Assembly (NCBI GenBank): GCA_964017195.1
Contig: OZ024887.1
Coordinates: 64,227,311 to 64,291,310, forward strand
Length of the DNA stretch: 64,000 nt
Direction: 5' to 3'
DNA from: Siderastrea radians
Lineage: Eukaryota > Cnidaria > Anthozoa > Scleractinia > Rhizangiidae
Part shown: piece by piece, positions 1-64,000 of the stretch
Numbering within the stretch: position 1 is the stretch's first letter
How the letters are laid out: each line of letters starts with the position of its first letter
Position numbers and translations under genes: made by a program
Notes under the pieces: model-generated
Seen by the model: the letters and a program-made list of their open reading frames with translations, nothing else
The model's database searches: none
Told to the model about the DNA's origin: nothing

Positions 1-470
1 GTTAAGTGTTTGATTGAAGACGAAATTTGTCTTCGAGGAGAGGTATTTCAGTACTAATTGGTGGGCATTTGAACGGCTTTTTTGCCCCGAGGGGATCGAA
101 TTTGAACAAGCCAATCTTCAAAAGTTCAATTGCCCGGGGGGTTACCCGGGGGAGGATGTTGAACTTTCGAATTGATGAGCGCGTAAATCGTCCGTTTCCC
201 TTTACCAGAATAGTGACTTGAATAGTGACTTGAAGGCAAACTTGTATATACTGTTTTGGGGGATGACCCTTCATCAGTTTGTTCCCTCGTCGGTTAATTG
301 TTTTGTTTATTAATTGATTAACTAATTAATTAATTTTTTGATTGGTGGGAGGGGGGGGGGGGGGCGCAGGGGGTCACATAAAGCTCCTGGGATGTTAGCC
401 CCGAGCAACCCAGTGAGGATTACCCCCTGTAGACTCTGGATCATCTTACAAAAATACGCAGTCACGTGAA
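1..470. other. 5' flank of cathepsin C, no gene seen
   Basis: I see no gene here. The stretch holds a GC-rich imperfect palindrome near 131-152 and a poly-G run near 349-364, a likely weak spot in assembly. It probably contains the promoter and 5' UTR of the downstream gene, but I can place no TATA box or initiator with confidence. Confidence 0.4.
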
Positions 471-3400
471 ATGCAGCCGGCCACTAACAGTAAAATGGCG
501 TTGATTGTATTTCGCACAGCGGTCCTGGTTTTGCTTTCGTTTTGCACTATAATCAGTGCAGACACTCCTGCTAACTGCACATACGAGGAGATAAGAGGAG
601 CATGGCTGTTTTCAGTTGGAGAAGGAGGAAAAGATAACACGATCGACTGCTCCAAGGACTTCAAAGTTGTGTCGGAAGTTCAAGTTGATCTGTTGTTTCC
701 TGACAATGCAATGGACAGCGACGGCAATGTTGGCTTCTGGACCATGATCTACAATCAAGGATTTGAAGTGCAGATAAATGGGAAGAAATATTTTGCGTTT
801 TCTGCCTACCAGAAAAGTGGAAAAAAAGTTGTGAGCTTGTGCGACCAAACGTTGAATGGCTGGAGTCATGACGCTGCGAAATACAAACCGGGCAACTGGG
901 CTTGCTATAAAGGTAAGCTTAAATGATTAATCTGCCTGGGTTTAGGAGTTGATCAGTCGCAATCGCCCTCAACCAAAAATCTTCTCAGCTCAGTGAGGAT
1001 ATTTCAGGGTGTGTAAGTGAGATACTGCGGCAAAGATCTGTTGTGGGGGGGCGGGGGGGGAATGCGGGTCCCCAACTCTTGACATCCGGCGGAAAAACAA
1101 GACAAAAGACCCCAAAACAGTAACCTTATCCTTTCCCTAATCCCCAATTGGTCCAAATGAGGTGTTCCCTTCCCGTACTCCTCCCTTTCTAGACAGGAGA
1201 TCAATAAGCAAGCAAATGAAGCAATGACCTCTGTTCTGAAAACCATTTGAGGGCTAGTCTGATGAAGTAACTGGCAAGTACAGTGTAAGCATTCTTATAG
1301 CAATTTCTTTTGTTGCTGGCAAATTTTATCTAGATAAATGAATGCAATAACTTCACTTTAATAAGACAACTTCCCAGGATTCAAAAAGAAACTGACTACT
1401 ATACAGTGTGTTGCCCAGTTTTCGTACACTTTAGTTTGTAATCGCTATATCGTTTCGTCAGTGAGACGGAAATTTCTGAAATTTCTTTTACAGATACCCC
1501 ATTTACTTACCTTCAATATATAAAACGATTGGCCCCTTGATCGACGTATGTTCAAAATTATGCCATTTTCCCCAAAACTCCTAAGTTGCCCAGTCTTCGT
1601 ACACCTGGCCCAGTTTTCGTACATCGACAAAACAACATTTCTCCACAAAAACGCTCGACGCAAACTGATGTGTCAGCTACCCTGCTGAGTGCTTATCGTG
1701 TTTTCTCTTCGATTTGTGAATAAATATCGGCTTAGCGACCAATCATTTGGTGTACAAAGCAAATGGTTATTCGGGGGGTGGATGTTTAATCGATCCTGCA
1801 GTGTTGATTTTTTTGTCCCTCACTTTTGGGCGGCTTTTCTTACGCTCAATCTACTGTCTCGTACGTCATTTACTGCCTTGGTAAAGGTAGTTGACAGGTT
1901 ACTATTCTGCGTATTACAACTGTTAAGAAAAGGCCTGTATAAGATTCCCGTTTTCCTTCCGTTTTGCTTACGCCTTCAGAATAGCATACGCTTTACTTCC
2001 GTTTCTGCTTACGCTTGCTTTTCTTACCTACTTTTGTAAATGTTTATTAGAATCGCAACGGAGTGAAAAAAATGGGTAAAACCGGTAAACTAACGATATT
2101 TCAAGGTGTATGTCAACATTTCTATGCATAGACATCTACCTTAGTTAATTATTTAACGATTTAGATTGATTGCGTGGGATTGAGTTTATTAAATATTCGT
2201 GAACTTTGCATGACCTGGATGTAAAGCGTCGCTGTTATACCACAACAAACACATGTAGTGTATCATACTTTGCAAGGATTGTTGTGTAATCTTTGCTGCA
2301 CTTGCGACTTGTTAGTTTTCGAACAGTTAAGTTTAAAATTCAGTTCTTTAACTTATTTAAAAATAGGTTTTGAGAAAGGCGCAGCTAAGTGTACGAAAAC
2401 TGGCACAGTAGGTCGAAATGTATGCGAAGGTTCTCACCGCTAAAATTCAGGAGCAGTTAAATTTAAGCTGGCATTGAAAGTTTTTCCATTCACTTTCATC
2501 TTTTATCTATCATCTGTCCAAAAATTATGAAATTCCTTGCAAAATTACCAACAAAACGGGCTGTTTGTTAATCTACAATACCTTTACTGTGCAGTGAAAA
2601 GTGCACATATTAGCCGCTAAACTTTTACTCACCTCCAAAGAAATTGTCCGCCCTGACCGGCTTCTTCGTCAAAAAGCCCGGCAAAACCGGCAATTTATAG
2701 CTGAAATGTTTCTTTTACTTTTGGAATTCTTCGGTTGACGAAGATTTAAATGACCAACGAAAATAATCAAATAAAGTTCTTTTTGTACGAAAACTGGGCC
2801 CGTACGAAAACTGGGCAACATACTGTATGCCACTGCTACTCTAGTGTATACAGTATTATTATAAGTATTAATAATTCTAAAAACTAATATAAAAGTTAAA
2901 TACTTCCTGATGTACTGCAAACCTGCTTTGCATTGTTGCCATGTAAATCACTAGAAGAATAATTTGTTTGCAGCCAGCGCTGAAGGGTCCGTGGGTGTTT
3001 ACTTGCTGCAGCTCAAAGGGAAGGCTATTGCAAAGAACTGCCCAGAGTAACTGATACTATTTTTCATAAAATTTGTATCATGGAGCAGAAGAATAGCAAG
3101 TTTGCCACATGTGTCTCTAAGAAATGAATTGGAGACACTGCAACTGCCTTGCCTGTCAATATTTCTCCAAACAAGTTTTCTGATAAGAGGTCGGTAATTA
3201 ATGTGTCATAGCTTGAGTATAATAGGATATGTGCCGATACAATGTGGGAGTTTTTGAAGGTTGCTTGGCAGAGTTTTGTTGCAGTTTCCCCAGTTAACAC
3301 TTCAGGATGAACGTTTGATTTTCTTCAATGTAATTGTTTGGTAAAGTTGAGTTTGCACCTGTCAGAGAGTAGGGGGCATCCAACGGTTCATTTTGGGGAA

Positions 3401-6400
3401 TATCTGTTCAGAAGGCCTAAAATTGCCTGAGATTTTCGTATTTAATTGCAGTGAAAGCTAGAAATTTCTTTGGCGAACATCATGTTGGACTTTCATAACA
3501 AGAGGACTTATTTCTTCCTATTGTTTTTGGAGGGACAAATATGTCATTTAGAGTACAAAATAAGGTCAGCTAGCATTTTTGGAGAGCCATCAGCAGCTCG
3601 GAATTTCGGTGGATAAGGATTCCGTTTCCTAACATTTTCTGTGGCCCAAATTTTCAGCTAGAGAATCCAAACAGATCAATCTTTATTAGTGAAGAAATTG
3701 GTAATTGATCCTGTCATATTGAATCAAAACAAATCAGGTTTCATCTTTCACAGGATCCAAAATTTATGTAACCACAACCTTTCGACTCTGTCGCGGAATC
3801 TTTATCAAATGATGGAGTTTGACGTTTTGTCATGTCATTTAGGGTGGTGAAACACGCGACAAACGTCCCCGTAGATCACCAGGAGCTCGTATCCGTTGTC
3901 TCGATTCATTTTGGGGGCCTGGCAGTGTATTTCAATCATGGCCTCTCTTATTCTTCTCTTGAGAGCGTCATTTTCCCTTGCAATGATCAAGGAGGAAGAG
4001 AAGTCAAGGGTGTACCCCAATCTTTATTAGCTTGCACAAATATTCCTTTAGAAAGCTCTAAAACAATCTAAGAATGCGGAAAATGATATTTCAAGTATTT
4101 TGCCAAAATTTTCTTCTTGGGTGAGAGAGGGGTGGGGTAGGGGCTGGTGAGGGACTGCAATTGCAGTCTTTTTTTTTTTTGCTGGTGCTTCTCTGAAATT
4201 ATGCGCTTTGGTTTCCTTCCTTAGGAAAAAAGCTTTCCAAGGTTCCTCCTAAAGAACAAAAATTGAGAGAGTTGACAGAACTTAAAAACCAGAAGTTTGT
4301 CTTCAGTCAGAAGTTTATTGATCAAGTAAACAGTGCTCAGAGTTCATGGAAAGCTGCTGTATATGAGGAGTATAATGGGATGTCTGTGGCGCAGTTGATG
4401 TCCCGTGCCGGTGGTCCCAAGAGGTTCCAGTTTCCTCAGGCAAGGTTGGTTAGAGTCTTGTAATTGTCTTCTTGTCTAATAAGTATTAAGAGTTTATTTT
4501 CTAAGTCTTTATACAGTGTTAAGTAATATTTATTTATTGTTGTGTTAATTTGCATATACAGTGATGGAGAAGTGCAAAGTTTTACTGGTTTGAAATCCAG
4601 TTTTTTTTTTTCAGGAGAGGTAGAGTTCAAAAGAGTCTATAATTTAGTGCCTTTGTTGGTGAAATCTGATGACCTGAAAAGGCACATTTCATGCATTTGC
4701 ATGTCACTCATCAATATTTGCATTGATATCTCAATAACTGCCTCTCTGCCAGTGGCTTATGAAATATAGTAAACTAAAATGTATTTCCATTCATACTGCC
4801 CGACATGGGCAATCCATAAAAATCGATATCGGAAAACCGCTCGATAAATCGATAACTATCGATATCAATCACATAAACGTTATCAATTGTATCGATCAAT
4901 CGATAAAAATCGATACTCACAACTCTTCTGGTAATTAATCGATTTTATTGATTTTATCGATGGATGTTGATCGCACATGTCTTTAATTTCTGATGTTGAT
5001 TTTGCTTTTAAAAGACGTTTAATCGCAGTAAAATGATTGCGGTGGCTTTGTTCACATATTTTGTATTTCAGTAAATGTGGTTTATTAAGCTGGCTGGATA
5101 ACTGTGCTGTATCGATGCAAGTATCTGCAAAAGTGACATCTCGCCTATTTACCTATCTAAGCAACCGCCAAGGAAAACGTTTTGAGTGGAAGCGACGGCA
5201 ATCTTTTGTTTAACCCGATAGAGCTGGTTATAGAGGTTGTCGTTATTATTAAAGCTCACATATTTCGACACAAAAAATGTTACCGAAAAAATCGATAATT
5301 TTCGATAAAATCGATAAAACTGATTGAAAAATCAATAATTATCGATTTCTCACAACAAATCTGTTTATAGATTTTTATCGATTTCCCATACAATCAACAA
5401 ATTTTATTGATTGTTATTGAATGTTATCGATTATCGAGTATCGATTGCCCACGTCGGGATACTGGAAATAATAAAAATATTCAAACATGTTATGTGTATA
5501 GATGTGATGTAGGTAATTTGGAAAACATGGAATGCCGGAATGCCGGAATCCCTGGAATCCCGGAATCCTCGGAATAACTACAAAAATTATGAATTAAAAA
5601 GTAAATTAATAAAATAAAATTAAATTCATGACGGTTCCAAGCGTTGGCGCCTAAGACGTGCGCAGAATCATTATTACCATGCAAGCATGACCTGCATTAA
5701 ATAGCGAAATCCTGGTTTTAAAACAGAATTGCACCTTACAGGCATTGCTGGAAGGTTGGAAGGCGGACTTGTTCTTACAAATGAACTGTGGCGGGAGCTT
5801 TGGGAAAGGTTTGGGCAAGCAATATTTTGCTAGTTTTTGAGCATCATCAAACCAAACAAAATTGAACACGCACAGTGAAATATACAGCGTGACAATACAA
5901 CCTCTTAGGACGAGTTGTTTTATTGCCTAATGAAACAATAGATGAATGACCCAAACAATGTCGCTATCCCTAAAAACAACAGTGGATGTGCTTTCAAGGG
6001 TCAATCAAAATAGAGGTTTCTGAAAGCTTCGTGACCACTTGGGGCACAGTTGTTATTGTTAAAAAGAGAAATTTTTGTCCAGGTTTACTGTTTTTGTGTA
6101 TTGTACAAATCCATTGCCACTGACAGCTGTGAAAAAAAAAATTGCCAATCTTTTGACCAGTTTTGAGCCCACGGAACATATTAAGTTATTTTTAAAGCAA
6201 AATAATTAAAGGAGAGGGGGCATTTGTTCAATATTTTTATTGGATTCCGAGGATTCCTGCCACGGGATATTAAATAAGAAGGGCGTTTATTCAATAACGT
6301 CGCTACATTTTTAAACATTTTTTAATGTTCTCGCCTGGGGCCAGAACATAAAGAAAGAAAAAGTTCTCTCTGCAACCTTATTGTGTTGAGTTAGCAGAGA

Positions 6401-9400
6401 AGGCTTCAAAATGAGTTTTTATTTTATTGCGTAGCAATAAGATAAAAAACTCCTGTATTCCTGTTGCTGACAAATGTGCAGCGTTTTTTGACCAATTTTT
6501 TTCGTGGAGATTTTGGTTGAGCTCGACGTTACCTCGACCGGTTGTGTTGCATTGCTTTGTGTGGCGTTTTGTTGTCTGCTTCGTATTGCGTTGTCTTGTG
6601 TTGTGATGTTATGTGTTGTGATCTGTCTCTTACTTGTTGGCTCAAAATTTATCAGTTTTCCTGTTCCTTCATTGCACGACTCGACGCAACAACTAGATGG
6701 AAGTACAGTAATGGTTTGAACAGCTCGACCAACTCGACGACTTAATAGGCAAAACTTCCACTGTGTATTCTCCACAGGCAAACACCGTTTTCTCTGTGGA
6801 ATTTTCGTAATCACGACTACTTTTTTATGTGCCTTCAGTTGCCCTGGTTAAGTTAGCCAAAATTTCATCTCTTTCACTAACGAGCGCGTTTTGGTGACCA
6901 TTTCATGTGCTAAAAAGAATTGCTACCCTTAAAGGGGCACCGTAAACAATTTTTAGGATTGCAACAAAAAGCTAAGAGATACCGTATATTCCTTTAATTC
7001 TGTTAATGTTCTAGAAGCATTTCATGTACGAGAAAAGATATATGAAATATTTTTCAGAACAATCTTCTACCGAAAACCGGACTTGAAAATCACGGTGACA
7101 GAGCCCCTCTAAATATGGTGCAAGCTTTAACAAGGCAGCCCTTTACCCAAAAACTTAAAACATACTGTATATTCAATTGCAAAAATTGGTCTACATTTTG
7201 AGTAAAGCCAACAAAGTTTACAGACTTGAAAGTTTAATCTTTCGGAAGAATATACTGTTGAGTTGGCTTATAGATGAAAAGAAAATAGTGAAAGAGTTAA
7301 GATCGTCTAAAACAATTGTTAGTAGAGTCGGTGGAGTTTGTTGAGTTGGTCGTTTGCCGAGTTTACAGTGTTCGATGAAATCCGTCTGTTGACTTTGTCG
7401 AGTCGTCGAGATGCTTTGCGGGTCGGTCAAGTTTGTCTAGTTGGTTCACATGGTGGGGTTCGTACTGTCTTATAGTACATGTATGTAAGGATTGTTGATC
7501 GATTTTTTAGTAAGGCTCGTTGTGTTTGTCGAGTTGTGTCGAGGTGTGGAACATTTCGTATGCCAGTGAGTGAGGTTTGTTGAGTTTGTCTAGTTGGTAA
7601 GGGTCGTTGCATTTATCGAGTTGTGTCGAGGTGTGGAGATTTTGTCTGCTGGTGAGTGCGGTTTGTTGAGTATGTCGAGTTGTGTGATTCTTACTATCTT
7701 TGAGAAAGTGAGCATTATCGAGTTTGCCTATTTTGTAAGGAGTTGCATCGAGGTGTGAAGTTTTAGTCTGCCTCAGTGCATGACAATTAGTTGACTTTGT
7801 CGAGTTGGTTGCGTTGTGGGTTTGTACTGTCTTAAAGTAAGTGAGGATTGTTAAGTTTGTCTGTTTGGTAAGGGTCGTTTTGTTTGTCGAGTTGTGTTGA
7901 GATGAGGAGATTTTGTCTGCCAGTGAGTGAGGGTTGTAGAGTTTGTCGAGTTGGTCGCGTACTGGGGTTCGTACTGTTTTAAAGGAAGTGAAAGATGTTG
8001 CGTTTATCTATTTGGTAAGGGTGGTTGAGTTTGTCTAGTTCTCTGCTGTAGAGATTGTCTGCCAGTGAGTGAGGTTGGTTGAGTATATGTCTTCCAATGT
8101 ACAACTTTAACATAGACGGAATACTAGAAATGCTGAACTTGTCAACAACGCAACACAACTCAAGGCAACGCAACACAACGGATCACAATGCAACACAACG
8201 CAACACAACACAAAATAATGGATTGCAACACAACGCAATGCAACACAACAGATGCAACACAGCAGAACTCACCTCAACACAACAAAACAGGAAATAAAAA
8301 CCATGCACATATGCTAAACAAACCAGTCCAGGTAACGTCGAGCTCGACCAAAAACTCCACGGAAAAAAACAGTCAAAAAACGCTGCAGGTATAGTTGCTT
8401 AGAGTTATAAGTGTAACTTTAGCATGAGATTTCTGTTTTAACATTGAACGATTACTCTGGCCAATATAATGAACCCTCACAAGCTTGCAAACATTGTTGC
8501 CTGGATCAAGTTTGTTCCCATTTGTTTCCTGTCGTCATTTGGTCAATGTTTGACAATTTTTCACAGAAATGGAGGTGAATAGGGGTGGATATTCACGGTG
8601 AGGTAAATATCTATTAGTCTTCGCCAACACTAAGGTGAATAATTGTTTTAGTAAACCAGTGGATAGCCAGCACCAAAGAGTTCCTTTATTCTGAGAAATG
8701 AGGGAAAACTTGCACGCGAAATCCAGAAAAATGCTGGGAGTTGAATACCAGATACTATCCTGAGTTTGAGTAGCCAATCAGAGTCGGCAAAAAACACTAT
8801 CCACTATCCACCATCTGGTGAGATACGGAGCACTTAAACTAGGCCATTGTAAGTCAAACTTTGTTTGAGAAGGGAAGAATCAAGATAACTGAGTTCAAGA
8901 TGGCAATAGTAAAAGACAGAAAAATGCTAAGCACATTATATTTTTTGGGAGACAAGTTTCTGTTTAAGAGAGAGCAGGGGATTTGAAATAACTGGTGTTC
9001 TAGATCATGGGAATCTAGGGTAATTGTAATCCTTCTTTTCTATGAATTTTTTACAGCCAAGTCATGAAGGCAGATCTTCTGGCAGCAAAGGCTTTGCCAG
9101 AGGAGTTTGACTGGAGGAATGTAGATGGAAAAGATTATGTCAGTCCAGTCAGAAATCAACTGTCTTGTGGCAGTTGTTATGCATTCGGCACATTGGCCAT
9201 GTTTGAGGCACGTGTTCGCATTTTGACTAATGGTACTAAAACTCCTGGGTTTTCAACTCAAGACATTGTGAGCTGCTGTGAGTATTCCCAGGGCTGCGAA
9301 GGAGGTAATAACAGCGGTTCTTCTTTAGTTCATTATTTATTTGGGAGAGATAAAAATTAGGGGTGTAGGGGATGCAGGGTGATACTTAATTTGGTATTGT

Positions 9401-11988
9401 GTAATGACCCAGTTTAAGGGTGGCATCCATGGCCAGGGGAAGTCAACACTTACTGAATTAATACTGTCCTGTTTATGCTGCTGTACTGTTAACCATCTAG
9501 TTTACATCATTTTCTTTTTGTGTGTGGAGAATTGAAAAGGCAGAAACAGCAAATTGGAGCTGGAAAAAAGTAAAAACAGGGTCCCACAGTCAGGGGAGGT
9601 CAGGGAAATTCTTTATTCTGCCTCAACAAGAGGCAGCAAGTCAATCATTCCTCAGGGAGATGATTGACTTGCCACTAGGTTTGATAATGATGTTTTATTG
9701 TTTTTGTAAGGCAACTGAATGTCAATTTAAAAAGTATCTATGGGTCAACTTATCAGCCGGCCGTTGCCAATATGGCGACAACCTGATCTAGTAATACCCA
9801 TTTTTCTCTTTCATATTGTTCGTCTTCTTGTTTTTTTACCCCACTGTCAGGACGGGGTCTAGTAAATCCCATTTTTTCTTTCGTGTTCCATTTTTTGTGA
9901 GTCACTAGACCCAGACTCCCGGTTTTTGCTCAACTAAACAAATATTCATCGCAAACTTTGCTACAACACTTGGGCTCATATCTTGAGTGACCATAATAGT
10001 ACTATTTTTTGCACCCTGAGGGGAGGGGGAACAACGGCAGGGTCCAATGCCCCTGGGGCTTTTCTTGTTTTTCTTTGGTTACTTACCCCAGACTTTGGTT
10101 TTCGCTCGGCCTAACAAATGTTTGTGGCAAACTTTCGGTAAACACAAGCATCATCTGTGATCATTTAAAGTGTCTTTCTTTAAGTTCGTGTTAGGTTAAA
10201 AATCGTATTTTCTCATTGACACTTTAAATTTAAAAGTATTTAATGTGCTGTACACAGTGATTAATCACCCCTGTGCTCTTTGCTGCAGAAGTTTTAATCC
10301 TGACCATCATTTCTTTGTTGTCTTTTCACTCTATTGTCAGGATTTCCTTACCTAATCAGTAAGTACGCTGAAGACTTTGGATTAGTTGATGAACAGTGTT
10401 TCCCATATGAGGGCCACGACTCGGCATGCCACGAGGAGAAATGTCCACGGCATTTTGGGACTGGATACCACTATGTTGGGGGTTTCTACGGAGCATGTAA
10501 CGAGGCACTGATGAGGTTGGAGCTGGTGAAGAATGGACCGATTGCAGTTTCCTTTGAAGTTTATAATGACTTCTTTAACTACAAATCAGGAATTTATCAT
10601 CACACAGGTAGGATGTACAATGTAATAGCATTTTCCAGACTAAATTAAGGTGGCTCAAAGTTTTTAAATGTTATAAACCCTTTGAAATGAGGAAAGATTA
10701 CAAAGAAGTACTTCTGAGCGTGTGGGCAGTCTATGAATATCTTGACAACTCTTTTATCGGGCAATACTTTAAGGCTGGTTGTGACGTCATAGCCATCACC
10801 ATGACAACCCTAAAGGTTCACAAAAAGAACCCCCAAATTTCAGTTTTCGCCAGTTATCCGAAAAACTAAGTTGGTGACCTTCCCTTTTTATTACATTTTT
10901 AGAAAGCTCCCTAAATTCTTTAACTTCTCTGATGGTATGGCAAAAAGTTATTCAGTAGAACTTAAGTTATATCAAAAAAGCCATTTTATGAATTACAAAA
11001 AAATTCCAAGTGAACAACTTTCTTCCAAAAGCTTATATTTGAATTGGCACGCTTAGAGTGACGTGCATGCAAAAAATCAGGATGGGTCACCGAGCAAAAT
11101 TTCCAGATAAAAACAAATGTTTTGTGCAAGTTTTATTTCCGGTTTGCATGTCTTTTTAATAGAAACTTGGATTCACTCAGCTGATGTGTGCATACTTGCT
11201 ATGTCGTGTGTAGGCTTAGCATGTGCGCGGCTAAAAACCCTTAAGAGCCTCCTTAAGGCTATTTTTCATGCTAACAGCACTGTAGAAAATTTCAAATGGT
11301 TGTGCTACCAACCACAAATTTACTGTGACTGTTCTAGATAAGTTGCAGTGGTTTCAGTAAAAGGCAGGCTTTGAGAGAACTTCTGAATTTTTCATCCTTG
11401 CTGAGCAACAGTCATATATTTGATATGGTCACTTTTGAATTCCTTCTTTACATCTAAGCCCCGGCTGAAATGCATTATAGATTGATCAATTTTATTGGTA
11501 GATAAAGAAGGGTAGATAGAAGCCTTAAATATGTGATTGGTGTGACATAGTCGGTAGTATACTTGATATAATGTCACCAATCTCTCCAATTACTTAAAGG
11601 CATGCTGATGGCCAAACCCATCCACAGCTGAGTGATGAAAAGTGATGATTGTGAAATTTGTGCTCAATACTATGCATTACCAGTACCACTGTAAAGTGCG
11701 TGTTATTCGTCAGGTTCACCATTTGCTGCATCTGTTGAGCTTCAGTTCAGTTCTGCTGTTTTACATCACACAGGTTTGAAGGACAAATTCAACCCATTTG
11801 AGATCACTAATCATGCGGTGCTGGCCGTGGGGTATGGAGCAGATAAGGAGACTGGGGAGAAGTTCTGGATTGTGAAGAACAGCTGGGGAGAGGAGTGGGG
11901 CGAGAATGGATACTTTCGTATCCGGCGAGGAACTGATGAATGTTCGATTGAAAGCATCGCTGTAGCAGCTGAACCAGTAATTAACTGA
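471..11988 (+). CDS. CTSC: Cathepsin C (dipeptidyl peptidase I), complete, 5 coding exons
   Basis: Lysosomal papain-family (C1A) exopeptidase that removes dipeptides from N-termini and activates serine proteases in animals. Coding exons: 471-912, 4225-4444, 9057-9304, 10341-10607, 11774-11988. All have GT-AG borders and matching phases, and they sum to 463 residues, the human length. Exon 1 encodes a hydrophobic signal peptide followed by DTPANCTY, the mature start of the exclusion domain that makes this family a dipeptidyl peptidase. Exon 2 covers the propeptide. Exon 3 starts the catalytic domain and holds the catalytic cysteine in [11 protein letters not shown]. Exon 5 holds the catalytic histidine in [11 protein letters not shown] and asparagine in [14 protein letters not shown]. 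An in-frame second ATG at 495 (codon 9) has a stronger start context and could be the real start. The introns are large and rich in elements. Function follows from the family; the taxon is inferred. Confidence 0.96.
1404..2825. mobile_element. TA-flanked pogo/mariner-like element, non-autonomous
   Basis: The left end reads TA then CAGTGTGTTGCCCAGTTTTC. The right end is its near-perfect inverse followed by TA at 2826-2827. A 16 bp motif (GCCCAGTTTTCGTACA or its inverse) occurs six times: near 1413, 1588 and 1607 in one orientation and near 2390, 2785 and 2801 in the other. This is the layout of subterminal transposase sites. No transposase reading frame is visible, so it is a deletion derivative or MITE. 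TA duplication and a CAG terminus are typical of the pogo/Tigger branch of Tc1/mariner; the assignment is inferred. It lies in cathepsin C intron 1. Confidence 0.75.
4799..5458. mobile_element. 660 bp ATCGAT-rich TIR element with 6 bp target duplication
   Basis: The ends are CCCGACATGGGCAATC and, inverted, CCCGACGTGGGCAATC. The flanks are identical copies of ATACTG (4793-4798 and 5459-5464). Both terminal 100-150 bp are packed with ATCGAT/CGATAA motifs; the middle, about 4980-5270, is ordinary sequence. No coding capacity is seen, so it is a MITE of unknown superfamily. It lies in cathepsin C intron 2. Confidence 0.8.
5521..5576. repeat. CCGGAAT minisatellite
   Basis: About six degenerate copies of a 8-11 bp unit built on GGAATCCCGGAAT or GGAATGCC lie side by side. 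No coding role is seen. Confidence 0.6.
6477..8387. mobile_element. Foldback-like element with long inverted arms and GTCGAG minisatellite core
   Basis: The outer arms are inverted copies. The left arm starts TGCAGCGTTTTTTGAC at 6477 and the right arm ends with its inverse at 8387. Similarity continues through a segment containing GAGCTCGACGTTACCT and into CAACACAACGCA-type repeats (left 6540-6620, right 8150-8280). The core, about 7320-8070, is a degenerate minisatellite built on GTTTGTCGAGTTGGT. Long repetitive inverted arms around a tandem core resemble foldback transposons. No transposase frame is seen, and a clear target duplication was not found. A smaller element (6929-7113) sits inside. 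It lies in cathepsin C intron 2. Confidence 0.65.
6929..7113. mobile_element. Short MITE with AGGGGC termini
   Basis: The left end TTAAAGGGGCACCGT and right end ACGGTGACAGAGCCCCTCTAA are imperfect inverted repeats about 185 bp apart. No coding capacity. It is nested inside the larger foldback-like element. Assignment rests on end symmetry only. Confidence 0.5.
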
Positions 11989-14900
11989 GAAGTGGTTGGT
12001 TAATGATATGACTGTTTAATAATTAAGTGAATTTATGTCTTTTGAATCTTATTAGGAGTACCCGACGAAAAAATTAAAGCCAAAGACTTAAAAGCGGTCA
12101 ACTTAACAATATAAATTTATTGTATCTAGAGCCGTTGCTATTAAGGGATTGCTAGGATGGTATGTTATACAAATTTGTCTTGGAGCGTTTTGTTCTGCAA
12201 AAGTGGTGAAATTTACGAGGGTGGTCATCCCGGGTTTAAAAATCGACACCTGCATAAGAAATTACGGTTTCTGCAGGAAAAAACGCTACTGGAGAGAATG
12301 TATTAGTAGATTGTTTATGACAAGATAACTTTTAATTAATAATCGCGATTAACTTCAACAAACCGAAAGGTCATGTTAGGCAATGTTCTTGAGGTTCTGT
12401 AACTTTTGAATTCAAATCTTTTAAGTTCGTAAGACCACAGCGATAAGACGTTGAGAATTGCCGGAACTTTAGGAGACCTGGATCAGTAAAATACTTGAAG
12501 TTAAAAAGAAAAAAAAAACAGACATTACTCATTTTGTTCTTGTAGCTCCCGAAGACGGTTTGTTTTCCAAACCGAAATATCGGGCAACTTATTGTCACAC
12601 ATATTTTTACTTTTTATATCCAACTTTTTTGTTTTCGTCTTGTGTGTATTTTACTGCCGCAGGGATCAATCTTAACTTTCGAAACGATTGTAATGTCCAG
12701 TTGAGCACCTTTTGAGTTGTAGGGTTTTTGTTTCCTCGTAACGTAACTTACTAAATGAAGTGTTCGCTCGAAAGTCTTGGAGGAACAACAAGGGCAAACA
12801 GTGTATTTGTGACTAAACCGCTTAGTAACGTTGTATTAATGTCCCGCTTTGACGTCTTTTTGTTTTTGTATGTCGTTTTAGGGCTGAACACTTCTTCATC
12901 TAGCTAGAAAATGTTAATTCAATTTTAAGATAAGGAAAATGTAAATTAAACGTCAGATCGAAAGGTTAGATAAATTATCTTAGTTTGTGAATTGATAGGA
13001 AAATTTTCAACGGAATTAACTAATTACTAGTGGTAGTTTGATGTCCCGCCTTCGTTGTCGCGAGCTAAAGAGAGGAAGCCCTAGAAGGACCTAAATCGTG
13101 CCAGTCCCAAAAGTGGGTATTGGTCGTGTTAAACGCAAATTGTTCATAACTAATTTTAAGATTTGTATGATTCGTGGTCAGTAATTATTGCTAATAAAGT
13201 TTTTAACTCGTGCCTTGTTTAATTATTTTTAGCCTGGCAGAGTTGACCATGTTGTGGTGGTGGAGCTCAAGGGTAACTTACCTAGCGAAAGCGGATTCAA
13301 AACTTTGCATATACAAATCAAAACGCATTAGTGAGGACATCTGAAACTATACGACAACGCATGTGCGAACTAAAATATTTTGCCATGTTTTCGACTAAAA
13401 GGAAACAGACTTGAATACGCATTAGTGCTGACGGGTCTTTGAAGTACAAGCAGTCTTTTGCGTTTTCGTGATTAGGATCAGGCTGCAAAGGTTTTCACCT
13501 TCCCACTGAGATTAAGGACGACATAATCATAAACACGAGAAAATGAACATTGATTTTCTTCTGATACTGTTGATCATAAGTACCCTTGGCATATGATTTT
13601 GTTATAGGCGTTCCCAATGAGTCATAAGCGTCATAACATGTTTGCGCTTATAATTGTATTTAGTTAAATTAAGGCCTGATGTCTTTAACCGTGTTTAAAT
13701 AAACTTAAATGAACGAACGAAAGAACAAACGAACGAACGCACGCACGCACGCACGCACAAACGAACGCACGTACGCACGCACGAACGAACTAGCCAACGA
13801 ACGAACCAACGAACGAACGTTATGTCGCTAGTGGGAACTAAGGTAAACCGATTCGCCGGAACTGGACTAAAGTTGGAAAGAGACAACTTGGAACAAACTT
13901 TCTAAGACAGAGACAAGAATTATCCAAAATATTCTGTCATAATCACGACACGTCATTCGAACGTACACAGGCTTGTTTTTTTTATTTGGTAAATAAATTA
14001 AACCCTTATTAATACAACCGATATGTGTACGTTATATAAAGTGCTTCCCAGCTTTGAATAACTGAGTCTAGTAAAGTCTTAACTCACAATATACTTAAAC
14101 AAATTCTTCCAAACAAATTTAACTTCTTTTAAAGACCTTGCTTTTAGGTGATTTTAAATCAACCTACATCACACCTCTACAAAAACGTATAGTCTCCAAC
14201 TATAACACACCTACTCTACATTTCATGCAACTGAACATATTTTTCACCAACACGTTAATTGACTTCTTTATGCCCTGCTTACGATGTTTCGAATAAATAC
14301 AAAGAAGAATCGTGTTCATGCTGCCTGGAACATAAAAAATAACGACACCTTAAAACAGTTCACCGCTTTTTGTCGCTTCTTGTTCACGAAAGAAAATATT
14401 AGGAATTACCCGTTCGCGTTAAATACGGGACACATAAAAATTATCGACTGATGAATCGACATCTCACATTTAAATACACCATTATCAATATTTAACAAAC
14501 ACCAGTTGATAAATTTTGTCAAGTCTGAACATTTGTGAAAATGTCGCGTCGCAAGCGCGCGGTGGAAATCTGACGTGCGACACAAGAATCTGAGTTTCCC
14601 ACCAAAAAAAAAACAAGACAAAGCAAAAACAAAAAAACAAAAAATAATAATAATAATAACATCAACAACAGTGAGATGAATTTCTGCGAGTTTTTTACAG
14701 CTGTCGAAGCTTCGGCAAAAATAGGTGTACGTGCGATTTCCACTGCGTTTTAGAGCGACGTAGAATTACTCAAGTGACTCCTTTAAAATGTTCACTTATG
14801 ATCCAACTTGATCCTCTTTCCTGGAGGAGTGACGTCGTCGGTTAACACGCTTGCAGTTGGTGAAAATACATTGTTGGACATTTCCTGACATGCTATGGTA

Positions 14901-15486
14901 CTGAAGTAGTTCGTCATGTATGGCGAGGCAACTTCCCAGATCTGCGAAAAGATTGAACAGTGGTGTGATAAAACAGCAGAGAGAGAAGTTGTGCGAAATG
15001 GGAGGAGGAATCAAGTGCTTCTTTTTAAAAGCAGTGTTTCTTTGGCAAATTTCGAACATTTCCCGAGCAATTGTTGCACTTTATCTCGTAGAGCTTTAAC
15101 TCTTCGCTCGGCACCGCACGCCTCTTTGGTTGTGATTTGAGACACCATTTCGTAAAATAGTTATTTATTTAAAAATTCTCATTCTTGGTTAATGAAGTTC
15201 TAGCTTTCTCACTGGTTCATTGAAAGAACCCTGCGTTTGCCTTACGAGGAAATTGATGCCATGTCAAGCGCCGCGCCGTTCAAAAGATTCAATAGGCCGC
15301 GAAGCAAATGCTTAGTCCAAAAGTATAGCAGAAGTGAATGAAAATGAAATAGAAGCCCGTAAAATTACTACCATTTTGTTTTGCTTTGAACAAGGCTTGT
15401 TCTCTTTCTCCAATTTTGAGCGAGTCCGACCGTTTTTTGGAAAACTGACACAGAAAAACGAGCTCTTGGAATAATTATTAAATAAA
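11989..15486. other. Intergenic spacer between convergent cathepsin C and HAL
   Basis: This holds the 3' UTR of cathepsin C; a candidate AATAAA lies at 13193-13198, which would imply a long UTR of about 1.2 kb. A tetranucleotide microsatellite lies at 13711-13819. I see no convincing gene. A 45-codon minus-strand ORF (15011-15148), rich in Lys, Leu and Gln, is too short to call. Confidence 0.5.
13711..13819. repeat. (GAAC/GCAC)n tetranucleotide microsatellite
   Basis: Alternating blocks of GAAC and GCAC units run for about 110 bp with a few substitutions. A reverse-strand reading frame through it gives an Arg/Val/Cys repeat, a by-product of the period and not a protein. Confidence 0.85.
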
Positions 15487-18400
15487 TTACTTCAAATAAG
15501 AGTTATCAATCCAGACTGGAAAAGACAAAGAATAAAGGGATCTTACTTTGCCTTCCTTAACAAGCTTGAGTGCAGCTTCAATGTCAGCGGCCATGAACCG
15601 ATCCTTATCCCAAGACCTACAAAAACACAACAAAGGATTAATTGAAAATGGAAAAAAGATAGGTAGCTTTTTAACAAGTAGGAGAGAAAATTCCACTTTG
15701 TCTACGAACAGTTAGTGCGTATACACTTTGTCTACGAACAGTTAGTGCGGAACTGACTGTTATAATAAATATTATTATTACTAAAGCTAGGAAGGATGAC
15801 CTGGTAAAAACAGCAAGCTTTTTCTGAGTCACTGCGGCAAATAATCCGATATCGGGGCTTATTGTTGGTGGAAGGATGTTCGGGGGAGCGGGGTTAAACA
15901 GGAGAAAAGAAGGAGAAAAAAAGAACTATCCGCCTATGGCGTACGTTTCTCAAAAGTCCCGAATACTTGTTCAGGCCCAATAACATCTGAGGTTTATTTT
16001 GGGAAATATTTTCGTTTCTTACTTGATATTTTTCCTTACGAGGGAATGAACAGCTTCGAGAGGTTCTGTCGTTTTCAAAGGGCGCAGAAGATCAATTCCC
16101 TGGCAAGCTATCAACAACTCAATCGCAAGCACTGAAAGTAGAAAGGAGAAATAAAATCAAACCAAACTACTTACAGATCAAACATAGCTGCACACAAGCG
16201 AAATACATGGTAACCTATTCTATGTACTCAGAATTTGGAATTGGAAAAAAGGCGTATTCTGAGAAAAAACCTCCAGTGCTCGCAATAGTTTTGAACAACT
16301 CAGATGGCTAACCGATTATGTCGTTTAGTTAAAAGCGACTAACAGCCCACGCCCATGGACGGGATGCTAGTCCATGACAGGGTTTCTCTAGCATTTTATA
16401 GATTAAGATTTCAGGCTATCGGTTCGTTACTACTCGGGGTCTCAAAGGGGAGTTCTTTGGATCTCTGAAGCCCCGAAAGTTTTGCTTTGAGCCCGGAGTC
16501 TGAATACTACATGATCTGTGCTTGGACCCCGGACAAAAATACTGATTTTGGCTAAATGAAGCCTCGGTGTAAAACGATGGAGCCCGGATCCTTGGAGCTC
16601 TTAACTCTTTGGGAACCTGAGAACTCATTTGTACAGCTGGGTAGAGAATGACAACCTTGAACAAAGTTTCTTATCTTAGACAACTCGCTGCAGAAACTAT
16701 CGTCCGATCAACGACGATCCGTCCTTCCCATCGAAAGTAACAACACATCAAATAGTAGAAAACGACTACAGCGAAGGACACGGTGAACGTTTGGGTCTGT
16801 TCAAAACTGGTTCAGAAATAAGAGTAAACATTCCAACCTTTTTCCACATTTTCAACAACTTTGATGGCCTTTCTCGCGGCAAACCCTCCCATGGACACGT
16901 GATCTTCTTGGCCAGCGGACGTGGGTAACGAATCTACCGAGGCGGGGTGGCACAGGACTTTGTTCTCTGAAACTAAGATTTGAAGCAGTAAAATTAAAGG
17001 CTAAAAATAAACTCTGAAACCAACATTCGAAGCCAGTTAGCTAGAATAAAGGGCCTTCAGATTTCAATCAACTACAAGAGGGTGGAGAAACTGTTTTAAC
17101 TTTTGGAGCTAAAATTTTAAATTAAAAAAATTTAAATTTAATACATGTAACTTTCGGACTTCTCGGACTGTTGAAGTTTTCTTCCGGGACTCTTTTTTAA
17201 AGGCGGTTACAAATAGCTGCCAAACCTAAGAGTTTTTAATTTTATTTTTGTGGGCTGATAGTCCGATTTTATGAGATTTTGAAGCATTCCTGAGTCAACA
17301 ATGTGTCATACCTCACGACTAAATCTCCATTTCTTGTAAACCCCAAAGGAGTGAAATAGAAGGAGCCGCGGTCCCTTCTTGTTTAAAGTAAAATACAACA
17401 AAAAAATTGCTTAAAACTGCTTTACCTAAAGATGCTGCCGTACAGTGTGCCATCATAAAACCTGCATAGAGCGAAGAAAAACAAATATTTATTACATTTG
17501 ACTTTACAGTGGAGCCAGACTGATAATATGCAAAAGCACAAGTAAACACGAGACAACTTATCGTTACCGGAATTAAGTCCTCCTTCTTTGACAAGAAATG
17601 CTGGTAGCTCACTGTATGCTGAACAAAGAGAAATTAAATATATGTCACTAATTATAAACCAGCGATGTAAACGATAACCAGTTTTTTAGTGTTTTTAAAT
17701 GAGCATAATAGGATAAATCATTTTTATTCTACCAAGGTTTTTGTTGAAGCTGTACAAAGCCTTTAATTTCTTTTTCTTTAATATATACATTTTTTGTTAC
17801 TTAGTTCGGAGCTCATTTAACCAAAAAAACAAAAAAACAAAACAAAACAAAACAAACAAACAAAAATTGGTGAGTTTAGAACTGAGCAAAGCGATATCGC
17901 CCTCTCGTGGTTCCCATGTTCATGTCGGGAAAGGTGAAAGATATATAGGCGCGAGTCTTCGTGGCAACGCGTGAAAGGAGAACCTGCGCGTGTTTTTGGC
18001 ATCTCCACTAAATCGCACTCAACATCAAATAGAAAAATGCAAATTACTTGGATTGACAAGTCTCTCCATTCTTCTCTCGCTGATACTCGCCAGTTCATGA
18101 ATGCCAATGGTTAGGTAGTCCAACACCTATTAACAAACAGCCAGCCAGTTACGTAGACATCATGGACTTCAAGTTTACTTCACAATTATAATAAGCATGA
18201 GTGTTTTTTTCTCTCTTTTAAAACTTCTAAACTAATCTCGCTTTTTTTTTCTTTTGGAAAAACAGAGATGCATTAGTTGATTTTTTGTTACTGACCTGCG
18301 AAAAGACGTTTCTGGATTGCTCCCTGCATATATAGATGATATCAAGAAACCTCCAGTCGAACCTGTTAATTTGTCACTCACCTTGGCAGGATATTCGCCA

Positions 18401-21400
18401 TGAAAATTTCCACCTGAAATAACCTCTCCGCGTTCAGCAAAAACGATCTATTGATAACCTCGTTAAGGGCATCCTTTACCAAAACAACCTCACTGTTCTC
18501 CATATGCTTCTTATGTAATAGGCTGGGAGAATTTCTTTAAACATTAAGATATTCAACCTATTGTGATCACTTTCTTATTCTCATGACCTGTATGTTTGAT
18601 GAAGTAGCGATATTGTTAAGAGAAATTTAATGTTGGTCACTAGTATAGTGGAGCTTAGGAGTTAATATTAGGAATCTTAAGCAAACATAAGGGAACGCCA
18701 AGGTAAACTTCTTTTAGAAAACAAATTCACGTCATTTAAAACTGTTTCGCGATTTTTTTCAAACCGTTCAACTTTTACTTGTCTAATGTGGTCAGCTTTT
18801 AGGAGCTGAGTTCTTAGGGACGGTGTTTACGTTCAGGACGAAAAAGGGAAAAGGCACTGTAGTGGGAAATGAAATCAAATTGATCCTCCCATGTTGTACC
18901 AAATGTATCTTCAACACTTATTGTTTGTCATCACTGTCATGGGTGCCCCTAATCTTGTACCCAGATCTCTCACGGTCATCTACCGACAATGAGATCTGGG
19001 TACGAGATTAGGATGCCTCAGGCCTCTGACGACCTCATAGCCACCACATCAGTGAAGGTCACGAGAACGTTCTTCCCCCTCCCCCCGGTAAAAAAAACAA
19101 AGGCAACGAGAATAAACTGCTTGAGAAAAACGACAACGCTGTTACCAATGACCGCATATTGAGATAGCATCCAACGCACTTATTCTTTGGGCTTCTTTGT
19201 TGGAGGCTATTCTTCAGATTATATTGCTTTTCACATTCCAGTCAAGATCAAGGATACTGGGTTGTCTGTGGCACTGTTCATTTCTGTCGTAATCACCTCT
19301 TCCACGAAGTCGATAGTGTCATTGACAACTCCGTGTACCTACCACAAACAGAAAGAATGACAAGGTTAAGAAGAGCATTTACCCTACCCTAAACTGAACT
19401 TCAAAAAAGTGATTAAGGCTGAAAGTCGCAATCGCTTGAATTACACTCGACAATAGCTTTACCATTTTCTTGGAGCTGAAGATACTCTTGCCGTGGATTT
19501 AGTCGACTAAATCTGCGAACATGCTACTACGTGCGTTTTGCCGTGCTATAGCTACAAACCGGTTACAACTTATTGTTTGGAACTCTAGTCAACCTCGTTC
19601 CCAGAGCCTTGTGCGCATTCAAAATGGCGGGGTTTGAATCCGGAGAAGGCCCTGGGAATGAGATTGAGCTCTAGTTGCACCAGTGCATTGAAGGTTTAGA
19701 GTGGCGTTAAAAGAACAGTCGTAAGATCTAGACCAAAAACAAAGCGGCACAACAACGTTGGTCACTATATTTTTGATTTTGTGTCTTTGGTTGAGAAAGT
19801 GGCAATAGTTTTCTTCACTACCTACAGAGCAGAGCAAGACAAAACTGAAGCACACGCCATTACTTTCGGTATTGAAATGGAAATGATTGGCCGGTGCGGT
19901 AACAACGTCATTTCTGGCCATGAAATTATCCGCGCTAGGTGACTTACCTGGGGACAACAGCGTAACGTGTATGCGTCTTGGACACGGTTACAAAATCTGT
20001 GACTTTCTGCAAGAGTACAAGGAACAAATCATTAACAACTTTGGTTGGGTTGGTCAAAACAAACATTTTATTCGCCCAGACATTGCACTTTAAAATTAAC
20101 TTGACTTCCGTTTTTCCCCTAAGAGGTTGACCGCTTAGCACGACATAACCCAGCGCCAAGCGTTTCTCTTTCCACTAACTTGATTTTGGCGCTAATCTGT
20201 GAGGTCAAAAACTGCCAACAGTCAACACACAACCCACTCCAAAGCACGTCGATGTGCAACGACGATTGTTGTCAACGATTTTTTTAGTGTATGTTACATC
20301 AGAGGATTGTTAGCGCAATGTTGAGTTTACGCGAAGTCCACCAGCAAAAGGCATGTAACGTATTTATGGGCGGGTAGACTATTTTCAGCATATTGCGAAT
20401 TTTTAAAGCTGATTCAAAACTTGTAACATACGAAAACTCGAAACTTACTGTCAGGGCGAAAAATGTGCTGGCATCAAATTTTCGAGCAACATTTTTGCCC
20501 TAAAAATCTTCGGAATCGAATCGAAGCGAACTAGCCTCTGTAGCATCACCTTGCGCTCATTTCGCAGAACAGGACGCCCGTGAACTAGATTAAACATGAC
20601 ACACAGTACTGTAGTCCAGCCACATTGCCCTGTCCTGATGTAGGTATGCAACGCACACTTGCCTGCAATTTCCGAATGATGTATTCTTGAATGAAGCAGA
20701 GACCGCAATCTTTCAGCTACGCGGCGCTGACCAACGTGTGGGCGCACCTGTTGGATTACTAATGGTTTGAAACAAATCAAATTACTGTTAGCCACGCGAC
20801 TTATCATTTTACCTCTCTCCAAATCACAGGAATTTATTGATCACAGGCTTACCCCTTTGTTTGTTTGGTGCACTGTGGCTGTGTTGGTAATCAAGTTAAT
20901 CTTCCTAAAGGCAACGTTTAAGGACTTTTCAAACTAAGATGAAAAAAAAAAAGAAAGGGATGCAGTGTCGTACTTTGTTGATTTGTGTTTGTTTTTTTCA
21001 AAGCTCGCGAGCGCTAACGGTTTTATAAAGTTGAAGTTTGACTTCATATACTTTTGATATACTTCTGGGTGATAACTGACACAGCCATTTAAAAGCGCAG
21101 TTCACCAAACAGAAACAGAATGGTAAGCCTTAGTAGTGATGACTAAACTTACAAGCATCAAACGCTCTTGTTGTTCCCTTCAACACTTCTAATGACATTG
21201 CTGCAATGACGTCAGCTTGCTTGGCAATTAAACGAGACCGTTCCACGGCTAGAAGCGAAGAAAAAATGCTTAAGCACGAAGTACAAAGCATAACTATTTG
21301 TGAATTTAAATTCGCGTTCTTGAGAATCGTTACGTAAACATTTCTGGATTACAAGGTTTCCCAAAAGTTTCCCTGTCTGTAAGCACACGTATCAATTGTT

Positions 21401-24400
21401 GGGAAAGCTCTAAACTGCTTCTGAAAGGAATCGCAGGAGTTAGAAAATCGATCTCGTTTCGCCAAGTTTGCGATGTTCTTCTATGACCTCCCGTGTAACG
21501 TATGACCGTGTAACGTATGACTGAAGTTTATTGCAAACCTCTCAGTGGAGTTTTGATTCAAAAGGTCGCATAACAGCGACTAAAATGATAGTAAGTCTTT
21601 CAGACATATTTTGCTTCCGCGAAAAGTGTGTGTGCTCTATAAGGGTTATACATATTGGAAAATACTGTTTCCATAATAAAAAGGACGTTTCCTTGCTTGC
21701 CGCGCAGTGATGTCCACGTTGCCCCTCTCTCCTGAACTTGTTAACTTTCTCAAACCGATCCGGTCTTTACAAGTGGGAACTAAAGAAAATGACAAGCTTA
21801 CCTTCGGCACCAAGCGAAGTTATCAGCTGAGTCCCATTTATCAAAGCAAGTCCCTGAATAATGATAAGCAAAAAATGGTGTCAGAAACTTTGAAGACATT
21901 GGTGCTTGTCAAAGGGAAATGGAAAAACAAATAAGATGAATAACGTACCTCCTTAGGACCGAGAATGAGCGGCTCAAGACCATGCGCCTTGAGGACCTGG
22001 GATAACATTAATGGGTAAGATATATTAAAATACTGTATCTAGCAATGTGAAACCTAGAGTGCGAACGGTCGTTTTTTTTTCTTCAAGGATAGTAGGGAAC
22101 GCGAAGAATCAAGAATGGTGCGATGGCCCGAACCGAAGGGCGAGCGGCGAAGCGCCGTAGCACCATTTCCGTATTCTTCGCGAGGCCTCTACTGTCCTTG
22201 GCAGTCTTAGTATGTGAAGACTTGTACATGGGGGAGACACGAGTTTTGCGTCGCCAGCGGGCAGTGAAAAGCAACACAGGGAATGACAAAAGTAAACTTT
22301 TGTTGTTGCAAAGTCTCGTTAAGTTTCTTACGACTTTTTTTACAGCTTTTTTTTTTCAGCTGTTGTGCCTTCTGCGCGATGTGCAAGCAGAAAATAGCAC
22401 AAGCATCCAGCAAGTACGTAACATGTACGGTAACCTGGCCAGTGGTCAGAGTGTCGAATTTTTGAACTGCCGTCAGGTTTTTCATATTATGATTATAGAT
22501 TACTGGAGAACAGAAAGATATCGCACTATGGAATACGGTAAAAGCGAACGGCAGAAATCACTACGTAATCATAACTTTTCCTGCCATTTTTCACCTTTAC
22601 GTTGATCTACGTCACTGCTACGTTCGCTGTTTCAACGTAAGAACTATTATTCGTGTTCGTCAACAAGTTGTTGACGAACATGAAAATTTACAGTTTTTGA
22701 ATTGTTCTATACCACAGTGAGTTACCATCTTACTGTAAACGTTAAGCTCAGTGCGGTTTTATTTCATGCTAGCTCTATGTTAAGTAACTGGCTAACTATC
22801 AGCAAGTACATGAAAAAAGAAAGAAAAGTAGGACTCAAAAAACAAAAACACTAATGTTTGGCTGTCACAGTCATTCACAAAAATGATGGTAAAATTAAAG
22901 AGTTGCTTCAGAACTTCCAAAAAGGTCGTTGTCAGTTTAGTTGATACTTAGAACGCTTCAGTTTTATCTTGTATTTAGCTTTTAGTGCTTGAGTTTCGGC
23001 GGAACTAGCGTCGAAAATTTTAGCGGAGCCCGCGCGCTAGTGCGTCAGCGGAGCACCGTTGCTAAGGAAATTTGGTAACCTGTCATGAAGCCAAGAAATT
23101 TTGGTAGTGACGTAATAGTCACGTGACCGTCCGTCTATACGTCCGTACATCCGTAGTTCAAATTTGCCTTGTCGGTTCTGTTGCGAACTCGGTCGGCACA
23201 CCGCTTGAGTTCGCAGCGGTTTCGACGCCAAATATAGCAGAGTTGGTGCTTTTTGGTTTTTTCTGTCTACAACCATGGTTTTTACGGCGGTCCGAACACA
23301 TTTTGCCAGGAAAAACACCAGCATTTTCATTTTGATATGCAGCTTGTCACGAAGAAAGAAATAAGTAGTAAAGTTAACGTCTGAAAACACCAATAAACTC
23401 TCATGGCCTAGTGGATAAATCGCCGGCTTATGACGCCGCCGAGCTGGGTACGGCTCCCAGCAAAGACATGAATTTTTTTCTTTTTTCTTTTTTTAATTTT
23501 ATTTAACGACTTGAATGAGAGTATTTTAACAAATTAATAAGTGCCAGCAACTAAAAAAGAAAAAAAAAAGAAGGGGGGGGGGGGGGCTCCGCTTTTAGGC
23601 TTGGCTAAATCTATATATTACGTATTACAATGCAGACTGAAAAGCGACGGGTTGACATTTGCAGATGAGGCCTGCATAATTGGTTTGTTTTAACTTTGAT
23701 TGGTTGAGGAAATGGCGCGAGTTTTCTGAACCAATCAGAACGTAGTAAAAGAAAACCAAAGCAAATGCCAATTACTTTCGACACAATTCAAAACCGCGCG
23801 CTCTTTTGCTTAATAAGTAGATAGTACTAACCAAACTGGCATCAGCCCAGCCGCCGCTCTTAGGACTCCACATTTGTCCCTCTCCCAGCAAACCAAGTGC
23901 TAAGTGTGATAACGGAGCGAGGTCACCACTCGCCCCTACAGTACCCTGCTCAGGAACCCACGGCAGGCAGGACTCTATAAACATACAAAAAAACGCAGAT
24001 TGGGTTCGCAAAACTGGAGTGGTATAAGCGAGTTTGAAAAAAAGATAAGTAAAGTAAAAAATAAATACGTAATAAAGCCTCAAGTCATTCAGTGCTGTAG
24101 TGCTAATTGGGGGCAATAAACTTCAGAAAAAAACTATACAACGAACGTAAATATTTTAAAATTTAAGCAGGCCGATGAACTGAGTACTTGACTACCGTGA
24201 GACAAATCTAAATGATTAGAGAGGAGACCTTGAAAATGGGACCCCCCGATCACAAGTTCAACCGCGCTTTAACATTACGCCACGCTGCGAATGACTGTAA
24301 ATACCGTTTAGGAGGCGACTAATCAACACCTTTCATGACAAGAAGGTCTCTATCTCTTAGTTTAAGGACGGTGCCTCCCTTTGTTACTGCGCATACGTTC

Positions 24401-27400
24401 TGCACATCTCGGGATGGTCCGACAAAGTCGGGTTTCTCAAGGACGGTACCGACTAGTACAAAGGTATTTTTGCGCATTTTATAACTATGTGGAAAATTAA
24501 AGCACATCTTAGCAAGGGCTGTTGGAATCCCAAAAGAAAACTGGGGTAACCTCCCCTTTTTCAGAGATAATTGAGCTTAATTTTGTTATGCATTTTAAAG
24601 CTTTTTTAGAATTATGGCTGGCTGATTATCTCTGAAAAATACATGGCTACCCATATTTTTCCTTTTGAATTCAGTAGCTCTTGCTAAGATCTGCTTTTCC
24701 CGCATAGTCATAAACTGTGCAAAAATACCTCTTCATTTGGAGGCACTGTCCTAAAGCATCTTCATACCAGGCTTGACTTAGACGCTGTCATAATCGGCCC
24801 TTGAATTAATAATCAAGTGTTCTTACCATTAAAGGCTTCAACCAGCTGTTTTAAGGTCTTGAGTGAGACCCCACTGAAAGAAAAGTAAAGCGTAATGATA
24901 GATAAGATGCACGAGTTGACAGTCAATGTTAAACATTCAGAGCCACTTAATGCCGGTGATTTTACTGGTCGTTTATTATTTTAGATTAGAAGCGTTGTCG
25001 CTGCTGCACGAAACTGCAGAGTCGTATCAGGGGAACGACCATAAGGCTGAACTAACCTGTAACCTTTTGCTAGAATGTTAATCCTTAGTGCCAACAACAT
25101 TCGAGTGTGCTCTATTGACAAAGGAGGACCTACACCTACACAAAGGACAGAATAATAAAGATGAACTACTGTATGCCGGGCATGGACATTTTCCGCGTTT
25201 TGCATGTAAATTTTTGGAGCTTTTGCTTTTCTTACGATTCCTCAAAACAAAAGTAAATGAAATAAACTAAACTAAAATAACATCCTGCAAAAACTAAATT
25301 TCTCAATCGCAAAAGAGCCTTGCTTAAAATCAGCAAAGCAACAAACTCAAAATTACTCATTGCTACAAAAACGTAATAAAGTAGTAAAGTAAATTGCTAA
25401 GTAACCACACCCAAAATACCTCGCTTTGGGTATGTCCATGACGGACAGATAAAACTGCCCCTGTCAGGTGCCATCTTAAAATATAAGGGACATTCGTTCG
25501 AAAGGAATGCCAGCGCGGCTTGGTTAAGGGAGGGAATAGTCAAGTGCCAGCGAAATCAGTTCATAAAAATATGCTGTTGTCACGAATTTATACGCTTAGA
25601 TAGGCCAATGGTTAGGGAAACCAGCAATAGTCACCGACCTTTTCATTATGTTGTTTGCCGGTCTTGTAATAGATTACTCGTATATTTACCTGCAGCATGC
25701 GATCTTATGAGATTGTTTTGCAGCTCCCTGGAATGTGAATACAAAGCCATTAAAAACAAAAGCAGCACAAAAGCAGTCTTCAGTAGCAATTTTAAAAAGC
25801 TGGACCAATCAACCAATTAAACAATGGCATAGTTTCATCTTTCGTCGCCCGGATTGAATTTTTCAACTGGCCTGGAAGAGGGCTTCTCGGCGACAATAGT
25901 ATTAATACAACTATAAAATCATGACTAAAACGCCAGAGAGATACTACTCTGCAATTAAACTTATCTACGGAAATTTACATTAAAGGTTCCGAAAAACGTA
26001 GCCGTGCAAAGGAGGAAATTACTTTAGATTTGAGAAAGTTGTTATTGCGAACTATTTCTTCATTAAACCTGCGTTAATTTAAGTCGCATTAATTTCAGAT
26101 GTCTTTAAAAAAATACAAGCGTTGATTTCCTGTAACAAGGTTTGTCGTTAGAAAGGGCGCTCAAAGACTTGGCGCTGTAACATGCAAGGGATCGGAGCTT
26201 GAAGTTTAATCTACATTTGAGCAGTTCACGGATCTAAGTTGAACCTTGTTCGCCTAGATTGTCTTTCGAATGTGCGTATGAATTTCTGGGAGAAAACTGG
26301 AGGCCTTTGTATCAGGACATTTGCGTCCCTCCGGCGACATGCAGCTTTGTTCATCGATGTATCCTGTGTAGTTAGATGAGCCCCTGTACACAGACTAACG
26401 TACATACCACATAATAATCATACTCACATAAGTTTTTCATTAGGAATAACCACGGTTGCAAACTTTCCGAATCCTGTTGTCACACCGTACACCACTGAAA
26501 AAGCCAAGGCAAAATAACGATCTTTCATTTTGCTGGAATAAACTAATATCAAATTATTAGTTAAGCTTAGGTAACAGTGGTTTGAAATTCGCGAAATTTG
26601 TGCAAAATTGGCCGATGAAAACCCGCAGGTTAACTTTCCCCGGTGAAGTAGTTACAGAAGTTCTAAATCCACCACGGCAAATTTACCGTGGTGTTTTTTT
26701 CTTTAGCGTGTACACTCAAAATGGGAAAACAAACAACCGTGCAGTTGCCATGTTCGATTTTATACGACCAAAAGAGGTTTTAAACCCACCTTTGTTTCGT
26801 CAAAGACATTTGCCCATTAAGTTAATAATGCACACTTGAAACAATTAGCGTAAAATGACGCAAAAATAATAAATGAATAAACAAAAAATAAATAAACAAA
26901 AACACAACAAAAAATGACGCCATACCGAATCGATAGAAAAGCAGTTTACCAGATGAAAAACATTGTGTTATATTACAATGTAACATATCATTTTTTCCCC
27001 AAACTTGGCGTGTTTTCGCGAATCGACACGGCACTCTGATTGGCTATTTTACCTCGGGTTGCAAAACTCACGAGGTGTTTACTCTATCATTTGATCTTTT
27101 TGACGTATCCATGGATACTTACCGTGGAAATTTTACCTACACAAAGTATTTTCAACATGAAAAAACCCTCCTACCGCTCAGAGACGAAAACGGTTATTTT
27201 TGTTCGTTTATCACATGCACAAATTAACGCAAAAAGTTAAGTAGGAGTTACGTAGCAACGTTAATCTTGTTTTTGAAGGTCTACCTTTATTTTCACGGAT
27301 GATGCCGTCCAACAATGCCCGTGACTTGCTCACATTTTTCTCAGACTCTTCTGTCAGCTGAGAGGAAAAAACGAATTCAGTAAATAACCCATGAAAGGAA

Positions 27401-30400
27401 AGAAAGGAAAAAATCCTTAAATGTTTACTGCGACAGTAAAAATCTACCTCGGAATTGTTAGGTCCGATAGTTATAGGGGTTAAAATGTTCGGACCAAAGT
27501 AGTGTATCTCGACACACACCCTAACCTTCTTTGCAGGTCCGATTTCGCTATATTTTTGCAAAGAAAAGTTAGAAAACACATTCTAGTTCCTGTTAATTTA
27601 CAGGAGAACGCGAGCTTCCGTAAGTAGCAAGGCTAAGTAAACTCCAGAAAACCTCGGGAAGTTGATTAGGACTTTCTACGTTACAGTACCTCAAGTACCT
27701 AGTACGTTATGGGATCTTTAAGAACAAGTTACGTTTTCTGCCGAAAAGCGGTCTGAACTTGAATAACTTGGTATTTTTTGCGTGGAATAACGACATAAAT
27801 TTGGTTGCAAACGTGAGAGATTTGTCCTGTCCATTTCTCAAAGAACGTGTAGCAAGGTGATAAAAACCGAAAACAATATCTGGCATATGTGTCTCTATAA
27901 AGAAGATATACCTTAATTTGAAAATTTGGTTCTAACATTTTGTTACTAAAACAGCACGAAATGGCTCAAAATTTTACATCCACCCTTTTGATTAGGTCAA
28001 CATGTAAGTGTTTCAGACTTTTTCCAGTTTATAGAACGAAAATAAGATAGCAGTTTGCAGGAACATATCCACAACAAGAATTGTGTATTTACTTACTGTC
28101 TAAGTACAATAACAACTAATTATATAAGGTACCTTAATCTTTAGTTTGCCTTGTCCCAATGCAACCAGTGTTTCAGGTGTCAGTGAGCATCCATCAAGTT
28201 CAACAAACTGAAAATGAGGTTGACCAAGGGAAGGTTAACAAGCTCTGATCTCGGGTTAACGAGCTGGACTCCTTTAAATTTTGAGCCTTACCCAGCAGAC
28301 CATTTGAGGCTACCTGCCAACCACACCCAACTTTCTTTCACATCGAATTTCCTGCCCATATTTTATTAAATAGCATTTGGAGGTCTTTGAGTGTACCATT
28401 GTATTTCCAGGCCATTTTTTTTAAAATTCAAAATTGACTCTGGAGGAGGTTCTTAGGAGCTTGCCAGGTGCAGGAACACCTTGGTTCTTCAATAATATTT
28501 CCCACCGTTAAACTGCCTTAGCTGCACTCATCATGACAGGTGAAAGTGAAAATTGTTCAATAAAATGCCCAGGGGGTGGGGGGGTGGTGGTGTGGGTACT
28601 AGGGGAGAGTCACACAAGAAAAAAGAAAAGAGGAAAAAAGAAGCAAATAAAAAGAAAGTGTTGACAAAAACACATACAAGAGAAACTTCTGTATCAAGTA
28701 CCAATTGCATATAAAGACTAATTTTCCCCCGTACTTTTTCCTTGATCACACAAAGAAAACAACTCCCTCCCACTAAACACCAAGGCATTACAAATTCAGC
28801 CTAAGCCTAAATAGTTCTTCATGCCAGTTATCACTTCATTAGAGCGCTTTTCAAATGAGTGTCGTAAAACCAAAACCAAAGTAATTACCCCAGCCAATCA
28901 CAACAAACACAAATTGTCCAATGAACCAATCAGAACTCGAAGCAAGTACATGTTACTGGCGTGAAGCGCGGGAAAAAACGTGCGAGCAAGTCGCGACTGA
29001 TTGGTTTGAGTTTTACTCCTGATTGGTCGAGAAAGTGGCGCGAGATTTTTTAACCAATCACAGAGCGAAGTAAAGCAAAACCAAAGCAAAACACAAATTA
29101 CTTTCAACACTCAATTGAAAACAGCTCTAACCTGTATAATTTTAGATCATGCAATCTTGGTTATGAATCACAATCAGTATACATGTAGCCTGCATAGCAG
29201 CAAAGAGGGGGGAGGGGAAGGGGAGTGAGAACATGGGAGAAAAATGGGGGACTGGGGTATAGGGACAAGGCTTGCCCCCAGTCCCCCATTTTCTCCCACA
29301 TTCTTGCTTCCTTTCGCCTTCCCCATTTATGCCTGCTATGCAGGGCAACATTATCAGTAACGATAAGTCTGCAGTTACAGTTCTACTATAATAATATATT
29401 TTTATTTTTAATAAATATATTTACCTGTATTTGTTTCTGATCCTTTTTTATTCCCCCTCTTCTGTTGAATTATATATTGTAGTACATTAAGGATTAAACC
29501 ACTAAAATTTATTTTCCCAGTAACAAACATCAATTTCTCATTTCAAGTTAACAAGACTGATCATTTACATGAAATGAGCAGAATTTATGCCTAGATGTGT
29601 TTTCACATCATTGTCTCTAGATCGTGTAAGTTGGTTTGTGTATACCGAAAAGAGTCATTACATTTCATAAAGCTCTGCAGAGGGTGTATGACATGAATGG
29701 GTGTTGATCCATATTGCTGCTTATGGCTTATTGTGTCAAACTCTATACCTGCCAACTTTTTCTGAGTCAAATGAGTGAGATTATTGTCTCCTCTTGACCG
29801 GGATTTCTGAGAACATTCCGGTGACTTCTAAAGATTTCCGACAATTTCCCGAAGACTTCCGAACTCTACCAAAAATGTCCAAAGATGTTCTGATGATTTC
29901 TGAACACTTCTGAAGCTATTTGAAGCTTTTCCGATTGCTTTCGAATGTATTGAAACGCGACATTTTAGCACGTTCTAATACAGTTAGGACTCAAACTTAA
30001 CATTAAGGTCGTTTATTGGAATATTTTTGGGGGAATTGAATTGAATTTTTGTTGTTGATGTGTTAAAGAACAAGTTGTCTGGATTTGTGAGTGAGGTGTG
30101 AGAAATTGCCCTCGATGCATGAGATCGATGTCTCTGATGATCCACAGGCACAAGACTCACGCATAATGCATAAGAGTTAGCACGTATAAAACTCTCAGTT
30201 GTTCAAATGGGTTTGTGTTGCCCCTGCTAGTTTGACTTATCAGAATAGTGTCTACTGTAGATAGAAACTGTACATGCTGGCCTTCTCACTACTTGTTTTG
30301 TATGCTTGTAATGTTATTGCACATCTCAATACTATGTGAGCCCTGAAGTGCAAAATCCAAATAATGATTACATTATATGTTGGCAACAATCATACTAAAA

Positions 30401-31159
30401 ATAAAATAAAATTTTTAAAGCATGATTAGGGTCTAAGCTCAGGACCCTGTTGAGCATGATTATCACATCACAAATAATGCACAAACAACAGCTAGCCATA
30501 CTGTAGGATACAAAACATTTTCATGTGAGGTTTGATCATCTTTCTCTGCAGTTTCTCTTGCTGCAAAAAATAAAGTGATAAAATGGATTGTTGTCGAAGT
30601 ATATGTGTATATCGCCTAAAGAAATGTAAACAAAAAACTCCACCCAGCAACATTACAAACAAGCCGGATAGGACTGTGCTTGAAAATCAGGCGAAATGAA
30701 GCTACCAGTATAGAAGATCAAGATTGAATCCGGGAGAATCAGTAGTTGGTCTGGTGGTTGTACGGTTGAGAGTAGTTTAAAAAGATTTATGCTATGAACA
30801 AGTTGAGCGGAAGAAATATCATCGGATGACGAAGCCGCCTGATGTCTGCACGATTTCCTTAAGGAACTTCACGCATGCACGTTTACAAAACACGCTATTT
30901 TGTGCCATGGTTGAATGCTAGTCTTACCTGAAATATGTACAAAATCGCTGTCGTTCAATACTTCTTTTATAGCATCCTTTAGACATAGTTTCCCTCCGCT
31001 CTGGGCCAACACTACCTTGAAGTTTTCGGCGGTGAAGTGTGACTTTTCACACACGTCGGAGCGATGAATTGTCTCTTCGATTAACCATTGAATAGAATTT
31101 TCACCTTCTCCGCAAGGAACAACAATCCATTTGCCGTTGAATCGAACTGACAATCGCAT
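15487..31159 (-). CDS. HAL: Histidine ammonia-lyase (histidase), 22 coding exons recognised
   Basis: First enzyme of histidine breakdown: L-histidine to trans-urocanate plus ammonia. Coding exons in gene order: 30928-31159, 30502-30560, 28133-28207, 27285-27357, 26428-26494, 25690-25727, 25057-25135, 24827-24873, 23832-23974, 21949-21996, 21802-21853, 21153-21248, 20663-20747, 19948-20006, 19258-19338, 18382-18447, 18048-18126, 17568-17618, 17426-17461, 16838-16972, 16023-16131, and a last one from 15616 to 15547 (splice donor) or 15487 (read-through stop). Exon 9 holds [14 protein letters not shown], whose Ala-Ser-Gly forms the MIO electrophile. Other family blocks are [36 protein letters not shown] and [12 protein letters not shown]. 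The N-terminal domain matches animal histidases. All phases agree except between the twelfth and thirteenth exons, where about 11 nt are unaccounted for. The intron after 20663 uses a GC donor. Recognised length is about 597 codons to the last donor. The C-terminus is unresolved. Confidence 0.93.
15694..15750. repeat. Two-copy direct repeat of about 29 bp
   Basis: CACTTTGTCTACGAACAGTT followed by AGTGCG occurs twice in tandem at 15695 and 15724. It lies in the intron before the last recognised HAL exon. Confidence 0.75.
16435..16615. repeat. Degenerate GGAGCCC-type dispersed repeat, copy 1
   Basis: The stretch repeats short blocks such as GAGCCCGGA, GAACCTGA and CTTTGGGA. A related stretch lies at 45311-45562 in a urocanate hydratase intron. 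No coding meaning; it is probably a degenerate minisatellite carried by a mobile element. Confidence 0.5.
18947..19011. mobile_element. 65 bp hairpin element
   Basis: CTAATCTTGTACCCAGATCT and its near-perfect inverse flank a loop of about 22 bp. This is a snapback micro-element inside a HAL intron. Confidence 0.6.
19593..19668. mobile_element. 75 bp hairpin element
   Basis: Inverted ends CCTCGTTCCCAGAGCCTT and AAGGCCCTGGGAATGAGATT enclose about 40 bp. It is similar in design to the hairpin at 18947-19011. It lies in a HAL intron. Confidence 0.55.
22088..22192. mobile_element. Hairpin repeat around CGCGAAGAAT
   Basis: CGCGAAGAATCAAGAATGGT and, inverted, CGCGAAGAATACGGAAATGG surround a GC-rich core containing GGCGAAGCGCC. 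The open reading frames in this area follow the palindrome and are not credible genes. Confidence 0.5.
22646..22682. repeat. Near-perfect palindrome of about 35 bp
   Basis: TTCGTGTTCGTCAACAAG is followed by its near-perfect inverse. It could extrude as a hairpin. It lies in the HAL intron upstream of the exon at 21949-21996. Confidence 0.6.
23402..23480 (+). repeat. tRNA-like head, probable degenerate SINE
   Basis: TGGCCTAGTGGATAAATCG matches a Pol III A box. GGTACGGCTCCC is a weak B box about 30 bp later, and a T-rich stretch follows. The cloverleaf does not close properly, so I do not call a functional tRNA. A poly-G run near 23573-23587 follows. It lies in a HAL intron. Confidence 0.4.
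23678..23803. mobile_element. Partial CCAAT-rich MITE, copy C
   Basis: The right half matches copies A (28842-29127) and B (51683-51959), including repeated ATTGG/CCAAT motifs, GGCGCGAGTTTT, AACCAAAGCAAATGCC and a degenerate GCGCGCTC end. The left terminus is missing. Its right end lies about 28 bp from the 3' border of the HAL exon at 23832-23974, so it shapes the start of that intron. Confidence 0.65.
24362..24756. mobile_element. 395 bp TIR element with AGGACGGTGCCTCC ends
   Basis: The left end TTAAGGACGGTGCCTCC is matched in inverse by GGAGGCACTGTCCTAAA on the right. The internal sequence is also partly symmetric (AGCACATCTTAGCAAGGGCT against its inverse near 24690). A partial relative starts near 34105. 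No coding capacity. Confidence 0.6.
26669..26693. repeat. Perfect short hairpin CCACGG...CCGTGG
   Basis: CACCACGG and CCGTGGTG flank a 9 nt loop and are followed by T7. It resembles a bacterial terminator by chance only; the context is a eukaryotic intron. Confidence 0.5.
28842..29127. mobile_element. 286 bp CCAAT-rich MITE, copy A
   Basis: The left end GAGCGCTTTTCAAATGAGTG and an inverted right end (inverse GAGCTGTTTTCAATTGAGTG) are each flanked by TA. The inside carries repeated ATTGG/CCAAT motifs. It is related to 51683-51959 and 23678-23803. It lies in HAL intron 2. Confidence 0.75.
29189..29345. mobile_element. 160 bp imperfect hairpin element
   Basis: GCCTGCATAGCAG at the left is inverted as CTGCTATGCAGG at the right. 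Purine-rich and pyrimidine-rich arms pair (TGGGGGACTGGGG with CCCCCAGTCCCCCA). The two reading frames that run through it on both strands are by-products of the palindrome. Confidence 0.65.
29810..29950. repeat. Degenerate GACTTCCGAA minisatellite
   Basis: Ten or so degenerate 10-14 bp units (GACTTCCGA, GATTTCCGA, GATTTCTGA, CACTTCTGAA) follow each other. It lies in HAL intron 2. Confidence 0.6.
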
Positions 31160-31630
31160 CCTCTGTAATTCTGCCGTTCAGTGAAGAGAAATCGTGTCAA
31201 ATGAGACCAGATCACACTTCCAGACTATAACAAGACAAGTTATAAATGAGCAGAGACAAGGCGGAGTGAGTCCTCAGCGAGCAATAAATATTTAGTTATT
31301 GTCGGTCAGCTGTATCTCTTGTTGCTTATATGCATATGAGGTGATTCGATCAACTTGAATAGCCTCCTGTAGTGTAAAACAGTGTGTCCACTTGTTATCA
31401 CAGTTATTACTGACAAAGCAAGTTCTGCCCTTAGCGTCAAAATGTATTCAACATGAATAATTGCATCATCTACACAGAACCGGAAAAAAACAATGCCGGA
31501 AAATCAACCAATCACATTTCAAAACTTGGCACCCGCCTCCGACATTCCTCCGACACACCCCCAAACCCGCTGGTCGCGCATATATTTGAAACGACAAAGC
31601 GCTGGATCTCGTGCGCGAGTCGTGACTAAA
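31160..31630. promoter_or_regulatory. Shared divergent upstream region of HAL and UROC1
   Basis: Only 471 bp separate the HAL start codon (minus, 31157-31159) from the UROC1 start codon (plus, 31631). It must hold both 5' UTRs and core promoters. A TATAAAT lies near 31236 and CATATATTTG near 31578, the latter about 50 bp before the UROC1 ATG. Neither is proven. The half next to UROC1 is GC-richer and contains CGCGCA and CGTGCGCG motifs. Confidence 0.7.
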
Positions 31631-33459
31631 ATGGCGTCTTTGAAAGAAATTTGTGGTGGTCTTCCAGTCGATCCACTTCCTTCCCCTAGAGATCGAGATG
31701 ACTCTGTTCCTCATGCGCCTGTTAGGGCAGTGAATCTTTCTGACGATGAACGCAGGGTATGGAATAATCGTAATAACCATATTGATACAATTGCTTTGAA
31801 TTTCTCTGTAGCTTATTATTACGCCCTGCTAGCTGCATAAGTGCACTGTTTTGAGTTTAATTTAGCTGCCTTATTTTGGACTCGAAGTCGTAGGAAATCT
31901 AAACATCCTATTTTCCCGTTTTTGCTCGATACTGGTTTTTGAACGTCTCTTTCGTGGAGAAATCGAAAGAGGGCCCGTTTTCTCGCTCTTGCTTCACAGC
32001 ATCACACGCTTGGAAAGAAAACGCGCGCTGACCCGCACGCATTTTAAGCGTGCGTCGCAGCAAGTTTTAGAAGTGAGGTACAGAATATCGTTAAAAGACG
32101 CAAAACGAAAAAAACTAATTTTATAATACTTACAACAACGTGCATACACCACCGTGGTTAGCTGTGTTTGTGGGAAATGTTCTAGACTTGAGAAACCAAA
32201 AATCACTCGGTTTATACTCGCTGAGTTACATCCCTAGTTTCCCCATAAACGCCACATAAATGCGTGAACTCCAGTTTTGCATTGTCTGGACTTTGTGCAG
32301 GCTGTTTTGAATATATGCTAACCACAAGGGCAAAGATCTAGAGTCCAGGTTTCAGGCTGTGAACTTTGCCATAAGGTCAACTTTTATGAGCAGAACAAAA
32401 TTGTTTTTTTTTTGTTAAGTCAACAATGGTAATACCAGAAACTCATAAGGACTTGAAACGTGTAACTCGCATATATAGGTTTTGAACGATGCTCGTAATT
32501 ATTCATTTTCGCAAGTACCATATTTGGAACATGAAGAGAGAGAGAACTGACCAATCAATCTTCGTGAACGACGTGACGTAATTTTACACCAAGTTCCCAC
32601 ACTTGTTCAACAAACTGGGGAAAATGAAGCCGAAAAATTTTCAAACGTAGGGACGACAAAGCGAAAAGAAATACCGGTTTCGAAGACCGAGCAGGAAATT
32701 TTTGAAGCAAAAAAAAAATTAGTAATTGAAACAACATTGAGCAAAGCGCTGGGGTAAGAACTAAGTCGGACTGTAAAACCAAACCAAAATAGTCTAGCGT
32801 TGTTTTTATGATTTCAGTCCGGCTTCTTTCACTGTCGCACTATCAACAAATGTTCACAAAAGATAGATTTTACACGGAAAACTTTTGACACCGAAATATC
32901 AAGAATGACACAAAAATAAAACACAGCAAAATTGAAGAGAACCGTTTAATAATATTGAAGTGTCATACGTTTTCAGTGATTCACTACAAAATCAAGCTAA
33001 ATAAGCTGAATAAGAAAGGACGACTTTTTCTTCGGCTATATACTACAAAAATAACATCGTTTTACCTGCAGTCGATGTAGCTCTGAGTTCAAGCAGCTCC
33101 AAATGTTCAAATAAAGGAACGTAATGCAAAGTAAGTTGAATGATCGCTTTCCCAGTTGTTTGATTCATTGTTAACATGTTTTTTGCCACATCCCGTCCGC
33201 GGCCTCTGAACCTGGAACCACTATACGTTTTGTCTTCGTTTCAACTCTCCGAGCTTCAATCCACTTTGGGCGATGAACACAACAATTTTTTTCAGGAAAC
33301 ATTAAACCTGTACCACATTTTAAAGCCAATAATTGTACGACTTTTTCGAAAAAACTTATTCCCGGACGTTCACTTCGAAGCAGTTTCATTGATTCATTCA
33401 GGTTTGCAAAGAAACGCTGCAACACTTCGCAAGGTTTTGGCGCCTTAAACTCGTGCGTG

Positions 33460-33494
<35 letters not shown>

Positions 33495-36400
33495 AAAAAT
33501 GAATATTTACGAGCATCGAACGCGAGTTGCACGTTTCAACTCCTTATGAGTTTCTGGTAATACTAATAAAGAAAACAACAACGACAGCAAAACACTATTT
33601 GTCATTGGATGCTGTGGCTTCATAATTAATATATTTTGTTATGGGTGGGTAGCCTGTGGTCCACATAGAAGAGACCTAGTTTATGTTTGCTAGTTTGTGT
33701 TGCCTGTAGTCATCAGGTGAAAGCAGTTCCCTTATTAATAACTGGTTATTTTTGCTTTGTAGCTGGCGCTGCAAAATGCATTAAGATATTTTCCTCACAC
33801 TTGTCACAGTGTACTTGCTCCAGAATTTGCTGACGAGCTAAGACAATATGGACACATCTACATGTACCGCTTTAGACCACACATTGAAATGCGGTATGTT
33901 TATTTTCATGCCTTGTTTTTTATTACAAAATATAAGTAATTAAAGGGACAAAGTAGCTGTAAAGGGACCAAGCTATTTATATTGCATTTGTTAAATAGAT
34001 AATGGACTGGGACTGATGTACTCCAGGTATAATTAGTCTATATAGTTTTTTCTGGAAAAAATCCAAGACACAAACAAAAGATGCATCTGCATGGCTGCAA
34101 AGAAATGTTAAGGATGGTGCCTCCTTAATTGTTACCGCCCGCACATATGTTCTGCACATCTTGGAATGGTCTGGTTTCTTCTGGATGTTACCTGCTGATG
34201 CAAATTAATGTATTTTTGCATGGTTTTTGAGGAATTCAAATTGGAATCGAAAAAGAAAATTCAACCATGCAAAATGACCTTTACAAACCAAAATTTAAAG
34301 TAAAAATAAGATCATCTCCAGTACGGGTAACACAGTCCTGTGGTGGGTTATTTGGTACTCTGGACTTTTATGCATGCACATAATTGAAGCCTAACATAAT
34401 CCATAACAACCACGTGGAACACTGACTCAAAAACGTTAATTGCTATGAACCTCTTGGTCAGATTACAACAGTTACTCCAATTTTCAATTCTTCTGTTAAG
34501 TTCAGAATGTATGAATATATGAAACCCTTTTACAAAGATCCTTGTAAGATCCTCCTACATGTATCTGAATGAATTTGAAAAACAATGTACCGTTAAGTTT
34601 TCCTCCAGAATAAAGTGAAAACCATGTGGCCAACTAAAAGCGAGGGGGCTTAGCATTACAGAGCACAGCGCCATGCTCCCCAGGGACCAAGCTTTGTGAC
34701 CACTGGTGATTGTTGGGTCTGGGACCCCATTCAGTGGGGGTATGAGGCTGACAACTAACTGTACTGTGCAAAAGATATGAAAAAGAAAGTCAGACGGCTT
34801 GTGAACTAGCACTTTAGGGCAGCGTGACCCCTTGTCTTTGTGCACAGAGCTTTATCTATCCAAGCTGACACACTTGACTGGAGGGTTGGCTAGCCCAGGG
34901 AGGGTCAGAGCTGCTCTGAAGTCCCTGGGGATCTGCAGGAGAGGGTCGGGGAGGGAGTCCCACAGCCAGTCTTTTTTTTCGTGTTCTGTTTATTAAATAG
35001 ATATTTATGTTGTTCTAAAACCACTCAGATCTACAGTCTCAGTTTGGTCCTTTTATCATTATACTAAAATATGATCTGTTTTGTGATTGTTCCTAGTGCT
35101 TATCCAATTGATGAGTACCCAGCAAAAATGCGGCAAGCAGCTGCCATCATGCTGATGATAATGAACAATCTGGACCCCAGAGTAGCTCAAGTAAGTCAAT
35201 CTCTCACAAACATCATGATATAAAAAAGATAATTATGTACTAATGAGTTAACAACTATTTAATGTTTCCACTGATATAGAAACAAAGCAAAATTTTTTTA
35301 TCAATCATTTGCGGAACAGATTACTTTTCTTAAGATAGATTTCCAGACTTTTTCGTGAACTACGTGTACGTGCCATAAATACCAAAAAGAATACGTAAAA
35401 TTTAATGGCTGCATGGCTAAATGTGCCTACCAGGCTTCCATAACATCCACTGTTTTTCTATTAATTTGCTCTCACAAACTTTTTTGTGTTTATAGTACCA
35501 TATGAGAAATCATATGGAAACATGCATGAAACAACTTCTAGTGTTTTCTATACCTTTTTATTAGTGAATTTTAGTTACCTAATCATATCAAACTGGCTAT
35601 TATTTTATGCTTTACTTATCTGCAGTGTTTTTTAGCTAACATCTTAGAAAAGTATTAAATAGTGTTAAAGTTAATTCACCATTTAATTTTTAATTAACTG
35701 TTATTCTTAGTTTCCTCATGAACTTGTCACATATGGAGGAAATGGCCAGGTGTTTTCAAACTGGGCTCAGGTAAGGTATAATCATTGTTTAGCTGATATC
35801 TTTGAAAGGAAATGTTTTCATCATCTTCGAACCTCTCTTAAAATAGCCAAACAAAATCAGAGATGCTGTGTTTATACAAGGATCAAAGTGTTCTTACTGA
35901 TTTTTCCTTTAGTTCTTAATTTTGATATAATTCTTTTTCATTCAGACTTGATGGTAATGTGATTGTTTAAAAAAAAGAGATTAAGTGTCATGTTTATGGC
36001 AAACATTAAAATGTGGTGCTTACTGCATATATCTCCATTTGCAAAGTAAACTGCAGCATCACCTCACAGTTACATTGTACTTACAGTGTACATTGTAGCT
36101 AGATAACCCTGGCAAATTCATTTGAGTACAGTACCGCTCGAAAGTATTGGTGCATATATAAGCACGCGGCGAAACCTCATCCGCCGCCATTTTGTTTTCC
36201 TCGAATTTGCCGCGGTGGGACGAAAACCGCAACCTCGGTAAGGACGAAAGCGACCGAACACCGCGGCTGATTTGACGCGGCAATGCCTCGGTAACCAAAC
36301 AATAGTGGCTAATTTCTATTGTTTTGGCATTGTTTATACTTTATCTCACTAATATTCTCAAAGGAGCAAATAGACAAAAGGTTAGCAGTATAATTTCACA

Positions 36401-39400
36401 AGATTGCGCTTCGTGATAAAACCGATTTCGGACTCGATCGTGTGCTGTCACGCCGGCTTGGCATAGCAGGTGTTTTTATCACCAAGTGCAATTATAAATA
36501 AAGAACTTTAAAGATCGTGTATTTATTGGTATTAGATCGTTCAAGGGGAGCTATGAGCAAGCCGATGTATTTAAATGTTTTTCGAGCAAGCCGGTAGTCC
36601 GTGCGATACAACACGAGAGGTTCTCGTTTCAGACTTTGCAAGACGGCGGAACTAGGCGCCAGAATCATGCACAATCACAATAGAATGGATTGTCGAGCAG
36701 CCGCAAGCAAACTTCGAGCGAACGAACAGAAGCTGACACGTTCAATAGTAAAGTAAAACATGTTCTTTATTAAAAAAAAAAAACAGTTTTAGTCGGCAAA
36801 CACGACTATGTGGTGCCAAGCGTTGCGTGAATAATTTGCGTGCCGAATGCGACGTAAGCTAAAGTTCTCAGAATTGAAATCGGTCAGTACAAAATGCAGA
36901 CTGCAGACTGCAGACTGCAGACTGCAGACCGGGTACAAAATGCAGACTAGGTACAAAATGCAGACTGCAGACTGCAGACTAGGTACAAAATGCAGACTGA
37001 CATTTGAAACTGTTTTTTTCGTTTTTTTTTTTAAATATTATTTCATTTTATAACCTACCGGTTGTCACGCAATCCCTTTTCCGATGTCATATTCCACGAA
37101 AACTCGCATTACTGGGGAATGATCTTGCTCCGTTACTCGAAATATACTTTGTAAACGAAGTCTCGAAGATCAGTTCGTTCTTAAACATGATTTAAGCCTT
37201 CTCAGTCTTCTTACTTCAAGCGCGAGATCGCATAACATAAAATAACAACGCTCGTTGCAACATGATACCGAGAAACCAGCAGACACATGACCTTCCGTGC
37301 ACGTGGTCGCTTTCTTTGCCTCTTCGCCGGTTCGTCATGGCGGCCTTTCGGAGGTCGGTTAATGCGGTAAGTAGCAGTTAAATCACCTTCCTTTAACCGA
37401 TGTGTGTTAATATAAAAATACTTATACCTCGTGAGAGAATTTAGATCTTGCATGTGAAGTAGGAGCACAGATGTCGTGTTGTATTTTACCACACAATTGC
37501 TACACAAAATGAAATCATGACTCAGCGTTTTCGTTTCGAGTAATGGAGCAAGATCATTCCCCGGTAATGCGAGTTTTCGTGGAATATGACATCGGAAAAG
37601 GGATTGCGTGACAACCGGTAATAAATATTAAAAAAAAATAGTTTCAAATGTCAGTCTGCATTTTGTACCCAGTCTGCAGTCTGCAGTCTGCATTTTGTAC
37701 CTAGTCTGCATTTTGTACCCGGTCTGCAGTCTGCAGTCTGCAGTCTGCAGTCTGCATTTTGTACTGACCGGAATTGAAATATGCCTTCGCCATACTCAAA
37801 CATGCCGTCAAAAGCGAAACTGCTGAATGTAACTTGAACTAAAAAGCAAAAGTTATGATGTTAGAAAGAGAATTAGAGTAAAATAGCAAGTTTTTTCCTG
37901 AGATTATTTTTAGTTCACGGAGCATTGCACTGAATTTGAATTTGCATACTGTGAGTCTCCAAATAAATTGTGCGAGCGGTGTGGGAACAAATCGAACCTT
38001 TCTAGATCTTTTGCGCACTTAATCCTTCGATGGTAATTGAAATAGTAAATGAAACTCATGTTGAAGCTCAAAGACAATGCCAAGTGTAAAAGAATTTGTA
38101 AGAAATAGCGATATATAGCGCGGAGTTAGTTTCAGTTCAAAAGCGCATCAAATTTGCATAACGGGTGAAATCTGACCTTTTCAATGAACGTCAGATGGTA
38201 TGTAACGCAACAATTCTATCTCTATGATGTCCGTTTTATTTCTTCTAGCTGTTGCAAATGGCACGAGTTTCCATTTCTTTCTTCGACTAACGTTAGCGTT
38301 CAGCAAAAGTGCTCAGAAGTCACGGTTTGTGAATCACGGTAAAAGCAATAATCGTGTAAAATCTATCACATCATAAAAACATCGGCGCGCGACGTCTCGC
38401 TTATTGAAGTTAATTAATCTTTGAAACAAAGGAAACAAAAGGCTATTCAAGCACCACCGCGTCCTATTCTTTACCGCGGTATTTCTGACCGCAAAAAACC
38501 GAGGTAAAACCGGAGTTTTCAAAGAAGTTAGACGAGGTTTTCCCGAGGTCAAACCGGAGATACAAACTGCAATTCCACCGCGGCAGTATCGCGGAAAATG
38601 CACCAATACTTTCGAGCGGTACTGTATTTTTGTATGACCACTTTTGGCATTATTTTGTTTTAGGTTTGGCTTGTAATGCATTACCTGTCTGAGATGACTG
38701 AAGAACAGACATTAGTAATGTGTTCAGGTCACCCTCAGGGACTATTTCCCAGCAGTCCATCTGCTCCCAGGGCTATCATCTCCAATGGAATGGTGAGTAA
38801 AAATATTTTAGAATATTTTTGTTTAAAATGATTTTACTTGTAGTTTTACTGATTGAATCTATATGAAGGAAGGCTGAATGATGTCTGAAATTAGGGCACT
38901 AAAAACAATAATAATCAGTAATTATTACTGATAAGTACATTTAAGAAATTTAAAGATCCTGGTACAAAAAAGACTTATAAACATAAAAAATATATGAAAG
39001 ATGCATGTGTTCAGGTGACTTTGAATGTCAGGAAATTATTTTCACTTTACATGAATTTTGTGTCCCTGGTGGACATCCCTTATACATGTAGGATAAAGAT
39101 CTAGAGTGGCACAAAATGGCTTGTGTACATAACGATTATAATCATCAAGGTTACTGTAGTACCTTTTCTGCAATTGTGCTTAACAAAATGTAAGCTTATA
39201 GTAATCAAGTGTTTTCCAATGTGTTAAATTTGAAATTATTGCAGTATTTGGTAAAGTCATCTGGCTCGTTTGTTTTTCAGGTAATTCCAAACTACTCCTC
39301 AAGAGATCTCTATGATAAGCTGTTTGCCTTGGGTGTAACAATGTACGGTCAGATGACAGCTGGAAGTTACTGTTACATTGGTCCTCAAGGGATTGTTCAT

Positions 39401-40598
39401 GGAACCACGGTTGGTTTTTTGTGTTGTGCAATTGATGCATTCCTACTAAAACAACTGTTTTTGCCTCAGCTAATTCTTCCATTTCACCATGTAGAGCTAT
39501 ATCAAAAAATTAGTGACAGCCTTGCAATTGCAAAAAGAAAACAAAATGTGGTCTGAGAAACTTTTCAAAATTAAAAGGTCACAAACCAGTGACTGATAAA
39601 ATGGCTTCATTCTAAACAGAATTGTAGATGGTTGTACAGCAGGACATCAGGATGCTACTTGATCATTTGTAGCTTGCACGGAACTGTGTGTAAATTATCA
39701 AAAAGTTTTTTCAATTATTAAAATAAAAGATCTATTCTATAAATGAAGAAGCATCACCTTTGCAAGAGAGAAGCATTCTTAATGTATTTTAATTTGAAAT
39801 GATCAAAAAATTGATAATAATTATCGAAAGTTAATTTAATAATTGAAAGTGCTTTTTGATGTGCAGATTACAGTGTTAAATGCTGCCAGAAGACAATTCG
39901 GAGCAAATAACCTCAGAGGAAAGGTATTTGTGATATATACATGAATTAACAGTTAAACTGTTTGGACTTTCAAAAGTTAAGGATGATGTTAGCTAGCTGA
40001 TGACAAAATTGATGTTATCTAATTGGCATCTGTCACTCTTAATATTTTCTATTATAAATTTGTCAATAATTATTACTTACTCTTGACAACATTTCTCCTA
40101 AGAATTTTAAAAGTTCCTTATTAAAATGAGGAAGTTGAAATGCTACTAGTTTAGAAGAACTTTTATCAAAGGTTAAAGAATGCTTAAATAAAATTTAAAG
40201 ATAATGTTTATTGTATTTCCTCTGCAAAAAGTGAATGTTAAAAGACCCATAGTGAAAATGGCTGTGACGACAGCTGGTGACAGTGTTAAATTTGTATGGT
40301 CTTTGACTCGGCAACAAAATTTTTCGTGTTAAAAGATGCATTTTGTTAGGTACCCATGTGCACTGACTTTGCCTCTCCTACAGTCACTATCACCCAGTTC
40401 ATTCTGGTTTTGAGAATTCTTTAAATTGCTCCTGTCAGGTAGTTAACTAGATTAAGTCATGTCATTGTAATTGTAAGTAATTTATTCTACATTACAATGT
40501 TTAAGTTTTTTTAATAGGACATTCTCGTGTAAAATTTTTAAATGTTGTTAAGTACTCTTATGTTGTGATCTCATAGGAAAGGGCACTATATAAAAAAA

Positions 40599-40635
<37 letters not shown>

Positions 40636-43600
40636 TATTATTAGTATTTATGTATACTATAGCAAGGCATGTAATGAGATAAAAGTGCTCCTTTTAGATA
40701 GCTGTGTCTCATGACTGCTGTTCATTGTTATCGTTAGGTGTTTGTTACTTCTGGTCTGGGTGGCATGAGTGGTGCTCAAGCAAAAGCTGCAGTGATCACT
40801 GGCTGTGTTGGTGTGGTGGCTGAGGTTTGTGTACAGTGTATTTACAGTAGTATCTTGATAATTTGAGTTCCAGTTTACTGAAAATCCGGACTTGCTACCT
40901 GAAACTGGAAGGAGCTCCCCCTGGTTCACTCACTATTTCCAAACAGTAATCTAGCCTCTGACAACTGAAACAGTTTGGTTTTTTCCCCCCTTTGGGTCAA
41001 CTTATTGGGACTCAAGAGATTTATTAAGGTCAGCTTATTTTAGATTTCTCTAATCTTCACCTCTGCCCCCTCTCCCATTTTTTCTGAGAAAAATAAACCT
41101 GAAGGACCAAAAAATTGGAGTGTTTCTTTCCTAAACATTTTCACTCCCCTGGCTTCCTGTTTACTTTTTCTCCCCCTTCCTCAGCAACAGCTGCATCCAC
41201 CACTGATAACTGAACCTATAATGACCGCTACATGATTTCAGAAATTAGGTAGGAAGAGGAGCATCTTAATTAATTGCAGATCACAAATCCAAGTCTTCTT
41301 GAAGCAAATACCTACACGTAATTAAAGATGTCACAGATGGAAATAGCTAATTAAGGGAGACTGTGATTACATTGTGGTCACTACATTTTAAGCATGACCT
41401 AGCTAACTCACAGTTGATCACTCACTTACAGGTTAATGAGACTGCTCTGAAGAAAAGACACGAGCAAGGGTCAGTGGTTTTAATTCACGATCACCTATTT
41501 TGTCTCAATTAACCAAATGATAATAATAATAAACTCACTCGGCAGTTGGCTGCCTACATTGGTTAAATCATGACTCCTAGTTGAAAAGACGTTAAAAGTG
41601 AGGGTAGCCAAGTGGTCAGGCCAGTGGAACTGCAATTCTGAGGCCCAAGGTTCAAGTCCCGCTGGGGTTGTTTCTCAGCGGTCCAGAACCAGGATTGTAA
41701 TAAGCCAACTGGTTTACCTCCTGCCGGTTAAGATTTTAATAATAATTATTTGAGTGGAATGATGGTAACTAGTTTAAAAATTAACTAGTGAGAGTAAGTA
41801 ATGACCCAGTGCAATCCTTTATGCTGACTTTTTTTAATGTGTTGTTTTGTTTACTTCCCTCTCAGGTGGCTGATAGAATATACCTCTGATTTGGACACCT
41901 GCATAGATATGATCAAGTATGAAAATTAACCTGTTTAATATTGAAACATAATCAGTGAATGCATTTAGATTGCTAATTCTTACTCAAACAGAAACTTGTT
42001 TCCCTTAGAACCAATCTTGAATACGAGCTATCTCAAAATGAAGCGTGGATTTCCGTGACCTTCACTACTAACACTCTGTGTCTTGAACATCAGTAAATGG
42101 ATGTATGATGTACATGTACTGACTAAGTGATGAAAAGGGTTGCACATTCAAGAACTTAACTGACAAATTTAGAAAAAGACTTGATCCTTGTAATAAGAGA
42201 TGATGTTTGCCTACAAACTTAAGTATCCAGGGGCATCTACAGTAGATAGCTAAAAGCTAGTTTTAAATGGAGCCCTGTTAAAAAGATAATTAAGTACCGA
42301 TACACACAATTATTGATTGATTTATTTACAGGAAAGCACGGCAGTTGAGGAGACCACACAGCTTGGGATATCATGGCAATGTTGTTGACTTATGGTTAGA
42401 AACTTTTAATCCTTTTATCATACAACTCATATCCCAAATCAAATTATAGTCTTACATGTTTATGCTGTTTTCAGGAGTGTGCATGATTACAAAGTGTGTT
42501 GAAAGATTCTATGTGATTATATACTGTGTGATCGTGCCATGATCAAAGTTCTGGTAGAATCTGGTGGCATTGGCCAGTTTGGATTTGTAAAAGATATTTG
42601 AGGTGGTCCAGCTAAAAATTAATAAAAGCTTTCATATTCCTGAACAAAATTATGCTTGGAAGAAGAGGATTCAGTGGTATCTAATGCACAGGGTCCTCTT
42701 TGTGCAGATGGCATTCTCCCACCTAGCTGACATCTGTTTGCTTTTCCATGGCCCCCGGTCTGTGACTGGCAACCCTACTATATTCACATTGTAACTTTAG
42801 AGTTGGTATAATAGTCCATGTTAATGATTTTGTTGCCTTTCCAGGGAACGTTTAGTGCAGGAGTATGAGAGCACTGGGGAGCTTCTTGTAGATCTCGGCT
42901 CTGATCAAACTTCTCTTCATAATCCATTTAATGGTGGCTATTATCCTGTGCAGGTCAGTGTCTGTGTTTGTTGCATATCTTTGCTTTTTTTTGCCTATCT
43001 TTGCTTTTTCCATGGATTTCCTCAAAAAATATTCTGACTTTCCACTGAATACTCAGGAAGTCTTCTGATTGAAGCCTCAGGTTTTCACTAGTGAAGCAGG
43101 TACATTAGTGTACAAGGATCTAAATGTTTGATCCTTGTGCTTGTGCCTGCATTTCTTAGTGTTTGTATGAATTCTTGTGCTTGCACTAAGTGCTTGTGTT
43201 GCTTGCTGAAAACCTGAGGCTTAAAATCCTTCTGCTAACACTAATTGCATGGCTCACGGTTGCCGGGTTGTTGGTGTGTGACATTTGCAGACTGTGACCT
43301 GCCGCAGACTAATGTCTGCTTTATAAGGTTTGGGGTGAGCTGGAGCTTACGTCTGCAGCAAAGGGTAAGGATTATGATTAGGTTTTTGTATGAAAAATTG
43401 CTTAACATTAAAAAAGCACTGTAAGAGCAATCTTGATTGAACAAGTGCCAATGTTTATCAATTTAATTAAGTTTTAGATTTTCTGCTGTTTGAAATTTGA
43501 GTTCTTTGAATTTAATTTAGGTGAAATTTGATGAGGCAAATGAAGTTATGAAATATGACCCTGAAAGATTCAAAGCCTTAGTTCAAGAAAGGTGAGGACC

Positions 43601-46600
43601 AAATTTTAACATAGGTTATTAACTAAAAGATTTGTATCCTACGTTAAAATGCTACTGGTAATAGGTGACAACAGGCTTTTTTAATTGCAGCTTACGTCGC
43701 CAGGTTGCAGCCATCAATAAACTGACAGCACGTGGAATGTTCTTTTGGGATTATGGAAATGCATTTCTTCTTGAGGCCAGTCGTGCAGGTTACAATTAGT
43801 ATTAATATTATATGCCTTCTGTGTATTTACTGTAAGTAAATATGTAATGTTGGATTTTCTGGTTACTAGTGCTTTGTAATAAATAACACTTCCTAGTTAT
43901 CTGCATTGTAATATTAAAAATTATTTTAGTAAGCTTAAATAACGTTTATTCATTTCAAAATATATTTACTAGTGTAAAAATTTGCAACATGAATTTTTTA
44001 CAAATTAATTCTGCGATTTTTTTTGTAATATCAGAACAGGAGACAATACAAATCATTCAGAGGAAAAACTTCTCCAAAGTAGTTGTGTACAGTGTAAATA
44101 ATGAAAAGTTGTTATAATCAATTTTAATGTTTTAAGGTGCTGACGTGTGCAAAGAGGGTGCACCCCTTGGAGTGTTTCGTTATCCATCCTATGTACAAGA
44201 TATTATGGGGTATGTGTTAACGGCTTATTAATTTTTTAGCTTTTAGTGGAGGAATTATAGAAGCAGGTTTATTAATTAAAAAAAGAGAGAGATGATAACA
44301 GCTCAACAAAGAGGTCATTGAATGGCTACAGTCTGCAGTTAATGTTTGCTACTTGTGGCATCTTGTGTCTGTCATATGTGAAATGGGATTTGAAGCAGTT
44401 CAGTTTGTATATTATTGGGAAAAAAAACCTAAGTAGAATTTAAGATAAAATTAGAGTTTTTGTGGAACAGTACACTATCTGTATTGGCAGCCTATATATA
44501 TGGTGTAAATACATGTAAAACAGAGTTTTGTTTATGTTCTTTATAGAGATATCTTTTCAATGGGCTTTGGACCATTTCGGTAAGTGTTTCTTTTCTTTTT
44601 ATTCTTTTTTTGCACACTTGAAAACCTATCTCGTTTTACTAATATTCTTCTTTTTGACAGCCATCTGTTGACAAGTATCCTCTACAAATAACCACTGTGA
44701 TCAGTGGCCTAAATCTTGTTTTCAAGTATTCAGATGCAATTAATGCTTAGAAAATATTCATTCTACTCCTTGCAAGTCCTGGTAATAAAAGTTCGACCAT
44801 ATTTTTATTGGCCAATTTAAAACCCTGGAACTAATTATAGGTGAACATGGGACCTGACTTGTTTTGTTTCTATTATTTTGTATTTGTACATATAGGTGGG
44901 TCTGCACATCCGGTCTTGCTGCTGATCTTGCAACAACTGATGAAATTGCCAAAAAAGTATTGGAACAGATCATGGAGGAAGGATGTAAGTGTACAATCTT
45001 AAGTTTTCTTTGTTATCCTTCACTTCCCATCTCCATCTTCTATTTTGCCACTTCCATTTACCCTCCCTCTTGTGTTTCTTTCATGTCCCTCCACTAGGAG
45101 CATTATCAACCATGGGTAAGGATACTCTGCCTTTTAATTCTGTTCTGAAACTTTTTAGGTGAGCCTTTTGAAGTATTTTCCTGTGGACATAGGAATTTCA
45201 ATTTGAAGTTGAGCACGCTAAAATAGGGCTAACAAGAGGCTATTCTCAGTATGTTACCAGGGTCCTAACTATTGTAATTCAGCTTGATGCTGCATAGTCT
45301 TCGGCTTCTGTTGGGGTCCTGAAGGGAAGGGGAAGGGGGAAGGGAGGTCTTTCGAACCCTGGAGCCCTGAAAGTTTTGTCATGGAGCCTGGAGCCCGAAG
45401 CCTTTCTCTACCTAGAGTCCGGACAGAAATGATGATTAAGGCTAATTGGAGCCCGGTGGAGTGAAGTGATGGAACCCCAGAGCCCCGAGTTTTCTGTCTT
45501 GGAGCCCTGCATTTTTTTAGGTGAGAGCCCTGGAACCCTAAACCTCTTTGGGACCCTGATTTATGATTAATTAATTTTTCCACCCCTAATTCTTCATTTT
45601 TCTTTGAGGCTATAGCCATATTATTGTAATTGCTCATGTGTTTATTTTCTATCAGGTTAATAACTCAGTAATGTAATTTTGTACTCCATCGAGGAAGCCC
45701 ATAGCCTTTTGGATGATTTTAGGCTTCCTCGCCACAGTAATCTTAATTTATTTTTTCCACATTTTGCTATATTTACTCGTACTTGTGTGATGAATCAAAC
45801 TGAATGAATTTTGAAATGGAAACGGTGATATCATTGTCCTATGATGGACAGATCAGTGCTGTGTTGTCAAGCTCAGATCACTGAGTTATTTACTTTAAAT
45901 TGTTGTTATATGTTTTGTAGTACCAGCGGAAGTGAAGGCCCAATATGAGGACAACATTAGATGGATTGAAGAGGCACAACAGCATCATTTGGTGAGAATT
46001 TTTTGCTTATCAATCCGTGCTTCATTCCATCATTTAACCTTCACTTTCGAAGACTTCTTGAGAGAAGTCCTCGACAAATTCGATACAAGGCGTTTCGATA
46101 CAAATTGACGTCGTTTCGATACATATCGACGTCGTTTCAATACATATCGAAACGACTTAGGTTGTAGCGAAACGACTTGTACCGAAACCACCAGAATACC
46201 GTTAAAAAATTAGGTTTAGGGTGCTAAAGGAGAGAACCGCGTTTTACCTGTTTTAATAGAATGGGTTTAAAATGTAAGCCTTAAACTTACTGTCCTATAA
46301 ATCAATACAAAGAACGGTGATTGCCCGCATATTGGATAATAATCCAGCAAAATGATGTGTTCGTCGCAAACTTGAGAGTTTTCAGCTACACTTGCAATCA
46401 TTTGACCTGGACTCCTTCTCCGCCAAAGTCTTGCCATGTCAACAAGATTGCATCATGCGCTGGTAGTGTGAGTCGGTTTAAAGAGGAATATGGTTTGGTC
46501 TTGTTTGCGTTAAGTCTTATCAAGACTGGCAATATTATTTTTCCCGGCAAAACGGTATCTAGCGCCGTCGAATGAAATTTAACAGGACTTGGAGGAGGCG

Positions 46601-49600
46601 AGTGACAAGAAAACAAAGTCGTAAAGCTACACACACAAAAAGAACAACAACGACGACAACTCAGGAAAGAACACTTACCAGTAACAGAACTTGAACTTAC
46701 ACTGTAAGGACGGACCACGAATGAACTCGGACAACAATGTAGTAGTCGAAGTATAGTCTAACTAACTTGATTAATATATTACAATGCAAGGTGACAGATT
46801 AAAAGAAACAACTTACCTAACCTTTTTTAGCCACCCGGTGTGCAGGATTGACATGTGACAACAAAACACTGAAAACACCCGGGTAAAACCGTAAAAACGA
46901 CTCGTAAATCATAAGTCTAAACGATCACATGGTTTTGAATGGAACACATTTAGGTCACGTGACTAAAATTGGCGCGAAACAACAGCTCCCGCCTCCCAGG
47001 CCCGAAGTGGAAAAAAATTCACATTGGTCAATTTTTTTTCGTCAAAACCGGCTGGAATACCGCAATATTTAAAATGGACAAAAGCCGCAGATCTTAGGAT
47101 GTAGGTGATATTTTGTAAATCCCTTCAAAGCGTCAGTTTCTCGACTAATTATAGCTGGTGATAACTAATCAAAAATAAGATCGAAAATGGGTCAAAATGA
47201 CGATCGAATGTTCACGACCGAAAGGGAAGATGGTGTCATTCCGAAACAATGAAGAGACTCTTCATTGATTCAGCACACCAAATCTCGAATTCTGTAAAAG
47301 AGCAAGGTAACAAAACAATTATCCAGCACAAATCGCTCCTTTATCGCTCCCAATTTTTTTGCTGTTAGGCAAGTCTTACACGTTTTAAGATTTGTTTAAT
47401 TAAGTTCAATTTTCGACGATGGAAAGAATCAAGAGGAGTTAAACTCACCGATTCTGAACAGCTTTAGCTCACATTTTGCTTCGCATATATAATACTGTCC
47501 TTTTACGTTGTAAGAGTGGAATAAACGCTAACACAGTCCTTTTTTTCTTGTTTGAAGGTGGTTGGTTCCCAGGCTCGTATTTTGTACGCAGATCAGCGTG
47601 GACGGGTGGGTATCGCAGAAGCGTTCAATAAAGCCATCAGTGACAAACGATTACTGGTAAGTATTGTTACCTTACAACTTATTACATTGCCACGTTATAG
47701 AAGTGTGCAGGAGTCAGTTACTTTACTATGCCTCTGTTTACTTACAGTTGGGTCGTTATGGTAATAAGTTAATAAACTATGCCTCTATTTTCCCAGGGTT
47801 GTGTCGTTATCAGTCGTGACCATCATGATGTCTCTGGCACAGACAGGTAAAACGCTGTTACACTTCTACTAAATTAGAGTAGTGCGTCACAGAGCGTCAC
47901 GAAGAACGCAAAAAGTGACAACAGCATAGACTTGCTATAGAACAACATTGCAATAGTTTTGACAATTAGGCTGGATGACAGACCTGTCAATAGTCTTGGA
48001 GCACCACCCATAAATACCCGTCGGTTACCAGTGTGGGCACGTCACGAAAAAATACGTGACCTAGTTTGGCATGTCTGTTTCGTCATCGAACATTTGATGG
48101 TTGAATCTGCGTAAGGGGGACTTTGACACCCCAAACTGTTGCACAGAAACGAGTTTGTTTTACGAAATGTTTTCCAATGGACTATAAATATTTAAACACT
48201 AAAAAGATTTACACCACAACAGTTAAGCACACTATCACAACAACTTCAAAACAACAACAAACAACTTATTTTGACCACCAAAAGTCACGTAAGGGCCTGT
48301 CAAACTTCCAGGGCGGGTTATTTAAACACAGGTAATTAATAAAACTGCGGTCTAAAGCGGTCTTAGCATGGCCAACCCGAATGTGTAAGCGTTGTTTACT
48401 GAGTAGTGTAAAGAAAGTTTATAGCCCAGACAAGAAAACATTTGTCTCCTTAAAGTGACCCACAGGGGGGTTCCTGGTCTTAAACTGCGGTCAAAGTTAG
48501 GCCGCTGTAAAAATTGGCCCTTTGGTTTGATGACGTAACATGTCACGTTTCATTAGGTCGTGTTTTTTGTGACTTGTCCACGCTTAGATGCAACCGGTCA
48601 TCAGACTTGTGTCATGCGCTCGCATTCTGCAGGAAAATCCGTATTCTCCCTTTGTTTTTCAGCCCGTTCCGTGAGACTTCGAACATTTACGATGGGTCAA
48701 GTTTCTGTGCAGGTTGGTACCTAACGATGGGATAATGATTTGCGTGACAGAAAACGGACAGGAAAAGCTAGCAAACACGCACTAACTGAGGGCGTGGCTA
48801 AAATGGAAGAAATTTCTGCGTAAGCAAATGTTTCTCCGTTAAGACACACCAAAAGTCTGTTTCGGAAACAAAACTCAGTTCTCGGAAACAAAAAATGTCT
48901 TTTGAATCGAGTCAAAAACGTCACTGTTGTTTCCCTTATTGAAACTTTTGATTCCGAATCTCTTTTCCCAGTTTAACCACAAAGGAGAAACAATGAAAGA
49001 AAGTGAGGGGCCAATAATCCTTTATTTTGACGGCCTCACTGATTGAATCAGTAATGACTTGAATTGTGCAGGATTTTAAACGTATCGATTCAAAACTTAC
49101 CTAAGCTTATCACATAGGTACTTTTTTTTTACTCCAGACATGGCTGTTCAAAACGTTATTGGTGATGCTTTCCGTGGAGCAACTTGGGTGGCACTTCATA
49201 ATGGCGGTGGGGTCGGTTGGTAAGTTGTACAGCACAACTTTACTCATTTAACCGTTAAACTTCCAACAGGAGTCATGTTCTTATTTGCCATATTACGCAA
49301 AAATATCTTCAGCCGAAAATACTGCTTAATAGCTTTTGTGTGAGAGAATACATTTAAGGGTTTCGTTCACAGAATGCTTTCTTTCTATTTTGTTTTGATT
49401 GAAATGTGTGCGGAATGACGTAAACCTAATAACCATTAAACTAGCTTTCCTTAAACGCTTTTTTCCAGTTGTCTTCGGAAGACTTATGACCAATAAAACT
49501 CTGAACTAAAATTGTTTTCAATCTGTACTTCCAAATAAAAATGTCAAACGCAACCAGCGTGGCGTCCTGAAGCGTCATACCTGGGATATACTCGACTTCA

Positions 49601-50697
49601 GGCACAAAAATTGAAACTTTCAGTTGCAACATTGTTTTCAAACGGCGTTACTCTAAAAGATTTATTTTAATCCACGTCTTAACAATAGGGCTACTTTTTC
49701 CATTTTACAGGGGTGAAGTTGTTAATGGAGGCTTTGGTCTTGTGTTAGATGGATCTCAAGTGAGTCTTTTTTCTAAATCTTGGATTGTACTCTCTCAGCT
49801 TCCTATCAACGCAGTTACTCCCGTTAGCTACAGTACAGTTGCAGTGATGCTGTTTTTGTACAGTTTTAATTGTTGCCTTTGCCGGTCAAATAAGGAAATC
49901 CGCAACACAACCAGGCTTATATGTGATGTTAATAGTTAGTTGTAGTTTTAACTATCGTGAACTACTCATCATTTTTTTTTCTTTTTTTCCCCTTGTTAGG
50001 AAGCCGGTGACAGAGCTCGTATGATGCTATCCTGGGATGTTAATAACGGGGTAAGACTATCCTTCACATTTCAGTTGTCTTAACTACTTTCTCAAGCAGG
50101 AGACTGAAGCGCTGTGAGACGCTGACACAGGAACTTTTCAATGGTAGTTTAAGGCTATTTTAACAACGGGTGGGGAGTGGGGGAAGAGGGAGGTTCACTG
50201 GCCCCCCGTTAAAGAATGACAGAAGGTTATCTGGAGTAAACTGACTGTGGCGGAACCAGACACGATGTAACAGAGAAAGTTGTTAATGCTGTAACTGACC
50301 TCTGTTCTGTTGATATCAGTGCGAGATTTTTTATCTCATAGAGAGTCCTCAAAAACTCGCGCATTTTCCCGCCCGTTCAACTTATGCCCCGTTCACACCA
50401 AATAAACAAGTGTACGTAAACGAAGTTCAATCAAACACTATTTAAACACGCGTGATCTTGGTGTAAACGTAACATAACTGGCTAGTATGACTTTTGGAAT
50501 TTTGAAACGGTCGTTTACAATTTAATTCTAATTGAACTGTCACTATTGTATTTCAGGTTGCTCGTCGTTGCTGGGCAGGGAACGTCCATGCCAAAAATGC
50601 CATTTGCAAAGCAATGGAAGAGAATCCCTTGCTGAAAGTTACAATCCCTTCTCACGTGGAAGACCTGACCCTGTTAGACAACGTTTTAAAGCCATGA
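31631..50697 (+). CDS. UROC1: Urocanate hydratase (urocanase), complete, 25 coding exons
   Basis: Second step of histidine breakdown: urocanate plus water to 4-imidazolone-5-propionate, using tightly bound NAD. Coding exons: 31631-31756, 33764-33893 (one border uncertain by 1 nt), 35097-35190, 35711-35770, 38664-38792, 39281-39409, 39867-39923, 40738-40824, 41432-41469, 41866-41916, 42332-42394, 42845-42953, 43521-43591, 43691-43788, 44137-44209, 44547-44579, 44896-44984, 45921-45991, 47558-47656, 47797-47846, 48663-48712, 49138-49219, 49711-49759, 50000-50050, 50557-50697. Phases agree throughout and give about 676 residues, the human length. Family blocks seen: VTYGGNGQVFSNWAQ, SYCYIGPQGIVHGT, SGLGGMSGAQAKAAV, DLGSDQTSLHNPFNGGYYPV, SRDHHDVSGTDSPFRETSN and LHNGGGVGWGE. 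The start at 31631 gives MASLKEICGGLP, matching animal urocanases in a strong start context; an in-frame ATG at 31493 is rejected. It faces HAL head to head. Confidence 0.96.
34105..34225. mobile_element. Partial relative of the AGGACGGTGCCTCC element
   Basis: TTAAGGATGGTGCCTCC followed by a CGCACATATGTTCTGCACATC-like block matches the left part of the element at 24362-24756. The other terminus is not found. It lies in UROC1 intron 2. Confidence 0.5.
36881..37770. mobile_element. 890 bp long-TIR element with 10 bp target duplication, nested
   Basis: The ends CGGTCAGTAC and GTACTGACCG are inverse, and the flanks are exact GAATTGAAAT copies (36871-36880 and 37771-37780). The inverted arms run about 250-260 bp each and include a tandem array of CTGCAGA/GTACAAAATGCAGA units. 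A non-repeated centre lies at about 37200-37520. Long TIRs with a 9-10 bp duplication are the hallmark of Mutator-like (MULE) elements; that assignment is inferred, since no transposase is present. Confidence 0.85.
36891..37003. repeat. CTGCAGA / TACAAAATGCAGA tandem array (left arm)
   Basis: Units of 7 bp (CTGCAGA) alternate with a 13-15 bp unit (GGTACAAAATGCAGA). The mirror copy is at 37658-37765 in the right arm. These are the terminal arrays of the nested element, not a CRISPR: the units are too short and there are no unique spacers. Confidence 0.8.
40560..40645 (+). mobile_element. Retroposon 3' tail with (ATT)n microsatellite
   Basis: AAAGGGCACTATATAAAA is followed by about 15 TTA units. 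A CTATATAAA motif plus a trinucleotide tail is a common 3' end of L2/CR1-type LINEs and their SINEs. The body upstream is not recognisable. It lies in UROC1 intron 7. Confidence 0.5.
41600..41755 (+). mobile_element. tRNA-derived SINE
   Basis: TAGCCAAGTGGTCAGG is a good Pol III A box and GGTTCAAGTCC a perfect-looking B box about 35 bp later. A non-tRNA body follows and ends in an AATAATAATT tail. The acceptor and anticodon stems do not pair as in a working tRNA. It lies in UROC1 intron 9. Confidence 0.65.
45311..45562. repeat. Degenerate GGAGCCC-type dispersed repeat, copy 2
   Basis: Repeated blocks GGAGCCCTG, GGAGCCCGAAG, GGAACCC and GGACCCTGA occur, related to 16435-16615. It lies in a UROC1 intron. 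Confidence 0.5.
46077..46189. repeat. Palindromic CGTTTCGATACATATCGA repeat cluster
   Basis: Three or four units of about 22 bp on the theme GTCGTTTCGATACATATCGA follow one another. They end in an inverse CGAAACGAC copy, so the array can fold into CGTTTC...GAAACG stems. It lies in UROC1 intron 18, about 90 bp after an exon. Confidence 0.65.
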
Positions 50698-51682
50698 CCA
50701 AGAATCCTTTTGCATTACGACGAGAGAATCTGGACAATGGAACCAAACGTGCACAAAGCTAGGGGTCGTTTTGAAAAATTTTCGGGCGGGTAAATGTTTC
50801 TCGTGCAGAGATTGGTTAAACGCAAACTTGTCTTTTAAAATTTGTCAGGCAGTTTGTTTGGGCGGACTTAATCTCAGGGGGTTAGAAGGCTCATACTCGG
50901 TTTTGAAAAAACAAAAAATCCATAATTTATTGTATTAGTTTGTAAAACAGTTATGAACTTAGTTACAGTAAAACACAAGAAAGGGCAGATTTTTACGGTG
51001 TTACTGTAAGACTGACTGTCTTTTTACCAGGTTTTAGCTGAACCTTTTGCCATTATAGCTTATAAATCAGTTATTTTTACGAAACTTATTTACAATGTGA
51101 CACGATATCGATCCGTCTTCAAAGTTGGTTTTGAGAGCTGACTGCCTGTTAGTAGAGAGCCAGTCGGGGCTCCCGCTTTCTCGTATACAATATCCGTTTT
51201 TTTTTGTTATTATTATTATTATTATTATTAATTTTTTTTTTTTTGGCGTGAAACGCGTTTATTTGTAACATGGTACGCGTTAGAAATGCGGCAAGTAGAT
51301 CCACCCAATGATAAATGGCATCCCCTATACGCGTACCCCAGTTGGGATGCAAACAAACAAGCTGTCGCATAATAGAGCATGGTAGCAGTTGTGATCTTTG
51401 CCTTTAAAAATATTGTGAACAATGCCTCCAGCTGCGGTTTAACAAAAATAAACAAACACGGACGTGAATTATTTTGTCTTCTTTGAATCTATCTTCCTTC
51501 TTAGTTCTGAAGAAAGGTTTTTTTTTGGACAGTTGCAGTGTCAACTCGTAACTGTGCAATATAATGGGTGTTAATCTGTTTGATTAGCACAGTGGGTCTT
51601 TTTGATGTGGCTTTGAAGAAAGTGGGGAATTAAGGATTTGATGGAATCTGTCCATGACGCAGTCCGAAAATCTACTACCTTA
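50698..51682. other. 3' flank of UROC1
   Basis: This is non-coding, with an A/T-rich stretch and a (TTA)n/poly-T tract at 51207-51245. A possible AATAAA lies near 51448. I see no gene; the two overlapping minus-strand frames near 51149-51455 run over low-complexity DNA. Confidence 0.45.
51207..51245. repeat. (TTA)n and poly-T tract
   Basis: About eight TTA units are followed by T-rich sequence. It may be the tail of a decayed retroposon; no body is recognised. Confidence 0.6.
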
Positions 51683-51959
51683 GAGCAGTTATCAAATGAG
51701 TGTGGAAAGTAATGTTGTGTTGGCTTTGGTTTTGCTTTACTTCGCTCTCTGATTGGATAAAAAAGTTCACGACACTTTCTCGACCAATGAGAAGTTAAAC
51801 CAAACCCAATCGTTACTTGTTCGCACGCGTTTTCCCGCGCTTAACGCTTATTACTTGTATTTGCTTCAATTTCTAATTGGTTCATTTTGTGTTGTTCCTG
51901 TTGTAATTGGTTAGAGTAATTACTTTGGTTTGGTTTTACGACACACTTGAAAATCGCTC
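51683..51959. mobile_element. CCAAT-rich MITE, copy B
   Basis: The left end TAGAGCAGTTATCAAATGAG and the right end, inverse of GAGCGATTTTCAAGTGTGTC, match copy A at 28842-29127. The inside has the same ATTGG/CCAAT spacing and TTTTCCCGCGCTTAACGC. The right-hand TA is not preserved. Confidence 0.7.
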
Positions 51960-52311
51960 TCTCGATTAATTAATTAATTGATACTCTGAACTCTAACTCG
52001 ATATACGACATAACAAAACAAAGCATCAGTGGTTAAATAAAAAAGTTCTAACAGAAATTCAAACTTTCTCAATCATTAAAGCCATTCAGCATCTTTTCTA
52101 TTCGGAGTTAATTCCAGTTACAATACAAATGCACCCCTTCATCATGCGAATAAATTCCCCTCAAGCGACTAAATTCATCGGCTCTAGAAAAACAAGAATG
52201 CGGAATTCCATGTGGACGTTAAGGAGGGGGGGGGGGGGGTGGGGGAGGATTCTGACCTTAACGTCCAGTGGACGTTAAGCGGGGAACTTTTGAATATGTC
52301 GCCTGTCCCTA

Positions 52312-52531
52312 GGAAATGCCAGGTTCAGAAATGGCTGAAAATGAAAAGAAACAGTTCGATAAAGAAATATCAGCTTTGGTTAAAGGTGTGAGGGAGATGA
52401 GTGAAAGCTTCCGATCTGCTGTCGATGAAATACGTACCCCAGTACAGCTGGTTACCTGGATAAAGTATAGAAGGACTGTAGGCTGAGCGTCCGCTGTTGG
52501 TAGCGGGACCGCTATAGTGGGAGACCTGTTC
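52312..52531 (+). pseudogene. Truncated, frame-broken copy of the apolipoprotein-L-like gene
   Basis: From an intact-looking acceptor (CCCTAG at 52307-52312), the sequence parallels the 5' part of the coding exon at 60173: a start at 52316, the KKQFDKEIS block, then a helical region. After the block equivalent to VDKLRT, a 5 nt insertion shifts the frame, a TGG has become TAG, and a TGA follows. Nucleotide similarity carries on to GTGGGAGACCTGTT and then stops. Keeping the acceptor points to a genomic duplication and not to a retrocopy. About two thirds of the gene is missing. It lies 8 kb upstream of the intact gene in the same orientation. Confidence 0.8.
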
Positions 52532-53278
52532 ACTTGACAACTGATCGGTGCATTGCCAGAGTTCTAACAGCCTCATGCACACGGGCAAATTTTCTATGAC
52601 AAGTTTTCTTTGGCAAATGATTTGAGCGTGTACATTGATGAACAAATTTTCTTTGACAGATGTCCTTGTTTGTGTGCTGGCAATGGCTTTTGGACAGCGG
52701 AACAGCAAGCGCGCAATTCAAGGCGATAAAGGCGGAAACCTGCCCAAAGTAAGTGAAAAATGTTATCCAAAAATAAAAGGCTCATTTTTCAAGTAAAGGC
52801 AAGTTAAATTATATCATGTAGCTCGGTAGCAGTAGTTTTATTGCGACCTAAAGCTGAAAATGCGGAGCAGGAAAAATACCGGTCGCATGGACCATGAAAA
52901 ATGGAGGCTCGTAGTGATAAAATGCTTCTAGAAGCATAGAAATTGTCTGAAACGGCTAAATCACTCAGTTAGGCCCGACAAAAGCTCCAAAAAACGCGCG
53001 GGCGAAGGATCCTCGAACTAATTTTCCATAAATCTTTGACAAATTTCCTTGACGATCCATCTACAAGTTTAGGGCAAATTTCACATCTGACAAAGTTTCT
53101 TTGACTAGGTTCTAGTTGGTAATATGAAAAGTTGACAAATCTCATCTACACGAGCAAACGTTTGTCATAGAAAATTTGTCAAAGCAAACTTGCTTGTGTG
53201 CATGGGGCTTACTTTGGTTTTGGTTTAAGGCATTCATTTGAAAAGCACTCCATATAACCCTAAGTGTACTCCTTAAAA

Positions 53279-56200
53279 GAGGGGCGGTAAGGGGGGGTCC
53301 TGTGCACGGTTCACGGCTATTAAAAACGACAAATAACGGTTCACGGTAATTAATGCTCCACTTTCACGATTCACGGAAAATAACACTGTAACCAAGGAGG
53401 ATTTCAGCTGTGAAGCCCTTCACTTGTCTATCTGTTTTATTCTTTACTCTTAGAATTGATGAGTACAGTGTATGTTATCTTTTGGGAGCTATTTTTTCTT
53501 GTGCCTGACAATAGTGATGAATTTCAGCTGGTGAAAATTGCGCGTATAGACTCATTTGCATTGATCGGACATTTCTATATTAACATCCGGTCAGACGACG
53601 GTGTTTTCTCTCCCAGGACTGACGAGAGATGTAGGGGAAAGGCCTGATCGCAGGCTAGTTTTTTCGCTCAAGTTGTTACGACTTCGAGAGGAAAGTCATC
53701 GTTTCCTCATGGATACACTCTAGATCTACAACTGGAAGTTCTCTACCAGACTCAGTGCAGCTAGTGTGGATGTAGGATTTAAAAAGTGGTTCGAAGACCG
53801 AAAGCTTCCTTTTTTAATTATTTTAATTAGCGAATGCTTTTATGAGGCTTATCATTTTTAGAATATGTTATTAGACTCGATGATATACTTTTTAACCCCC
53901 ACAAATGCTGTAAGTGAAGGTGAAGGTAGTGAAAGTAAATCGATGAAGAATAGTACTTAACGTCAACGTCATTTGGCCTTCCCTTGTCTCTTACCTTAAA
54001 CTGGTCTAACGAAAACTCAGAAGAACTTGGATGTGACTTTTACCATTCTTCCGCTACGAGTAGTAACTGCTCGAAGAAAAGTCATTTCGTCCTCGTTGTC
54101 TACTTGATCTTCAATGTCTGAATCTGTGTCATATTCTGATTCCTGTTCACAATCCCCTGTATCTCTGCTACCTTCTCTTGACATTTCTACCGCATCCTCT
54201 TGTTGTTCGCTCTGATAAACATCTACAGGAGCTTCCGAAGGTCTTGTCTGGAATGTCACTTTCTCGTTTTACGCAACAGAAGTAGCATACATGTTTAATG
54301 GCAGTGTGCCTGCTTTAAACATCATCGTTTCCTGACGCACGGTGCATTGTCTGACGGCCTTGCCGTAGTTTTTTACACTCCCTCATCAATTCTTTGTCGC
54401 AGCTGTTCAGCTTCCGTATGGGCTTTAGGTGGTTCATTTTTGAAAGAGCATTCAGTGGTGTCATTTGAGGAATTACAGGGTAGTACGACTTCTCGTGGGT
54501 AAAGTAGTAAGCAGCCCACCGTACAACTCGTTTGATGCTTTCATAGACAGTATTTGCCAAATTTCGAGCATACTGTAAGCAAGTGGGAAATTGATCCTTA
54601 AAATGACCCATAGCGTGGAGGTTTCCATTTGGACAGTAAGGCAGTGTGAAGATCTACTTCGTAACTTGTGTTGAGCTCTTTTAACAGCTCTGCGAGATCT
54701 TGAAGACCTTTAAGTATCATGCTAACGGACGATTGCGTTTGACTTGATATAGTCCCCTTCACTCCCATGGGTTTGCATGGTTTGTCAAAGGTAGAAATCA
54801 CTTCATCTGTTGATCTCTTCAAGTAGCTATCCAGGACTTTCAGGAGCTCTACAGCGTCAGCCAATGAAATTTTTGCCACCACCTGATGTTTTTGGTGAAC
54901 GGAGAAGGCTTTGTACAACATCCCCAAATGTTTCAAGAATTCTGCAGTGCCTTTTATTGAGGTGATTAACTTGACAGAGCCCGTTTGCGCGTCGGTTACA
55001 AATATGTTCCTATCGAGCTCAACACAGATGCCCATAGGTTGAGAAAATGAGGCATCTTTGGCTCTTCCATTGCAGTTTCCTTCCATTCCACTGTCAGCAA
55101 TAACGGTCACCTCTTCACCAGGGATTTTTGCTTTGATCTGGCGACCTTCTGTGTCAGCATGAACAATTCCATTTCTGTAAGCTGCAACGTGGGAACTTTC
55201 TACGCAGTGTGCACTTCCATTCTTGACAACCATTTCAACGGTAAGATCAGACATCTTTATAGCAACCACACCTCCAGGTTCCCCTTTTTGTGAAAGATAC
55301 AGCACATTTGAGCTCACGCACATGGAAATCACTTCTTTGCAGCCGTTAGGATACTTCGAGAAAAAGGTAACATTTCCCTCGACTGCCACTCCATTCAGCT
55401 CCAAAGTGATGGTGTAAATGGTTCCTTCCACATCACTGGCACATACAAGAATGGAGTCACTCGCCTTTGCAATACAAGATGGTTCGATGTTTTGAGAAAA
55501 GTGCACTTTAGCCAAGTCAACGTTTCGGTCAATATACGATTTCTCTAAGTTCTTCAAAAGCGTACTCAGTCTCTTTTGCAGCACTTCCACTGTGCCTTCG
55601 ATAGACAGTCCTCTTTGCTGTAGCTCACTGACAAGTCCCTCTTTCTTCAGCTTCTTGACTTGAAGTTTAGGAGTGGCAGCTATGGAAACTATCTGAATCC
55701 CTGATGTAGGTTTACATACATAAGCAATACCGCCCATGTATAACACTGACTTGGCACCTAAAAACTCTCCAAGATACTTACCCTCTGCGGGAACGTGGAG
55801 TCTGTCTTGAAAGCATATTTCTTGAGTCCAGTTACGAACTCTAACGCCTTCATCAAGTGTTACTAGGCCCAGGATCTATCCGCGAGTTTCGGAATTATAA
55901 CGACCAGTTGCAAATGACACCATTTTGCGTACATTTATTGTATTTTCAGGATCAGTTTTATTCGTAGCACAAGTCAAGTGCGAGCCATTAGTCCAGTCGA
56001 GCCAAGTCATGTTTTCAGAACTCCCCAGATGGATACCAAGTATCAATCAAACAAATACCTTGATTAAGTTCTACCAAATGCTTAATTTGCCTTTCATTCC
56101 TTTCCACATTTTCACCCATCTTTAGTCGCTTTACAAGGTGTTCGTCCTCCACTTTTGTTGCTGATCTCATTCTTTCACCACCCGGCTTCCTTTGATTGTT

Positions 56201-57581
56201 TTGATGACCGCCATGATTCTTTCCGTGTTTGGTCTGGCTCGCTGGGGCTATTTCTTTGCCAGCTACTGTTACCTTTATAACGGGGGGATCTTTTGCGAAA
56301 ACAATTTCTCTCCTCAGGACATTGACTACAAAAGATCAAACCAGACTAAAATTAATTAAAATATATATACACGGAAAACCCTATTACTCATTCATAGGAC
56401 TACGTATAAAAGAAACCATGTTTCTAGGAGAGATATAGAGGATCTGCGATGTTAAAATTCCCATGGTCTCTCCTTATAATTGTGACTTGCCATCGGATGA
56501 AAATGTCGAAGATGTATGGTCTTTCGCTTTGCGTTACGCAAATCAGGTTGTGTTACATCCGGCTGGAATAGCTGTGTGGATGTCTGTAAACAGCTGTATA
56601 CAGCCAGAACATCTGCCATGAAGCGTTTAAATCTTTTTCAAAAAGTTTCAGTTTTGGGAGAATAAAAGACCCAGGCATATAACATTTTCGTAATGGGGAA
56701 TTGAACGAAATCCCGTCACAAACCAAAAAGGGATGTAGGCTGCTTTGACCTTAGTGTCTTTCAGTGACCATTCACAAACACGTGCGAATATTAAAAATAA
56801 CTGCTCACCTTGTAATGCTGTTGTCGACGGTGACTTTAAAAAAAGAGGCCTCTCTTCGTCCCACTGTGCCTGTGTGTTTATAGCATACGCTTTGCTGCCC
56901 TCTGCGGACTTTACTAACCGGCAGGGTTTTAATTCAATACAGGATCCAAGACCACGCTTTTCCGATTCAGCTTTCAAACCAGCATATACTCTATAATGTG
57001 CCGCCTTAAAGCTTCTACAGAAGAATGCGTACTGGTGATCGGAATACGGATTCTTTCCTTCCCTCCAAGAAAAGCCAGAGTTCCAACAGATTTGGGGTCC
57101 ACATAATAAACTACTCCCTCTAATAACATTTGTTCACTGTCTGTATTGTCGGCCATTGTAGCTGGCATACCTGGACTGACCCTGACGGCAGTACAAAGGT
57201 CACAAATGTCATGCGGAGACTAAGGTCTGCCCAAGGTCATTGGCGTCATCAGAGATTGTTTTAAAATTGAGCTTAATTATCACGCGGTCTTCAAAGGATT
57301 CAAATAACAAAGCAGAATCCTGCCATTTGAAACTTTAAAACAGGTTAAAAAAAACTCCTGTGAGGATCCAAGAAGGCCCAAGAACGTTACCACCCATGTA
57401 ATCCATTTTCACGAGAAATATTTCAATCATAATCACGAATATCGGATAATATTTTTTATGTTTCACGTATCACGACAAGCACAACATTCACAGTTCACGT
57501 GTTATAATTTCACACTTTCACAGATCACGGAATTTAAAACCGCTTGATCACGTATCACGCAAAACCCCCTTTCATCCCCTC
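53279..57581. mobile_element. 4.3 kb TIR element carrying a decayed SAP/NHL gene
   Basis: The left end GAGGGGCGGTAAGGGGGG and the right end, inverse of GAGGGGATGAAAGGGGG, are flanked on both sides by TTAAAA (53273-53278 and 57582-57587). Just inside both ends are clusters of TCACGG-like motifs (53320-53390 and 57440-57560), in opposite orientations as expected of transposase-binding subterminal repeats. The only substantial reading frames inside belong to the minus-strand gene at 54017-57168. The flank could also be read as TTAA, as in Kolobok or piggyBac. The superfamily is not established. Confidence 0.72.
54017..57168 (-). pseudogene. SAP-domain, NHL-repeat protein gene, frame-broken, inside the TIR element
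   Basis: Exon 1 starts at 57168 (MPATMADN...) and ends at a good donor at 56809. Exon 2 starts after TTTTGTAG at 56325 and runs to about 54017. The largest open piece, 54598-55746 (382 codons), holds a SAP-type DNA-binding helix pair (residues about 33-64, KKEGLVSELQQRGLS) and a C-terminal NHL-like repeat (ASFSQPMGICVELDRNIFVTD). The next piece (54315-54611) is basic. The last (54017-54259) is acidic and ends TTRSGRMVKVTSKFF. Reading continues across breaks: frameshifts near 57000, 56020, 54630 and 54390, and stops near 55878 and 54268. Six lesions make this copy non-functional unless the assembly is poor. I do not recognise a DDE transposase core; whether this is the transposase or a passenger gene is open. 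Confidence 0.7.
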
Positions 57582-57982
57582 TTAAAAGTTGTCGAAAATA
57601 TTGCACCGCATCGTTTGACCTAAACTCAGAAGGTGACTAAAGATTTTTACGGGTTGTCCATGTTGGAGAAAATCAACCTAATGACCCGTGAATTTCTTTG
57701 CCTTCTTTCCAGTTAGAAAACTTCTATTCAGTTTTGTTGAGATGGGCGAAAGAGTAAAAGTGAAGGGAAGAATTGACCTTGGGATCAAGGCTTGAAATAA
57801 ATGTGATCGGATCGCGTTCTTCAACCTCAGCTGGCTGTGGTTGATTTGTGTAATGTTTCCTTTTATTTATTTCCCTTGTATACCGACGTCAGATGTACCT
57901 CACTAATGAGAACTCTGACGGGACATTTCTGAACATTTTTTTGCTTGAAACGGGAGATAGCTATATTGAACAATACGATCAA

Positions 57983-58935
57983 CCGTGGCAACCTAGTCTG
58001 GTGTCAGTTGAAACGGTTGATCAACCCTAAACCAACCGGAAAAGGTTTTTTTTCCCGCCAAACGAACGCGATGCAACCCAACTAAACCACTGATGCTAGT
58101 AAAAATACTCAAATGTCGTCAATAGTTAGTAAAGCCTTACAGTATCGATCCTCCGAAATAGTAAGAGCTAGATGACAAACGTAACTTGACTTTTCCTAAG
58201 TAACCCTTTACATAGAAAACCATAACATATGCAATAAGACGTTTAGCTCCGTGGCAACCGAGTCTGATGTTAGTTGAAACGGTTGATCAACCCTAAACCA
58301 ACCGGAAAAGGTTTTTTTCCCGGGCGAACGCGATACAACCCAACTGAACAATTGTTGTCGGCAGTTAATAAAACCTTACAGTAGCGATCCTCCGAAATTG
58401 TAAGAGCTACATGACAAACGTAACCTGACTTTTCGTAAGTAACCCTTTTACATAGAAAATCATAACATATGCAATAAGACGTTTGGATACGTGGCAACCG
58501 AGTCTGATGTTAGTTGAAACGGTTGATCAACCCTAAACCAACCGGAAAAGGTTTTTTCCCGGGCGAACGTGATAAAACCCAACTGAACGATTGTTGTCGG
58601 CAGTTAATAAAGCCTTACAGTAGCGATCCTCCGAAATTGTAAGAACTACATGACAAACGTAACCTGACTTTTCGTAAGTAACCCTTTTACATAGAAAATC
58701 ATAACATATGCAATAAGACGTTTGGTTACGTGGCAACCGAGTCTGATGTTAGTTGAAACGGTTGATCAACCCTAAACCAACCGGAAAAGGTTTTTTTCCC
58801 GCCAAACAAACGCGATACAACCCAACTCAAGAGCTAAGATGCTTAAGAGCTAGATGACAAACGTAATTTGACTTTTCGTAAACCCTTTCTCATCTGATAA
58901 AACGATAACATATGCAATAAGACGTTTGGTACCTA
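57983..58935. repeat. Tandem array, unit about 240 bp, 4 copies
   Basis: The block CGTGGCAACCGAGTCTGATG followed by TTAGTTGAAACGGTTGATCA starts at about 57983, 58251, 58491 and 58731. Spacing is 268, 240 and 240 bp, and the last copy is shortened. The units are over 90% alike by eye in the middle two copies, with a longer, more diverged first copy. The minus-strand frames at 58270 and 58533 are the same spurious ORF repeated. I see no gene. Confidence 0.85.
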
Positions 58936-59519
58936 GAAACATATATTCAATTCGAATATTTATTTTAAGAGCTAAGTCAATTGTTTATGCGAAGATTTAC
59001 TCAACCATGGTGTTTACGTTGTTTCTATATAATACAGAAACAAGATCAAGTCTCTCAGTTTTGCTTTCATTTCTTTCTTTAGTCTAACGCACATGGAAGA
59101 GCTTAAAACGTATGTAGGAAAAAAATTCGGCTTACGCTTTTAAAAACGACAAAATGAAATCGGTTGTCTAAAGAATATCTGTGGCGCTAAGTGGTGCCCC
59201 CCCCCCTAAATTTTCATTGTGTGGAACTAGCGACCGACACGCTCTTTTGCAGCCATTGACGCTTTGGGCGTGTCCAGCTGTGCAATTTTATTGGCTGTAT
59301 ATCTTTGGCTTACATTGTGACGCTGCAATTTTATTTATAGCTTGCAAAAACACAAGAAAGGGACTTTCCCTGTTTAAACAAAAAAGCACACAACTTGTAA
59401 ACCTATATTAGCATGACTTTTGCAACTTTGTGGTCAGTTGCGGTGGAGATTTGATACTGGTCAGTTGTTGTAGACCTGAAACAACTGGAGCTGTAAGCAG
59501 AAATAAAACGCGGAAAAGG

Positions 59520-59576
59520 AACTGCCAGTCTTGTCCTGCATTTTATTGACAACCGTACGAAGTCTCATTATCAAAG
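59520..59576 (+). promoter_or_regulatory. 5' UTR exon of the apolipoprotein-L-like gene (inferred)
   Basis: A strong donor (TCAAAG then GTAAGC) at 59577 pairs with the acceptor CTTTAG at 60167-60172. In the frame that would join the coding exon, a TGA lies upstream, so this exon is non-coding. The transcription start is not visible; the given start is approximate. Confidence 0.45.
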
Positions 59577-60214
59577 GTAAGCGTCTGTGTTAGCCTCGTT
59601 TTATCCAAAACGTACAGGCCTTAGGTGATAATGATTAAAGTCTCTGTAAGTTAAAAATTGTGACGAGTTTCTCTGATTGGAAGCACTCAACATCAAAATT
59701 ACGTGCAATACAGGTAATTGGCAAACAATCATTTACTGTAAGAATGGCATACTTCTTGATTTAGAATTTAGTTTGTCTTTTATTTACAAGGCAAAATGTG
59801 GGTAAGCGGTGAGTAAATTAATGGACTGTCTTCGGTAGATACTTTTCAAACCCTTGTCAGTGCTCACCACCTTACGACCGATACGTTTATATTTATAATA
59901 TACTGGTCAAGGCGCGTTAACGTTGATTTTTATGTATACCTATTATAAAACATTCAATTATTACCTTATAAGAAGCTAAGACCTGAAATCACATGAGGTC
60001 ACTATTTTATGTTAACTGAGTTAAATTAGTTACAAGTTTTTGTCCAACTTTAGTCAATTAAAAATCGGGACCCAGCAAAGCAGTCTTTACGTAACTGTTA
60101 GTAGCCCTGCATCTATACAATGATTGTACGTGCATGTTAATAAAACATTTTTTTTTTCTCTTCTATCTTTAGGTGTGTTTGAGTTTCGGAGACGCAAAGA
60201 GCGTATTAGAAGAG

Positions 60215-61027
60215 ATGCAAGGTTCAGAAATATCCTCTTTGACTAAAAATGACAAAAAACAGTTCGATAAAGAAATATCATCCATCGTGAATGACGTAAG
60301 GAAGATGAATGGACGTATGCAATCTGCTGTCGATAAACTCCGTACTACAGCTGATTATCTGGACAAAGTGTGGAAGGACTGCAGAATAGCGGCCGCTGTT
60401 GGAAGTGGGACTGGTGTAGTGGGAGGCCTGTTGGCAATCGGCGGAGGCGTTGCCACAATTCTTTCAGCCGGAGCTGCGACACCCTTATTAATTGCTGGGA
60501 TTGCAGTAGGGGCGGCTGGAACTGGTACAAAGCTAGGAACAAACTCTATAGAGGCCGTCATCAATTCTTCCCAAGTAAAAGAGGCAGACGAGGCAGTAAA
60601 TGCGGCGTGCGAGATAGCCAAGAATGTCAGAAATAAAGTGGAGATGTGGTCAGGCCGCGAGACGAGAGCTAAACAGCAGTTTCTCGGTTACCTCGCTTCA
60701 AAGATGGTGGATATAGAGTTAGATACCAAGACGATGAGCGTCATTTATGGAATGCTTCGATCCACTGGATCTTTTGTTCAAACCAGCGAGACCTGTGTTG
60801 CTGCCTCAGCCGAGACCACAGCTAAAGCGGCAGGGAATGCAGGTGCGAAATTGGGCGCCAAAGCAGCCGGTGGTATCATCATTGGGGTCAGTGCCGCGTT
60901 TGTGGTGTGGGATGCTGTGGACTTCGGTTTCACCGTCAGAGATCTGGTGCAGGACAAAAAGTCTGAGGCTGCCAGGGAATTAAGGCAAAGGGCGAAAGAA
61001 ATTGAAGCACAGCTGCTTGGCCAATGA
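60215..61027 (+). CDS. Apolipoprotein-L-like protein, complete, 270 aa
   Basis: The protein has the apolipoprotein-L plan. An N-terminal amphipathic helical region contains KKQFDKEIS. A long Gly/Ala-rich hydrophobic hairpin lies at residues about 58-108 (AAAVGSGTGVVGGLLAIGGG then LLIAGIAVGAAGTGTKLG). Helical segments follow, then a second hydrophobic segment at about 218-240 (GGIIIGVSAAFVVWDAVDFG) and a charged C-terminal coiled coil. Family members associate with intracellular membranes and can form channels; what this one does is unknown. There is no signal peptide, so it is probably intracellular. The exon starts at 60173 after CTTTAG; the first in-frame ATG is 60215. An intron separates it from a 5' UTR exon ending at 59576. 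A broken paralogue lies at 52312. Putative poly(A) signals near 61163 and 61240 fall in an adjoining LINE remnant. Confidence 0.85.
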   Translation: MQGSEISSLTKNDKKQFDKEISSIVNDVRKMNGRMQSAVDKLRTTADYLDKVWKDCRIAAAVGSGTGVVGGLLAIGGGVATILSAGAATPLLIAGIAVGAAGTGTKLGTNSIEAVINSSQVKEADEAVNAACEIAKNVRNKVEMWSGRETRAKQQFLGYLASKMVDIELDTKTMSVIYGMLRSTGSFVQTSETCVAASAETTAKAAGNAGAKLGAKAAGGIIIGVSAAFVVWDAVDFGFTVRDLVQDKKSEAARELRQRAKEIEAQLLGQ

Positions 61028-61113
61028 CTACTGTGATCGCTGGATTTAAAAACAATGCCAGTAATTGCACTAGCTGCAATTATCATTCGAAAACTGACAT
61101 TTTTAGACAAGGT

Positions 61114-61724
61114 GTCAACAACAACAACAACAACAACTACTTTATTTAGACACGGTAGCCCCTAAATAAAAATAGAGAATTCACATACTCTATTAACTGG
61201 TTCACATATTTGCCGTGTGGGAGTTGGGTGTGGAAAACCATTAATAAATAAGTATTTTCTTGCTCTAGCCTCCTCGGAGAGACTGTTCAAGAGAAAAGCT
61301 CCACTGCAGGAAAAGCTGCGTTTTAGTTAGTCACTTTTTGGCTTTGGTAAGGCCAGTTTATGGGCAGCGTCGTGGAAAGTAATCACAGGACTTCTTTCTC
61401 CCAGTAAACATGTCAAATAGATAACCTGGAGCTTGCTTATTTAATAATGCTGTTAAAAATCATACAGACCTTTCGTTTCGCCCTTCTGACAGAAAGGGGG
61501 TCCCAGCCAAGCGAGTTGAGACGGAAACCTAGAGTCCGTATCATACCTAGATTTTGTAATAACTCTAGCCGCTCGATTCTGTAGTTTTTGAAGTGTAGTG
61601 ATTCGGTAGTGTCATCGTATATTAATCCTACGAAATTTCTCGTATGAGCTTGCGGCAGTTCAGGTGGCAGTTGATGCTCAGAACACGAGACTTCCTCGCC
61701 ACTGAATCTTTTTCTCGTTTCCAT
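61114..61724 (-). mobile_element. 3' remnant of a non-LTR retrotransposon (LINE)
   Basis: On the minus strand an open stretch (61724-61437) ends in LGWDPLSVRRAKRKVCMIF, typical of the C-terminal tail of cnidarian and metazoan LINE reverse transcriptases. After a frame break the family blocks APGYLFDMF, AAHKLALPKPK and SEEAR can be followed to about 61260. The element ends at 61114 in a GTT-type microsatellite tail, (CAA)n on the plus strand. It is 5'-truncated and carries stops and frameshifts. It abuts the apolipoprotein-L-like gene, only about 90 bp after its stop. Confidence 0.75.
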
Positions 61725-62292
61725 AGATACGGTGATGTATAGATCTTTGAATATTTTCTTTTTCTTTTAGTGAATAATGTTTGCCATAGCTTTTATAAAA
61801 GTAATTCTAGGTTAATATATTTTAGATATTATCTTTTACATGTTTTATACATCAACTCGATTTATTTGTCTTTTCTCTTCCAGGCAGTTGTTCTGTATAA
61901 ACTGGCCTTATTACGCAGATATTTATTTACTTATTGTTTTTTACTATCTTTGTAATTAAATTGAGTAAATAAATAAATTAAATTAATAGATTATTAATAT
62001 AATAACATTCTTTGGTAACTCGAGCAGAATTTTCACAACGTATTTAGACGTCCTACTGTTCGTTAGCGATCTTGTGATCTTGATATGTAACTTGTTTTCT
62101 TTTTCGTAGTGTATAAACTGTCTGCGTCAAAACAAAATTAAAAATTGAATATTTGTTTCTTAGATTCGCGAATTTCTTTCACCTGCTTAGCTCAGCTCTA
62201 CGCAATTTTCCGTTTTTGAATCGCACGAACTTGTAAAGTTTCGCAGAGCTTTCCATAACAGTACTGATAACTGCTTTCGCTGTTCAGCTGAA
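61725..62292. other. AT-rich intergenic DNA
   Basis: The stretch is rich in TTTATT/AAATAAAT. I see no gene, repeat or RNA that I can support. Confidence 0.4.
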
Positions 62293-62409
62293 ATGCCTCA
62301 CATCACCTTCACTACCCCTGAGCATATCTCAGAGACGATCACCATCCCTGAAGTAGAATCCAATCTGCCAGTCGATGCACCAATAACGCAAGCAGATTGT
62401 ACAGATCGT
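62293..62409 (+). CDS. Possible first coding exon, unknown protein
   Basis: An ATG in good context (GAAATGC) opens MPHITFTTPEHISETITIPE, with balanced codon use and acidic/Thr-rich composition. A possible donor (GATC then GTGAAC) lies at 62410. Beyond it the frame continues to 62550 with composition typical of intron read-through. An acceptor-like CTGTTCAG precedes the ATG. I do not recognise the product and see no partner exon in the remaining 1.6 kb. It could equally be a chance ORF. Confidence 0.25.
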
Positions 62410-62550
62410 GAACTGTTTGTTTTTCGTCTTTTTAACATTATGGCTCATTACTTTACAGTAATTGGGCACCATTTTAACTTTCACTTGAGAACCCTTATAC
62501 GTAGATACAATGAAACTAAGCTCTGCTGTTCGGATTATCCTTTATCCTAA

Positions 62551-64000
62551 TTAACTCACGCCTTTATAGATAGACAACAAACCTTCGACCTCATGGTCTC
62601 TCTCTATTCAGGTGTATAAATGGGTACCAAAAAAGTGCCCCATATAGGTGTAAGTTTGCTCGCTCCACCTTATCACAAATCCGGTCAGCTTGGATGGAAG
62701 ATGGGCATACAATGATTCTAAATGTGTCTGAAATAGTCTGAAATACACTTACCAGCTACGAGATGTTATGCTCAATTCTCACAGATCACCTTTTTTCCTT
62801 TTTTTTTTAATACATTAATAAATACCTATTGATGTCCTTGAGAAATCTCTTAGGAAGAATGTTTAGAAAATTAAAAATTTGATCAGTCATTTTATAGTTC
62901 AGCTATTACATCTCAATATGCAGACTGATTTTAATAGGCGGAAAATGTGCAAAAAATGTTAAGCAATTTTTTTGTCAGATTTCAAATTTAACCGAAATCA
63001 TTTGACATTGGATTTCGTTTTTTCTTTAATTCCAGCGTTGTATTATGAGTTCTTAATTACCACATTACCCCATTTACAAACTGGCTCACGATTTTAACGA
63101 AAAGATCTGGTGAAGGTACTTAAGTCTTTGTTTCGACTTCTCAATTTAACACTGTTTAAATGAAGAGTAAGCAAAATACACCCGTTAAAAACAATTCATA
63201 GAATGAGATTTAAAAGACAAGCACTAATTTAAGGCGTAATGTTTCAAGAACTGTTATAAACCGAATGCTGAGCTCGAATTATTTAGATTTTACTGAATTA
63301 TAAATGTTTTGATCTTAATGAGTATTATACTAATGCAAGATGTTTTATGTTAAACATAAAAACACAATCTACTCCCAGGAAACCATCGTTGAGCCATTAA
63401 GAGCTGGTGAATATTTTTATTTTGATTTTAACGATTGAAATCTGCATTGTCAGCTTAAAAATGCTTCATCTAGCCTTTCATTTTACTGATTAAGTGAGAC
63501 AACTACCTAAAAGTCACGAAAATGTCCAACATCTCAATTTTGCTGTTTGATGTTTTGCATACATAGCTTTTGAGTCATTCAGAATAAAACCGAAAAGTGT
63601 AACTATTAAATAAAAGCCACTGAGGACTTCTATCACTTTCAGTTTTATATTTTGGATCAGTTTTCTATTTTCGGATCAGTTTCGCGACAGAGAGTTAATT
63701 TCGACGATTTTGAACGATCTACTCACACAATCTTCCTTTTAAAACATAGACTATTTGAAGTCACTTAATTTTCGATTTTTGTTTATATGGGCTCCTGGTT
63801 TGTATGTAGAAAGAAGTGATCAATTCACATCACATCATTTTCTGCCTTGAGGCGGCAGCGGTTATCATGTTTCCCTTTATAATGTAACCCTTGGGCTTTT
63901 TTTTTAATCTGCTTTTTTCAACTAACGGACTCCTCTAAGGGACGGACCATTTTACTTTTGAGGGGATGGGGCTGGGAAAATACAAAAAAAAAAAATTCCT
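62551..64000. other. AT-rich tail of the window, no feature seen
   Basis: No ORF, repeat array or element end that I can support. A poly-A stretch sits near 63984-63995. Confidence 0.4.

What the first reader, a model, noticed from the sequence alone, without database searches (positions are those of the whole stretch)
53279..57581. TIR-bounded element carrying a SAP + NHL protein gene
Inverted ends (GAGGGG...CCCCTC), identical TTAAAA flanks and mirrored TCACGG subterminal clusters enclose a gene with a SAP DNA-binding motif and NHL-like repeats, but no transposase core I can recognise. A SAP module would suit a DNA-binding transposase. NHL repeats in such a protein are unusual. This may be an undescribed DNA transposon lineage or a captured host gene.
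Basis: partly seen in the sequence, partly recalled or inferred. Interest (0 to 1): 0.75.

Follow-up and report, generated by a model that had tools for sequence, protein, structure and literature searches.

The report
Jumping gene with propeller-bearing transposase
This stretch is a crippled copy of a jumping gene that is present in many copies in an animal genome, probably a coral's, and its fuller relatives encode an unusual cutting enzyme with a propeller-shaped, host-type domain set inside its predicted catalytic core.

Summary
In detail: 53279-57581 is a real transposable element. Its genome holds at least 26 places (window included) at 92-100% identity, 18 with both ends. Of 16 copies whose flanks were readable on both sides, 15 have a 6-bp target duplication and one 7 bp, outside GAGGGG...CCCCTC. 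The window copy is an internal-deletion derivative: the SAP/NHL gene is the 3' part of a much larger protein. The missing part lies in a 6.7-kb copy and in a 6.27-kb relative with a 16-bp perfect TIR and an open 1133-aa frame. The full protein has a predicted RNase-H-like core with conserved D, D and E; its best structural match is the P element transposase. A six-bladed NHL propeller carrying the SAP motif sits where P has its GTP-binding insertion domain. P, Kolobok, Dada, Zisupton, piggyBac and IS3EU each fail a tested feature. I read it as an undescribed DDE cut-and-paste lineage, with related proteins in Cnidaria, Mollusca, Priapulida and Chordata, and this copy as a recently mobile, non-autonomous one. 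Catalysis and the propeller's role are inferred. Repbase could not be checked.

The parts
53273..53278 (.). left copy of the 6-bp target site duplication TTAAAA
   Evidence: 15 of 16 readable copies have a 6-bp duplication at exactly this boundary, 1 of 16 a 7-bp one
57582..57587 (.). right copy of the target site duplication TTAAAA
53279..53295 (+). left terminal inverted repeat, GAGGGGCGGTAAGGGGG (14 of 17 positions pair with the right end)
   Evidence: 13 of 16 without the outer base; similar left end in the other copies
57565..57581 (-). right terminal inverted repeat, CCCCCTTTCATCCCCTC
53303..53376 (+). left subterminal array: three 14-bp boxes (TTCACGNTTCACGG-like) at 53303, 53333, 53363, 30 bp apart; probable transposase-binding sites (inferred)
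   Evidence: same word in pairs 7 bp apart, many about 30 bp apart, in the C9 relative
57462..57560 (+). right subterminal array: 14-bp boxes at 57462, 57487, 57517, 57547, same strand as the left array
56809..57168 (-). exon 1: N-terminal domain of the transposase (no known family); one frame break near 56986-56998; donor site GTGAGC at 56808
56059..56325 (-). exon 2: rest of the N-terminal domain and a basic stretch; acceptor TTTTGTAG before 56325, donor GTATTT at 56058
55801..56058 (-). start of intron 2, up to the deletion junction
55800..55801 (.). internal deletion junction: about 2.64 kb present in the C4 copy (zinc-finger exon, first D, Cys-rich part, second D, DxxH) is absent here
   Evidence: element pieces 2541-4323 and 1688-2542 flank a 2642-bp stretch in C4:31407823-31414505
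54638..55803 (-). NHL propeller with SAP motif, then part of the C-terminal half of the catalytic domain (P0002 residues 558-945)
54020..54637 (-). rest of the C-terminal half: LTVQME/NLHA motif (the codon of the catalytic E lies between two frame breaks near 54637 and 54623), VRQxTVRQETxxxKAGTLP motif and C-terminal tail; a further frame break near 54375

Best explanation
The element is a non-autonomous, internally deleted copy of a cut-and-paste DNA transposon. Shown by sequence: fuller relatives are 6.3-6.7 kb and carry one multi-exon gene for a protein that has, in order, an N-terminal domain of no known family, a basic stretch, a C-C-H-C finger and an acidic linker (finger and linker by eye), and a core with conserved D...D...DxxH...E. 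Copies have short inverted ends, subterminal boxes and 6-bp duplications. Predicted: the core is RNase-H-like, and between its beta-5 and the helix with the E lies a six-bladed NHL propeller that carries the SAP motif. Inferred: the finger and/or SAP bind the 30-bp-spaced boxes; the core cuts the ends and joins them to target DNA with a 6-bp stagger; the propeller serves as the insertion domain (as the GTP-binding domain does in P) and may contact DNA or a host protein. The window copy kept the ends and boxes, lost D, D and DxxH, and was moved in trans.
Against: No activity was measured. A sequence profile search of the PDB listed no transposase; the link to P is by predicted fold and a weak Pfam match. 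The fold match is distant: TM-score 0.38 to the model length and 9% identity; rmsd 7.2 over 275 residues and 11% identity. The core-only search lacked the helix carrying the E, so the place of E950 in the active site rests on the order of elements in the model, not on a superposition. The C9 relative's duplication matches in 5 of 6 bases only. No convincing TIR was found for the open-frame copy L005 by the same rule, and the other open-frame copies were not searched for ends. The C4 copy is itself damaged. One of 16 duplications is 7 bp.
Confidence: 0.88

Rival explanations
1. It is a member of an already named superfamily of the C/DxxH group (P, Kolobok, Dada, hAT, MuDR) that merely acquired a propeller, and may already sit in Repbase under one of those names.
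For: P element transposase is the best fold match; PF21787 (which I recall as built on P/THAP9-type proteins) matches 7 of 45 members at E<=1; DxxH present; 6-7 bp duplications are the length reported for Dada (PMC3706591, passages).
Against: P: 8-bp duplication not met; THAP and GTP-binding domain not found. Kolobok: TTAA duplication not met. Dada: absence of TIRs not met. See Membership tests.
Confidence: 0.3
2. A host gene with SAP and NHL domains was captured by an unrelated transposon; the gene is cargo and plays no part in transposition.
For: SAP and NHL are host-type domains; the propeller's best sequence matches are SOQ1 and NHLRC2; in this copy no catalytic D remains.
Against: Relatives carry D-D-E in the same protein on both sides of the propeller, the gene spans most of the C9 element, and related proteins occur in cnidarian, Mytilus, Priapulus and Branchiostoma records.
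Confidence: 0.04
3. A normal single-copy host gene beside chance repeats; the ends are not transposon ends.
For: On this copy alone the inverted repeat is not significant (34 of 500 shuffles).
Against: At least 26 places at 92% identity or more, 18 with the same two ends, with 6-bp duplications of 13 different sequences; frame breaks in this copy.
Confidence: 0.01

Closest known systems
P element / THAP9 transposases (P superfamily)
   Different: 6-bp instead of 8-bp duplications; NHL propeller with SAP instead of the helical GTP-binding domain; no THAP match found; Cys-rich part between the first and second D.
Kolobok superfamily
   Same: C/DxxH after the second D; some Kolobok lineages have a zinc finger after the first D (PMC9587614, passages and section 10); purine start and pyrimidine end (GA...TC).
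   Different: Duplications are 6 bp and not TTAA-specific. No counterpart was seen by eye to the zinc finger reported between DxxH and E; that place holds the propeller and SAP.
Dada superfamily
   Same: 6-7 bp duplications, DxxH, large multi-exon gene, internally deleted copies (PMC3706591, passages).
   Different: Dada-U6 and Dada-U1 are reported without terminal inverted repeats, and Dada inserts into small RNA genes; here there are TIRs and varied T/A-rich targets.
IS3EU
   Same: usually 6-bp duplications (PMC10045372, passages).
   Different: complete IS3EU families have TA..TA termini; here GA..TC.
NHL propellers of NHLRC2, SOQ1, TRIM71, Thin
   Different: Those are host proteins, to my knowledge without a transposase core; here the propeller is inside the core and carries a SAP motif (residues 605-640 of P0002).

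Membership tests
DDE cut-and-paste DNA transposons (general) | multiple dispersed copies with the same inverted ends and fixed-length target duplications | tested here: met
   18 places with both ends at 92% or more, window included; 15 of 16 duplications 6 bp, 1 of 16 7 bp
DDE cut-and-paste DNA transposons (general) | RNase-H-like fold with D, D, D/E | tested here: met
   predicted, not measured:
P superfamily | 8-bp target duplication | tested here: not met
   6 bp in 15 of 16, 7 bp in 1 of 16
P superfamily | N-terminal THAP domain | tested here: not met
   P0061 (1432 aa, with the N-terminal domain) shows only NHL at E<=0.1; P0021, P0022, P0024 (N-terminal domain) show no THAP at E<=1. The list for 45 members shows 25 of 44 matching families, none THAP
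[quoted passage not shown]
   an insertion is at that place but it is an NHL propeller with SAP
P superfamily | P-type RNase H core | tested here: met
   best fold match; PF21787 above cut-off in P0062. Kolobok and Dada have, as far as I recall, no solved structure, so this does not separate P from them
Kolobok | TTAA 4-bp target duplication | tested here: not met
   2 of 15 six-base duplications begin with TTAA (TTAAAA, TTAATA), the others do not contain it at their start
Kolobok | 5'-RR...YY-3' termini | tested here: met
   GA...TC
Kolobok | zinc finger between DxxH and E (absent only in lineage Kolobok1) | tested here: inconclusive
   no Cys/His cluster seen there by eye in A1; no Kolobok sequence was compared directly
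Dada | no terminal inverted repeats (as reported for Dada-U6 and Dada-U1) | tested here: not met
   TIRs present, 16 bp perfect in the C9 relative
Dada | insertion into specific small RNA genes | tested here: inconclusive
   15 duplications with 13 different sequences speak against one fixed target; the flanks were not searched for RNA genes
Dada | 6-7 bp duplication | tested here: met
Zisupton / KDZ | 8-bp (Zisupton, Dileera) or 7-bp (Kyakuja) duplications | tested here: not met
   lengths from PMC12730594 passages
piggyBac | TTAA duplication | tested here: not met
IS3EU | TA..TA termini with 6-bp duplications | tested here: not met
   duplication length fits, termini do not
hAT | 8-bp duplication (5-7 in variants) and C-terminal hATC dimerisation domain | tested here: inconclusive
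MuDR | 9-bp-type long duplications and MULE transposase domain (recalled) | not tested
   only the absence from the 25 of 44 Pfam families shown and the 6-bp duplications

The most novel reading that the evidence does not exclude
This is an unnamed superfamily of animal DDE transposons, with related proteins in at least four animal phyla. An NHL beta-propeller bearing a SAP motif has taken the place of the insertion domain inside the RNase-H core, so a host-type protein-binding module would form part of the catalytic assembly and could tie cutting or target choice to a host partner.
Probability: 0.6. Interest if true: 0.8.

Novelty: new variant of a known kind. Interest (0 to 1): 0.72.

Why it matters
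[quoted passage not shown] other transposases such as Hermes have other insertion domains (PMC7776569, passages). A beta-propeller at that place, conserved across phyla, would be a new way of building a transpososome and a testable case of a protein-interaction module placed inside a catalytic core. The near-identical deleted copies and the open reading frames in the same genome suggest recent mobility, so activity can be tested. The named relatives are deposited as uncharacterised or hypothetical proteins in cnidarian, mussel, priapulid and lancelet records, so the finding would also explain a multi-copy gene family.

Tried and rejected
(1) Eight-bp duplication. From the window copy alone I read CTTAAAAG as an 8-bp duplication. 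The 17 copies show that the outer G and C are constant, so they belong to the element and the duplication is 6 bp. (2) A TTAA duplication as in Kolobok or piggyBac: rejected. (3) The CMITE/piggyBac MITEs of Acropora (PMC2872659, first of four parts read): related there to piggyBac-like transposons; not pursued once the 6-bp duplications were seen. (4) Looking for the core in the window copy: it is deleted. (5) Relatives in viral contigs and prokaryote genomes: none confirmed, by scans that rest on two short peptide patterns each. (6) The stretch 55801-56058 as a captured gene piece: no Pfam match; by order in the C4 copy it lies between exon 2 and the finger exon. (8) The whole-model fold search was filled by propellers, so the core was searched alone. 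(9) TIR search around L005 found nothing convincing. (10) In one search the script printed 27 places at 92% or more and 19 with both ends; I subtract one (C1:64299417) that qualified only through a 34-bp piece. Of the 18 with both ends, C3:3360561 had no locus and was not; one of the 17 (C6:29673699) had too short a right flank and was left out of the count. (11) In one search four frames were asked for; L010 was read in a wrong frame and gave nothing, so three were compared.

Full report
Observation. The sequence at 53279-57581 begins GAGGGG and ends CCCCTC, and is flanked by TTAAAA on both sides. With the flanks included, the inverted repeat is one of the two longest of 135 pairs in the region, 24 nt at 79%. 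As a single find it is weak: 34 of 500 shuffles of the two 200-base end regions reach its score. The subterminal word TCACG occurs four times at the left end and eight times at the right end, all on the + strand, so the clusters are direct and not mirrored. They form 14-bp boxes, TTCACRNWTCACGG-like, mostly 30 bp apart: 53303, 53333, 53363 and 57462, 57487, 57517, 57547.

Gene. On the - strand hmmscan sees a SAP motif below the cut-off, and a single-sequence PDB search sees NHL-type propellers (SOQ1, E 6.5e-11). A search of predicted proteins returned 20 relatives with E <= 0.001 of 7992 scored, seven of them of 1132-1177 residues. P0002 aligns over its last 600 residues with the window copy in three successive frames: 558-945 at 55803-54637, 951-1032 at 54623-54378, 1036-1155 at 54370-54020. 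Residues 1-557 have no counterpart found in the window. The upstream exons (57168-56809 and 56325-56059) encode a second piece. It has 31 relatives at E <= 1, of 147-414 residues (the tool's length limits allow about 148-470), including Desmophyllum, Oculina, Stylophora and Montipora records. P0029 runs from this piece into the N-terminal sequence of P0003, and P0028, P0031, P0036 and P0043 join it to later parts. So it is the start of the same gene.

Copies in the genome. The window lies in an unnamed 804.8-Mb assembly; that it is a stony coral is my inference from the nearest named relatives. A search with P0002 scored 40 of 694 candidates and gave 52 rows; five of them cover more than 1000 of 1155 residues without a stop. 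A DNA search with the element gave 82 rows. These join into 36 places, 26 with main pieces at 92% identity or more and 18 of those with both ends, the window included (one place subtracted from each of the script's counts). Several share the same internal deletions, for example element positions 1669/3241 in six places and 1572/3260 in four. For 17 of the 18 the flanks were at hand and 16 were readable on both sides: 15 show a 6-bp duplication and one a 7-bp one, outside GAGGGG...CCCCTC. The first base is T in 13 of 15 and the second is T in 13 of 15. The window copy and the copy at C3:54272606 differ by 12 substitutions and three indels, one of them a 333-bp insertion in C3. They share the deletion and have different duplications (TTAAAA and TTATTA), so a form without the catalytic aspartates has moved recently. 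I infer mobilisation in trans.

Full-length relatives. The copy C4:31407823-31414505 (6683 bp) aligns at 96-97% with the window copy on both sides of a 2642-bp stretch that the window lacks. It carries, in order, the N-terminal exons, a C-C-H-C finger exon and the large exon, within the same ends and the duplication TACAAT. It is itself damaged (one stop, frame changes, and a gap at P0002 842-936). A more distant relative, C9:13629036-13635305 (6270 bp; 62% identity to P0002), has a 16-bp perfect TIR, a duplication matching in 5 of 6 bases, and CGTGA words at both ends, in pairs 7 bp apart and many about 30 bp apart. CGTGA is TCACG on the other strand, as the gene here is the other way round. 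The coding blocks found lie inside its ends and the large frame is open for 1133 residues.

Distribution. A profile search found 122 proteins at E <= 0.01 among 7996 scored (120 listed); named records are Oculina, Desmophyllum, Exaiptasia, Paramuricea, Mytilus (three species), Priapulus and Branchiostoma, besides Stylophora. In a tree of 62 core sequences the three Mytilus records fall in separate places, one inside the group that holds P0002. Most rows have no species name, so horizontal transfer was not tested, and whether the non-cnidarian proteins lie in transposons was not tested either.

Mechanism. Most likely the full protein pairs the two ends through its DNA-binding parts and the 30-bp-spaced boxes, cuts them with the D-D-E core and inserts the element at T/A-rich sites with a 6-bp stagger. 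Ends, duplications, copies and the conserved residues are shown. The fold is predicted. Binding, cutting and the role of the propeller are inferred. The window copy is a passenger.

Classification. Features of P, Kolobok, Dada, Zisupton/KDZ and IS3EU were taken from passages of the papers named, that of piggyBac from PMC9587614; each family fails at least one tested feature (Membership tests). hAT is inconclusive and MuDR was not tested. It works like a P-type transposase with another insertion domain. Whether it is a new superfamily or a deep branch of a named one needs a core tree with those families and Repbase, neither of which was available. The literature searches showed no description of a transposase with an NHL propeller in their listings; they cover an open-licence library only.

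Noticed in passing
window 58124-58827: Tandem array of a 239-bp unit, 2.9 copies, 93% matches, about 540 bp to the right of the element.
   Followed up: no
window 36887-36999 and 37652-37764: Two tandem arrays that look like reverse complements of each other (GTACAAAATGCAGAC... and ...CAGTCTGCATTTTGTACC), about 650 bp apart: possibly the ends of another small element of about 0.9 kb.
   Followed up: no
G000:C1:64299417-64301673 (outside the window, about 14.5 kb to the right of the element): A copy of a related family (75-78% in its main pieces), so two related families inserted near each other.
   Followed up: no
G000:C6:22198302-22199575 and C6:22904156-22905429: Two copies with the same layout 706 kb apart on one contig: two insertions of one deleted form, or a duplicated segment.
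   Followed up: no
protein P0053: A full-length relative is deposited as a protein of a Sedimenticola (bacterial) MAG; probably animal DNA binned with the bacterium. The prokaryote genome scan confirmed no relative.
   Followed up: partly
protein P0160: A 1277-residue protein with 22% identity shows a similar order of D, Cys-rich part, D, DxxH-like and E motifs by eye but falls on a very long branch: a hint of a wider family.
   Followed up: partly
proteins P0022, P0061, P0062, P0066: A C-C-H-C finger (CGxC...H....C, seen by eye) precedes the core; no Pfam match above cut-off there.
   Followed up: partly
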